Virus record (IMG/VR): IMGVR_UViG_3300040960_002108
Coordinates: 1-36,633 of that record
Direction: 5' to 3' (one strand)
Length of the DNA stretch: 36,633 nucleotides
Origin: a virus
The translations under genes were made by a program, and so were the position numbers. The notes beneath the pieces are model-generated. The model was given only the letters and a program-made list of their open reading frames with translations. It made no database searches and was not told where the DNA came from. Below, piece by piece: positions 1 to 36,633 of the stretch (positions are counted from its first letter, which is position 1; every line of letters starts with the position of its first letter).

Positions 1-150
1 TGAGTGGGGTGACGTGGCTGACTTCCTGTGGGAAGCTCGAGGGGAGCTCCGTGGCGTGGCCCTCCTTGGTTGGTTTGGTGATAGCGCCTACAACCAAGCG
101 CCCTACCAAACGGTCGAGGAGGGGAGTGAGGCTGAGACGATCTGGCTCAA
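1..150. repeat. Terminal direct repeat, left copy (contig overlap)
   Basis: Bases 1-150 match 36484-36633 except at one position, T at 127 versus C at 36610. The repeat lies inside nrdJ and joins its two parts in frame. This indicates a circular or circularly permuted genome whose assembly overlaps itself, rather than a physical terminal repeat. The single difference is synonymous (Ser AGT/AGC). Confidence 0.95.
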
Positions 151-262
151 GCTTGCCTCATTGGATTGGTCTGAGGTAGACCTCCAAGGGATCGCGAGCG
201 ACTACTATGAGACAACCCTTGAACCCGCTTGCTCATCAGGCCAATGCACCATCACCCCATAA
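1..262 (+). CDS. nrdJ: Class II ribonucleotide reductase, C-terminal part
   Basis: This is the 3' end of the gene that starts at 34739. The reading frame continues in phase from 36633 through the repeated ends and stops at 260-262. The complete protein would be about 668 residues. The last residues contain a CX4C pair (C659 and C664 of the joined protein, in ACSSGQC), which matches the shuttle cysteines that re-reduce the active site in adenosylcobalamin-dependent reductases. The fragment cannot be a separate gene, because its frame is open to base 2 and it has no ribosome binding site of its own. The 49-residue membrane gene that follows overlaps its end. Confidence 0.93.
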   Translation, partial: EWGDVADFLWEARGELRGVALLGWFGDSAYNQAPYQTVEEGSEAETIWLKLASLDWSEVDLQGIASDYYETTLEPACSSGQCTITP

Positions 263-393
263 ACGCCGCCGCCTTCCTCATCCTCATCTTCGCCTTTGGC
301 TTTTTTGCGGATTGGATCGCTGACAGGATGGGGGAGCAAGCTTGGCTCCTCTCAGTCATCGCCCTCATTCTCTATGGGGTCTTGGCGAGCTGA
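244..393 (+). CDS. Small two-helix membrane protein
   Basis: This short frame encodes 49 residues beginning MHHHPINAAAF and ending GVLAS. It starts inside the last codons of nrdJ, in another frame, and stops two bases before the convergent ATPase gene, so it fills the gap exactly. Two strongly hydrophobic stretches (about residues 8-23 and 34-48) are joined by a short charged loop (DWIADRMGEQ), which suggests a membrane hairpin. A weak CAGG lies just upstream of the start. The shape would fit a small class II holin or a lysis accessory protein, and it lies one gene downstream of the membrane-protein cluster at 33724-34698. There is no recognisable family, so a role in lysis is inference. Confidence 0.55.
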   Translation: MHHHPINAAAFLILIFAFGFFADWIADRMGEQAWLLSVIALILYGVLAS

Positions 394-395
394 GA

Positions 396-2264
396 TCACC
401 CAAGCTTCTTGTGGCCTCGCCTCACAAGAATACGCTCCAGCTTTGGCCCCATCCACCAAGCAGAGCCCAGGAGACGGATGGCCAAGGCCCGCTGGAGGTC
501 TGTGTTGTTGTAGGTCTTGAACAGCTCATGCTTGCGGCGCTGAGCGTGAAAGTGGAGAGCGCACATGTCAAGATCGCTCACCATAATCGTCCTCAGCGCT
601 TGCTCATAGTCATGCTCGAGCGCGAGGTCAGAGGCGGCCTTGAACTTGCTCAAGATGAACTTCTTCATCTCAATGAAGGTGCTGAAGTTGAGATTGACCA
701 TGATGACGATAGGGCTCCCAAGCGACACCTTGACGGGGAGGGTCACGCCGCTGCTTGAGTAATCCTCCTCGTCCTCTGAGGGGAAGGTGATCTCAACAGG
801 GTGATCAGTCTTGGCGTCTCTCTCCTTAGAGCCTCGCGGCGGCTTTGGTGTAGGCGCTGGAGCGGGGGCGCCTGGAGGCATCCAAATCCCAGGGATAGAT
901 GGCTCGATCACATCAGGCTTGACCTCACCGTCAGGAGCGGGCCTCAAGTCTTTCCCTTGATGGCTACGCCTTGCATTGAAAAGGCGCCTCCACTCATTCC
1001 TCAAGTCGCTTGTGTCAATCTTGATCTCAGATTGATCCGCCTTATAGGCTTCCTTGATCCACTTCTTGAGGAGCTCTGGCTGCTTCTCAATGAACTCCAT
1101 CTTGACCTCACGGAGATCGAGAGCGCGGTTCTCAGTCTCCACGGTCTCATCAGACCACAGCAGCGCGTTCCGCTTCTCATTGGGATAGCACCCCCTCATC
1201 ACTCCGTCAGTCTGCATCCCATAGTGAGGTGGCTTGATGATCAAAAGGATGCGGCTCATCACGTCCTCATGAGAGACGCCCCAGCTCCTCATCTCGTCCT
1301 TGCCATAGGCTGAGTGATAGAGCTCATCTTTGTACTCTACAGCGCTGTAGCCTTTCCTAATGATAGCAGGAGCGTAGTGATTAACTCCTTGAATATGGGA
1401 ATTCTTTCCTCTAGAGCGGGATATTTTTTTCATGTAGTGAACATCAATAGAGAAGCCATTGTTAAGCTTTATCTCGTCCTTGTGTTGGATGCTCTTTTCT
1501 AGTACATCCAACAGGCCACGAGGTTTGTGACCGCCAAATGAAGATCGAACCTCAACGACAAGGCGGGGGAACCTCGTTGAGAGGTAGTGATTTAAATTGC
1601 GATCTGACCAATCCGCTCCAACGGAATCCTCATCCCTGCCTTTGCCGAGCAGCATCACAATGGTTCCATGTCCATCAATGCCAGACTGCTTTTTACAGTC
1701 CCACCACTTGACGCCCTCAAAGCCATTGGAATGATGCTCCTTCAGCTCATCAAGGCTCACCACGTTGGCCATTGATCCATCACTCATCTCTGTGGTGAGC
1801 GCAATCCGCTCTTGGTAGCCATCCTCATCCTCGATATATTCAAAGGGCTTGAGGCCCACCACGTCCTTAGCCTCATCATAGACAAACCAAGCCATGGCGC
1901 CGCCTGGATTGGCCTCTGACCAACTGAGGAACACCACGCCATAAGGGTTGGCCAAGAGCGTGGTGGTCTTGACGCCAATTCCAAAGTTATCATGAGGGCC
2001 GCCTGTGGTCTTGGAGCTGCTGTTGAGGTGGGCCAGGTACTCATACATCTCAGCGGCGGTCATCCCCTTCCCATTATCTGCAAAGCAGAGCTTCTTGGGG
2101 CCTCCCCCCTTTAGAAACTGATGGTCAAAGTAAACCTTCATCGTGGTGGCGTCCGCCTCCTTGCTGTTCATGTAAATCTCTCTCACGAACTGCATGGGGC
2201 CAATCTCAGCCATGAACCGCTTTAGGCTCGCGGTGGGGTTCTTGTTTTGCAAGGGTTGAATCAT
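396..2264 (-). CDS. GHKL-type ATPase (HSP90/MutL/histidine-kinase fold)
   Basis: This encodes about 622 residues. The start at 2264 is chosen because a GGAGG lies 8 bases upstream; an in-frame ATG at 2279 precedes that site. The N-terminal part carries the Bergerat ATP-binding signature. It has an N box with E29 and N33 (EIYMNS), a G1 box DNGKGM at 63-68, and a G2 box FGIGVK at about 94-99. After the ATPase region come a middle domain, a proline-rich linker (PPGAPAPAPTPKPP) and a separate C-terminal domain of about 130 residues. It is the last gene of the leftward operon with the repressor and RecT. Relatives by fold include HSP90, MutL, MORC and type II topoisomerase ATPase subunits, but the rest does not identify it as any one of these. 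Residues encoded around 1310-1510 use more A/T-ending codons than their surroundings. ATP binding is well supported; the job is unknown. Confidence 0.85.
   Translation of the reverse strand: MIQPLQNKNPTASLKRFMAEIGPMQFVREIYMNSKEADATTMKVYFDHQFLKGGGPKKLCFADNGKGMTAAEMYEYLAHLNSSSKTTGGPHDNFGIGVKTTTLLANPYGVVFLSWSEANPGGAMAWFVYDEAKDVVGLKPFEYIEDEDGYQERIALTTEMSDGSMANVVSLDELKEHHSNGFEGVKWWDCKKQSGIDGHGTIVMLLGKGRDEDSVGADWSDRNLNHYLSTRFPRLVVEVRSSFGGHKPRGLLDVLEKSIQHKDEIKLNNGFSIDVHYMKKISRSRGKNSHIQGVNHYAPAIIRKGYSAVEYKDELYHSAYGKDEMRSWGVSHEDVMSRILLIIKPPHYGMQTDGVMRGCYPNEKRNALLWSDETVETENRALDLREVKMEFIEKQPELLKKWIKEAYKADQSEIKIDTSDLRNEWRRLFNARRSHQGKDLRPAPDGEVKPDVIEPSIPGIWMPPGAPAPAPTPKPPRGSKERDAKTDHPVEITFPSEDEEDYSSSGVTLPVKVSLGSPIVIMVNLNFSTFIEMKKFILSKFKAASDLALEHDYEQALRTIMVSDLDMCALHFHAQRRKHELFKTYNNTDLQRALAIRLLGSAWWMGPKLERILVRRGHKKLG
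406..430. other. Inverted repeat at the convergent gene end
   Basis: TTCTTGTG (406-413) and CACAAGAA (423-430) form a perfect 8-bp stem with a 9-base loop, just past the stop of the rightward membrane gene and inside the end of the ATPase gene. No T-run follows, so it is at best a weak terminator candidate. Confidence 0.3.
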
Positions 2265-2291
2265 TGTCATGTCCTCCATTCGTCAAGGGGT

Positions 2292-2321
2292 GGTATCGTA
2301 TGCCCCGCCACGTTGTGTCAA
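2292..2321 (-). promoter_or_regulatory. Candidate leftward promoter for the GHKL ATPase gene
   Basis: Reading leftward, a perfect -35 TTGACA (2321-2316) lies in the gap between recT and the ATPase gene. The possible -10 boxes are weak: TACGAT at 15 bp spacing (2300-2295) or GATACC at 18 bp (2297-2292). It would let the ATPase be transcribed apart from recT. Spacing and -10 quality leave it uncertain. Confidence 0.35.
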
Positions 2322-2332
2322 TGGTTAAGGTC

Positions 2333-3265
2333 TTAGAAGATGCCCAGCTTCGCCTCGCTGTAGCCAAGGCTCTTGATGGTCTTGAGGAGCTCGTCAACCT
2401 CGTCAGCGCTCCCCTGCTCTTGGGTCAGCGTCCAAAGCCCTGTGGCGAACACCTCAAGGTCAGTCCATGAGAGCACCTTAGCGGCGCGCTCCGTCACCTC
2501 ATTGAGCTTGTCCTCATCCCACTCCGTGTCCTCTAGGCTCCCATCCTCAGAGTTGATCTTGCCCAGCGTGGCCACATCAAGGAGGCGCTGCGCCACATGC
2601 TGAGGCGTGGGGCGATCCTGCGGGGCGGTCTGAGTGAAGGCGGGAGGGAGGTGCTGATCAGCGGGGGGATTGCTTGGGATGGCGCGGTGCTGCTGAGGCG
2701 GGGTCTGCGCTCGCGGAGCCTGTGAGGGGGCGCGGAGCTCCTCACCCAAAGCGTCAGCGCTGATCTGAGCGCGCTCATCATCGCTCATGTTCATGTTGTC
2801 AGCGAGCTCATCAGGGGAGTAGATGCCGCTCACGGCGTCAGGATAGACCGCCCTCAACATCAAGGTGAGAGCGCGAGCGCGGAGCATCTGCATAGGCATC
2901 TGCTGCCAATTGCGGTTCCTCGTCAGCCCCTGGGCCTTCGCCATCTCAAAGGTATAGGTGAAGGTGTGGACGATCTGCTCAGGCTCATCGTTGCGAGCAC
3001 ACTGATAAGTACAATGCTCATGATCCCAAGACGTGATGACCATGAAGCGACAGATGCCAGAGCGCCTCACGACCCCGCTCATGGCGTCAGCGTTGAGTGA
3101 GGGCTTGCCCTTGAGCATGTAGGCGTTATTCTGAGTGATCGCCATGTCCCCGCCAAAGTGGGCGCCAAAGGCGGCATGGAGGCGGAGGCAATCGCGGGGG
3201 CTGTCGCTGATGAGGGTGGCAATCTCTTTGGCTTGGTCGAGGCTCTTTGGTGTGTAGATAGTCAT
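2333..3265 (-). CDS. recT: RecT-family single-strand annealing protein
   Basis: The protein has 310 residues. Its N-terminal 175 residues carry features typical of phage RecT-type annealases: NNAYMLKGKPSLNADAMSG, then a tryptophan and WQQMPMQMLRARALTLMLR followed by YPDAVSGIYSPDELAD. These proteins anneal complementary single strands and promote strand invasion during phage recombination. A Pro/Gln-rich linker (about 180-230) joins a C-terminal acidic helical domain whose role I cannot assign. An AGGA lies a few bases before the ATG at 3265. Most RecT proteins are paired with a 5'-3' exonuclease (RecE, YqaJ or lambda-exo type); none is recognisable beside it. The next gene downstream is the GHKL ATPase. 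Confidence 0.85.
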   Translation of the reverse strand: MTIYTPKSLDQAKEIATLISDSPRDCLRLHAAFGAHFGGDMAITQNNAYMLKGKPSLNADAMSGVVRRSGICRFMVITSWDHEHCTYQCARNDEPEQIVHTFTYTFEMAKAQGLTRNRNWQQMPMQMLRARALTLMLRAVYPDAVSGIYSPDELADNMNMSDDERAQISADALGEELRAPSQAPRAQTPPQQHRAIPSNPPADQHLPPAFTQTAPQDRPTPQHVAQRLLDVATLGKINSEDGSLEDTEWDEDKLNEVTERAAKVLSWTDLEVFATGLWTLTQEQGSADEVDELLKTIKSLGYSEAKLGIF

Positions 3266-3309
3266 GATTTTCCTGCTTGTTTGAGTTGAGTTGGGTTGGT
3301 GGTGGTGGA

Positions 3310-3723
3310 TTAGACGTTGGCTTGGAGGCGGAGCTTGAGGGATGCCACGCGCTCACGGTGGGGAAGATCGCGGGTGACATACCAAGCGCGGATGATCTCA
3401 AACCAATCGCTCATGGGGATGATCACGTCACGGCCCAGGTCACGCTTGAGGTGGCCCTCGATCTCGTTGACCATTTGAAGGTTGTGGTAGTGCTTAGGGC
3501 CAAGGCCCATCACGCTGTCATAGATGCTGAGATGCTTGAGGAAGAAGCTGATCTCATCGCCCGTCATGCGGCGCTCAAGCCAGCCGTCACGCTTGGGGAG
3601 CTCCCTGATCTGTGGCTTGTCACCAAAGAGCAGTTGAAAGAGGTGGGCAGCCGCCGCGAGCATCAAGGCGGCGATGGAGAGGAGACAGAAGATGATGAAG
3701 GTGTCAGCGGCGGCGTTGCTCAT
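3310..3723 (-). CDS. Small protein with one N-terminal membrane helix
   Basis: The protein has 137 residues. Residues 8-33 (about FIIFCLLSIAALMLAAAAHLF) form one clear transmembrane segment, followed by a soluble domain rich in charged residues (for example LPKRDGWLERRMTGDEISFFLKHLSIYD). Its start overlaps the stop of the repressor gene by four bases, so the two are translationally linked, and recT follows after 44 bases. I do not recognise a family. Position in the early operon suggests an accessory function such as superinfection exclusion or membrane anchoring of early proteins, but nothing in the sequence proves it. Confidence 0.7.
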   Translation of the reverse strand: MSNAAADTFIIFCLLSIAALMLAAAAHLFQLLFGDKPQIRELPKRDGWLERRMTGDEISFFLKHLSIYDSVMGLGPKHYHNLQMVNEIEGHLKRDLGRDVIIPMSDWFEIIRAWYVTRDLPHRERVASLKLRLQANV

Positions 3724-3953
3724 GAGTGGTGAATCCTTGTGATGGTCATGAATTGGTCTGGGGTGTATGTGGTGAGCCCTGTGAGGCGGTTGGCGGCGAG
3801 CGCTAGTGATGTGCAGACATGGATTGAGGGTGAGGCATAACCGCCCAAGATGCGGGTCAAGTATGCTCGGCTGATTTGTGCCTCATCACATAGATGGGTT
3901 AAGGTGTAGCGCTCGACCTTGAGGTCTGTCTTGAGCTTGTCTCTGAGGGTCAT
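3720..3953 (-). CDS. Cro/CI-type helix-turn-helix repressor
   Basis: The protein has only 77 residues and is essentially one DNA-binding domain. The helix-turn-helix lies in about residues 17-45 (YTLTHLCDEAQISRAYLTRI, then LGGYASPS), the pattern of the XRE/Cro/CI class. There is no dimerisation or autocleavage domain, so it resembles Cro more than CI. A strong GGAGG lies 5 bases upstream of the ATG. It is the first gene of the leftward operon and faces the initiator gene across a divergent promoter region containing a palindrome (4000-4014), its most likely operator. With no integrase present, it probably times early transcription rather than keeping a prophage silent. Confidence 0.8.
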   Translation of the reverse strand: MTLRDKLKTDLKVERYTLTHLCDEAQISRAYLTRILGGYASPSIHVCTSLALAANRLTGLTTYTPDQFMTITRIHHS

Positions 3954-3986
3954 GGTGACCTCCTATCAGTTGGTGATGAGTACTGA

Positions 3987-4014
3987 GTTATCATCCTTAT
4001 TGACCTGTAGTCAA
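3987..4014 (-). promoter_or_regulatory. Leftward early promoter
   Basis: Read leftward, -35 TTGACT (4014-4009) and -10 GATAAC (3992-3987) are 16 bp apart, placing the transcript start near 3980. That is upstream of the GGAGG (3963-3959) of the repressor gene. The palindrome at 4000-4014 overlaps the -35. Confidence 0.5.
4000..4014. promoter_or_regulatory. Palindromic operator TTGAC-N5-GTCAA
   Basis: A perfect inverted repeat, TTGAC (4000-4004) and GTCAA (4010-4014) with a 5-base spacer, overlaps the leftward -35 box and lies about 30 bp upstream of the rightward -35. It has the same 5-5-5 geometry and TGAC/GTCA arms as the origin iterons (GTGAC-N5-GTCAC). Either the Cro-like protein or the initiator could bind here. 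Confidence 0.5.
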
Positions 4015-4044
4015 GATTTATTTGCAACTTAATTTTAATCTGCC

Positions 4045-4073
4045 TTGACCCAAGTAGCAAGCTGACATATACA
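4045..4073 (+). promoter_or_regulatory. Rightward early promoter for the replication genes
   Basis: TTGACC (4045-4050) and TATACA (4068-4073) are separated by exactly 17 bp. The predicted transcript start near 4080 lies after an upstream in-frame ATG at 4073. This supports translation starting at 4103 behind AAGGAG. Confidence 0.65.
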
Positions 4074-4102
4074 TGAAGCTCCACCGCGACAAGGAGTTCA
4101 TC

Positions 4103-5122
4103 ATGAATGAAATGAATGCTCGATTGGCCGTCATGGCGGTCGAGGAGCTCACCGCAGCTCAGAAGCTGATCATGCTCTATCTACTGACAAGAGTGGATTG
4201 GAGCTCATGGGCGGGGTCAGTCAGTACCAATGAGATTGAGCTTGGGACGCGCCAGAGTGGGCGCAACATCAAGAGGAGCCTCAAGGCGCTCGCTGAGCTT
4301 GGCTACATTGAGCGCGAGATCATGAGGCGAGATGACGGCCTCCATCACAAGTCAGCGATCAAGGTCATCATCTCCAAGCTTGGTGACAGAAAGTCACCAC
4401 CTACCAAGAAAGACACTAGTGACAGAAAGTCACCACCCATAGTGACAGAAAGTCACCACCAAGACTCTGAGGGTAGTGACAGAAAGTCACCATCAGTGGT
4501 GACAGAATGGCCCAAGGGTAGTGACAGAAAGTCACAAGGGGTGGTGACAAATTGGCCCAAGGGTAGTGACAGAAAGTCACCCAATATCAATAAGGATCAA
4601 TATAATATCAATATAGATCAATCTAACATCAATGAGGCTGAGCCTGAGGCTGAGAGCACACGCGAGGCTGAGGAGGAGCTCAGAGCTGCTCAGTGGGATC
4701 AGATCATGGCCAAGGCTGAGGAGATCCCGCCACCACCTCCACCGCCCACAATGTCACAGCGTGAGGATGGTTTATATATTCTCAGTCACATCAATGATGA
4801 TCTGGACTACAGACGTGAGGTCTATCGTGAGATCACTCATCACAAGCGACAAGACATAAGGGACGCTCTGTGGGCGCGGGGGAATGATGAGCTATTCCAC
4901 AAGATGATGGGCGAGCTCATCGCTCCACGCTCAGCCATTGATTGGGTCACCTTCATCAGCTCAGGTCACAAGCCAAGCGTCTCCACGCCAGCGGCGCCAC
5001 CTCCCAAGCCAACCACATGGACGATCACCGTTGACCAACAACAGAAGATCAAGGAGGCTGACAGCGCGTGGCTTAGCGCCGACTATGGAACAGCAGACAA
5101 GAAGAATGGAGGATGGCATTGA
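4103..5122 (+). CDS. Replication initiator (lambda O-like), with the origin inside its gene
   Basis: The protein has about 339 residues. The start at 4103 is chosen because AAGGAG (4091-4096) lies 6 bases upstream and the promoter places the transcript start after the earlier ATG at 4073. Residues 1-85 look like a winged helix-turn-helix (AQKLIMLYLLTRV, then LGTRQSGRNIKRSLKALAELGYI), as in phage O and DnaD-type initiators. Residues about 94-160 are a low-complexity linker repeating SDRKSP, encoded by the iterons. It is followed by an Asn/Ile-rich stretch from the AT-rich region, then acidic and poly-proline segments and a C-terminal domain that probably contacts the helicase loader. The loader gene overlaps its end by ten bases. 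As in lambda O, the protein likely binds repeats within its own gene. It shares no long recognisable similarity with O, so the assignment rests on architecture. Confidence 0.8.
   Translation: MNEMNARLAVMAVEELTAAQKLIMLYLLTRVDWSSWAGSVSTNEIELGTRQSGRNIKRSLKALAELGYIEREIMRRDDGLHHKSAIKVIISKLGDRKSPPTKKDTSDRKSPPIVTESHHQDSEGSDRKSPSVVTEWPKGSDRKSQGVVTNWPKGSDRKSPNINKDQYNINIDQSNINEAEPEAESTREAEEELRAAQWDQIMAKAEEIPPPPPPPTMSQREDGLYILSHINDDLDYRREVYREITHHKRQDIRDALWARGNDELFHKMMGELIAPRSAIDWVTFISSGHKPSVSTPAAPPPKPTTWTITVDQQQKIKEADSAWLSADYGTADKKNGGWH
4383..4580. other. Replication origin: iteron array
   Basis: Six perfect copies of GTGACAGAAAGTCAC occur at 4383-4397, 4419-4433, 4442-4456, 4476-4490, 4521-4535 and 4566-4580. 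Two half copies keep only the left arm, at 4499 and 4544. Each perfect copy is an inverted repeat with 5-bp arms and a 5-bp spacer. From 4476 onward the starts are 22-23 bp apart, about two helical turns. The last 90 bp are a 45-bp duplication (half copy, TTGGCCCAAGGGTA-type spacer, full copy). An AT-rich stretch follows at once. This is the layout of lambda ori inside gene O and of iteron plasmids. Confidence 0.85.
4581..4634. repeat. AT-rich unwinding region with phased ATCAAT repeats
   Basis: ATCAAT occurs five times, starting at 4586, 4596, 4607, 4617 and 4628, with alternating spacing of 10 and 11 bp. This equals a 21-bp tandem repeat (4583-4603, 4604-4624 and part of a third) holding two motifs each. 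It adjoins the last iteron and is the most AT-rich stretch nearby, so it is the likely DNA-unwinding element. Confidence 0.7.
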
Positions 5123-5919
5123 TCGACTACCACAACATCACCGCTGAGAACTTCCCCGCTGAGGAGTGGCTCAGCTCCTCAGGCTACCTCAGCACAACGC
5201 CGCTCCCTTATTGCGGTGAGTGCTTTGAGGGGATTGTCTATGAGAAGCCACCACCACCCACGGCTCCCATCGCTCGCCGCTGCCCAACCTGCACCCCGCT
5301 CCGCTCGAGGCTCAAGCGATTGGAGGAGGCCCGCCTCCCCTTCCTCGCTCATCAGCACACCTTGAATGGCTATGAGTGGGACAGTCCAGAGCAGCGGGAT
5401 AGGGTGGGCGCTGTGCTTGATTGGATTCATGGCAACACCGACCCCATTGACAAGCCCGCCGTCATGCTGTGGGGCAAGCCTGGCAACGGCAAGAGCACAA
5501 TCCTCCACATCCTCGCCAAACACGCGATCTTTGAGGGGAAGCGCGCTCTGTTCCTCACCCATGAGGGGCTCTTTGCTGATATCCGCGCTAGTTGGAAGGC
5601 CAACAGCCTCAACCTCCATGAGATGCTTGAGAATGTTGACCTCCTCTGTCTTGACGAGCTTGGCGGCCTTGGTGGTGGCGGGCGATGGTCTGAGTGGTAC
5701 AGGTCACAGACTAGGGAGATGATTGGCGCCATTTATGACCGATGGGCAGCCAAGACCCTCAGCGTGGTCGCAACCTCCAACCTAGCTCCCAAGACGATCA
5801 TCCATGACCTATGCGACAACAACAGCGCGGTGAGGTCGAGGCTTGGCGCGATCTTTGGGCGGCCTGTGCAGATGATAGGCCATGATCGGCGCGCTGGCGT
5901 TGATGATGGATGGGGTTAA
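5113..5919 (+). CDS. DnaC-like helicase loader (AAA+ ATPase)
   Basis: The protein has 268 residues. An N-terminal zinc-finger pattern has two CXXC pairs (C34/C37 and C57/C60). The AAA+ domain has a Walker A GKPGNGKST at 121-129, a Walker B LLCLDE at 177-182, a sensor-1 region VATSN at 219-223, and arginines at 241 and 243 that could serve as fingers. This matches DnaC/IstB-type loaders that place the replicative helicase on melted origin DNA. It lies directly after the origin-bearing initiator and overlaps it by ten bases, so the two form a replication pair like lambda O-P. GGAGG abuts the ATG at 5113; an in-frame TTG at 5119 with 6-base spacing is an alternative start. No phage helicase is encoded, so host DnaB is the likely client. 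Confidence 0.88.
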   Translation: MALIDYHNITAENFPAEEWLSSSGYLSTTPLPYCGECFEGIVYEKPPPPTAPIARRCPTCTPLRSRLKRLEEARLPFLAHQHTLNGYEWDSPEQRDRVGAVLDWIHGNTDPIDKPAVMLWGKPGNGKSTILHILAKHAIFEGKRALFLTHEGLFADIRASWKANSLNLHEMLENVDLLCLDELGGLGGGGRWSEWYRSQTREMIGAIYDRWAAKTLSVVATSNLAPKTIIHDLCDNNSAVRSRLGAIFGRPVQMIGHDRRAGVDDGWG

Positions 5920-6578
5920 AGCGTCATAGCCAAGAGGCGGCTCATCCCCTCGATGCCCCAAACTGAATCACGGACGGCGCTGGCATAGTTCCGAATCTCA
6001 GCCTGAGCGTGACCATCCAATCTCAAGCTCAAGAAGTGGATGAGCGCGTGAAGTGAGCAGCTCCAATAACATTCACTCATCAGCGACAGCGGGAGCACCG
6101 CTCGAGCTTGCTCTTTAGCCACACCCACGCTGAGGAGCTCCTCATAGCTCTTGAAGGCTTGCTCAATCGCTCGCTGATAGATGAGCTGGGCGCTGAGCGC
6201 TGCGTCATCCTCAAGCGGCCCCGCTGATCCTTGCTTGACGCTCGCTGAGCCTTGCCTCCACTCACTTGGCTCCCACGCCTCATGATCAAATTGGACATAG
6301 CGCCCGCTGATCTCATTCCAGGCGCAGCCCACTTGATGCTTCATCCATTGACGCAGCACAAAGACAGGGGCCTTGATGTGAAATTGAAAAGTCATGTGGC
6401 GGAATGGTGAGGTGTGCTTGTGCTTCCACAGGTAGCTGATGAGCCGCCAATCATCCTCATTCAGCTCATCGCTCATCCGTCCCATTGAGACACGGGCGCT
6501 GTTCACCACGCTAAGGGGCGAGCCCATCACAGCGAGGAGCTTGACGCTCCCTCCATCTATTGCAATCTGATCACTCAT
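5916..6578 (-). CDS. thyX: Flavin-dependent thymidylate synthase
   Basis: The protein has about 220 residues, normal for the family. It methylates dUMP to dTMP using FAD, NADPH and methylenetetrahydrofolate. Family features include HTSPFRHMTFQFHI (55-68), the signature region RQWMKHQVGCAWNEISGRY (76-94) and SLRLDGHAQAEIR near the C terminus. The canonical RHRX7S signature is altered to KHQX8S: two arginines are replaced and one residue is added. The ATG at 6578 is preceded by an in-frame TTG at 6581, and AGGTGA lies upstream, so either could be used. It is a single leftward gene whose end overlaps the end of the helicase-loader gene by four bases, and it faces ssb across a divergent promoter region. 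With NrdJ it would supply dTTP for phage DNA synthesis. Confidence 0.9.
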   Translation of the reverse strand: MSDQIAIDGGSVKLLAVMGSPLSVVNSARVSMGRMSDELNEDDWRLISYLWKHKHTSPFRHMTFQFHIKAPVFVLRQWMKHQVGCAWNEISGRYVQFDHEAWEPSEWRQGSASVKQGSAGPLEDDAALSAQLIYQRAIEQAFKSYEELLSVGVAKEQARAVLPLSLMSECYWSCSLHALIHFLSLRLDGHAQAEIRNYASAVRDSVWGIEGMSRLLAMTL

Positions 6579-6601
6579 CAATTACGGTCACCTCGTTGAT
6601 G

Positions 6602-6610
6602 TGTTATAAG
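6602..6610 (+). promoter_or_regulatory. Extended -10 promoter before ssb
   Basis: TGTTATAAG is an extended -10 element (TGN followed by TATAAG). No good -35 lies 17 bp upstream, as is common for extended -10 promoters. The expected start near 6617 is just before the hairpin at 6621. The core TGTTATAA recurs before the portal gene. Confidence 0.5.
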
Positions 6611-6620
6611 GTCGGACATC

Positions 6621-6657
6621 GAGGGCGGCGCCGTGTGAGTGTTGCGGCGCCGTCCTC
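6621..6657 (+). other. Strong hairpin in the ssb leader
   Basis: Positions 6621-6633 and 6645-6657 pair over 13 bp with a single G-U wobble and an 11-base loop. The stem is very GC-rich. No T-run follows, so it is not an ordinary terminator in the rightward sense. If transcription starts near 6617, it would sit at the extreme 5' end of the mRNA, where such stems protect against decay. Confidence 0.7.
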
Positions 6658-6678
6658 ACTAATCTAATGGAGGACACC

Positions 6679-7047
6679 ATGAACCATGTCATCTTGATTG
6701 GCAACCTTGGGCGCGACCCTCAAGCCCGTGGCTCTGATCGCAATATCGCCAGCTTCTCCTTAGCGGTCGAGCACAGGAAGAAGGGCGGCGAGAAACAAAC
6801 CCAATGGTTTGACTGTGTAGCCTTTGGCAAGACAGGGGAGGCCCTCCTCGCTCACGCCAAGAAGGGCGATAAGCTCGCCATCACAGGAAAGATCAAGACC
6901 AAGGTCTGGGAGCGCGATGGCATCAAGCAACAAGATCTAGACATTGTGATAGAGACTTGGCAGTTTGTGGGGAGCAAGCCCACCTCAAACGCCATCGGCA
7001 ATCAAGGCCCCGCCACATGGGAGCCTGATGGCAATAAGTGGCCTTGA
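6679..7047 (+). CDS. ssb: Single-stranded DNA-binding protein
   Basis: The protein has 122 residues. The start at 6679 is chosen because GGAGG (6669-6673) lies 5 bases upstream; the in-frame ATG at 6667 sits on that site. The OB-fold pattern is clear: MNHVILIGNLGRDPQ, then NIASFSLAVE, QTQWFDCVAFGKTGEAL and KGDKLAITGKIKTKVWERDG. It coats single-stranded DNA during replication and RecT recombination. The C terminus ends WEPDGNKWP and lacks the acidic tip ending in IPF of bacterial SSBs, which usually recruits host partners. It is the first gene of the long rightward operon. Confidence 0.92.
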   Translation: MNHVILIGNLGRDPQARGSDRNIASFSLAVEHRKKGGEKQTQWFDCVAFGKTGEALLAHAKKGDKLAITGKIKTKVWERDGIKQQDLDIVIETWQFVGSKPTSNAIGNQGPATWEPDGNKWP

Positions 7048-7054
7048 CCGCTTA

Positions 7055-7068
7055 GCTCCTCACGGAGC
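7055..7068 (+). other. Small hairpin between ssb and the sigma-like gene
   Basis: GCTCC (7055-7059) and GGAGC (7064-7068) enclose a TCAC tetraloop in the 41-bp gap. It is short and could be chance, but it follows the pattern of hairpins in the gaps of this operon. Confidence 0.3.
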
Positions 7069-7088
7069 CCCCCAATGAATGGAACAGC

Positions 7089-7619
7089 ATGACGAATGAA
7101 TTGACAGATCAAGAGATCATTGGCGCTCGCCTCGCTGAGATGCGCTCCGACATGATCAGAATGCTCATGTTTAAGCTGCGGCTGGAGCCTCATGACGCTG
7201 AGGACGTATTCTCTGAGGTCACGCTTTACCTCCTAGAGCATGGCCCCCGCCTCCTCGATATGGAGAAGGAGATGGGCGGGGCGATCCGCAAGCTCACGCG
7301 AATGAGAGGGCTCAATTATATCCGCGATAACAAGCGGATCGTTTATGGGTGGTTTAATCATCGTGAGGAGTGGGGCTTTTCAAGTGATGATGGCCCTGAG
7401 CGCTGGGATGAGCTCATTGACATGAACGTGATAGCGGCTGATGTGCTCGAATCTGTTGAGCGGCCTTCTCATAGGGCTCCATTGGCTGCCATCATGGCGG
7501 GGGAGCAGATCAACGTGGTGGCGCGTGAGCAGGGATGGAATCAGAACACCCTCCACAGCGTGTGGAAGCGCATGAGATACAGGATGAAGGCAAGGTATGA
7601 GCAAGAAGAAGAAGTCTAA
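7089..7619 (+). CDS. Sigma-70/ECF-like regulator (possible late activator)
   Basis: The protein has 176 residues. The N-terminal part resembles sigma region 2 (DMIRMLMFKLRLEPHDAEDV, then FSEVTLYLLEHG). The C-terminal part resembles region 4, with a helix-turn-helix in INVVAREQGWNQNTLHSVWK followed by basic RMRYRMKARY. A linker of about 50 residues joins them. It stands immediately before terS and overlaps that gene by 23 bases, the place where many phages keep late-transcription activators. The divergence from true sigma factors is large, so it may be a DNA-binding regulator derived from one. The shared TGTTATAA promoters at 6602 and 11218 are possible targets, though they also suit host sigma-70. 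Confidence 0.6.
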   Translation: MTNELTDQEIIGARLAEMRSDMIRMLMFKLRLEPHDAEDVFSEVTLYLLEHGPRLLDMEKEMGGAIRKLTRMRGLNYIRDNKRIVYGWFNHREEWGFSSDDGPERWDELIDMNVIAADVLESVERPSHRAPLAAIMAGEQINVVAREQGWNQNTLHSVWKRMRYRMKARYEQEEEV

Positions 7620-8121
7620 ACAAGACCTTGAAGCCCTCAAAGATATGGCGGCGCGTGAGGCTCTCATCGTTGACTCTAATGATAAGTCACAGAAGACAAA
7701 CGTGGGCGCGCGCGCGACCCCCAAACACGGCCCATACTCCCGCAAGTATGAGGAGAAGACTCATCAGCTCCTCACCTACCTGGCACAAGGCTACAGCAAG
7801 GAGGCGGCCTGTATCGGCGCCCACCTCAACCGCCCCACGCTGTACAAGTGGCTGAGCGAATACCCAGACTTCGCGGAGGAGGTCGAGGACGCTCAATTCA
7901 TGGCTGAGGGTCACGTCCTCGCGGAGCTCCGTGGCGCGATCCAGCGGAAGGATGACACCAAGGCGCTCATGTGGCTCTTGGCTAAGCTTCGCCCTGATCG
8001 CTATGGGGACAGGAAAGAGGTCGAGATCACCACTAAGACCAATGACGGCGTTCAAGAGGTGGTGGCCATGTTCGAGCAAACAAACGATATGCTTGAGGAC
8101 AAGACTGACGAAGAACGATGA
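7597..8121 (+). CDS. terS: Terminase small subunit
   Basis: The protein has 174 residues. A lysine-rich start (MSKKKKSK) precedes a helix-turn-helix region at about 60-85 (THQLLTYLAQGYSKEAACIG, then AHLNRPTLYKWLSEYPDF), the typical DNA-recognition domain of small terminases. An oligomerisation segment follows (EEVEDAQFMAEGHVLAELRG). A GAAGG lies 6 bases upstream of the ATG. It would recognise the packaging site and load the large subunit, which is encoded after one intervening gene. Confidence 0.82.
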   Translation: MSKKKKSKQDLEALKDMAAREALIVDSNDKSQKTNVGARATPKHGPYSRKYEEKTHQLLTYLAQGYSKEAACIGAHLNRPTLYKWLSEYPDFAEEVEDAQFMAEGHVLAELRGAIQRKDDTKALMWLLAKLRPDRYGDRKEVEITTKTNDGVQEVVAMFEQTNDMLEDKTDEER

Positions 8122-8126
8122 ACCGC

Positions 8127-8163
8127 CCCCTCTTGACTAGCCACGACACTAGCCAAGAGAGGG
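8127..8163 (+). other. Long imperfect hairpin between terS and the nuclease gene
   Basis: 8127-8140 pairs with 8149-8163: 13 base pairs with one A-C mismatch (8136/8153) and one bulged A (8160), around an 8-base loop. It fills most of the 67-bp gap and lies 15 bases before the AGGAG of the next gene. It may be an RNA stability or processing element, or part of a packaging site. Confidence 0.55.
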
Positions 8164-8188
8164 CAACTCAAACAGGCAGGAGCTTGTT

Positions 8189-9100
8189 ATGACATACGCC
8201 AAGCTTGAGATCAACCGCCCCGCGCTCACCGCCACTTGGACAAAGGCCCAAATGGAGGCCGCCGTGGTTCGCATCCATCAGCGCTTTCAAGGCTTATTCA
8301 CCTCGATCATTGAGAGCGCAGATTGGGCCAACTATCGCTTGGTCGATCATCCACTTGAGGCGGGGCGCCCATCATGGCCTGACCCTGGAGAGTATTGTGA
8401 CCTAGTGCTCCAACACCGCGAAGGTGAGGCGGTGGCAGCAGTTGAGATCAAGACACGCCACGTCAAGATGAGGGATGAGCGCACCGTTTGGATGATCGCT
8501 GATGATGTGCTCGACCACATGAGCTCACAGCTCACCAAGCTCCAGACCATCGCCCACAGGAGTGACGCGCTGTGGCTCGTGGTGATTGGCCTCTATCGCG
8601 TCCCCTTCCAAGCGGCGGCGATCAACTTCAACACGCCCTTTGATTTGGTCTTGGTGTGGGGACGTGACGTGGGGAGAGATTCACCAATGGGAAGGGCGCG
8701 CTTCCGCAGCCTCAGTGACTTTGATAGGGCGGTCTGTGACTTCAAGGAGCCCGCTCGGTTCTTCGAGGTTAAGAGCCTCCCTCGCTCAGCCTCAGCAGCT
8801 CCTCCTCCTCAGTCTGTGACCCATGACCTTGAGGCGCTCATCAGTAAGGCCCCGCTCCATGAGAATTGTCGGCTGGCTTTGCTCTGCATCCTTGATTGGC
8901 CTGACGAGCTCCTCAGTTTGAGGACGTACATGAGGGAGCGCTCCACAGAGGACGCCACGGAGTACAGCCTTCAACATTGGGCCATGAAGATGATTGATGA
9001 GGGAGTGGTCAAAGGCTATCGCAAGGGGAAGCGCTCCCACCGCTTGAGCATAGATGAGGCAGCGCTCAAGGCTTATCTCAAGGAGGTCAGCGGTGAGTGA
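8189..9100 (+). CDS. Putative PD-(D/E)XK nuclease with C-terminal winged helix
   Basis: The protein has 303 residues. The central motif D71 (YCDLVLQ), then E86-I-K88 (AAVEIKTR), with a following helix and the hydrophobic strand LWLVVIGLY at about 129-137, fits the PD-(D/E)XK nuclease core. E23 in the preceding helix could complete the site. The last 85 residues (LALLCILDWPDELLSLRTYM and onward to GVVKGYRKGKRSHRLSID) look like a winged helix, which would give DNA recognition. AGGAG lies 6 bases before the ATG. It sits between terS and terL and overlaps terL by 8 bases, suggesting a packaging or host-DNA-degradation role. The fold is inferred from the motif alone. Confidence 0.6.
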   Translation: MTYAKLEINRPALTATWTKAQMEAAVVRIHQRFQGLFTSIIESADWANYRLVDHPLEAGRPSWPDPGEYCDLVLQHREGEAVAAVEIKTRHVKMRDERTVWMIADDVLDHMSSQLTKLQTIAHRSDALWLVVIGLYRVPFQAAAINFNTPFDLVLVWGRDVGRDSPMGRARFRSLSDFDRAVCDFKEPARFFEVKSLPRSASAAPPPQSVTHDLEALISKAPLHENCRLALLCILDWPDELLSLRTYMRERSTEDATEYSLQHWAMKMIDEGVVKGYRKGKRSHRLSIDEAALKAYLKEVSGE

Positions 9101-10478
9101 GGAGGAACCAAGAGAGCTCATCCTCAATGACCTCCAACGTGAGATCATTGGCGGGCTGAGGCGGCGTCAGAAGATCATCGCGGCGCGCTGCGGTTGGGGT
9201 AGCGGTAAGACGAGCTCGCTCATCTTCGCCTTGTGGTTCATCGCCAAGGTGAGGCCAGGCACAACCTCCCTCCTCATCACCGACACCACCCCGCGCTATA
9301 ACTCTGTTCTTATGCCTGAGATTGAGAAGTGGCTGGCGCCTCGCGGTTGGGTGTATAACCACACGCTGCACAAATGGACTGACACCCACACGGGCTCATC
9401 TGTCCTCTGTCGCTCCTACTATCGCCCAGGCACGAGAGACGCGAGCCACAACCCACTTGAGGGGATCAACGTCACCTCAGGCGTGGCGCTCATTGACGAG
9501 TGTCAAACGCTTGGGGCTGAGGTGGCTCACAAAGCACTAGGCCGCTTGAGGTCTGGCCCCACTCCAACGCTCATCCTAGTTGGGCTCCCTGTGGCTGACG
9601 CTTGGTGGTGTCAAATGGCTGAGGCTGCGGGGCTCCATCCGTTGCTGTTCACCTCATACGTCAACCAAGACAACCTCAGCTCTGAGTGGTTTGAGGCTAC
9701 CAAGCTCCTCCCTGAAGATGAGCGTGAGGCCATGGTGATGAATAAGCCAAAGCCTCCAAGCGGCTTGGTCTATCAAGAGTTCGACCTCGAGCGCCACGTT
9801 ATTGATGACTTCCAATATCGCCCTGAGATGACGGGGCGAATCGCTATAGATTGGGGCTTCCGCAAGCCCTCAGTCTTGATCATCGCCTATGATGAGGAGC
9901 GTGAGGCGTCCGTGATCGTCCATGAGATCAATCCACAGGAGGTCACCATCGCGGAGCTCTCAGAGATGATCTTAAGGGTGGCTTGGCCCCGCGCTCACAA
10001 AGCTCAAGCGCCAGGTCAGCGGATATGGCTTGATACAGGCGTGGCAGACAAGGCGGGGAAGGCCCGCTCTGACCACACGGGGCGCTCAGCCTTCCGCGAG
10101 ATGGGGAAGGGCGTTGAGCAAGGCGGGCTTGGCCTCCCGCTCAGGAGTACCACCGACCCTGTGAGGGTGGACATACTCAACGGCGTCCAGCGCCTCAAGC
10201 GGGCCTTTGCTCGCGACCGCTACCTCATCACCAAGGAGGTCTGGGACAAGGGCGAGCGCGCCATTGGGAACAGCTTGAGGAAGGCGATCATGAGCTATGC
10301 TTGGGACACTAAAGAGCAGCCAAAGAAGGATGGGCGTGAGGATCCGCTTGATGCTCTACGTTATGACTGCATCTTTCATTATTGGGCTGACGAGGTGGCC
10401 CGCTCCTCATATACTCCAAGACGCAGACCCAACCGCGACAAGCGCGTTGGCATCTCCACCAACTCAAGGAGCTTCTGA
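9093..10478 (+). CDS. terL: Terminase large subunit
   Basis: The protein has about 461 residues. The start is the GTG at 9093, six bases after AAGGAGG (9080-9086); the upstream ATG at 9054 has no such site and would overlap the previous gene by 47 bases. The ATPase domain has Walker A GWGSGKTS at about 34-41, Walker B VALIDE ending near 136, and a coupling motif around LVGLP. The nuclease domain begins with IAIDWG (D253) and ends with EDPLDALRYD, which supplies acidic metal ligands in RNase H-fold terminases. It powers DNA entry through the portal and cuts concatemers. Confidence 0.93.
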   Translation: MSEEEPRELILNDLQREIIGGLRRRQKIIAARCGWGSGKTSSLIFALWFIAKVRPGTTSLLITDTTPRYNSVLMPEIEKWLAPRGWVYNHTLHKWTDTHTGSSVLCRSYYRPGTRDASHNPLEGINVTSGVALIDECQTLGAEVAHKALGRLRSGPTPTLILVGLPVADAWWCQMAEAAGLHPLLFTSYVNQDNLSSEWFEATKLLPEDEREAMVMNKPKPPSGLVYQEFDLERHVIDDFQYRPEMTGRIAIDWGFRKPSVLIIAYDEEREASVIVHEINPQEVTIAELSEMILRVAWPRAHKAQAPGQRIWLDTGVADKAGKARSDHTGRSAFREMGKGVEQGGLGLPLRSTTDPVRVDILNGVQRLKRAFARDRYLITKEVWDKGERAIGNSLRKAIMSYAWDTKEQPKKDGREDPLDALRYDCIFHYWADEVARSSYTPRRRPNRDKRVGISTNSRSF

Positions 10479-10699
10479 TGGCTGATCCCACCCTCACCCC
10501 TGGCCTTGCTGATAAGGTGCTCGACCCCAACAACTTGGTGGCGGTTGTCACCGTGGGCCTCCTCTACATGATGTGGAAGTTCATGAACCGCCGCTTCGAC
10601 TTGGAGCGGGAGGAGCAGAGCGAGATCATTAAGCGGATCGAGGAGCTTGACCGCGAGCTCCTCAAGCTTGAGGCGAGGATGGATGCTAAGGATGACTGA
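10478..10699 (+). CDS. Small membrane coiled-coil protein
   Basis: The protein has 73 residues. A hydrophobic segment (LVAVVTVGLLYMMWKFM, about 20-36) is followed by a highly charged heptad-type helix (REEQSEIIKRIEELDRELLK). The ATG overlaps the terL stop (TGATG). The layout resembles phage holin-like or membrane-anchored accessory proteins and the protein at 33724, but it lies among packaging genes. No family is recognised. Confidence 0.65.
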   Translation: MADPTLTPGLADKVLDPNNLVAVVTVGLLYMMWKFMNRRFDLEREEQSEIIKRIEELDRELLKLEARMDAKDD

Positions 10700-10952
10700 G
10701 CACCCAATGCTAGACCGTGTTGACCTCACCGCTGATGAGCCAGCCACCTCCAACGTGGATCACCCCAATCACTACCATAAGGAGAGCGGCGTGGAGGTCA
10801 TTGACGCCATTGAGGCTTGGGGCCTTGGCTTCGCCTTGGGGAATTGCGTCAAGTACATCGCCCGCGCAGGTCATAAGCACAACGCCCGCGAGGATTTACA
10901 GAAGGCGCTTTGGTACCTCACTTGGGAGCTGGCCAAGTATGAGGACAAATAG
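10683..10952 (+). CDS. DUF3310 family protein
   Basis: The protein has about 89 residues. It shows the DUF3310 pattern: DHPNHYHKESGVEVIDAIEA, GNCVKYIARAGHKHN and EDLQKALWYLTWEL. The family is common in phages and is often loosely labelled nucleotide kinase, though no kinase motif is present and the function is not established. The start at 10683 is preferred because GAGG (10675-10678) lies 4 bases upstream; 10692 is an alternative. It overlaps the previous gene. Its stop codon lies inside the first of three consecutive hairpins. Confidence 0.8.
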   Translation: MLRMTEHPMLDRVDLTADEPATSNVDHPNHYHKESGVEVIDAIEAWGLGFALGNCVKYIARAGHKHNAREDLQKALWYLTWELAKYEDK

Positions 10953-11032
10953 GAAGTCAGTTCCTATTTAAAAGAATGGCCTTCATGGAGTCGCGAGCCC
11001 CATGAAGGCCAATGCTTCCCTCGCCAGGGAAG
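10947..11032 (+). other. Three consecutive perfect hairpins
   Basis: Hairpin 1 pairs AAATAGGAA (10947-10955) with TTCCTATTT (10961-10969) around a 5-base loop. Hairpin 2 pairs 10977-10988 with 11000-11011, a perfect 12-bp stem with an 11-base loop. Hairpin 3 pairs CTTCCCT (11015-11021) with AGGGAAG (11026-11032) around CGCC. Almost the whole intergenic gap is base-paired. No T-run follows. It may be a structured RNA, an mRNA processing or stability element, or a DNA signal such as a packaging site. Confidence 0.75.
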
Positions 11033-11046
11033 AACTGTGAGATAGC

Positions 11047-11253
11047 ATGGCGTTCAAGGATTATCAATACTGTTTGACCTGTCTCCGCTATGTGAAGCGC
11101 GGCGAGCCTCACCACTACAGGGGGACGCTCACGGTCTGCACCTCCCAAGCTGAGCTCAACCTCAGCGCCCTCAAGCCTCGCGGTGAGTGGCCGAAGACTA
11201 GCCTTGACAAGTGGCTATGTTATAATGACACTAAGACTGACTTAATGGACTAG
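11047..11253 (+). CDS. Small protein with a CXXC motif
   Basis: The protein has 68 residues. C9 and C12 (YCLTC), H22/H23 and C31 could bind zinc, as in small zinc ribbons. No family is recognised. The ribosome binding site is weak (TGAGA at 11038-11042), and the third hairpin ends 14 bases before the ATG, so translation may be influenced by it. A promoter-like TGTTATAAT lies within the end of this gene. Confidence 0.6.
   Translation: MAFKDYQYCLTCLRYVKRGEPHHYRGTLTVCTSQAELNLSALKPRGEWPKTSLDKWLCYNDTKTDLMD
11218..11226 (+). promoter_or_regulatory. Extended -10 promoter before the portal gene
   Basis: TGTTATAAT is a perfect extended -10 element inside the end of the preceding small gene. Transcription would start near 11233, upstream of the portal and head genes. 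A TTGACA at 11204 is only 11 bp away, too close to act as its -35. The TGTTATAA core matches the ssb promoter. Confidence 0.5.
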
Positions 11254-11261
11254 CCTGAAGA

Positions 11262-11291
11262 CTGATGGAGGACTAACCCCCCGCTCATCAG
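11262..11291 (+). other. Inverted repeat in the portal leader
   Basis: CTGATG (11262-11267) and CATCAG (11286-11291) could form a 6-bp stem with an 18-base loop. The 3' arm ends at the GAGGG ribosome binding site (11291-11295) of the portal gene, so folding could affect its translation. The stem is short, so support is modest. Confidence 0.3.
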
Positions 11292-11298
11292 AGGGCTC

Positions 11299-12729
11299 AT
11301 GAGAAAGCTCGATTATCAAGCTGATACAGATGAGGCGCCCCGTCACATGAGGGCGCTGCATCCTCGTTTCTCTGTGAGGGGGATCACAGGAACGCAGCTC
11401 AGCGGCGGGATGATCACAGGCTATGAGCGCAACGCTCAGCTCACAGGGCTCAATTGGGTTCGTGAAGCTGAGGACATGCTCAGGACTGACCCCGTGGTGA
11501 GGCGCTCTTGGCACATGCTCCGTCAGACCCTCCTCAGCGCCACTTGGCGATGGGAGAGCGCGGTGGATGACAACCCTGTCTGTGAGGAGCTCGCCCGCTT
11601 CGCCAATGAGGCTTGGGGCCTTGATGGCTACGCTGGACAGATGAGCCAATCATGGGAGGAGCAACTGAGCTATCTCCTTGAGTTCGTCCCGCTTGGCTAT
11701 CGCTATGCTGAGGAGGTCTACAAGGTCGGCCCTGACGCTGAGGGCAAGATCAAGGTATGGCTTGAGCAGTACGCCGACCGCGAGCCAAGCGCCCATCTCC
11801 GTTGGCTGAGCCGTGACAATCAACAGCTTGATGGAGTGCTTCAGCATGTGGTGGGCGTGGGCAAGGTTCCAGAGCCCATCCCATCCAACAAGCTCCTCCT
11901 CCTCACCCTCAACCGCACAGGCTCCAACTTTGAGGGGAGCGGGATGCTGCGGCCTGTTTGGTGGTGGTGGAGAACCAAACAAAAGGTCAGTAACCTCATG
12001 TGCGTTGGCGTTGACCGATGGGCCGTCCCCACGCCTCGCGTCAAGGTTGACCGCTCCGTGGCTGAGATGCAGGGGCTCACTGATTCAGACATTAACGCGA
12101 TGATTGATGATGCTGAGGCACAGGCTCAAGCCTTCCTCAGCGCAGAGCAAAGCTACCTCATTGACAATCCTGTGGTGAGCTTCGATCAATACGCCGCGAC
12201 TCCTAATCTATACGCTCAAGGCCCGCTCGATATTATCCGCGAATGTGACAACCAAATCAGCCAAGCCTTCCTAGCTCAGTTCGCTAATCTTGGCATAACT
12301 GACACGGGGGCGCGCTCAGTCGGTGAGGTGCATCTCAGCGTATTCCGCAGAGCTGCCATCAATCTATGTGACATTGTGGCCTCTGCTGTTAGCGGGGTTG
12401 ATCGCCGCGGTGGGGGAACGATAGGGAGATTGATCCGATGGAATTACGGCCCAATAGATCCAAGTCACCTCCCCCGCCTCGTTCATACCGGCTTAGACAC
12501 GGACGATTTAGCGGAATCTCTCGCTATGCTTCCGCAGCTCGTCACGGCGGGGCTTCTTACTCCAGACAACGAGCTCGAGCGCGCCATCAGGGAGCGACTA
12601 GGTGCTGGCGATCTTCCAGAGGAGGCACAGCGATCTGCGCTAGAGAGAACCGTCAGCGCCGCTAGTGGTGGAGGTGGTGTGGCTGCGCTCGCTGAGGCTG
12701 CCATGAGGCGGAGGCGCCAAGATGGCTAG
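11299..12729 (+). CDS. Portal protein (DUF935 / Mu gp29-like)
   Basis: The protein has 476 residues. It matches the DUF935 portal pattern: an early MITGYERNAQ segment, a helical region with RTDPVVRRSWHMLRQTLLS, LEFVPLGYRYAEEVYK and GSGMLRPVWWWW, and a C-terminal basic tail (AAMRRRRQDG). The portal ring is the DNA gate of the head and the docking site for terminase and tail. GAGGG precedes the ATG. It follows the packaging genes and overlaps the protease-scaffold gene by 8 bases, as expected for a head operon. Confidence 0.82.
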   Translation: MRKLDYQADTDEAPRHMRALHPRFSVRGITGTQLSGGMITGYERNAQLTGLNWVREAEDMLRTDPVVRRSWHMLRQTLLSATWRWESAVDDNPVCEELARFANEAWGLDGYAGQMSQSWEEQLSYLLEFVPLGYRYAEEVYKVGPDAEGKIKVWLEQYADREPSAHLRWLSRDNQQLDGVLQHVVGVGKVPEPIPSNKLLLLTLNRTGSNFEGSGMLRPVWWWWRTKQKVSNLMCVGVDRWAVPTPRVKVDRSVAEMQGLTDSDINAMIDDAEAQAQAFLSAEQSYLIDNPVVSFDQYAATPNLYAQGPLDIIRECDNQISQAFLAQFANLGITDTGARSVGEVHLSVFRRAAINLCDIVASAVSGVDRRGGGTIGRLIRWNYGPIDPSHLPRLVHTGLDTDDLAESLAMLPQLVTAGLLTPDNELERAIRERLGAGDLPEEAQRSALERTVSAASGGGGVAALAEAAMRRRRQDG

Positions 12730-14692
12730 GACTCAGGCACAGACCCCCGCGCCAAAGCGTGATCAGATCAAAGGCTCCAAGACCAATCCAAGCGGCTCAG
12801 CTAGTGGCAAGCGTGGCGGGATTGAGATCAGCGAGAGCGTTGAGCGTGGCCTCCAAGCTATGGTTGACAAGCATAATGACCGCTATAAAGCCAAGTCGAA
12901 GAAGGTTGACCTTGGCTCACTCAAGGCTGTCTTTAGGCGTGGCGCGGGAGCCTTCTCTGTGAGCCACCGCCCAGGGATGACACGCAATCAATGGGCCTAT
13001 GCTCGCGTTAAAGCCTTCCTCAAGCTAGTGGGAACAGGCGAGCGTAAAGAGTCATATAATACTGACCTCGACCTGCTACCCAATGGCCACCCTCAAAAGA
13101 CTGAGGCCAAGAGTGAGGCGGCGCTCCTCGCTCCTAAGAAATACAGCCATATTGATTTCAAGCCACCTCAAGGAGCTCGCAAAGCTGCGGAGCGCGCTTT
13201 GAGGCGAAGGGCTCAGAAGCCACAGAGCCAGCGTGGGATGACCCCCGTGGGGATCGCCCGCGCTCGTGACCTCATCAACGGCGTGACCCTCTCCCCACAG
13301 ACCGTGAGGAGAATGCTCGCCTACTTCACCCGTCATGAGGTGGATAAGCAGGGCTCGACTTGGGAGAGCTATGGCAAGGGCCGCCAAGCGTGGGATGGAT
13401 GGGGCGGTGACGCTGGCTTCACATGGGCTCGAAAGGTGGTTGATCAAATGAACGCAGCAGACAAGAAGGCCACGCTCCGCTCCTATGGCGAGGCGGTTCA
13501 GCTCAGCGAGCGCCCATCCTATGACGTGCCAGAGGGCCTCACCATTGGGAAGCCCTTCAAGACCTTGGCCCTTGGTCAAGTCTCATCACGGATGAGCGGT
13601 GAGGCGATTGGCTCCCCTGTCTCTGAAGAGCTCCTCGAGGAGATGGTGAGGGTCTATCGTGAGCGCCGTGACGCTGACCCTGTGATCATTGATTGGCAAC
13701 ACGCGACAAGCCCATTCAACGGCGGGACACCCGCACCCCCTGAGAGCGGGAACGCCCTTGGGATGATCGTTGACCTAGAGCTCCGCGATGATGGCCTCTA
13801 TGCAGTCCCCGCTTATAACGAGCGCGGGCTTAAAGTCGTTCAAGATGCTGGCGGAGTTCTTTGGAGCTCGCCTGAGTATCTACATGGCGAGATATTCACC
13901 CGCGATGGAGGAGAGAAGGTGGGCGATGCTCAGCTCCTCGCCATCACATTAACCCCCCGCCCTGCCCAATCTCACTCCAAGATTGATCGGGTCACTTTAT
14001 CGGAAAGAGAGCAGATGATGGACTTTGAAAATATGTCCCCTGATGAGCTCAAGGCCGCGCTCGCCGCAAAGGACGCGATGGTCAAGGAGCTTGAGCAAAA
14101 GATCAAAGACATGAGCGAGGAGGCTGAGGCTTCACTTGCTGGCGAGCTTGAGGCTGAGGAGATGGCTGAGGAGTCAAAGCCTGAGTCTGAGGAGATGGCT
14201 GAGGAGCCTAAGGCTGAAAAGCTCGGTTATGACAAGGACAAGGAGCGCAAGATGAGCGAGGAGGTTAAGCTCAGCGAGACAGCAGAGCCTAACCTGCTCA
14301 GCGAGGTCATGCAGCTCCGCGCCCAAAATCAGAAGCTCAGCGAGCGCCTTGAGGTCATCGAGACTGAGAAGCGTGAGGTAGAGCGCCGTGAGGCTGTCAG
14401 CTCCCTTCTCCGTGAGGGCAAGGTTGCACCTGCTGAGCAGAGCGCCGCTGAGCGCGCTTGGGACGTTCGTGAGAATATGCCTGAGTTCTGGAAGATGTTC
14501 AGCGAGCGCCCCGCTTCAAGCGCGGTTCCCCTCGCTGAGATTGGCCACGGCGCCAGCGGTGAGGAGCTCAACAAGGCCACCCTTGCTGAGAAGGTCAAAG
14601 CCCTCGCGGCTGAGAAGAATCTGAGCTTTAGCGAGGCGCTTGTGGCGTTCCGCGAGAGCAACCCTGATCAATACAATTCTGTGTTCAACTAA
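12722..14692 (+). CDS. Head maturation protease (Mu I-like) fused to a scaffold and extra N-terminal domains
   Basis: The protein has 656 residues with several parts. Residues 65-125 (FRRGAGAFSVSHRPG, then WAYARVKAFLKLV) and 177-245 (ARDLINGVTLSPQTVRRMLA, then WDGWGGDAGFTWARKVV) match modules often seen in phage head-associated proteins. Residues about 270-415 resemble the Mu I protease: IIDWQHATS with H327, an ALGMIVDLELRDDGLYAVPA segment, and WSSPEY with S382/S383. Residues 433-620 are an acidic coiled coil with repeated EEMAEE, typical of scaffolds. As in Mu, where I and its internal scaffold product share a frame, cleavage could release the scaffold. An internal start is also possible: ATG at 14014 (ATGATGGAC) follows a GAGAG. 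Confidence 0.78.
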   Translation: MARTQAQTPAPKRDQIKGSKTNPSGSASGKRGGIEISESVERGLQAMVDKHNDRYKAKSKKVDLGSLKAVFRRGAGAFSVSHRPGMTRNQWAYARVKAFLKLVGTGERKESYNTDLDLLPNGHPQKTEAKSEAALLAPKKYSHIDFKPPQGARKAAERALRRRAQKPQSQRGMTPVGIARARDLINGVTLSPQTVRRMLAYFTRHEVDKQGSTWESYGKGRQAWDGWGGDAGFTWARKVVDQMNAADKKATLRSYGEAVQLSERPSYDVPEGLTIGKPFKTLALGQVSSRMSGEAIGSPVSEELLEEMVRVYRERRDADPVIIDWQHATSPFNGGTPAPPESGNALGMIVDLELRDDGLYAVPAYNERGLKVVQDAGGVLWSSPEYLHGEIFTRDGGEKVGDAQLLAITLTPRPAQSHSKIDRVTLSEREQMMDFENMSPDELKAALAAKDAMVKELEQKIKDMSEEAEASLAGELEAEEMAEESKPESEEMAEEPKAEKLGYDKDKERKMSEEVKLSETAEPNLLSEVMQLRAQNQKLSERLEVIETEKREVERREAVSSLLREGKVAPAEQSAAERAWDVRENMPEFWKMFSERPASSAVPLAEIGHGASGEELNKATLAEKVKALAAEKNLSFSEALVAFRESNPDQYNSVFN

Positions 14693-14704
14693 GGAGAGAC
14701 TGAC

Positions 14705-15085
14705 ATGAACAATCAGATCATCAAGTCATTCATCTGTGCGTCTGCCGTGACTGAGTTCGCGTTGGTCGCTATCGACAGCGATGGCAAGGTCGCAATCGCA
14801 ACCGACCCCACCGCTAACACCATCATTGGCGTGGCTCAGCGTGGCGCTGAGGCGGGTGAGCCTGTTGATGTTGTCATCAGCGGCGAGACTCGCGTCATCG
14901 CTAACGGCTCACTCACCCTCACCTCAGCCACCGTCCTCTCGGTCACAACTGATGGCGAGGTTCAGGCCGCAGCGTCAACCCACTATCCTGTTGGCTTCAC
15001 CCTGCCCAACATCAATCAGACCTCAGCAGCCGCCAATGAGCAGATTCTCATCTGCTTCAGCCGTGGCCTCGCTCCACTCGCTTAA
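14705..15085 (+). CDS. Head decoration protein (DUF2190-like)
   Basis: The protein has 126 residues and is beta-rich: SAVTEFALVAIDSDGKVAIA, TIIGVAQRGAEAGEPVDVVI and SGETRVIANGSLTLTSATVL. The pattern of an early ASAVTEF, a repeated hairpin core and a GV-Q motif fits DUF2190-type capsid stabilising or decoration proteins, which bind the outer head surface. TAAGGAG precedes the ATG. Its place between scaffold and major capsid genes supports the call. Confidence 0.7.
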   Translation: MNNQIIKSFICASAVTEFALVAIDSDGKVAIATDPTANTIIGVAQRGAEAGEPVDVVISGETRVIANGSLTLTSATVLSVTTDGEVQAAASTHYPVGFTLPNINQTSAAANEQILICFSRGLAPLA

Positions 15086-15087
15086 GT

Positions 15088-15099
15088 AGGAGGTGATCC
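15088..15099 (+). promoter_or_regulatory. Twelve-base Shine-Dalgarno before the major capsid gene
   Basis: AGGAGGTGATCC is complementary to twelve consecutive bases of the usual bacterial 16S rRNA 3' end (GGATCACCTCCT). It lies 3 bases before the ATG, with the AGGAGG core 9 bases away. It fits the need for very high capsid synthesis. Confidence 0.85.
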
Positions 15100-15102
15100 A
15101 AA

Positions 15103-16101
15103 ATGGCTAGCTCATATCGTAATATCCACCCAATTGATGAGATCCTCTCTAACCTTGTTGCTGAGGCTGTCCCTTCAGATGCTCAGCTCATCGCCGACAA
15201 GGTCTGCGAGAACATCAATGTCCCTCAGCGCAGCGGGACGCTCCTCCTTGAGACGAGCCGTAACTTCATGGGCGCTGGCGCGGGCCTCGACCTTGAGCGC
15301 GCTCCAGGTGCTTCACGCGCTCGTATCGGTGGCTTCGACCGCTCAAGCCTCACCTACCGCTGTGAGCTCTACTCAGCGCAGGACGGGATCGCGATGGAGG
15401 ACATCATCGACTCTCAGTATCCTGGCAGCGAGGAGGCGCGGATCGTCAAGAAGGTCGCTCGCGTCATGAAGCTCGCTAAGGAGAAGCGCGCCGCTGACAC
15501 GCTCTTTGATGGGAGCAACTTCAACACCGCGACCTCAACCGCTCAGTTCGGTGGGAAGTTTGACGTGGCGGGCGCTGAGCCTCTCAGCTACCTCCATGAG
15601 CTCAAGGACGTTGTGTTTGAGAACGCTCACGGCCTCAACGCTGACACCCTCATTCTTGGCCGTCAGGTCTTCCGCAGCCTCGCCCGCTCAGGTGAGCTCC
15701 GTGGCTTCTTTGGTGACAGCTCAGCGGGGGTGGCTAGCGGCGCTCGCGTCCTTAATGATGAGGTTGTCCTCAGCGTCCTCCGTGACGTGCTCGGCATCCC
15801 CAACATCTTGGTCGGCGCGGCTCGTCAAGACACCGCTGTTCCTGGCGCGTCTAGCTCTGAGAGCTACATCTGGACGGGTGATAGCATCTTCATGGGTATC
15901 CTCCACGGTGCTGATGCTGTTCAGTCTCGCTCTGGCGTTCGTATGATGCCTGTCGCGGCGGCTAACATGGTCTTTGAGACGATGAAGGCGGGTCAGTATG
16001 ACGAGCTCGACATGACACGCCGCAACGTGTGGGCTGACGAGTCACAGAAGTTCCAGGTCATTGACGGGAACCTTGGCTTCGTCCTCACCGACTGTCTCTA
16101 A
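15103..16101 (+). CDS. Major capsid protein
   Basis: The protein has 332 residues, a usual length for an HK97-fold capsid subunit. It follows the scaffold and decoration genes, has the strongest ribosome binding site of the window, and has an early helical region, a long central domain and a beta-rich end (AAANMVFETMKAGQYDELDM, then FQVIDGNLGFVLTDCL). I see no delta-domain processing site that I can place with confidence. Its identity rests on gene order, size and composition rather than a unique motif. Confidence 0.82.
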   Translation: MASSYRNIHPIDEILSNLVAEAVPSDAQLIADKVCENINVPQRSGTLLLETSRNFMGAGAGLDLERAPGASRARIGGFDRSSLTYRCELYSAQDGIAMEDIIDSQYPGSEEARIVKKVARVMKLAKEKRAADTLFDGSNFNTATSTAQFGGKFDVAGAEPLSYLHELKDVVFENAHGLNADTLILGRQVFRSLARSGELRGFFGDSSAGVASGARVLNDEVVLSVLRDVLGIPNILVGAARQDTAVPGASSSESYIWTGDSIFMGILHGADAVQSRSGVRMMPVAAANMVFETMKAGQYDELDMTRRNVWADESQKFQVIDGNLGFVLTDCL

Positions 16102-16109
16102 GAGGTCAA

Positions 16110-17021
16110 GTGATCTGCTCATGTGGACGAACCCACGCCGCCCTGCTTGCTGAGAGAGTTGACGCTGATAAGAAGGCGATTGACGATCTCAGCAGACAGG
16201 CGGGCGCTATCCGTGGGCCAATCCAAGAGCTGATCAAGGCCAAGATCGCTGAGCTCAAAGCAGAGTACAGCGCAGAGACAAGAATGAAGCGGGCGCTCGC
16301 CCGCGCTCAGCGTGAGCTTGTAGGCAACCTCAAAGCGGCCCTCGACCTCACCTCGGCTGAGCAGCTCCTTCTCTTGCCACGCGACCAACTGAGTGAGCTC
16401 ATCCTCACAGGTGGTCTAGGCTTGGCGATTGAGGACTTCATAGACGCTCAAGCGTCAATCACTGAGGCGGCGATGGACACCATTCAGGTGATCGTGTCGG
16501 GCGCCTCTATTGGTGACGTTCCTGACGTTGTGGCTGTTGGTATGGCCGCAGCGGATAACGTGTTTCAAGACGTGATCCTCCCTGATGCGCTCAGCGCGGT
16601 GAGAACGGCGCTTCAAGGGATCACGGTGGACGTCCCCATCAATCAAGCCATGAGTGGACTATCTCAGAGGCTTGAGCAATCTACAGGGCGCCAGCTCACA
16701 GTTGTGAGGACTGAGCTCGCCAAGTATGGGCGAACCATCACGGCCAAAGCGGCTGAGGTGTATGGGCTCGACCTCTACCTATACACAGGCCCCAAGGATG
16801 GAATCACTCGCGGCTTCTGTCGCGCTCTGATTAACTTGGTAGTTGATGAGAGACAGATGAGGCGGCTCAACAATGGTCAAGGGCTGCCTGTCAAAACAAG
16901 CGGCGGCGGTTATAACTGCCGACACTCTTGGAGCCCTGTGAGTCAGGACTTTGTAGACGCCGCGAACCTCACTAGAGCAAGAGCTCAAGACATAACCAAA
17001 GCCAACGGAGCCGCGCCATGA
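16110..17021 (+). CDS. Minor head protein (Mu F / SPP1 gp7-like C terminus)
   Basis: The protein has 303 residues. It starts at GTG 16110 behind AGAGG. The C-terminal region has the motif GITRGFCRALINLVVDERQM, then GQGLPVKTSGGGYNCRHSWS, typical of minor head or head morphogenesis proteins, with cysteine and histidine residues that may bind metal. The N-terminal 100 residues are a charged helical region beginning with CSCGRTH. Such proteins are present in a few copies, often inside the head near the portal. The next gene overlaps by four bases (ATGA). Confidence 0.72.
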   Translation: MICSCGRTHAALLAERVDADKKAIDDLSRQAGAIRGPIQELIKAKIAELKAEYSAETRMKRALARAQRELVGNLKAALDLTSAEQLLLLPRDQLSELILTGGLGLAIEDFIDAQASITEAAMDTIQVIVSGASIGDVPDVVAVGMAAADNVFQDVILPDALSAVRTALQGITVDVPINQAMSGLSQRLEQSTGRQLTVVRTELAKYGRTITAKAAEVYGLDLYLYTGPKDGITRGFCRALINLVVDERQMRRLNNGQGLPVKTSGGGYNCRHSWSPVSQDFVDAANLTRARAQDITKANGAAP

Positions 17022-17965
17022 TCAAAGCTGTTACAGGTCAGTCAAGGGTCTTTGAGTGGGTAGCGCCTGGGCCATTGAGCGCAGCGCCTAGCTTGACGGT
17101 GGGGAGCTCCTCACCTGTGACCCTCACTCAGACAAGAGCAGACGCAACCGTCAGCGCCATTGGTAATGACAGGAGGACGCTCACCGTCAACTCACAGGCG
17201 AGCGCGCTCCAAGCTGATCAGCTCAAGGCTTATCTCGTCACCGATGGGGATAGCATCTACAGCGTGACCGTGGTGAGGATGGTTGGGACAACCGCCATCC
17301 TAGCTGAGCCGCTCCCCCGTGAGATCGACCTCAGCGTGAGCGCCTCGCTTGTCTTTGGGATGTACTATGGGACGATCCCCACAGCCATCACCAACACCAC
17401 GGGCTACTATCCTTGGACGGTGAGCTATTCCCATGACCTTGGTCAGCAGACCGCGCCAAAGCTTGAGAAGGGGCTCATCAAGGTCACGCCTCGCCCCTTT
17501 GATACAGGGTTGAGTCATGATGAGCTTGTGAGCCAATTCCCTCAGCTTGCCGACATGGTTCCCCGCCGTCAGAGCTCCTTCGCTCCTCAAGTGGAGGCCG
17601 CGCTTCAAGAGCTCATCCTTGTCATCCGTGACCACCTTAAAGATGAGCCTGACGTGACTGAGGATGAAGTCTTTAACGCTCACAGCTTCCAGAATGCTCA
17701 CGCCTACTGTACAGCGGCGCGTATCTACGAGATGATCAATCAGCTCGACACCGCCGCCGCTATGCGTGAGCGTTGCATGGAGCTGATGGATATTAGCTTG
17801 AGGAGCTTGGCCCTAGACCGCGATGGGGACAACGTGGTGGATGAGGGTGAGCTGGATATTGCCAAGAAGGGCGGGAGCTATCGCGACCTCAGAGCCTCTT
17901 GGCGGTCTTACTCTAAGACTCAATATGATCAGAGCTTCACCCCAACGAGAGGCATGAGGCACTAG
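17018..17965 (+). CDS. Putative head-tail connector with an EF-hand-like loop
   Basis: The protein has 315 residues. The first 130 are beta-rich, and the second half is helical (VEAALQELILVIRDHL, then FQNAHAYCTAARIYEMINQL), as in gp6-type adaptor proteins that join portal to tail. Residues 267-278 read DRDGDNVVDEGE, with acidic residues at positions 1, 3, 5, 9 and 12 of a calcium-binding loop, although position 6 is N rather than G. Position between the minor head gene and tail genes supports a connector. No single family motif is decisive. Confidence 0.55.
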   Translation: MIKAVTGQSRVFEWVAPGPLSAAPSLTVGSSSPVTLTQTRADATVSAIGNDRRTLTVNSQASALQADQLKAYLVTDGDSIYSVTVVRMVGTTAILAEPLPREIDLSVSASLVFGMYYGTIPTAITNTTGYYPWTVSYSHDLGQQTAPKLEKGLIKVTPRPFDTGLSHDELVSQFPQLADMVPRRQSSFAPQVEAALQELILVIRDHLKDEPDVTEDEVFNAHSFQNAHAYCTAARIYEMINQLDTAAAMRERCMELMDISLRSLALDRDGDNVVDEGELDIAKKGGSYRDLRASWRSYSKTQYDQSFTPTRGMRH

Positions 17966-17967
17966 TC

Positions 17968-18483
17968 ATGGGCGCCAAGGTTAAGCTCAATCTCCCCTCA
18001 TCTCTGTGGACTGCTAAGGACTCAGCGCGCTTGGCTGCTGACACCTTAGCGGCGATCAAGCTGAGGACGAGCAAGGGCATTGACGCCAACGGAGCTCCCT
18101 TTATCGACTACTCAACACGGCCTTTATATGTTTCTTATCGTGGCGCTAGGCTGAAGCCAAAGGGCGGGCGAGTATCGAGGACAGGGCTGAGCGTTTATTA
18201 CAAGGACGGTTATAAGCAATATAAGATTGAGAGCCGCCGCATGGGTCGAGGCTCCAGCGCGCTTGTTGATCTTGTCCTCAGTGGGACGCTCATGAACAAT
18301 CTTGTCATCCTCCACGCTGACGCTCAGCGCTTTATCATTGGGCTCACTCAACACGTTCGCCACTATGGCTATGAGGTGAACAATGATCGTGAGTTCCTTG
18401 GCCTATCTCAGCGTGATGTGAATGTGTTAGTCTCAGCGGTACAGCTCGCCATCACCCGCAAGATTCAAGGAGGGCGCTCATGA
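17968..18483 (+). CDS. Putative tail completion protein (virion morphogenesis type)
   Basis: The protein has 171 residues and is very basic in the middle (ARLKPKGGRVSRTGLSVYYK). The segment RTSKGIDANGAPFIDYSTRP followed by SGTLMNNL and IGLTQHVRHYG recalls phage virion morphogenesis or HK97 gp10-like tail completion proteins. It overlaps the next gene by four bases. The call rests on this pattern and on gene order. Confidence 0.6.
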   Translation: MGAKVKLNLPSSLWTAKDSARLAADTLAAIKLRTSKGIDANGAPFIDYSTRPLYVSYRGARLKPKGGRVSRTGLSVYYKDGYKQYKIESRRMGRGSSALVDLVLSGTLMNNLVILHADAQRFIIGLTQHVRHYGYEVNNDREFLGLSQRDVNVLVSAVQLAITRKIQGGRS

Positions 18484-18941
18484 GCCAAGGCATCTTCTCA
18501 GCGCTCGACTATCTAGAGGGCCAAATTGAGGCCACCCTCCCCAAGACTGACAGCCATCATGGCTTCGTTAGTATCAACAGCTCAGGGAGAGTGGGGCCGC
18601 TTGAGGCCCATCAGCACACCAACCGCTTCTTTGAGCTCCGCCTAGATACCTTTGGAATTGATGACGGGGAGGCGGGGATCAGCGGGAGGCGGCGCGCCAC
18701 CGTGACCCTCCGCGTCAGATATGACATTGGTGAGACTCGCTTCATGGAGCGCATGATCGCGGAGGATGCTGCGGCCCTCCTCGTTACCTTGAAGGGGCCT
18801 CAATACGACTTGGTGAATACAGGGATCGTCAGCTTGATCCCAGGTGATCCCACCACGGAGCCAATCCTTGACCCCACAACTGAGGCGCTCGCCTTGGTTC
18901 TTTCATTCCCCTTTGATCTGCTTTACTTGGAGGCATTATGA
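18480..18941 (+). CDS. Putative tail terminator protein
   Basis: The protein has 153 residues. It lies immediately before the tail tube gene and overlaps both neighbours by four bases, which is where lambda gpU-type tail terminators lie. A mixed alpha/beta pattern (FFELRLDTFGIDD, TVTLRVRYDIGE, ERMIAEDAAALLVTLKG) fits that fold. I see no specific motif. Confidence 0.5.
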   Translation: MSQGIFSALDYLEGQIEATLPKTDSHHGFVSINSSGRVGPLEAHQHTNRFFELRLDTFGIDDGEAGISGRRRATVTLRVRYDIGETRFMERMIAEDAAALLVTLKGPQYDLVNTGIVSLIPGDPTTEPILDPTTEALALVLSFPFDLLYLEAL

Positions 18942-20239
18942 GCGTCACTCATAGAACTCTCAGCGTGGCGGTGGAGTCATCATTTGGCTCACTCAGCGCT
19001 TCAACAGGGCTGCCTGATAACAGTGGCCTCACCTTCACCTCTATCCCTTGCGAGCGTGACCCAATCATCATCTATGGTGATGTGGTTGTCTCTGAGCGTA
19101 ATGACGCCCGTGATGGGACATATGGGAACGCCCCTGAGCCTGACACCGTTTGGAGTGGTGGCTCGCGTGTTCGCCGCCGCACAGGTCAGGTGAATCTCCG
19201 TGTCGACCTCACCACCATTGGGGCGAGCTCAACCAACTATAACAGCAACTATCTTGGTCATCTGCTGGGTGGTGGCTTCCTCCGTCAGTTGGCGGGGATC
19301 AACAGTGATACCGTGGCCACAGCCATTGACGTCAACACCTTCACGCCCACAGCGACAAGCACAGACTACTCTGTGGGGAGCTTGATTGGTGTTGGGCCTA
19401 TCAATGGGCGCGCTGAGTATAGCGCGGTGACTGATGATGACGTGAGCGGAAACGTGACCGTCAGCCCTGCCTTCTCAAGCGATACGAGCGGCCAGCTTGT
19501 CTATCTCCTAGAGAATTGGTTCCCTGCTCAGCGTGGAGACATGGGCTCAACTACTCACTCACTCAGCTTCCGTGTTGATGGTGTTGACTTCCGCTCATAC
19601 GCTTATGGCTGCCGCCTTGAGACATTGTCTCTGACCCTCGACAATGGGCGCGTCATGGCTGATCTCACCTATCAAGCGGCGCTCATCCAAGACGATCATG
19701 GGAACGCTGTTGGGCCTGTTGAGCCTGTCTATAACTCAGGAGCTCCCTGCTTCTTCCGTGGCAGCTATGCGGTCATCTCAAGCGGCTCACCGACCTCAAC
19801 CACGGACGCCTCCACAGGTGACACCTTGGGACGGATCACCCTTGATGTGGATGACTTCACCCTTACTGTCACCAACACGCTCACACCAAAGGGTCACAGC
19901 AATAGCATCTTGGCCATGAGTGACATGGAGGTGAGTGACGTGGACGTGGAGCTCAGCCTCACGCTCTCCAATGTCAATACCACCATCAATGATGACTTCT
20001 TTAATAGGACGCTCCGCCAAGTCTTGATTGGCTTTGGCCCATTGGCGAGCGGTCAGGGTGGCGCCTTCATGCTCCCCGCTGCCTACCTCACCGCTGATCC
20101 ATCCAAGTATGATCCAAGCGGGAATGATATTGTTCGCCAACAGCTCACCTACAAACAAGCGCGCTTTGGTGGTGATATTGCTGACACAGGCAAGGCATAT
20201 AATACGCCGTTCCGTTTGGCTCTTGGTAAAGGTATCTGA
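18938..20239 (+). CDS. Major tail tube protein
   Basis: The protein has 433 residues and is rich in Ser, Thr, Gly and Asp with long alternating beta segments (RRRTGQVNLRVDLTTI, HSLSFRVDGVDFRSYAYGCR, LETLSLTLDNGRVMADLTYQ). It precedes the tail assembly chaperone pair and tape measure gene, the standard position of the tube subunit. It is longer than many tube proteins, and the extra length may form surface domains. Confidence 0.7.
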   Translation: MSVTHRTLSVAVESSFGSLSASTGLPDNSGLTFTSIPCERDPIIIYGDVVVSERNDARDGTYGNAPEPDTVWSGGSRVRRRTGQVNLRVDLTTIGASSTNYNSNYLGHLLGGGFLRQLAGINSDTVATAIDVNTFTPTATSTDYSVGSLIGVGPINGRAEYSAVTDDDVSGNVTVSPAFSSDTSGQLVYLLENWFPAQRGDMGSTTHSLSFRVDGVDFRSYAYGCRLETLSLTLDNGRVMADLTYQAALIQDDHGNAVGPVEPVYNSGAPCFFRGSYAVISSGSPTSTTDASTGDTLGRITLDVDDFTLTVTNTLTPKGHSNSILAMSDMEVSDVDVELSLTLSNVNTTINDDFFNRTLRQVLIGFGPLASGQGGAFMLPAAYLTADPSKYDPSGNDIVRQQLTYKQARFGGDIADTGKAYNTPFRLALGKGI

Positions 20240-20241
20240 TC

Positions 20242-20748
20242 ATGGCGCTCTCATTCCTCCCAGACTCTGACTTGACCCTTGACGTGGTTGTCACCTGTGA
20301 CCCTGCGGTGGTCGCGACTGATGAACAGGCTCAAGCCTACCTCCTCAGCGGTGACATGAATGACTTGGGGGGATATGAGGGGGCCACGATCTTCACCTTG
20401 AAGGCGCTCTCACCTAGTGACCGCGAGGCGGCTGAGGTCAAGGCGGGGGCTTACACTCGCTCTGAGCTTGGTCGGATGCTTTGGGTGGAAGCACCTGAGG
20501 AGCCAAAGACCAAGGCGCGCTGGCATCATGAGCTCGCTGAAGATGAGCGTGAGGCGCTCGCCCTCTATCAGAGCTATCTCAACAAGGTCTTTGTGGAGAT
20601 GGTCAACGTGGCGCTGATCAAGATTGACGGCGAGGAGGCCAAGGGCAAGGTCGATCTGATCAAGCCTGAGTCTCACCGCCTCCAAGTCATCAGCGAGCTC
20701 GTCCAACATATCCAACGGATGAGCCTCTTAGGCCAAGCGGGAAAATAG
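20242..20748 (+). CDS. Tail assembly chaperone G
   Basis: The protein has 168 residues and is acidic and mostly helical after an N-terminal beta region (SDREAAEVKAGAYTRSELGR, then ALALYQSYLNKVFVEMVNVA). It lies between the tube and tape measure genes. Its last codons are GGA AAA TAG, and they form a slippery G GGA AAA, so a fraction of ribosomes should shift by -1 and extend the protein. In lambda, G and G-T guide tube polymerisation around the tape measure and are absent from the virion. Confidence 0.8.
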   Translation: MALSFLPDSDLTLDVVVTCDPAVVATDEQAQAYLLSGDMNDLGGYEGATIFTLKALSPSDREAAEVKAGAYTRSELGRMLWVEAPEEPKTKARWHHELAEDEREALALYQSYLNKVFVEMVNVALIKIDGEEAKGKVDLIKPESHRLQVISELVQHIQRMSLLGQAGK

Positions 20749-20786
20749 CGCTCGCCTCCTCTGTTTGGCTCGCCAACAGCGGAGGC
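20739..20786 (+). promoter_or_regulatory. Programmed -1 frameshift site with stimulatory hairpin
   Basis: The heptamer GGGAAAA (20739-20745) is in the X XXY YYZ phase and ends just before the G stop codon. After an 8-base spacer, 20754-20765 plus 20767-20768 pair with 20773-20779 and 20781-20786. The hairpin has a 6-bp lower stem and a 7-bp upper stem, with one T-C mismatch (20760/20780), one bulged T (20766) and a CTCG loop. The -1 frame is open directly into the next reading frame. Confidence 0.88.
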
Positions 20787-21170
20787 CGTGGATGGAGCTG
20801 TGACCAATGCAAGGCGCGCCCTGCATTGAGGCGGCAGCGTGGGAACTGTGGCGGCGCCTTCCGCGAGGGGCTCCCCCTCGCTCAGCGAGATGAGCGGGGG
20901 CTCTTTGTGCCAGGCTATCGAGTGGCGCCCAACTGCGGCGGGAGCTTCTCTGACCTTGAGGTGAGGCGCTGCCCTATTGCTGACGCCAACCGCTTGGCCT
21001 CATTGATTGATGTATATCACCGACATAGGCAAGGGCTCAGCTCCATTGAATCTAGCTATCCGCGCCCAACCTGTGCAATCATTGAAGCGCTTGACGTGCT
21101 ACATCACAACACAGAGGAGCTGTTGATGAGGCAAAGAGAGCAAGCAATACAGGAGGCCCAACATGGCTGA
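20745..21170 (+). CDS. Tail assembly chaperone T extension (made as G-T fusion)
   Basis: After the -1 shift, translation continues from 20745 for 141 codons, giving a G-T fusion of about 309 residues. The extension begins IALASSVWLANSG and is cysteine-rich: CDQC, GNCGG, PNCGG and RRC, which suggests zinc binding. A helical end follows (ALDVLHHNTEELLMRQREQA). No ribosome binding site lies at its first internal ATG (20826), which supports frameshifting over independent initiation. The tape measure gene overlaps its end by 8 bases. Confidence 0.82.
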   Translation: MALASSVWLANSGGRGWSCDQCKARPALRRQRGNCGGAFREGLPLAQRDERGLFVPGYRVAPNCGGSFSDLEVRRCPIADANRLASLIDVYHRHRQGLSSIESSYPRPTCAIIEALDVLHHNTEELLMRQREQAIQEAQHG

Positions 21171-23118
21171 GAATACCATTGAGATTGAAGTTGAACTCAA
21201 AGGTCAAAAGGAAACCCTCAAAGGACTCGACCTCGTTAAAGATGGCGCCGAGGGCATTGGAGAAACCTTTAAAGGCGTTGGCGATATTGTTGGAAAGACC
21301 AACCAACAGATGGGCGAAAACATCAACAGCTTGTCTAATGCCATCTCAGAGGGAGCGGCTGCTTTTAATGGCCTCAAAGAGGCTGCGATCTCAATAGGTC
21401 AAGGCTCTTTCGGTATTACCACTCTGCTAGGGCCACTCGCGCTACTTGTGACAGCAGTAGGTGCAGCTTATGAGGCATATAGGCAAGCATCAGGCGAGGC
21501 CAAGCTGTTTGAGGATCGTCAAAGAGCACTAGCTCAGGCAGCATCAGACTTAACTCAAAAGCTAGAGAGCTTGGCGGAGAGAGGTTTAGTACCAGCAAAG
21601 GAGGCCCTCAATTTATATGTTGAGGCTAACTTAAGAGCACAGCTCGCTAAGGAGCTTCTCGAGAACAGGACAGAGCGCCAATCAAAGGTGCTTTATGATG
21701 AGAGAGAAGCTAGGAAAGCTGCAACTAAGGCAACTCAAGCGTATTTCAAGACGCTTAAAAATGTGAACGCCACATACCAAGAGAGGGTGCTTGCTGAAAC
21801 TGCGATGAAAGAGGCTATGGCGTCTCAGCAAATCGCAATTCAGCGGACTAAGAAAGTCTTTGACGATCTGGCTAAATCTATTGAGGCCACATATACAGAG
21901 GTGCAAGAGGCAGAGCGCCAATATAAAAGCCTAGAGGCTCAAACTGAAGAAAGCCTAAGAACTAAAGCTAAAGAGCTCACAGCTAGGCGCGCAGGTGTTG
22001 AGGCGCTTAAAGCAGAGGTCGAAGCTCAAAGCGAGGCAGAGCTTTTAACTAGGCGGCACAACGTCGAGCGCTCAAAGCAGGCCCAACTTGATTCAATAGA
22101 AAAGATGAATCGAGCACAGCTGAACGCACTCATCAATGCTCACACAGTGGCCTTGAGTAAGCTAAATGAGGAGGCGCTCAAAGACACTAAACTAGCTCAG
22201 CAGATCGCCAAGCTCAATACAGATGCGGCAAAGGCTCGAGGCGGTGCGACCGACAGCATCAAGGCGCAAGAGGCAGCGCTTAGGCAGCTCGCGATCGAAC
22301 AGCAGCGACAGCTCGTGCTCGAGAGCCAGCTCAGGCAGCTACAGATCAAGCTGACTAAAGAGGGCGATGATGAGCTGCTCGCCTTGGCTCGCGAGCGCTA
22401 TGAGGTAGGGCTTCAGCTCGCCAAGGATGACGCACTAAAGCGACAGATCGTTGAGGCCCAATATCAGCTTGAGACAACCGCCATCATGGACGCCGCTGAG
22501 GAGAAGGAGATGGCTCGCCTTGACCGCTTGGACAAGGAGAGGGATGAGCGCCGCAAGAAGCGAATGGCAGATGAGCAAAAGGACAGAGACAAGGCGCTGA
22601 GGGAACAACAGGAGCTCATTGAGACGCTCAGCGATTCTATTGAAAAGTATGGAGAGGGCCTAGCTCAAGCGGGCGTGGCCTCCCTCCTCTTTGGCGAGGG
22701 CTTCAAGAAGGCGGCGGGTGAGGTGCTCAAGGGCTTGGCGATTGAGTCAGGGGTGAGGGCGCTCATGATGACCGCTGATGGCCTCGCCAAGTTGTTTATC
22801 AATCCCGCTGACGCCGCCGCATCCTTCAAGAGCGCGGGGCTATATGCTGCGGCTGCGGGGGCGGCTCGCGCTGGAGCTGGAGCGCTTGGCGTTGGTGGCG
22901 GTGGAGGTGGTGGGACTACAGCCTCACCAAGCGGAGCTCCTCAAGTAGCCTCGACCCCTGAGAGGGAGAGCGCCCAATCTGAGGCGATGGTGTTCAACAT
23001 TAACTTTGGCGGCGCGGTGATCTATGACACAAGGCGAGCGGCTGAGGTGGCGCTTGCAGACAGGATCACACGCCTACAGAATGCAGGGCGGCGCGGCGCG
23101 CCAATGAGGAGGAACTGA
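21163..23118 (+). CDS. Tape measure protein
   Basis: The protein has 651 residues. AGGAGG lies 6 bases before the ATG. It contains a hydrophobic segment (ITTLLGPLALLVTAVGAAY, about 85-105), long Lys/Glu/Gln-rich coiled coils from about 120 to 510, a second Ala-rich hydrophobic stretch (near 535-580), a poly-glycine linker (GVGGGGGGG) and a basic end. This is the pattern of tape measures, which set tail length and reach the membrane during DNA entry. It is short for a siphovirus, suggesting a short to medium tail. The first two thirds use more A/T-ending codons (AAA, GAA, GCA) than the last third, suggesting a recombination junction near 22270-22480. Confidence 0.85.
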   Translation: MAENTIEIEVELKGQKETLKGLDLVKDGAEGIGETFKGVGDIVGKTNQQMGENINSLSNAISEGAAAFNGLKEAAISIGQGSFGITTLLGPLALLVTAVGAAYEAYRQASGEAKLFEDRQRALAQAASDLTQKLESLAERGLVPAKEALNLYVEANLRAQLAKELLENRTERQSKVLYDEREARKAATKATQAYFKTLKNVNATYQERVLAETAMKEAMASQQIAIQRTKKVFDDLAKSIEATYTEVQEAERQYKSLEAQTEESLRTKAKELTARRAGVEALKAEVEAQSEAELLTRRHNVERSKQAQLDSIEKMNRAQLNALINAHTVALSKLNEEALKDTKLAQQIAKLNTDAAKARGGATDSIKAQEAALRQLAIEQQRQLVLESQLRQLQIKLTKEGDDELLALARERYEVGLQLAKDDALKRQIVEAQYQLETTAIMDAAEEKEMARLDRLDKERDERRKKRMADEQKDRDKALREQQELIETLSDSIEKYGEGLAQAGVASLLFGEGFKKAAGEVLKGLAIESGVRALMMTADGLAKLFINPADAAASFKSAGLYAAAAGAARAGAGALGVGGGGGGGTTASPSGAPQVASTPERESAQSEAMVFNINFGGAVIYDTRRAAEVALADRITRLQNAGRRGAPMRRN

Positions 23119-23119
23119 G

Positions 23120-24325
23120 ATGCCTTACAATACACCCGCCCCTAACTTCGCTCTCTTGGCTGCCTTTGACGCTCGCGATTGGGCAGGGGTTGACGTTGTG
23201 ACCTATGCAGGGGTCAACGTGAGCCTCCCCTCATACGCTACAGGCGCGGGGGTCTATGAGGATGGGCTCTACTTCCTCAATGGTCGAGGCGTGGGCGATA
23301 CCACTCCCACCTATGCGCCAGGCACCCTCAGCGATGCGCTCAACTCTGTGGCTACCTTCAACACCACATGGAGCGTGAGCCTCACCGCTGACGATAAGGT
23401 GAAGATCACTTCTGACGGCATCTTCAGAGTCACTAATTTAGGCGCTGATGAGCTGGGTTTGGGGGTGGCCACGGCGGTGGTGGATGGAGCCAATTATAGC
23501 GTCACCGCCTCTAATGATTGGATTCGGGGAATCTTCCTCAGCCCAGAGTATCGCTTTGATAACTTGTTGGGGACGAACTTTGACGCCTTCAGAGTGAGCA
23601 ACGATCAATGGCCCGCTCAAGACGTGGTTTGTGCTTTACGCGAGCGCGGCTCTGCTGACCTAGATGACCTAGCTCCCGCTGATTGCCTTGAGGAGCTCAT
23701 CAGAGATCAGAGCGGCCAAGAGATCAGGATCATCCTCAATAATGAGGGCCATGTTGACGTCTTTTATGAGGGGAGCTTCACTTGGCTCTCCTCAAGCTTC
23801 CGCGACCGCTTAGGCTTCTCAGGTGATGAGGTTCCAGATACCACCACTTATGGCGGGAACGTCAACAGGCTCACCGCTGACTATCCTCTCCCTGGCGCGT
23901 TGTTCCCAACACGGCCCTATCAGAATCATCATTATGCTGTGGACAGTGTGACGGAGGCGCGGCGCAAGATTGGCGGCGGTTATACAGCCAACCTCATTGG
24001 CACATACACAACGAGCGCGCTGAGCTTCGACCTTGACGCCCTCCTTGATCAGCGTGACCTCTACCGTCACTTTACTGACGCCTTCATCCCATACGCTCCC
24101 AACGGTGAGCGGGTGAACTTCTATCAAGGATGGGGTGACTCAAGGCGCTCGCTGAGGTCAGCCTTGGTGACAAGCTCCCAAGCGGCCTATGACCTCATCT
24201 ACACCTCAGAGGATAATGGCGATCAAGGGCGGCTCCGTTGCTCGATCGTGACCGCTGCCTATGACCTCGCCTTTGGCAACCTCAAGCGGCGCGTCCCCGT
24301 CCAAATGAGATTGGAGCACCTATGA
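23120..24325 (+). CDS. Distal tail protein candidate
   Basis: The protein has 401 residues, starting one base after the tape measure gene. It is beta-rich with aromatic residues (TTWSVSLTADDKVKITSDGI, then FRVTNLGADELGLG) and has a C-terminal segment with SFDLDALLDQRDLYRHFTDA. Gene order suggests a distal tail or tail tip scaffold component. It overlaps the next gene by four bases. I recognise no family. Confidence 0.5.
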   Translation: MPYNTPAPNFALLAAFDARDWAGVDVVTYAGVNVSLPSYATGAGVYEDGLYFLNGRGVGDTTPTYAPGTLSDALNSVATFNTTWSVSLTADDKVKITSDGIFRVTNLGADELGLGVATAVVDGANYSVTASNDWIRGIFLSPEYRFDNLLGTNFDAFRVSNDQWPAQDVVCALRERGSADLDDLAPADCLEELIRDQSGQEIRIILNNEGHVDVFYEGSFTWLSSSFRDRLGFSGDEVPDTTTYGGNVNRLTADYPLPGALFPTRPYQNHHYAVDSVTEARRKIGGGYTANLIGTYTTSALSFDLDALLDQRDLYRHFTDAFIPYAPNGERVNFYQGWGDSRRSLRSALVTSSQAAYDLIYTSEDNGDQGRLRCSIVTAAYDLAFGNLKRRVPVQMRLEHL

Positions 24326-25407
24326 GCAACAGCTTCACATCACCGCCCACTCTCGCCGATGAGACCACGGTGGTGGCGGGTCAGCCTATAGGTGAGGGCG
24401 CTGTGACCCTTATGAGCCAAACGGCCAACTATCTTTGGTCGGTGGGTGGTACCCATAACTGCTTGAGCCAAGCTTGGGCTGAGGGTCAATTCACTCAGAA
24501 GGGGCTCACCTATCAGCCAATGGTGGAGTATGTCATCCCCATCTTGAGCCGCGACCACTATGACCTCCATGTTCACTTCATCGCGCTTGGCCCAGGTGGG
24601 GTCAGGTCAACGCTGACTATTGGGGCGAGCTCCTACACAGATGAGGTGTTGAGCACAGGCGCGGGGCCTCACGTCATTGAGAGCACAATCACCGTCACCT
24701 CAACGCCCTCTCAGTCTTATGGGATACTCTCGATTGAGGTGAAGCATACGGCGGGCTCACCCAATCACCATGAGCTCAGAAGCTTGGCAGCGCATTGGGT
24801 CGCGAAGGCTTCGCCTGTCAGCGCAGGGGCTCAAGCTGACGGGCTCCTTAATGCCTTCACGCCCTTTGGGATCAATCGCGTGGGGAATGACTATCCGCTG
24901 AGCTCGCGGTGGGGCGTCAACATGTTGGAGAACATTGAGACGCTGAGGCGGCGCCCAATGGTCTACGCCTCATGGAGTGGTGTGGACAACCTCAACGCCG
25001 CGCCAACAAGCGACACCGACCCAGCGCCCGCTCTCTATGTGGGGGTGGGTGATATGGAGGTTCTTTACTCCCCTGTATATATCCCTCATGAGGCGTTTGA
25101 GGGTGGCAACTTCTACACCATCAAGGTCTGGCTCAACGTGGTGAACATTGGCGTGATTGATAGCTCAGTCACCTATGTCATCATGGGCCAAGAGATCACC
25201 GTGACCGCTAACGGCTGGAGCTCCTATGATATTGAGGTGAGGCCCGACCAAGATGAGGACATGAGCCAAGCCTTTAATCTCAGCATCTATCGAGCTGGCT
25301 TTGAGAATGATAGAGAGAATTGGCTGAGCTTGGTGAGCATCTCACGGAACGCCACCAATGCTCCGTTGCTGCCCTACATTAAGGGCTTTGTGATGTGGGG
25401 GATTTAA
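24322..25407 (+). CDS. Tail tip structural protein, unknown family
   Basis: The protein has 361 residues, mostly predicted beta strands, with repeated Tyr/Trp/Ser/Thr segments such as STLTIGASSYTDEVLSTGAG and NFYTIKVWLNVVNIGVIDSS. These resemble carbohydrate-binding or jelly-roll modules, but there is no catalytic motif. It is translationally coupled to the gene before it and lies two bases from the gene after it. It may be a baseplate or receptor-facing protein. Confidence 0.5.
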   Translation: MSNSFTSPPTLADETTVVAGQPIGEGAVTLMSQTANYLWSVGGTHNCLSQAWAEGQFTQKGLTYQPMVEYVIPILSRDHYDLHVHFIALGPGGVRSTLTIGASSYTDEVLSTGAGPHVIESTITVTSTPSQSYGILSIEVKHTAGSPNHHELRSLAAHWVAKASPVSAGAQADGLLNAFTPFGINRVGNDYPLSSRWGVNMLENIETLRRRPMVYASWSGVDNLNAAPTSDTDPAPALYVGVGDMEVLYSPVYIPHEAFEGGNFYTIKVWLNVVNIGVIDSSVTYVIMGQEITVTANGWSSYDIEVRPDQDEDMSQAFNLSIYRAGFENDRENWLSLVSISRNATNAPLLPYIKGFVMWGI

Positions 25408-25408
25408 C

Positions 25409-26062
25409 ATGGCCACACCTACCAATTTTCAGCCGCTCCCCTCATCTCGCTCAGCCTATAACGGCGTAGTGACCTTGGGAGCTCCTGTGGCTCAAATGGC
25501 GATGGCGCTCAAGCAACTCAATCAGGTCAAGTTTAGGTCAGCGGGCTTCTATCATGTGGGCCATTCGACTTGGACAGATTACAGCCTCTTGAACTACACC
25601 AAGGGCGCCTATGAGAAGAATTGGATTGGCTCGCCTAGCAAGGGCGCGACCGAAGAATATGACCTGTTCTACTTCAGCCAACCCACCTCCCAATGGATTG
25701 GGGTTGAGGTGTTGTATGGCCTACGCACAGCCAACACCTCAGACCTCAACAATCCAGGCATCTTGTTAGAGCTGTATGAGATCAGCGGCGGCAGCGTGGG
25801 GACGAAGATTGATGAGGGCTGTCAATTCATCTACCCAACGCACCTCCAAGCCTCAGCTCGCGGGGACGCTGTGCAGGTCAACCGCTCCAACACGGGCGCT
25901 AGGCTCTACACCTTCCCAAGCGGCGGGCTGTCAGCGCCTACTCCACCTCGCCCGCTCTATATCCCGCCAGCCAATCGCGGTGATGAGCTCGTCCTCAGAG
26001 TGACCGCTGAGGAAGTGGTGATTTATGCGGTTCATCTCTTTGACCTATTCGTGGAGGCATAA
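25409..26062 (+). CDS. Tail tip structural protein, unknown family
   Basis: The protein has 217 residues. The early NFQPLPSSRSAYNGVVTLGA is followed by beta-rich sequence (SQWIGVEVLYGLRTANTSDL) and a closing strand region ELVLRVTAEEVVIYAVHLFD. The stop overlaps the start of the large hub gene (TAATG). No family is recognised; position implies a tail tip component. Confidence 0.5.
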   Translation: MATPTNFQPLPSSRSAYNGVVTLGAPVAQMAMALKQLNQVKFRSAGFYHVGHSTWTDYSLLNYTKGAYEKNWIGSPSKGATEEYDLFYFSQPTSQWIGVEVLYGLRTANTSDLNNPGILLELYEISGGSVGTKIDEGCQFIYPTHLQASARGDAVQVNRSNTGARLYTFPSGGLSAPTPPRPLYIPPANRGDELVLRVTAEEVVIYAVHLFDLFVEA

Positions 26063-29000
26063 TGAGCATTACAGACGATAGAGCGCGGCGCGTCTTTGCG
26101 CTTGAGGTGGCGGGGCTCCCTGTCCGTTATGTCTCAGGCTCATTCAACGCCAGCTCCTCCAACCTCGCCTCAGAGATCGTGAGCGGGATCAGCTATGAGG
26201 ACGTTGAGGGGATTTACAGCGTGGGCGCTTATGCTGCCAACCTCGACCCAAGCGGAGGGGTTGCGAGCTACTCACCCATCTCAATCACGCTCTACAGCGA
26301 CAGGGTGAGAGGGGGAGCCAATGACCCCTCAGTCATCTTTGGGCGCTGTGGCGCTAGGGCATCAGCTCCCTTTAGAGCTCAGATCACTTCTGAGCTGGAG
26401 TATGTGACCGACAGCGGGACGCTCGACATTGACACCACGGTCAGCGGCGTCACCTATCCCGCGCTCTTTCACATTGGCGCTGAGACGCTCAAGGTGACAG
26501 GCGTGACCGCTATCGCGGGAGGGGATCGCCTCACGGTAAGTGATAGGGCGGTGGGGGGCTCCCAACGTCAGACCCACCTCATCACCCAAGGTGGAACCAA
26601 CGTCCCTGAGGTCAGTACAGCCATCACCACCTTTAGAGGGCGGCGCGCTTCGCTGTGGGTAGCTCAAGAGCTCCCTGGCGGGACGCTCACCGACTTCACC
26701 CAGATCGTCAATGGCTTCCTCGATAGCTCACCCATAGTGGAGGAGGGTGGCACAGTCAGCTTGAGCCTCACCCCAATCATCGCGCTCTTGGATGGAGAGA
26801 TCACAGAGCGGGGCCGCAACTCCACCAAGCTCCTCCAAGACTTCCACTATTACACAGGGCGCGAAGGCTCATATCTAGAGTGGGCCACCTACCTCAAAGA
26901 CGGCGGCTCAGACTATTACATTGAGCGCGCTTCAATCACCGCCAACACCTTCCAGATGAGCTTCAATCAGCCCGATGAGCTCGATCACTTTTGGATTCAA
27001 GGCCCCAATGGCGTGGAGCCCATCGCTGAGCGCAATCATCCACGTTATCCCCGCCTTGAGGGGCGCTATGAGAACTCCACAGAGCAGGTGTTTTATCCTG
27101 TCAGCAAGAGTGGAACCTTCGTCAACTATGACTCCACGATCAGCAGCTACAACACATCAGGAACCTCCACCTATATCCCCGTGAGGACTAACTCACAGGC
27201 TGAGGTGAAGCAGGTCGAGCTTGGCTCAGGTGAGGTCAAACAATGGCCTGAGGTGGTAGTTGAGGAGCTCAACAATCAGAGCGCAGCTCTCACAGGCTAT
27301 GATGGATCGTGGGCGCGGTGGCAGATTGGCGATAATAACACCATCATCATCACCTCCAATGGCGATCCTGGAGGCGTGAGGCCAAGGGTGCTCCTCACTC
27401 AAGGCTCTTACAGCGGTTTGACTTGGGATGATGGCGCCGCCTTTGGGGCGCTCCATTGGACTTCTGACGGGCCACGGAATCCGCTATGGCTTCGGTATCG
27501 CCTTTGGTATCCCATTGACATTCGCCCTGTGGATAGCGAGGCCCTTTTCCCTGAAGACCCACGCACAGGTCAGCGGCGCGCTTCTTTTCAGCGTATCTTC
27601 AGCTGCCCTGACAATCAGAGTCAACGCCCCATTGGCTACAACTTCAGAGGCATCGCCCGCAGCTATTATCAATGGCGGGAGCTCGTCATGTTGGTCGAGG
27701 ACTCCCTTGGCCTCCCTGCGACCGCCACAGCGGGTGAGAGCTATGACATACAAATCAAGTATGTAGACCGCCGCGATGAGGAGACCAAGTTCCAATGGAT
27801 CAAGGCCACTCACCAAACAAGCGCCACCTATGACGGCTCAACGGTGGGCTATGTGATCCACCTCGACCCCGCTCAAGATTGGGACTTGGTGAGCAGCTTT
27901 GGCGATTGGCCCGACCTTGACCGCGCTGAGATATATGGGGGCGCGATCTTTGACCGTGAGCGCCCAGGTGAGATCATGCTCAAGCTCTTACAGAGCGGCG
28001 GCGGCGATGCCAAGCTTGGAACCTATGATGTTTACTCCATAGGCTTGGCTATCCCCTCGACAGAGATTGATGAGGCGAGCTTCCTCACCTATGACGCCGC
28101 GAGCGCCTTCACCTTCAGCGGAGCCATCAGCGGCGATGGGGTGAAGGTTCGTGACGTGATTGACTCAATGCTCAAGGCGATGAGCTGCGCTCTGATTATG
28201 AAGCGCGACATGAATGGGCGCTCCCTCATCACGCTCCAACCGCTTGGCGCTGAGCGCTCCGCTGACGTGACCGCCAGCATCAGCGCGGGTGATTGGTTGG
28301 CTGATCAGCCGCCAACGTGGAGCATCTATGAGGACGTGGTGACTCAGACCGTGGTGAGGTTCAATTGGGACACGGAGGAGGGGAGCTTTGGTTCAGAGGC
28401 TACCTTCAACAATCAAGAGGCGATCAACCGCTATGGCGGCGAGCGCTCCAAGACCACCCTTGACCTATATGGGCTCACCACTCGCGACCTTGGAGACAGC
28501 GTGGGAGATACGCTGGGTTATTTCCTCCCCGTGGTGGCTCGTCAATGGAACCTCCTCAGCAATCCATTGAGATTGTGGCGGGGCTCGATTGGTACAGGTC
28601 AGAGCCTCCTCCTTGACGTGGGCGCTTATGTCCAGGTGAGCTCCCCGCTCCTCAAAGGCTATGGGGATGAGTGGGGCGTGACGGGTGAGGTGGGGATGAT
28701 CCAAGCCATGACTCAGGAGCTCATGGGTGAGGGCGCTCAGCTTGAGATTATCAGCACAGGGACAAGGCCCGTGGCTTGGAACGCCTCCGCTGACGTGACC
28801 GCCATCACCTCGACCACAGAGTTGGAGGTGGCGGCGAGCTCCTACAGTGACAGCTCAGCCGATGATGTGAGCTTCTTTGAGGCGGGTGACGTGGTGGACT
28901 ACCTCCCAAGAGGAGATGAGGACAACGCCATCACAGGGCTCATCATTGACAGCATCGCAGGGAATATCATTACTTTCACAGGCGCTCATGGTGTCACCGT

Positions 29001-29130
29001 CACAGGTGGAACGCTTGAGCCCACCATCTACACAAGCGCGAGCAATCACCATAAGGCTGATGCTTATCTCGCTAGTAACACAAGCCCGCCCGTGTTAGGC
29101 TCAAGCACAGAGGCCCAGAGGTATTCATGA
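26062..29130 (+). CDS. Large tail tip / hub protein
   Basis: This is the longest gene, encoding 1022 residues. It lies downstream of the tape measure and minor tail genes, in the place of the central tail hub or host-specificity protein. It is beta-rich with many acidic loops. Its N-terminal 240 residues contain a region resembling hub-type domains (VFALEVAGLPVRYVSG, then TQIVNGFLDSSPIVEEGGTV, SLSLTPIIALLDGEI). There is no clear enzymatic motif. The protein probably forms the trimeric tip through which DNA passes and to which fibres attach. Confidence 0.6.
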   Translation: MSITDDRARRVFALEVAGLPVRYVSGSFNASSSNLASEIVSGISYEDVEGIYSVGAYAANLDPSGGVASYSPISITLYSDRVRGGANDPSVIFGRCGARASAPFRAQITSELEYVTDSGTLDIDTTVSGVTYPALFHIGAETLKVTGVTAIAGGDRLTVSDRAVGGSQRQTHLITQGGTNVPEVSTAITTFRGRRASLWVAQELPGGTLTDFTQIVNGFLDSSPIVEEGGTVSLSLTPIIALLDGEITERGRNSTKLLQDFHYYTGREGSYLEWATYLKDGGSDYYIERASITANTFQMSFNQPDELDHFWIQGPNGVEPIAERNHPRYPRLEGRYENSTEQVFYPVSKSGTFVNYDSTISSYNTSGTSTYIPVRTNSQAEVKQVELGSGEVKQWPEVVVEELNNQSAALTGYDGSWARWQIGDNNTIIITSNGDPGGVRPRVLLTQGSYSGLTWDDGAAFGALHWTSDGPRNPLWLRYRLWYPIDIRPVDSEALFPEDPRTGQRRASFQRIFSCPDNQSQRPIGYNFRGIARSYYQWRELVMLVEDSLGLPATATAGESYDIQIKYVDRRDEETKFQWIKATHQTSATYDGSTVGYVIHLDPAQDWDLVSSFGDWPDLDRAEIYGGAIFDRERPGEIMLKLLQSGGGDAKLGTYDVYSIGLAIPSTEIDEASFLTYDAASAFTFSGAISGDGVKVRDVIDSMLKAMSCALIMKRDMNGRSLITLQPLGAERSADVTASISAGDWLADQPPTWSIYEDVVTQTVVRFNWDTEEGSFGSEATFNNQEAINRYGGERSKTTLDLYGLTTRDLGDSVGDTLGYFLPVVARQWNLLSNPLRLWRGSIGTGQSLLLDVGAYVQVSSPLLKGYGDEWGVTGEVGMIQAMTQELMGEGAQLEIISTGTRPVAWNASADVTAITSTTELEVAASSYSDSSADDVSFFEAGDVVDYLPRGDEDNAITGLIIDSIAGNIITFTGAHGVTVTGGTLEPTIYTSASNHHKADAYLASNTSPPVLGSSTEAQRYS

Positions 29131-29840
29131 GTAAGACCAAGGCACAACTCGAAGCAGAGAACAAAGAGCTCAAGCTCATGGTGGCTGACATCAAGGAGAG
29201 CTATGAGCATGAGCTGAGGCGCCTCCATCGCTCGATCTCTCAAATGGGCCTCGACCTCAAGGCGCTTGAGGTGGATAGTCGCCCTGAGCGCAGCGTGTAC
29301 GCTTGCCCTCAAAGTGAGGAGGCGCTCAAGCGCGCTCAAGCTGAGTGGGAGCGGAACGTCACAGAGCCCAATTATGGGGGCGATTGGCAGCGGATCAATA
29401 CTTACATCAAGAGCTCTGAGGGCTTGGGGTGGTCATGGGAAGATGACTACACACGCAATGGCCAATTCTCTTGGTGTGGAGCCTTCGCCGCCTTTGCTTA
29501 TGGGCGCTCTGTGCTTCCCTCGATCCGCAAGAAGATTTTCCCCTCCTGCTATCGCATGTGGGCGAATTGGGGCAAAACCTCCCGCTGTCGCGATGGGGAG
29601 CTCCCCGCCCCTGGAGACATTGTGACCGTGTTCACCTCAGATGAGCAGAGCCCCGCTCAAGGGAACCATATTGTGTTGGTGGCGAGCGCTCCCGATGACA
29701 TGGGGCTCTTTGATACCATTGAGGGCAACGCTCACGGCGAGGGGCCTGAGGGGAGAATTGAAGGTGTTATCAAGCGTCAGCGGTCAATGGACAGCGTGGC
29801 TCACATTTATCGTTTACTCTCAGAGGACTTCGAGGACTAA
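29127..29840 (+). CDS. CHAP/NlpC-type peptidoglycan hydrolase
   Basis: The protein has 237 residues. Residues 5-50 form a coiled coil. The catalytic region has SWCGAFAAFAYG with C117, APGDIVTVF at 161-169, GNHIVLVAS with H181, and TIEGNA with E199/N201, which gives the Cys-His-acid arrangement of CHAP or NlpC/P60 peptidases. It would cut peptide bonds of the cell wall. No signal peptide is seen. It overlaps the large hub gene, so it could be a tail-tip lysin for entry; alternatively it is the endolysin, because no other lysin is recognisable in the genome. Confidence 0.75.
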   Translation: MSKTKAQLEAENKELKLMVADIKESYEHELRRLHRSISQMGLDLKALEVDSRPERSVYACPQSEEALKRAQAEWERNVTEPNYGGDWQRINTYIKSSEGLGWSWEDDYTRNGQFSWCGAFAAFAYGRSVLPSIRKKIFPSCYRMWANWGKTSRCRDGELPAPGDIVTVFTSDEQSPAQGNHIVLVASAPDDMGLFDTIEGNAHGEGPEGRIEGVIKRQRSMDSVAHIYRLLSEDFED

Positions 29841-29842
29841 CA

Positions 29843-30214
29843 ATGGCTCGTTTAAAAGTACAAGACCCAATCATCAGCGGCTCAGTCCGTGGCTCCATTG
29901 ACCTCAGCGGCGTCTCCAACACCGATTGGAATGACCTCACAAGCGCTGACTTTATCGACACCACCACGGGCTCAGCCTGTGCCAGCGGCCTCAAGTTTGA
30001 GTGGATTGGCTTCACCAATGAGGGCTCTGACGTGATGTTCATTAAGTATCGCGCCCGCACCCTCGCGAGTGATCCCACCACCAATGAGATCACGGTGGGC
30101 CAAATCTTCTCAGATGATCTTGGGACGCTGAGAACAAACATCTCAACAATCGCTTACAAGAAGAACGCCGCCGCCGACACCGTGAGGGTCATCGCGGGCT
30201 TCAGCGCTATCTAA
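29843..30214 (+). CDS. Small virion-associated protein, unknown
   Basis: The protein has 123 residues and is beta-rich (FEWIGFTNEGSDVMFIKYRA, then ISTIAYKKNAAADTVRVIAG). It lies between the hydrolase and the tail fibre, which suggests a fibre adaptor or a decoration protein. The family is not recognised. Confidence 0.55.
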   Translation: MARLKVQDPIISGSVRGSIDLSGVSNTDWNDLTSADFIDTTTGSACASGLKFEWIGFTNEGSDVMFIKYRARTLASDPTTNEITVGQIFSDDLGTLRTNISTIAYKKNAAADTVRVIAGFSAI

Positions 30215-30225
30215 GGAGCTCCATC

Positions 30226-32298
30226 ATGTCAGTCTTATTCCTTCCCCCATCAGCTGGCGCCGCCTCAGTCCCTGACGCAACAGAGACAACAGCGGGAAAG
30301 ATTCGCATCGCTACCTCAGCAGAGGCCACAGCGGGAACCAATGACTTGACCTCAATGACCCCGCTCAAGGTCAAGTCTGTTGTGGATGCTGCCGTGGTCG
30401 GTGGCGTGACCTATCAAGGAACCTTTGACGCGAGCTCCCCCGCTGACCTCAGCAACGCCTCAAAGGGTGATCTCTACATCATCAGCGTGGCGGGCTCTTA
30501 CCAGGGCCAAGATTGGGCGGTGGGTGATCACCTCCTCATCAACGCTGACATGGGTGGGACGCTCGATCCCAATAAGATTGACAAGGTGGACAACACGGAC
30601 GCTGTGACGAGCGTAGCAGGGCGAACGGGCGCGGTTGTCCTCTCTACTGCTGACATCTCAGGGCTCGCGACTGTTGCGACCTCAGGCGCTTATAGTGACC
30701 TCAGCGGGACGCCAACGCTTGGAACGGCGGCGGCTGAGGACGTTGGGACGAGCGCGGGGAATGTAGTCCAACTCAATGGCTCAGCGCAGCTCCCCGCCGT
30801 TGACGGTTCACTCCTCACTAACATCAGCGCCACAGTCGCGGCCCTCGATGACATTGGTGATGTTGACACCACAGGGGTCAGCACCAACAACGTCCTCAAG
30901 TATGATGGCGCTAGCTGGGTTGATGGCTCAGTCGCTTATTCTGAGGTGACAGGGAAGCCAAGCTTCGCAACCATCGCGACCACGGGAGACTATAGCGACC
31001 TTAATGACTCTGTAGTGGTTCAGCAGTTTAACGCGACCGCCACAGCCTCAGCCATCAGCTCAAACGCCCTGCATATCTTTAGGTTGTACGGGGCTGGTGG
31101 CTTCACTCTGACGTTATCAACTGCAACTGCCATCAATGGCTTTGCGTTATTTAATAATATTAGCGGCTCAGATGTGACCATCACAGGCGGAACCTTTCGC
31201 TCAAATGGAGAGGGGACGAGCGGTGGAGCGAGCTCTATTACTGTCAAAGCTGGAGAGCGCCGCCTCTATTATGTGGAGAGTGCAAGCCTTTACTTAGAGG
31301 CTAACAGCACCCTGATTGAACATAATGCGGACGTGACCATCACCTCACCCTCAAATGGTGAGGCGCTCATCTACAACAGCACCTCAGGGGATTGGGAGAA
31401 TGGGACAGTCAGCGCGAGCGTGGCGGCCCTCGATGATATTGGTGACGTGACCATCACGACCCCCGCCAACACGCAGGTGATCAAGTACAACAGCACAAGC
31501 GGAGAATGGGAGAATGGCGCGGTCGCTTACGCTGACGTGAGCGGGACGCCTAGCTTGGCAACGGTCGCAACCACGGGGGCCTATTCTGACCTCAGCGGGA
31601 CGCCTACTTTAGCCACAGTCGCAACCACGGGGGCCTACTCTGACCTCAGCGGGCTTCCCACGCTTGGCACAGCCGCAGCGCTTGACGTTGGGACGAGCGC
31701 CACAAACGTGGTTCAGCTCAACGGCTCAGCGCAGCTCCCCGCCGTTGATGGCTCGCTCCTCACTAACATCAGCGCCACAGTCGCAGCCCTCAATGACATC
31801 GGCGATGTGACTATCACGACCCCAGCGAATGGTGAAGCGCTCATCTACAACAGCACAAGCGGAGAATGGGAGAACGGCACAGTCAGCGCGAGTGTCGCGG
31901 CTCTGAATGATATTGGTGACGTGAGCGCAGCGGCTCCTAATAATGGGGACGTCATCGCTTACAACTCGACCTCTGGTGATTGGGAGGCAGCGCCTCAGAG
32001 TGTATCAGCTCCAAGCGTAACAGTGAGCTCTCCCTCAACTGATCAGACGCTTAGCGCGTCCACAGGCATCGAGGAGGCTTACATCTATACGCCTTCAGCA
32101 GCCATCACCGTTAACTTAGTCGCGGCTGCCACCTGTGGATCGGGCTTCAAGTACAACATTAAGAACCGCTCGACCAATGTAATTACGATTGATCCGAACG
32201 GCTCGGAGACGATTGACGGCCAAGCCACTTTTGATCTGACAGTCCAAGAGAGCTCCGTCTCTTTGATCTGTGACGGCTCCAATTGGTTCATCATTTAA
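30226..32298 (+). CDS. Repetitive tail fibre protein
   Basis: The protein has 690 residues. The N-terminal region (about 1-140) likely attaches to the tail. The shaft consists of repeats typical of phage fibres: ATTGAYSDLSGTPTL, NGSAQLPAVDGSLLTNISAT, VAALDDIGDV and YNSTSGEWENG, each found two to five times. A segment at about 265-365 is not repetitive and has A/T-richer codons, so it may be an inserted domain. The C-terminal 90 residues (SVTVSSPSTDQTLSAS and onward) look like a separate cap domain that ends SLICDGSNWFII. The fibre probably determines receptor binding with the small proteins after it. Confidence 0.82.
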   Translation: MSVLFLPPSAGAASVPDATETTAGKIRIATSAEATAGTNDLTSMTPLKVKSVVDAAVVGGVTYQGTFDASSPADLSNASKGDLYIISVAGSYQGQDWAVGDHLLINADMGGTLDPNKIDKVDNTDAVTSVAGRTGAVVLSTADISGLATVATSGAYSDLSGTPTLGTAAAEDVGTSAGNVVQLNGSAQLPAVDGSLLTNISATVAALDDIGDVDTTGVSTNNVLKYDGASWVDGSVAYSEVTGKPSFATIATTGDYSDLNDSVVVQQFNATATASAISSNALHIFRLYGAGGFTLTLSTATAINGFALFNNISGSDVTITGGTFRSNGEGTSGGASSITVKAGERRLYYVESASLYLEANSTLIEHNADVTITSPSNGEALIYNSTSGDWENGTVSASVAALDDIGDVTITTPANTQVIKYNSTSGEWENGAVAYADVSGTPSLATVATTGAYSDLSGTPTLATVATTGAYSDLSGLPTLGTAAALDVGTSATNVVQLNGSAQLPAVDGSLLTNISATVAALNDIGDVTITTPANGEALIYNSTSGEWENGTVSASVAALNDIGDVSAAAPNNGDVIAYNSTSGDWEAAPQSVSAPSVTVSSPSTDQTLSASTGIEEAYIYTPSAAITVNLVAAATCGSGFKYNIKNRSTNVITIDPNGSETIDGQATFDLTVQESSVSLICDGSNWFII
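31564..31665 (+). repeat. 54-bp tandem repeat in the fibre gene
   Basis: Sequence beginning GTCGCAACCACGGGGGCCTA at 31564 recurs at 31618 with few changes, and a more diverged copy lies near 30670. Larger paralogous blocks, about 30710-30865 and 31660-31815, encode nearly the same peptides. The repeats allow shaft length to change by recombination. Confidence 0.75.
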
Positions 32299-32310
32299 GA
32301 GAGGCGCGCC

Positions 32311-32784
32311 ATGACCTACAAGATTACCCAGCATCAGACTCGTAAAACTCGGATGATTGAGCTCAGCCTCAGCGCAAACCAAACGATCAATGTTGGTCAG
32401 ACCGTCTTGTTTGATACGATCCGAGCTAGTCATGCAGGTCATGGTGTGAGCCTCTCAAGTGGAGTCATTCAGCTTGATCAGACACGAAACTATTGGATGC
32501 AGGCCTCAATGGATGTCACGCGAGCCTCAACAAGCTCAAATCTCAAGTTCACCTTTCATGATTCGAGTGGGACAGCCATGACAGCGGCGCAGGGCGCCTT
32601 TCCGTGTGAGTGGGAGTATTATTCAACAACGCCAGCATCAGGAAGGCCAAACGCCACTTATACAGCAACCTACGTCTCAACAGGGGTCACAGAGTCCGCC
32701 ATAACTTTACGAGCCACGACGATATTTACAGGGTCTACAATTAACTCGCAAGGGTTTAAAATTATAATCTTGGAGGTGGAGTAA
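32311..32784 (+). CDS. Small beta-sandwich protein (possible receptor-binding head)
   Basis: The protein has 157 residues. The pattern IELSLSANQTINVGQTVLFD followed by GHGVSLSSGVIQLDQTRNYW resembles C1q/TNF-like jelly-roll heads found at fibre tips, in which a short N-terminal segment precedes a trimeric beta sandwich. A/T-ending codons are frequent compared with structural genes upstream. The stop overlaps the start of the next gene by one base. Confidence 0.55.
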   Translation: MTYKITQHQTRKTRMIELSLSANQTINVGQTVLFDTIRASHAGHGVSLSSGVIQLDQTRNYWMQASMDVTRASTSSNLKFTFHDSSGTAMTAAQGAFPCEWEYYSTTPASGRPNATYTATYVSTGVTESAITLRATTIFTGSTINSQGFKIIILEVE

Positions 32785-33224
32785 TGAGTTATGTTTTATC
32801 TGATGGGGTCACTAATTCGAGGGCTCTGTTCTTTGCCTACAGGTCAACGGCAGCGTCCAACATTCCCGTGAACACAGTCATTCCATTTACTGATGTAGTA
32901 AATAATAACTATATATCCATAACGGGGGGGGTGGCTCCTTATGTGCCTAGCGCCAACACTTATGTGGTCGCAGAGTCTCGAACGTCAGGAGATGGCACAA
33001 GTAATTTTAATCTCGTTGATTGTGAGATCGTTGAGAATGTCGGCTCAAAGTCTGAAGGCTACCAGGTGAGAAACATCGCAGCTAATGGGGGGTTCATGAT
33101 GGATGATGCCACCTATGGCATCACACAAAATACAGCGATTAACTTCAAAGTAGTGAATGGGTTTACCTCAGACTTTGACTCAAACGCTTATGAGACTCGA
33201 ATGATGGGGGTTATCACTCAATGA
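32784..33224 (+). CDS. Small beta-rich protein, unknown
   Basis: The protein has 146 residues, beta-rich and Asn/Thr/Ser-rich (VNNNYISITGGVAPYVPSAN). It is similar in size and position to its neighbours, although I cannot align them convincingly. It is A/T-richer than the structural genes and has a run of seven or more G (near 32926). Probably a fibre tip or receptor-binding accessory. Confidence 0.5.
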   Translation: MSYVLSDGVTNSRALFFAYRSTAASNIPVNTVIPFTDVVNNNYISITGGVAPYVPSANTYVVAESRTSGDGTSNFNLVDCEIVENVGSKSEGYQVRNIAANGGFMMDDATYGITQNTAINFKVVNGFTSDFDSNAYETRMMGVITQ

Positions 33225-33715
33225 GCTATTTTCACAATCTAAACACTAAAACGGAGATCATCGCCTCTCTGATTAAACTAGACACACCTACAGCAACAGC
33301 AGCGGGCGGACGCTTCACCCTGTCTGGAACTGTTAATGGAAGCGCCTCGATCGTGTCCAATCGACTTCAGTTGGTGGCAGGCTCATCTTATTATGTTGAG
33401 GCAAGTCCGTTGATACAACAAACAAACGCAAACGGTACAATCGTTTTCGGAGTGTATGACTCAGGAACTAGCGCCTACCTTCATGAATGCAGCTTTAGAT
33501 TTGGCCCCACTGTGACTCGCAACACAGCTCAAATCTCAAGGACATGCACATCAGCCCTCATTTTAGATGCTGATATTAGTACATCAATGGACGTCGAGAT
33601 CAGAATTAAATCACTGACAGGGACAGGGTGGAACATGACAATTCAAGCGGATGGGATAGCTGGCTTTGACTTTGTCGGCTACCCATCCCTTAGACTGTTA
33701 GAGCTGCCGAGCTAG
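33221..33715 (+). CDS. Small beta-rich protein, unknown
   Basis: The protein has 164 residues. The core GRFTLSGTVNGSASIVSNRL followed by LVAGSSYYVEAS recalls the jelly-roll pattern of the first of these three genes. It overlaps the previous gene by four bases. A/T-richer codon use again sets it apart. The three genes look like an exchangeable host-recognition cassette. Confidence 0.5.
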   Translation: MSYFHNLNTKTEIIASLIKLDTPTATAAGGRFTLSGTVNGSASIVSNRLQLVAGSSYYVEASPLIQQTNANGTIVFGVYDSGTSAYLHECSFRFGPTVTRNTAQISRTCTSALILDADISTSMDVEIRIKSLTGTGWNMTIQADGIAGFDFVGYPSLRLLELPS

Positions 33716-33723
33716 GAGCCGCC

Positions 33724-34005
33724 ATGAATTGGGACAAGATCAAAGACATTCTCACCATCTGCTTGATCCCCGCTGTGGGTTGGGCGCTCGTCACCTCACG
33801 CGATGTGGGGCAGCTTGAGACAAGGCTTGAGCAACAAGCGGGCGAGATCATGGAGGCCCAAGCTGAGATTAAGGCGCTCTCCAAGCGCGCTCAGATCATG
33901 GAGATCGCTCAAGCGCGGATCGAGACAAAGCTTGAGGTCTTGGGCGCTCAGTTGACGCGGATTGAGGGAATGCTCAACACGTCCTTTGGGCCAATCAAGC
34001 CATGA
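33724..34005 (+). CDS. Membrane coiled-coil protein (holin-like candidate)
   Basis: The protein has 93 residues: one N-terminal membrane segment (ILTICLIPAVGWALVTS, about 9-25) followed by a long amphipathic helix (VGQLETRLEQQAGEIMEAQ and onward). This is the layout of small phage membrane proteins near lysis genes, and also of the protein at 10478. It overlaps the next gene by four bases. A holin role is possible but a single helix is not diagnostic. Confidence 0.6.
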   Translation: MNWDKIKDILTICLIPAVGWALVTSRDVGQLETRLEQQAGEIMEAQAEIKALSKRAQIMEIAQARIETKLEVLGAQLTRIEGMLNTSFGPIKP

Positions 34006-34334
34006 TTGATCAGCTCAAGGGTCAGCATCTCCTCATCTTCGTGGGCGTGTGGTCTTTGGCCTTGCTAGGCGCTGGCGTGTTCATTGGCTTCTCATTGGTC
34101 GAGACTGACTGCGCCACCTGTGAGGCGTCTCTTGAGGAGGCCATTGATCAGCTCCACGCCTGTGAGCGTCAGAGCTTGACCCCTGACCCCAAAGCGTGTG
34201 AGGATGAGCGCCTTGCTGAACGTGAGAGCTGTGAGGCGCAGATCAAGCGCATCAAGGAGCTCCGCTGTCGAATCTGTGAGGTGTCCCATGATCCCTATCC
34301 TCCTGAGCCTAATCACGCTAACTCCACTCACTGA
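34002..34334 (+). CDS. Cysteine-rich membrane protein (i-spanin-like candidate)
   Basis: The protein has 110 residues. One N-terminal membrane segment at about 9-33 (LLIFVGVWSLALLGAGVFIG) is followed by a charged helix with seven cysteines at 37, 40, 54, 66, 77, 89 and 92. An inner-membrane anchor with an external coiled coil is the plan of an i-spanin, which helps disrupt the outer membrane. Seven cysteines are unusual and would allow disulfide-linked dimers. The next gene starts within its last 47 bases. Confidence 0.55.
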   Translation: MIDQLKGQHLLIFVGVWSLALLGAGVFIGFSLVETDCATCEASLEEAIDQLHACERQSLTPDPKACEDERLAERESCEAQIKRIKELRCRICEVSHDPYPPEPNHANSTH

Positions 34335-34698
34335 GCCGCTTGTCCTCACCACAGGTGAGGAGGTCAGCGCCAAGTATGTGGAGCCGTCAGATGAGTTTTG
34401 TCTCAAGCTCGAGGACTTCGCGAGGGTGCAGCATGACCTCACAGATCAGAAGCTCTATTGGGAGCGGCGGCTCCAGCTCAAGGATGAGGTCTGGATTGAC
34501 AAGCTCACAGAGATTCAGCGCAACCACAAGGCTGTTCATCAGTCTTACCTTGAGGAGCAAGAGCTCTTTAAGGCTGAGCTTCAAGAGGCCCTTAAACAGC
34601 GCGACTTAGCGCGCTCTGATCTTTGGTGGTGGAGAGGGGCCACAGTTGGCCTCATTCTCTCCACAGGGGTCACGATTGTTTACCTCATAGCGAGGTAA
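34288..34698 (+). CDS. Signal/anchor protein with C-terminal membrane helix
   Basis: The protein has 136 residues. The start at 34288 is chosen because TGAGG (34277-34281) lies 6 bases upstream and the sequence begins with a hydrophobic leader (MIPILLSLITLTPLTEPLVL); the longer frame upstream is arginine-rich overlap. A coiled coil (about 35-110) leads to a C-terminal membrane helix (GATVGLILSTGVTIVYLIAR). Two membrane ends joined by a coiled coil recall unimolecular spanins, but there is no lipobox cysteine. It starts inside the previous gene, as spanin pairs often do. Confidence 0.55.
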   Translation: MIPILLSLITLTPLTEPLVLTTGEEVSAKYVEPSDEFCLKLEDFARVQHDLTDQKLYWERRLQLKDEVWIDKLTEIQRNHKAVHQSYLEEQELFKAELQEALKQRDLARSDLWWWRGATVGLILSTGVTIVYLIAR

Positions 34699-34712
34699 AA
34701 CCACCACCGACA

Positions 34713-34725
34713 GGGGCCAAGCCCC
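34713..34725 (+). other. Small GC hairpin before nrdJ
   Basis: GGGGC (34713-34717) and GCCCC (34721-34725) enclose CAA, two bases before the CGGAG ribosome binding site of nrdJ. It is short, but it again places a hairpin in an intergenic gap and could limit nrdJ translation. Confidence 0.4.
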
Positions 34726-34738
34726 ACGGAGATTCACC

Positions 34739-36633
34739 ATGCAGAATGACCTGCTAGGTCAGGTGGCCTTCGCCGCCCAATACGCTCGACCCCTCAATTC
34801 AAAGCCTGGCCGTGAGAGCTGGGAACACGCCGCCAATCGTGTTGAGGCCATGCACCTCAAGCGCTATCCCCAAGTGGCGGGGGAGACAATGAGAGCCTTT
34901 GACTTGGTGAGGGCGCAGCGCGTCTTCCCCTCACAGCGCTCGACTCAGTTTGGCGGGCTCCCTATCGAGCGCAACAACATGAGGATTTACAACTGCACTT
35001 ATTCCCCATGTGATCGCCCCCGCTTCTTCTCTGAGGCTTTTTGGCTCCTGCTCAGCGGCTGCGGAACAGGCTTCAGCTTGAGGGCGCGTGACATTGAGGA
35101 GCTCCCCCGCCTCCTCACCCTCAGCGAGTATGTGAGGAGGGAGACGCGAACCCACATCATCAGCGACTCCATTGAGGGGTGGGCTCACGCTGTCCAGCTC
35201 GTCATAGATAGCTATCTCCATCGAGGCTATTACGAGGATTATTATGATTGGCGCTTTGACTACTCACAAATCCGTGAGCTTGGCGCGCCCATCTCAAGCG
35301 GCGGCTTCGCTCCAGGGGCCAAGCCTCTCAAGCGAGCGCTCGACAAGATTGATGACATGCTCAGCGGGCTCGTCAAGGATCGCCTCAAGCGGCTCCGCTC
35401 CATTGACTGCTTTGACGTGATGATGCTGCTCAGCGAGGCTGTCCTCTCAGGTGGCGTGAGGCGCTCCGCCTCCATCGCGATCTTTGACGAGGATGACGCC
35501 CTCATGATGAACGCCAAGACGGGCGATTGGTGGAAGGAGCACCCTCAGCGCGCTTACGCGAACATCAGCGCGGGCCTCTCGATCACCGATGCCGAGCGCT
35601 CGACCGTTGACCAAGTGGTAGCGATGGCCCGCCAATGGGGTGAGCCTGGCGTGTTGTGGCAAGCTGACCCTCACCACGGGACAAACCCATGCGCGGAGAT
35701 TGGGCTCTTTCCTTATCTCGTCACCGACCCCAAGGGGAACCACGTCTCTGAGGTCACCCTCGATCTCCTCCAACGCCGTGAGTGGTATGAGGCGCGAGGC
35801 TATGACTTCACATCAGGGTGGGCGGTCTGCAACCTCACAGAGATTAACGGCGCCAAGATCAAGAGCCGTGAGGACTTCCTTGAGGCTTGCAAGGCGGCGG
35901 CTCACATTGGGACGCTCCAAGCGGGCTACACCCATCAAGGCTATCTCCTCTTAGTGACCAAGGTCATCCTCCAACAAGAGGCTCTCATTGGTGTGAGTAT
36001 CACGGGCATGTGTGCAGCGCCTGAGCTCCTCTTTGATCCGCAGCTCTTAGAGGAGGGCGCCAAGGTCTGCATTGAGCAGAACCGCCTCACCGCCAAGGCC
36101 ATTGGCATCAAGACCGCCTCACGGATCACCACGGTTAAGCCAAGCGGGAACACCTCCACCGTGGCGGGGACGAGCGCAGGGGTTCACCCCTTCCACGCTC
36201 GCCGCTACATCAGGCGAATGAGGATCGCTCGCGTCAATCCTGTATGGGATGAGATCGCGGCCAAGGTTCCTGAGGCTTGCCATGAGCTGGATGAGCATAC
36301 AGGGGTCGTGGCCTTTGCGTGTGCTGCACCTGAGGGAGCGCTCACCCGTGAGGATGACACGGCGCTTGATCACCTCAAGCGTGTTCGCTTGGTGTATCAG
36401 CATTGGGTGAAGCCAGGCTCAGCGCCAACAAGGGTCGAGGGGCTGACCCACAACGTCTCCAACACCTGCACCGTCAAGGATGATGAGTGGGGTGACGTGG
36501 CTGACTTCCTGTGGGAAGCTCGAGGGGAGCTCCGTGGCGTGGCCCTCCTTGGTTGGTTTGGTGATAGCGCCTACAACCAAGCGCCCTACCAAACGGTCGA
36601 GGAGGGGAGCGAGGCTGAGACGATCTGGCTCAA
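34739..36633 (+). CDS. nrdJ: Adenosylcobalamin-dependent ribonucleotide reductase (class II), N-terminal and central part
   Basis: The frame is open from ATG 34739 to the window end and resumes at base 2 of the window, for about 668 residues in all. It reduces ribonucleotides to deoxyribonucleotides with a B12-derived radical and needs no small subunit. Family marks include YNCTYSP with C86, SGCGTGFS, NPCAEI with C318 (the catalytic thiyl radical position), VCNLTEIN with C364 (partner of C86 in the redox pair), KPSGN at 467-471 (phosphate binding), and the C-terminal CX4C. The 46-residue distance between C318 and C364 is long compared with the 11 residues in the Lactobacillus leichmannii enzyme. 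CGGAG (34727-34731) lies 7 bases before the start. It ends the rightward operon. Confidence 0.93.
   Translation, partial: MQNDLLGQVAFAAQYARPLNSKPGRESWEHAANRVEAMHLKRYPQVAGETMRAFDLVRAQRVFPSQRSTQFGGLPIERNNMRIYNCTYSPCDRPRFFSEAFWLLLSGCGTGFSLRARDIEELPRLLTLSEYVRRETRTHIISDSIEGWAHAVQLVIDSYLHRGYYEDYYDWRFDYSQIRELGAPISSGGFAPGAKPLKRALDKIDDMLSGLVKDRLKRLRSIDCFDVMMLLSEAVLSGGVRRSASIAIFDEDDALMMNAKTGDWWKEHPQRAYANISAGLSITDAERSTVDQVVAMARQWGEPGVLWQADPHHGTNPCAEIGLFPYLVTDPKGNHVSEVTLDLLQRREWYEARGYDFTSGWAVCNLTEINGAKIKSREDFLEACKAAAHIGTLQAGYTHQGYLLLVTKVILQQEALIGVSITGMCAAPELLFDPQLLEEGAKVCIEQNRLTAKAIGIKTASRITTVKPSGNTSTVAGTSAGVHPFHARRYIRRMRIARVNPVWDEIAAKVPEACHELDEHTGVVAFACAAPEGALTREDDTALDHLKRVRLVYQHWVKPGSAPTRVEGLTHNVSNTCTVKDDEWGDVADFLWEARGELRGVALLGWFGDSAYNQAPYQTVEEGSEAETIWL
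36484..36633. repeat. Terminal direct repeat, right copy (contig overlap)
   Basis: This copy of bases 1-150 carries C at 36610 where the left copy has T. It encodes the same part of NrdJ and shows that the sequence closes into a circle or a circularly permuted map. Confidence 0.95.

Follow-up and report, generated by a model that had tools for sequence, protein, structure and literature searches.

The window, a complete IMG/VR viral contig of 36,633 bp, contains a replication initiator gene with an array of short repeats (iterons) inside it, an AT-rich tract directly beside the array, and a helicase loader gene whose start (5113) overlaps the initiator stop (5122) (Table 1). Genes for a single-strand DNA-binding protein (SSB) and for RecT, both identified with Pfam, lie near the initiator and loader genes. 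At the left end of the contig, positions 396-2279 of the minus strand encode a protein of 627 aa that contains an HSP90/gyrase-type ATPase domain and has no PHROG match.

Table 1. Features of the initiator locus in the window and the observations on which each assignment is based.
Feature	Position	Strand	Basis or remark
Initiator gene, 339 aa	4103..5122	+	PHROG hits, AlphaFold model, start conserved in relatives
N-terminal winged-helix DNA-binding domain, coding part	4106..4370	+	Helices and strands of the model, residues 13-98
Iteron 1, perfect GTGACAGAAAGTCAC	4383..4397	+	Read as (G)DRKS
Iteron 2, perfect GTGACAGAAAGTCAC	4419..4433	+	Exact repeat
Iteron 3, perfect GTGACAGAAAGTCAC	4442..4456	+	Second permitted frame, VTESH
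Iteron 4, perfect GTGACAGAAAGTCAC	4476..4490	+	Exact repeat
Degraded iteron GTGACAGAATGGCCC, left arm intact	4499..4513	+	Same place degraded in all relatives covering it
Iteron 5, perfect GTGACAGAAAGTCAC	4521..4535	+	Exact repeat
Degraded iteron GTGACAAATTGGCCC, left arm intact	4544..4558	+	Array comparison
Iteron 6, perfect GTGACAGAAAGTCAC	4566..4580	+	Exact repeat
Likely unwinding element, AT-rich, 21-bp tandem repeat AATATCAATA..GATCAATAT	4583..4622		Lowest stability, repeat, conservation
DnaC-like AAA+ helicase loader	5113..5919	+	PHROG DnaC-like loader, E 1e-17; Pfam hits above cut-off to IstB_IS21 and AAA
Single-strand DNA-binding protein of the same replication/recombination module	6667..7047	+	Pfam SSB, E 5e-22

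Although the initiator ORF can be extended upstream to an ATG at 4073, giving 349 residues, we preferred the 339-residue protein proposed in the earlier note, which starts at ATG 4103 after AAGGAG, because homology among relatives begins there. The full-length AlphaFold model was of moderate quality (mean pLDDT 66, pTM 0.32) and consisted of a confidently modeled N-terminal winged helix, a linker modeled as disordered (residues 106-196, pLDDT <50) and a C-terminal helical domain. The recognition helix carries Arg64 and Arg68 (349-residue numbering), both invariant among relatives (set A2). A fold search of the PDB with the initiator returned winged-helix matches, mainly transcription regulators, with a best E of 2.6e-3 and thus none below 0.001, and a PDB sequence search gave nothing significant. 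PHROG replication initiation and O-like families (phrog_428, 678, 270, 345 and 391) matched across the domain and linker with E-values of 7e-8 to 1e-6. With Pfam, there was no hit to Phage_rep_O (PF04492), which lambda O itself matches at 5.7e-36; RepA_N (PF06970) was absent from the hits, and HTH_36 (PF13730) scored 14.5 bits, under its gathering score of 25. A custom HTH_36-type model built from iteron-bearing initiators, and trained in part on the window's own relatives, matched the protein at E ≤ 0.01, with the alignment running through the recognition helix. Searches of cultured phages found no relative of the initiator and no useful match to the terminase or loader, and genome contigs searched with initiator set A2 contained no relative.

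The array was found as the earlier note had described it, with six perfect copies and two half copies in the linker-coding part of the gene (codons 104-170). The six exact copies of GTGACAGAAAGTCAC in the window all fall within 4383-4580, and no further match with three or fewer mismatches occurs elsewhere in the 36,633 bp. In 100 dinucleotide shuffles, the mean number of matches was 0.93 and the maximum three, with none of the 100 reaching seven. Each perfect copy is a palindrome of the form GTGAC-N5-GTCAC, which places its half-sites 10 bp apart. The degraded copies at 4499 (three mismatches) and 4544 (five mismatches) keep GTGACA and have lost the right arm. Successive copies are spaced by 36, 23, 34, 23, 22, 23 and 22 bp, so that the claimed 22-23 bp phasing of the last five elements was measured as 23/22/23/22. 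The AT-rich DNA expected right after the repeats proved to be the 40-bp stretch of lowest stability in the entire contig by nearest-neighbor energy. One proposed check did not come out as expected: GC skew falls from positive values to slightly negative ones across 4500, the reverse of the usual origin pattern, and we set it aside as evidence because it is also confounded by divergent genes.

The repeats are conserved in relatives as DNA. A search with a two-copy pattern showed that 15 other viral contigs have the identical 15-mer in their homologous gene, at spacings of 23, 34 or 45 bp. Across these relatives, translation through the 15-mer uses two frames, giving DRKS in one and VTESH in the other; the remaining frame is closed, since it would place the stop TGA of GTGAC in phase. 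Among ten initiators, DRKS or DKKS is encoded by GACAGAAAGTCA in 47 of 48 cases, and VTESH by identical codons in all 18. Codon choice in nine initiators shows how distinct the iterons are from their surroundings: Arg is AGA in 42/42 cases inside iterons versus 11/176 elsewhere in the gene, and Glu is GAA in 16/16 versus 26/238, the relatives' genes otherwise using CGN or AGG for Arg and GAG for Glu. Codon choice was used in place of a pairwise same-codon test, which we dropped as partly circular, since the masked codons are exact by definition. The spacer DNA between iterons diverges among relatives while the 15-mer stays constant. Thus, iterons conserved at synonymous sites, which the earlier note had suggested looking for, were found, and the two frames and fixed codons mean that selection on the protein fails to explain their conservation.

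The length of the array varies among relatives by whole 57-bp units (full-23-full-34), and all relatives covering its end share the order full-23-degraded-22-full-23-degraded-22-full followed by AT-rich DNA, apart from a single mismatch in the final copy of L020; L007 and L016 are cut short. In these relatives, the degraded copies keep GTGACA, and the right arm has been lost in ways that differ between lineages. Constant degradation at a conserved position fits the suggestion that the half copies may be weaker binding sites, and supports the view that their weakness is a selected feature.

Relatives that have the linker but not these DNA repeats, which had been named as a possible argument against an origin, carry another DNA-binding domain and other iterons. 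In L026-L028, the flanks are about 85-99% identical to the window, but identity is only 44-67% over 4100-4580, where the DNA-binding domain has diverged and the iterons are of a different type (e.g., AGTGTCAAGAAAGACACT); despite this, the AT-rich tract and the C-terminal half are retained. The swapped block in L026 comprises ∼4100-4580 alone, whereas in L027 and L028 it also takes in the divergent repressor region; L029 has a third iteron type. Domain and sites have moved together, as expected if the domain reads the sites. Separately, the 3720-4100 region, which comprises a repressor-like gene and divergent intergenic DNA, has been replaced among relatives independently of the iteron cassette, being kept in L026 and different in L025, L027, L028 and L029.

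The earlier note had recognized neither the iteron nor the initiator. That the protein falls outside the lambda O family holds by Pfam; the iteron type, on the other hand, proved widespread among HTH_36-type initiators. A blind DNA search for two neighboring GTGAC-N5-GTCAC sites separated by 2-32 bp returned at least 119 stretches, versus 5 for the reversed palindrome. Among the matches listed, 72 of 109 new loci hold the site pair inside one non-scaffold ORF, and of 69 such ORFs scanned (window gene included), 45 are replication initiators by PHROG and 42 match HTH_36 by Pfam. In the cultured Vibrio phage 1.151.O, the HTH gene contains four such sites. A three-copy pattern scan of bacterial genome records placed the class in HTH genes of Bacillota, Actinomycetota, Chloroflexota and Pseudomonadota; of the 32 hits, only about a third were clearly of this in-gene kind, and no close relative of the window phage was among them.

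These searches also returned sites in other settings. Within a scaffold-like gene of ∼250 aa (ESDATSR..ESDVTSQ) that is not an initiator, GTGACGTTACGTCAC and GTGACGTTGCGTCAC form a conserved pair 33 bp apart, at L030:3029-3076 and, among the matches listed, at 23 similar loci (e.g., L044, L096 and L138). The 198-kb contig IMGVR_UViG_3300022562_002256 has close GTGGC-N5-GCCAC pairs with 18-bp spacing at L389, L390, L406 and L410. Regular GTGAC-N5-GTCAC arrays outside long ORFs, at L157:304-410 (46-bp spacing, Bacteroidota record) and L163:3904-3998 (20-bp spacing, Sorangium), are possibly origins or operators located outside initiator genes.

Some relatives of the iteron-bearing initiators, in mEp021, BUCT708, PseuP_222 and ST64B, lack GTGAC sites. 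Their absence was not counted against the origin and instead prompted a test for covariation between protein residues and site bases. Initiators with the helix 3 sequence RSVMRHI have GTGAC sites; in near-identical relatives the helix reads RSVMNHI and the sites are GTGCA or GTGAA. Reciprocal searches for other site classes, by DNA pattern alone, brought the set to 192 distinct initiators, in which we followed the recognition-helix position aligned with Arg68 of the window protein (ref 56; 349-residue numbering). Arg occupies ref 56 in 51/52 GTGAC and 5/6 GTGGC genes, but in only 1/71 GTGCA and 0/63 GTGAA genes. The absence of Arg from GTGAA genes, whose sites differ from GTGAC at base 5 alone, had been predicted before the scan. 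The single GTGAC exception has Lys, and the single GTGCA gene with Arg has a short, doubtful alignment. Ref 56 holds 0.81 bits of information about half-site base 5, compared with 0.24 for the next best column of the domain. The A3 family scan consists mostly of redundant enterobacterial prophages. After clustering of the initiators at 60, 50, 40 and 35% identity, the rule holds throughout, with Arg counts going from 36/38 versus 1/73 at 60% down to 14/14 versus 1/27 at 35%. In disjoint pairs of opposite class, the residue differs as expected in 44 of 45, the last pair being Lys versus Lys. The first site lies 21-106 codons downstream of the ref 56 residue in all 239 ORFs checked, so the search itself does not force the link between residue and base, and none of the 239 contains more than one site of another class.

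An Arg facing the G opposite C5, or an Asn or Gln facing A5, would be ordinary chemistry between a helix and the DNA groove. The A5 side is looser, with Asn, Ser, Thr, Asp, Tyr and others occurring with A, and for base 4 either ref 50 or ref 52 may play a part, the GTGGC sample here being six genes. As far as a statistical covariation between sequences can tell, these data suggest that a single initiator residue decides one letter of the recognized site. We found no description of this rule in the open-access literature searched, and it may be new. Mixed GTGCA and GTGAA half-sites occur in the linker of L187-L263 (ST64B-like Salmonella and E. coli prophages), which have RSVMNHI helices; these well-known prophages offer a test ground for the code.

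How else might the array be explained? The linker peptides could be selected as protein, with the DNA repeats a by-product of recent duplication, since the 45- and 57-bp units are whole codons and copy number varies among relatives. However, one 15-bp sequence encodes DRKS or VTESH depending on the frame, its synonymous codons are fixed and unlike those in the rest of the gene, and the spacers diverge where the 15-mer does not, so we regard this explanation as highly improbable. We give equally little credence to the idea that the palindromes work by folding into hairpins in single-stranded DNA or RNA, for instance as priming or packaging signals. The 198-nt segment does fold better as single-stranded DNA than its shuffles (z −5.2), but any array of perfect palindromes would do so, the conserved weak copies lose the stem, and covariation of the half-site with a recognition-helix residue is not predicted by a hairpin role.

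A further explanation, also unlikely, is that the repeats are operators through which the initiator or another regulator controls its own gene or the replication operon, with the origin elsewhere. Palindromic winged-helix sites look alike in regulation and initiation, and the fold search returned mainly transcription regulators. Against this, the sites are found 280-480 bp into the gene, adjoining the least stable DNA of the contig and with the loader gene next; phased arrays of such sites recur within the initiator genes of many phages; and the AT-rich tract is retained where the iterons differ.

We consider it highly likely that the locus is a phage replication origin of the lambda type embedded in its own initiator gene, at which winged-helix binding, opening and loading would take place and Arg68 would read base 5. 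The resemblance to lambda ori drawn in the earlier note fits every test run, including the repeats, their phasing, the AT-rich tract, the loader and conservation at the DNA level. The protein that recognizes the origin is most likely the initiator encoded by the gene around it, and most likely it works like lambda O despite failing the Pfam test for that family. Initiator dimers would use the N-terminal winged helix to bind each GTGAC-N5-GTCAC palindrome, whose half-sites lie on one face of the DNA helix, with the Arg68 residue reading base pair 5 of every half-site. Copies phased by about two helical turns would build a nucleoprotein complex that opens the adjoining AT-rich tract, after which the C-terminal domain and the DnaC-like loader would recruit the host helicase. 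The degraded copies, placed between strong ones beside the AT-rich tract, would serve as weak sites. The repeats, phasing, DNA-level constraint, cassette swap, covariation and stability minimum were computed directly; binding, dimerization, opening, loading and the weak-site role we infer, taking the order of binding, opening and loading from lambda (PMC7466680, PMC4488673), with pSK41/pPR9 as a second source (PMC5703833). The DNA-binding domain and iterons would together make up a single specificity cassette, exchanged as a whole by recombination.

Lambda, Stx phages, P22 and L already provide examples of in-gene iterons (PMC7466680, PMC8022706). As in the window, the lambda iterons lie mid-gene between the DNA-binding and C-terminal domains, 20-24 bp apart and in several frames, with an AT-rich tract on one side and the loader gene next, and the 5-5-5 geometry is shared by lambda iteron 1 (CCCTC-N5-GAGGG); the lambda sites are documented to differ in affinity and to vary in number (PMC7466680). 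The lambda iteron sequence is different, however, and the window has an N-terminal domain without a PF04492 match, a DnaC-like AAA+ loader and more copies, with degraded ones alternating. Gene 18 of P22 and L likewise provides related initiators with different iterons, each in its own gene; these phages have a DnaB-type helicase instead of a loader, and no cassette-scale natural hybrid as clean as L026 is described in the text consulted (PMC8022706). In the pSK41/pPR9 Rep proteins (RepA_N and its HTH_36 hybrid), the origin boxes are central in rep and bound by the N-terminal domain, but these are plasmids and the C-terminal domain binds DnaG (PMC5703833). In pPR9, ∼500 bp encoding the N-terminal domain and origin of a pSK41-type rep has been replaced by an HTH_36 (pfam13730) domain of a phage-like protein together with its origin, and the plasmid replicates (PMC5703833). 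HTH_36 and PHROG O-like phage initiators (e.g., Vibrio phage 1.151.O and L148) share the arms, spacing, linker location and two-frame reading, and differ in the N5 centre and, outside the closest relatives, in their C-terminal domains. The literature searched contained no experimental origin mapping for HTH_36-type phages with GTGAC-N5-GTCAC sites.

With this origin, the textbook in-gene arrangement is extended to phages that are uncultured and use a different DNA-binding domain, and such origins can be found in viral sequence from the DNA pattern alone. It also seems probable that a one-residue recognition code governs the in-gene origins of HTH_36-type phage initiators in several bacterial phyla, with a half-site of GTGxx and a 5-bp spacer, in which Arg would specify C at base 5 and Asn, Ser, Thr, Asp, Tyr and others would pair with A. 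With site and reader in one gene, the pair would evolve by concerted change and by whole-cassette swaps and, if the code is true, these changes would let related phages avoid recognizing one another's origins. Because reader and site share a gene, many phage genomes become labeled examples of helix-DNA specificity, and the specificity of initiators for their origins, a long-standing question of phage compatibility and mosaic evolution, becomes testable by single residue and base changes.
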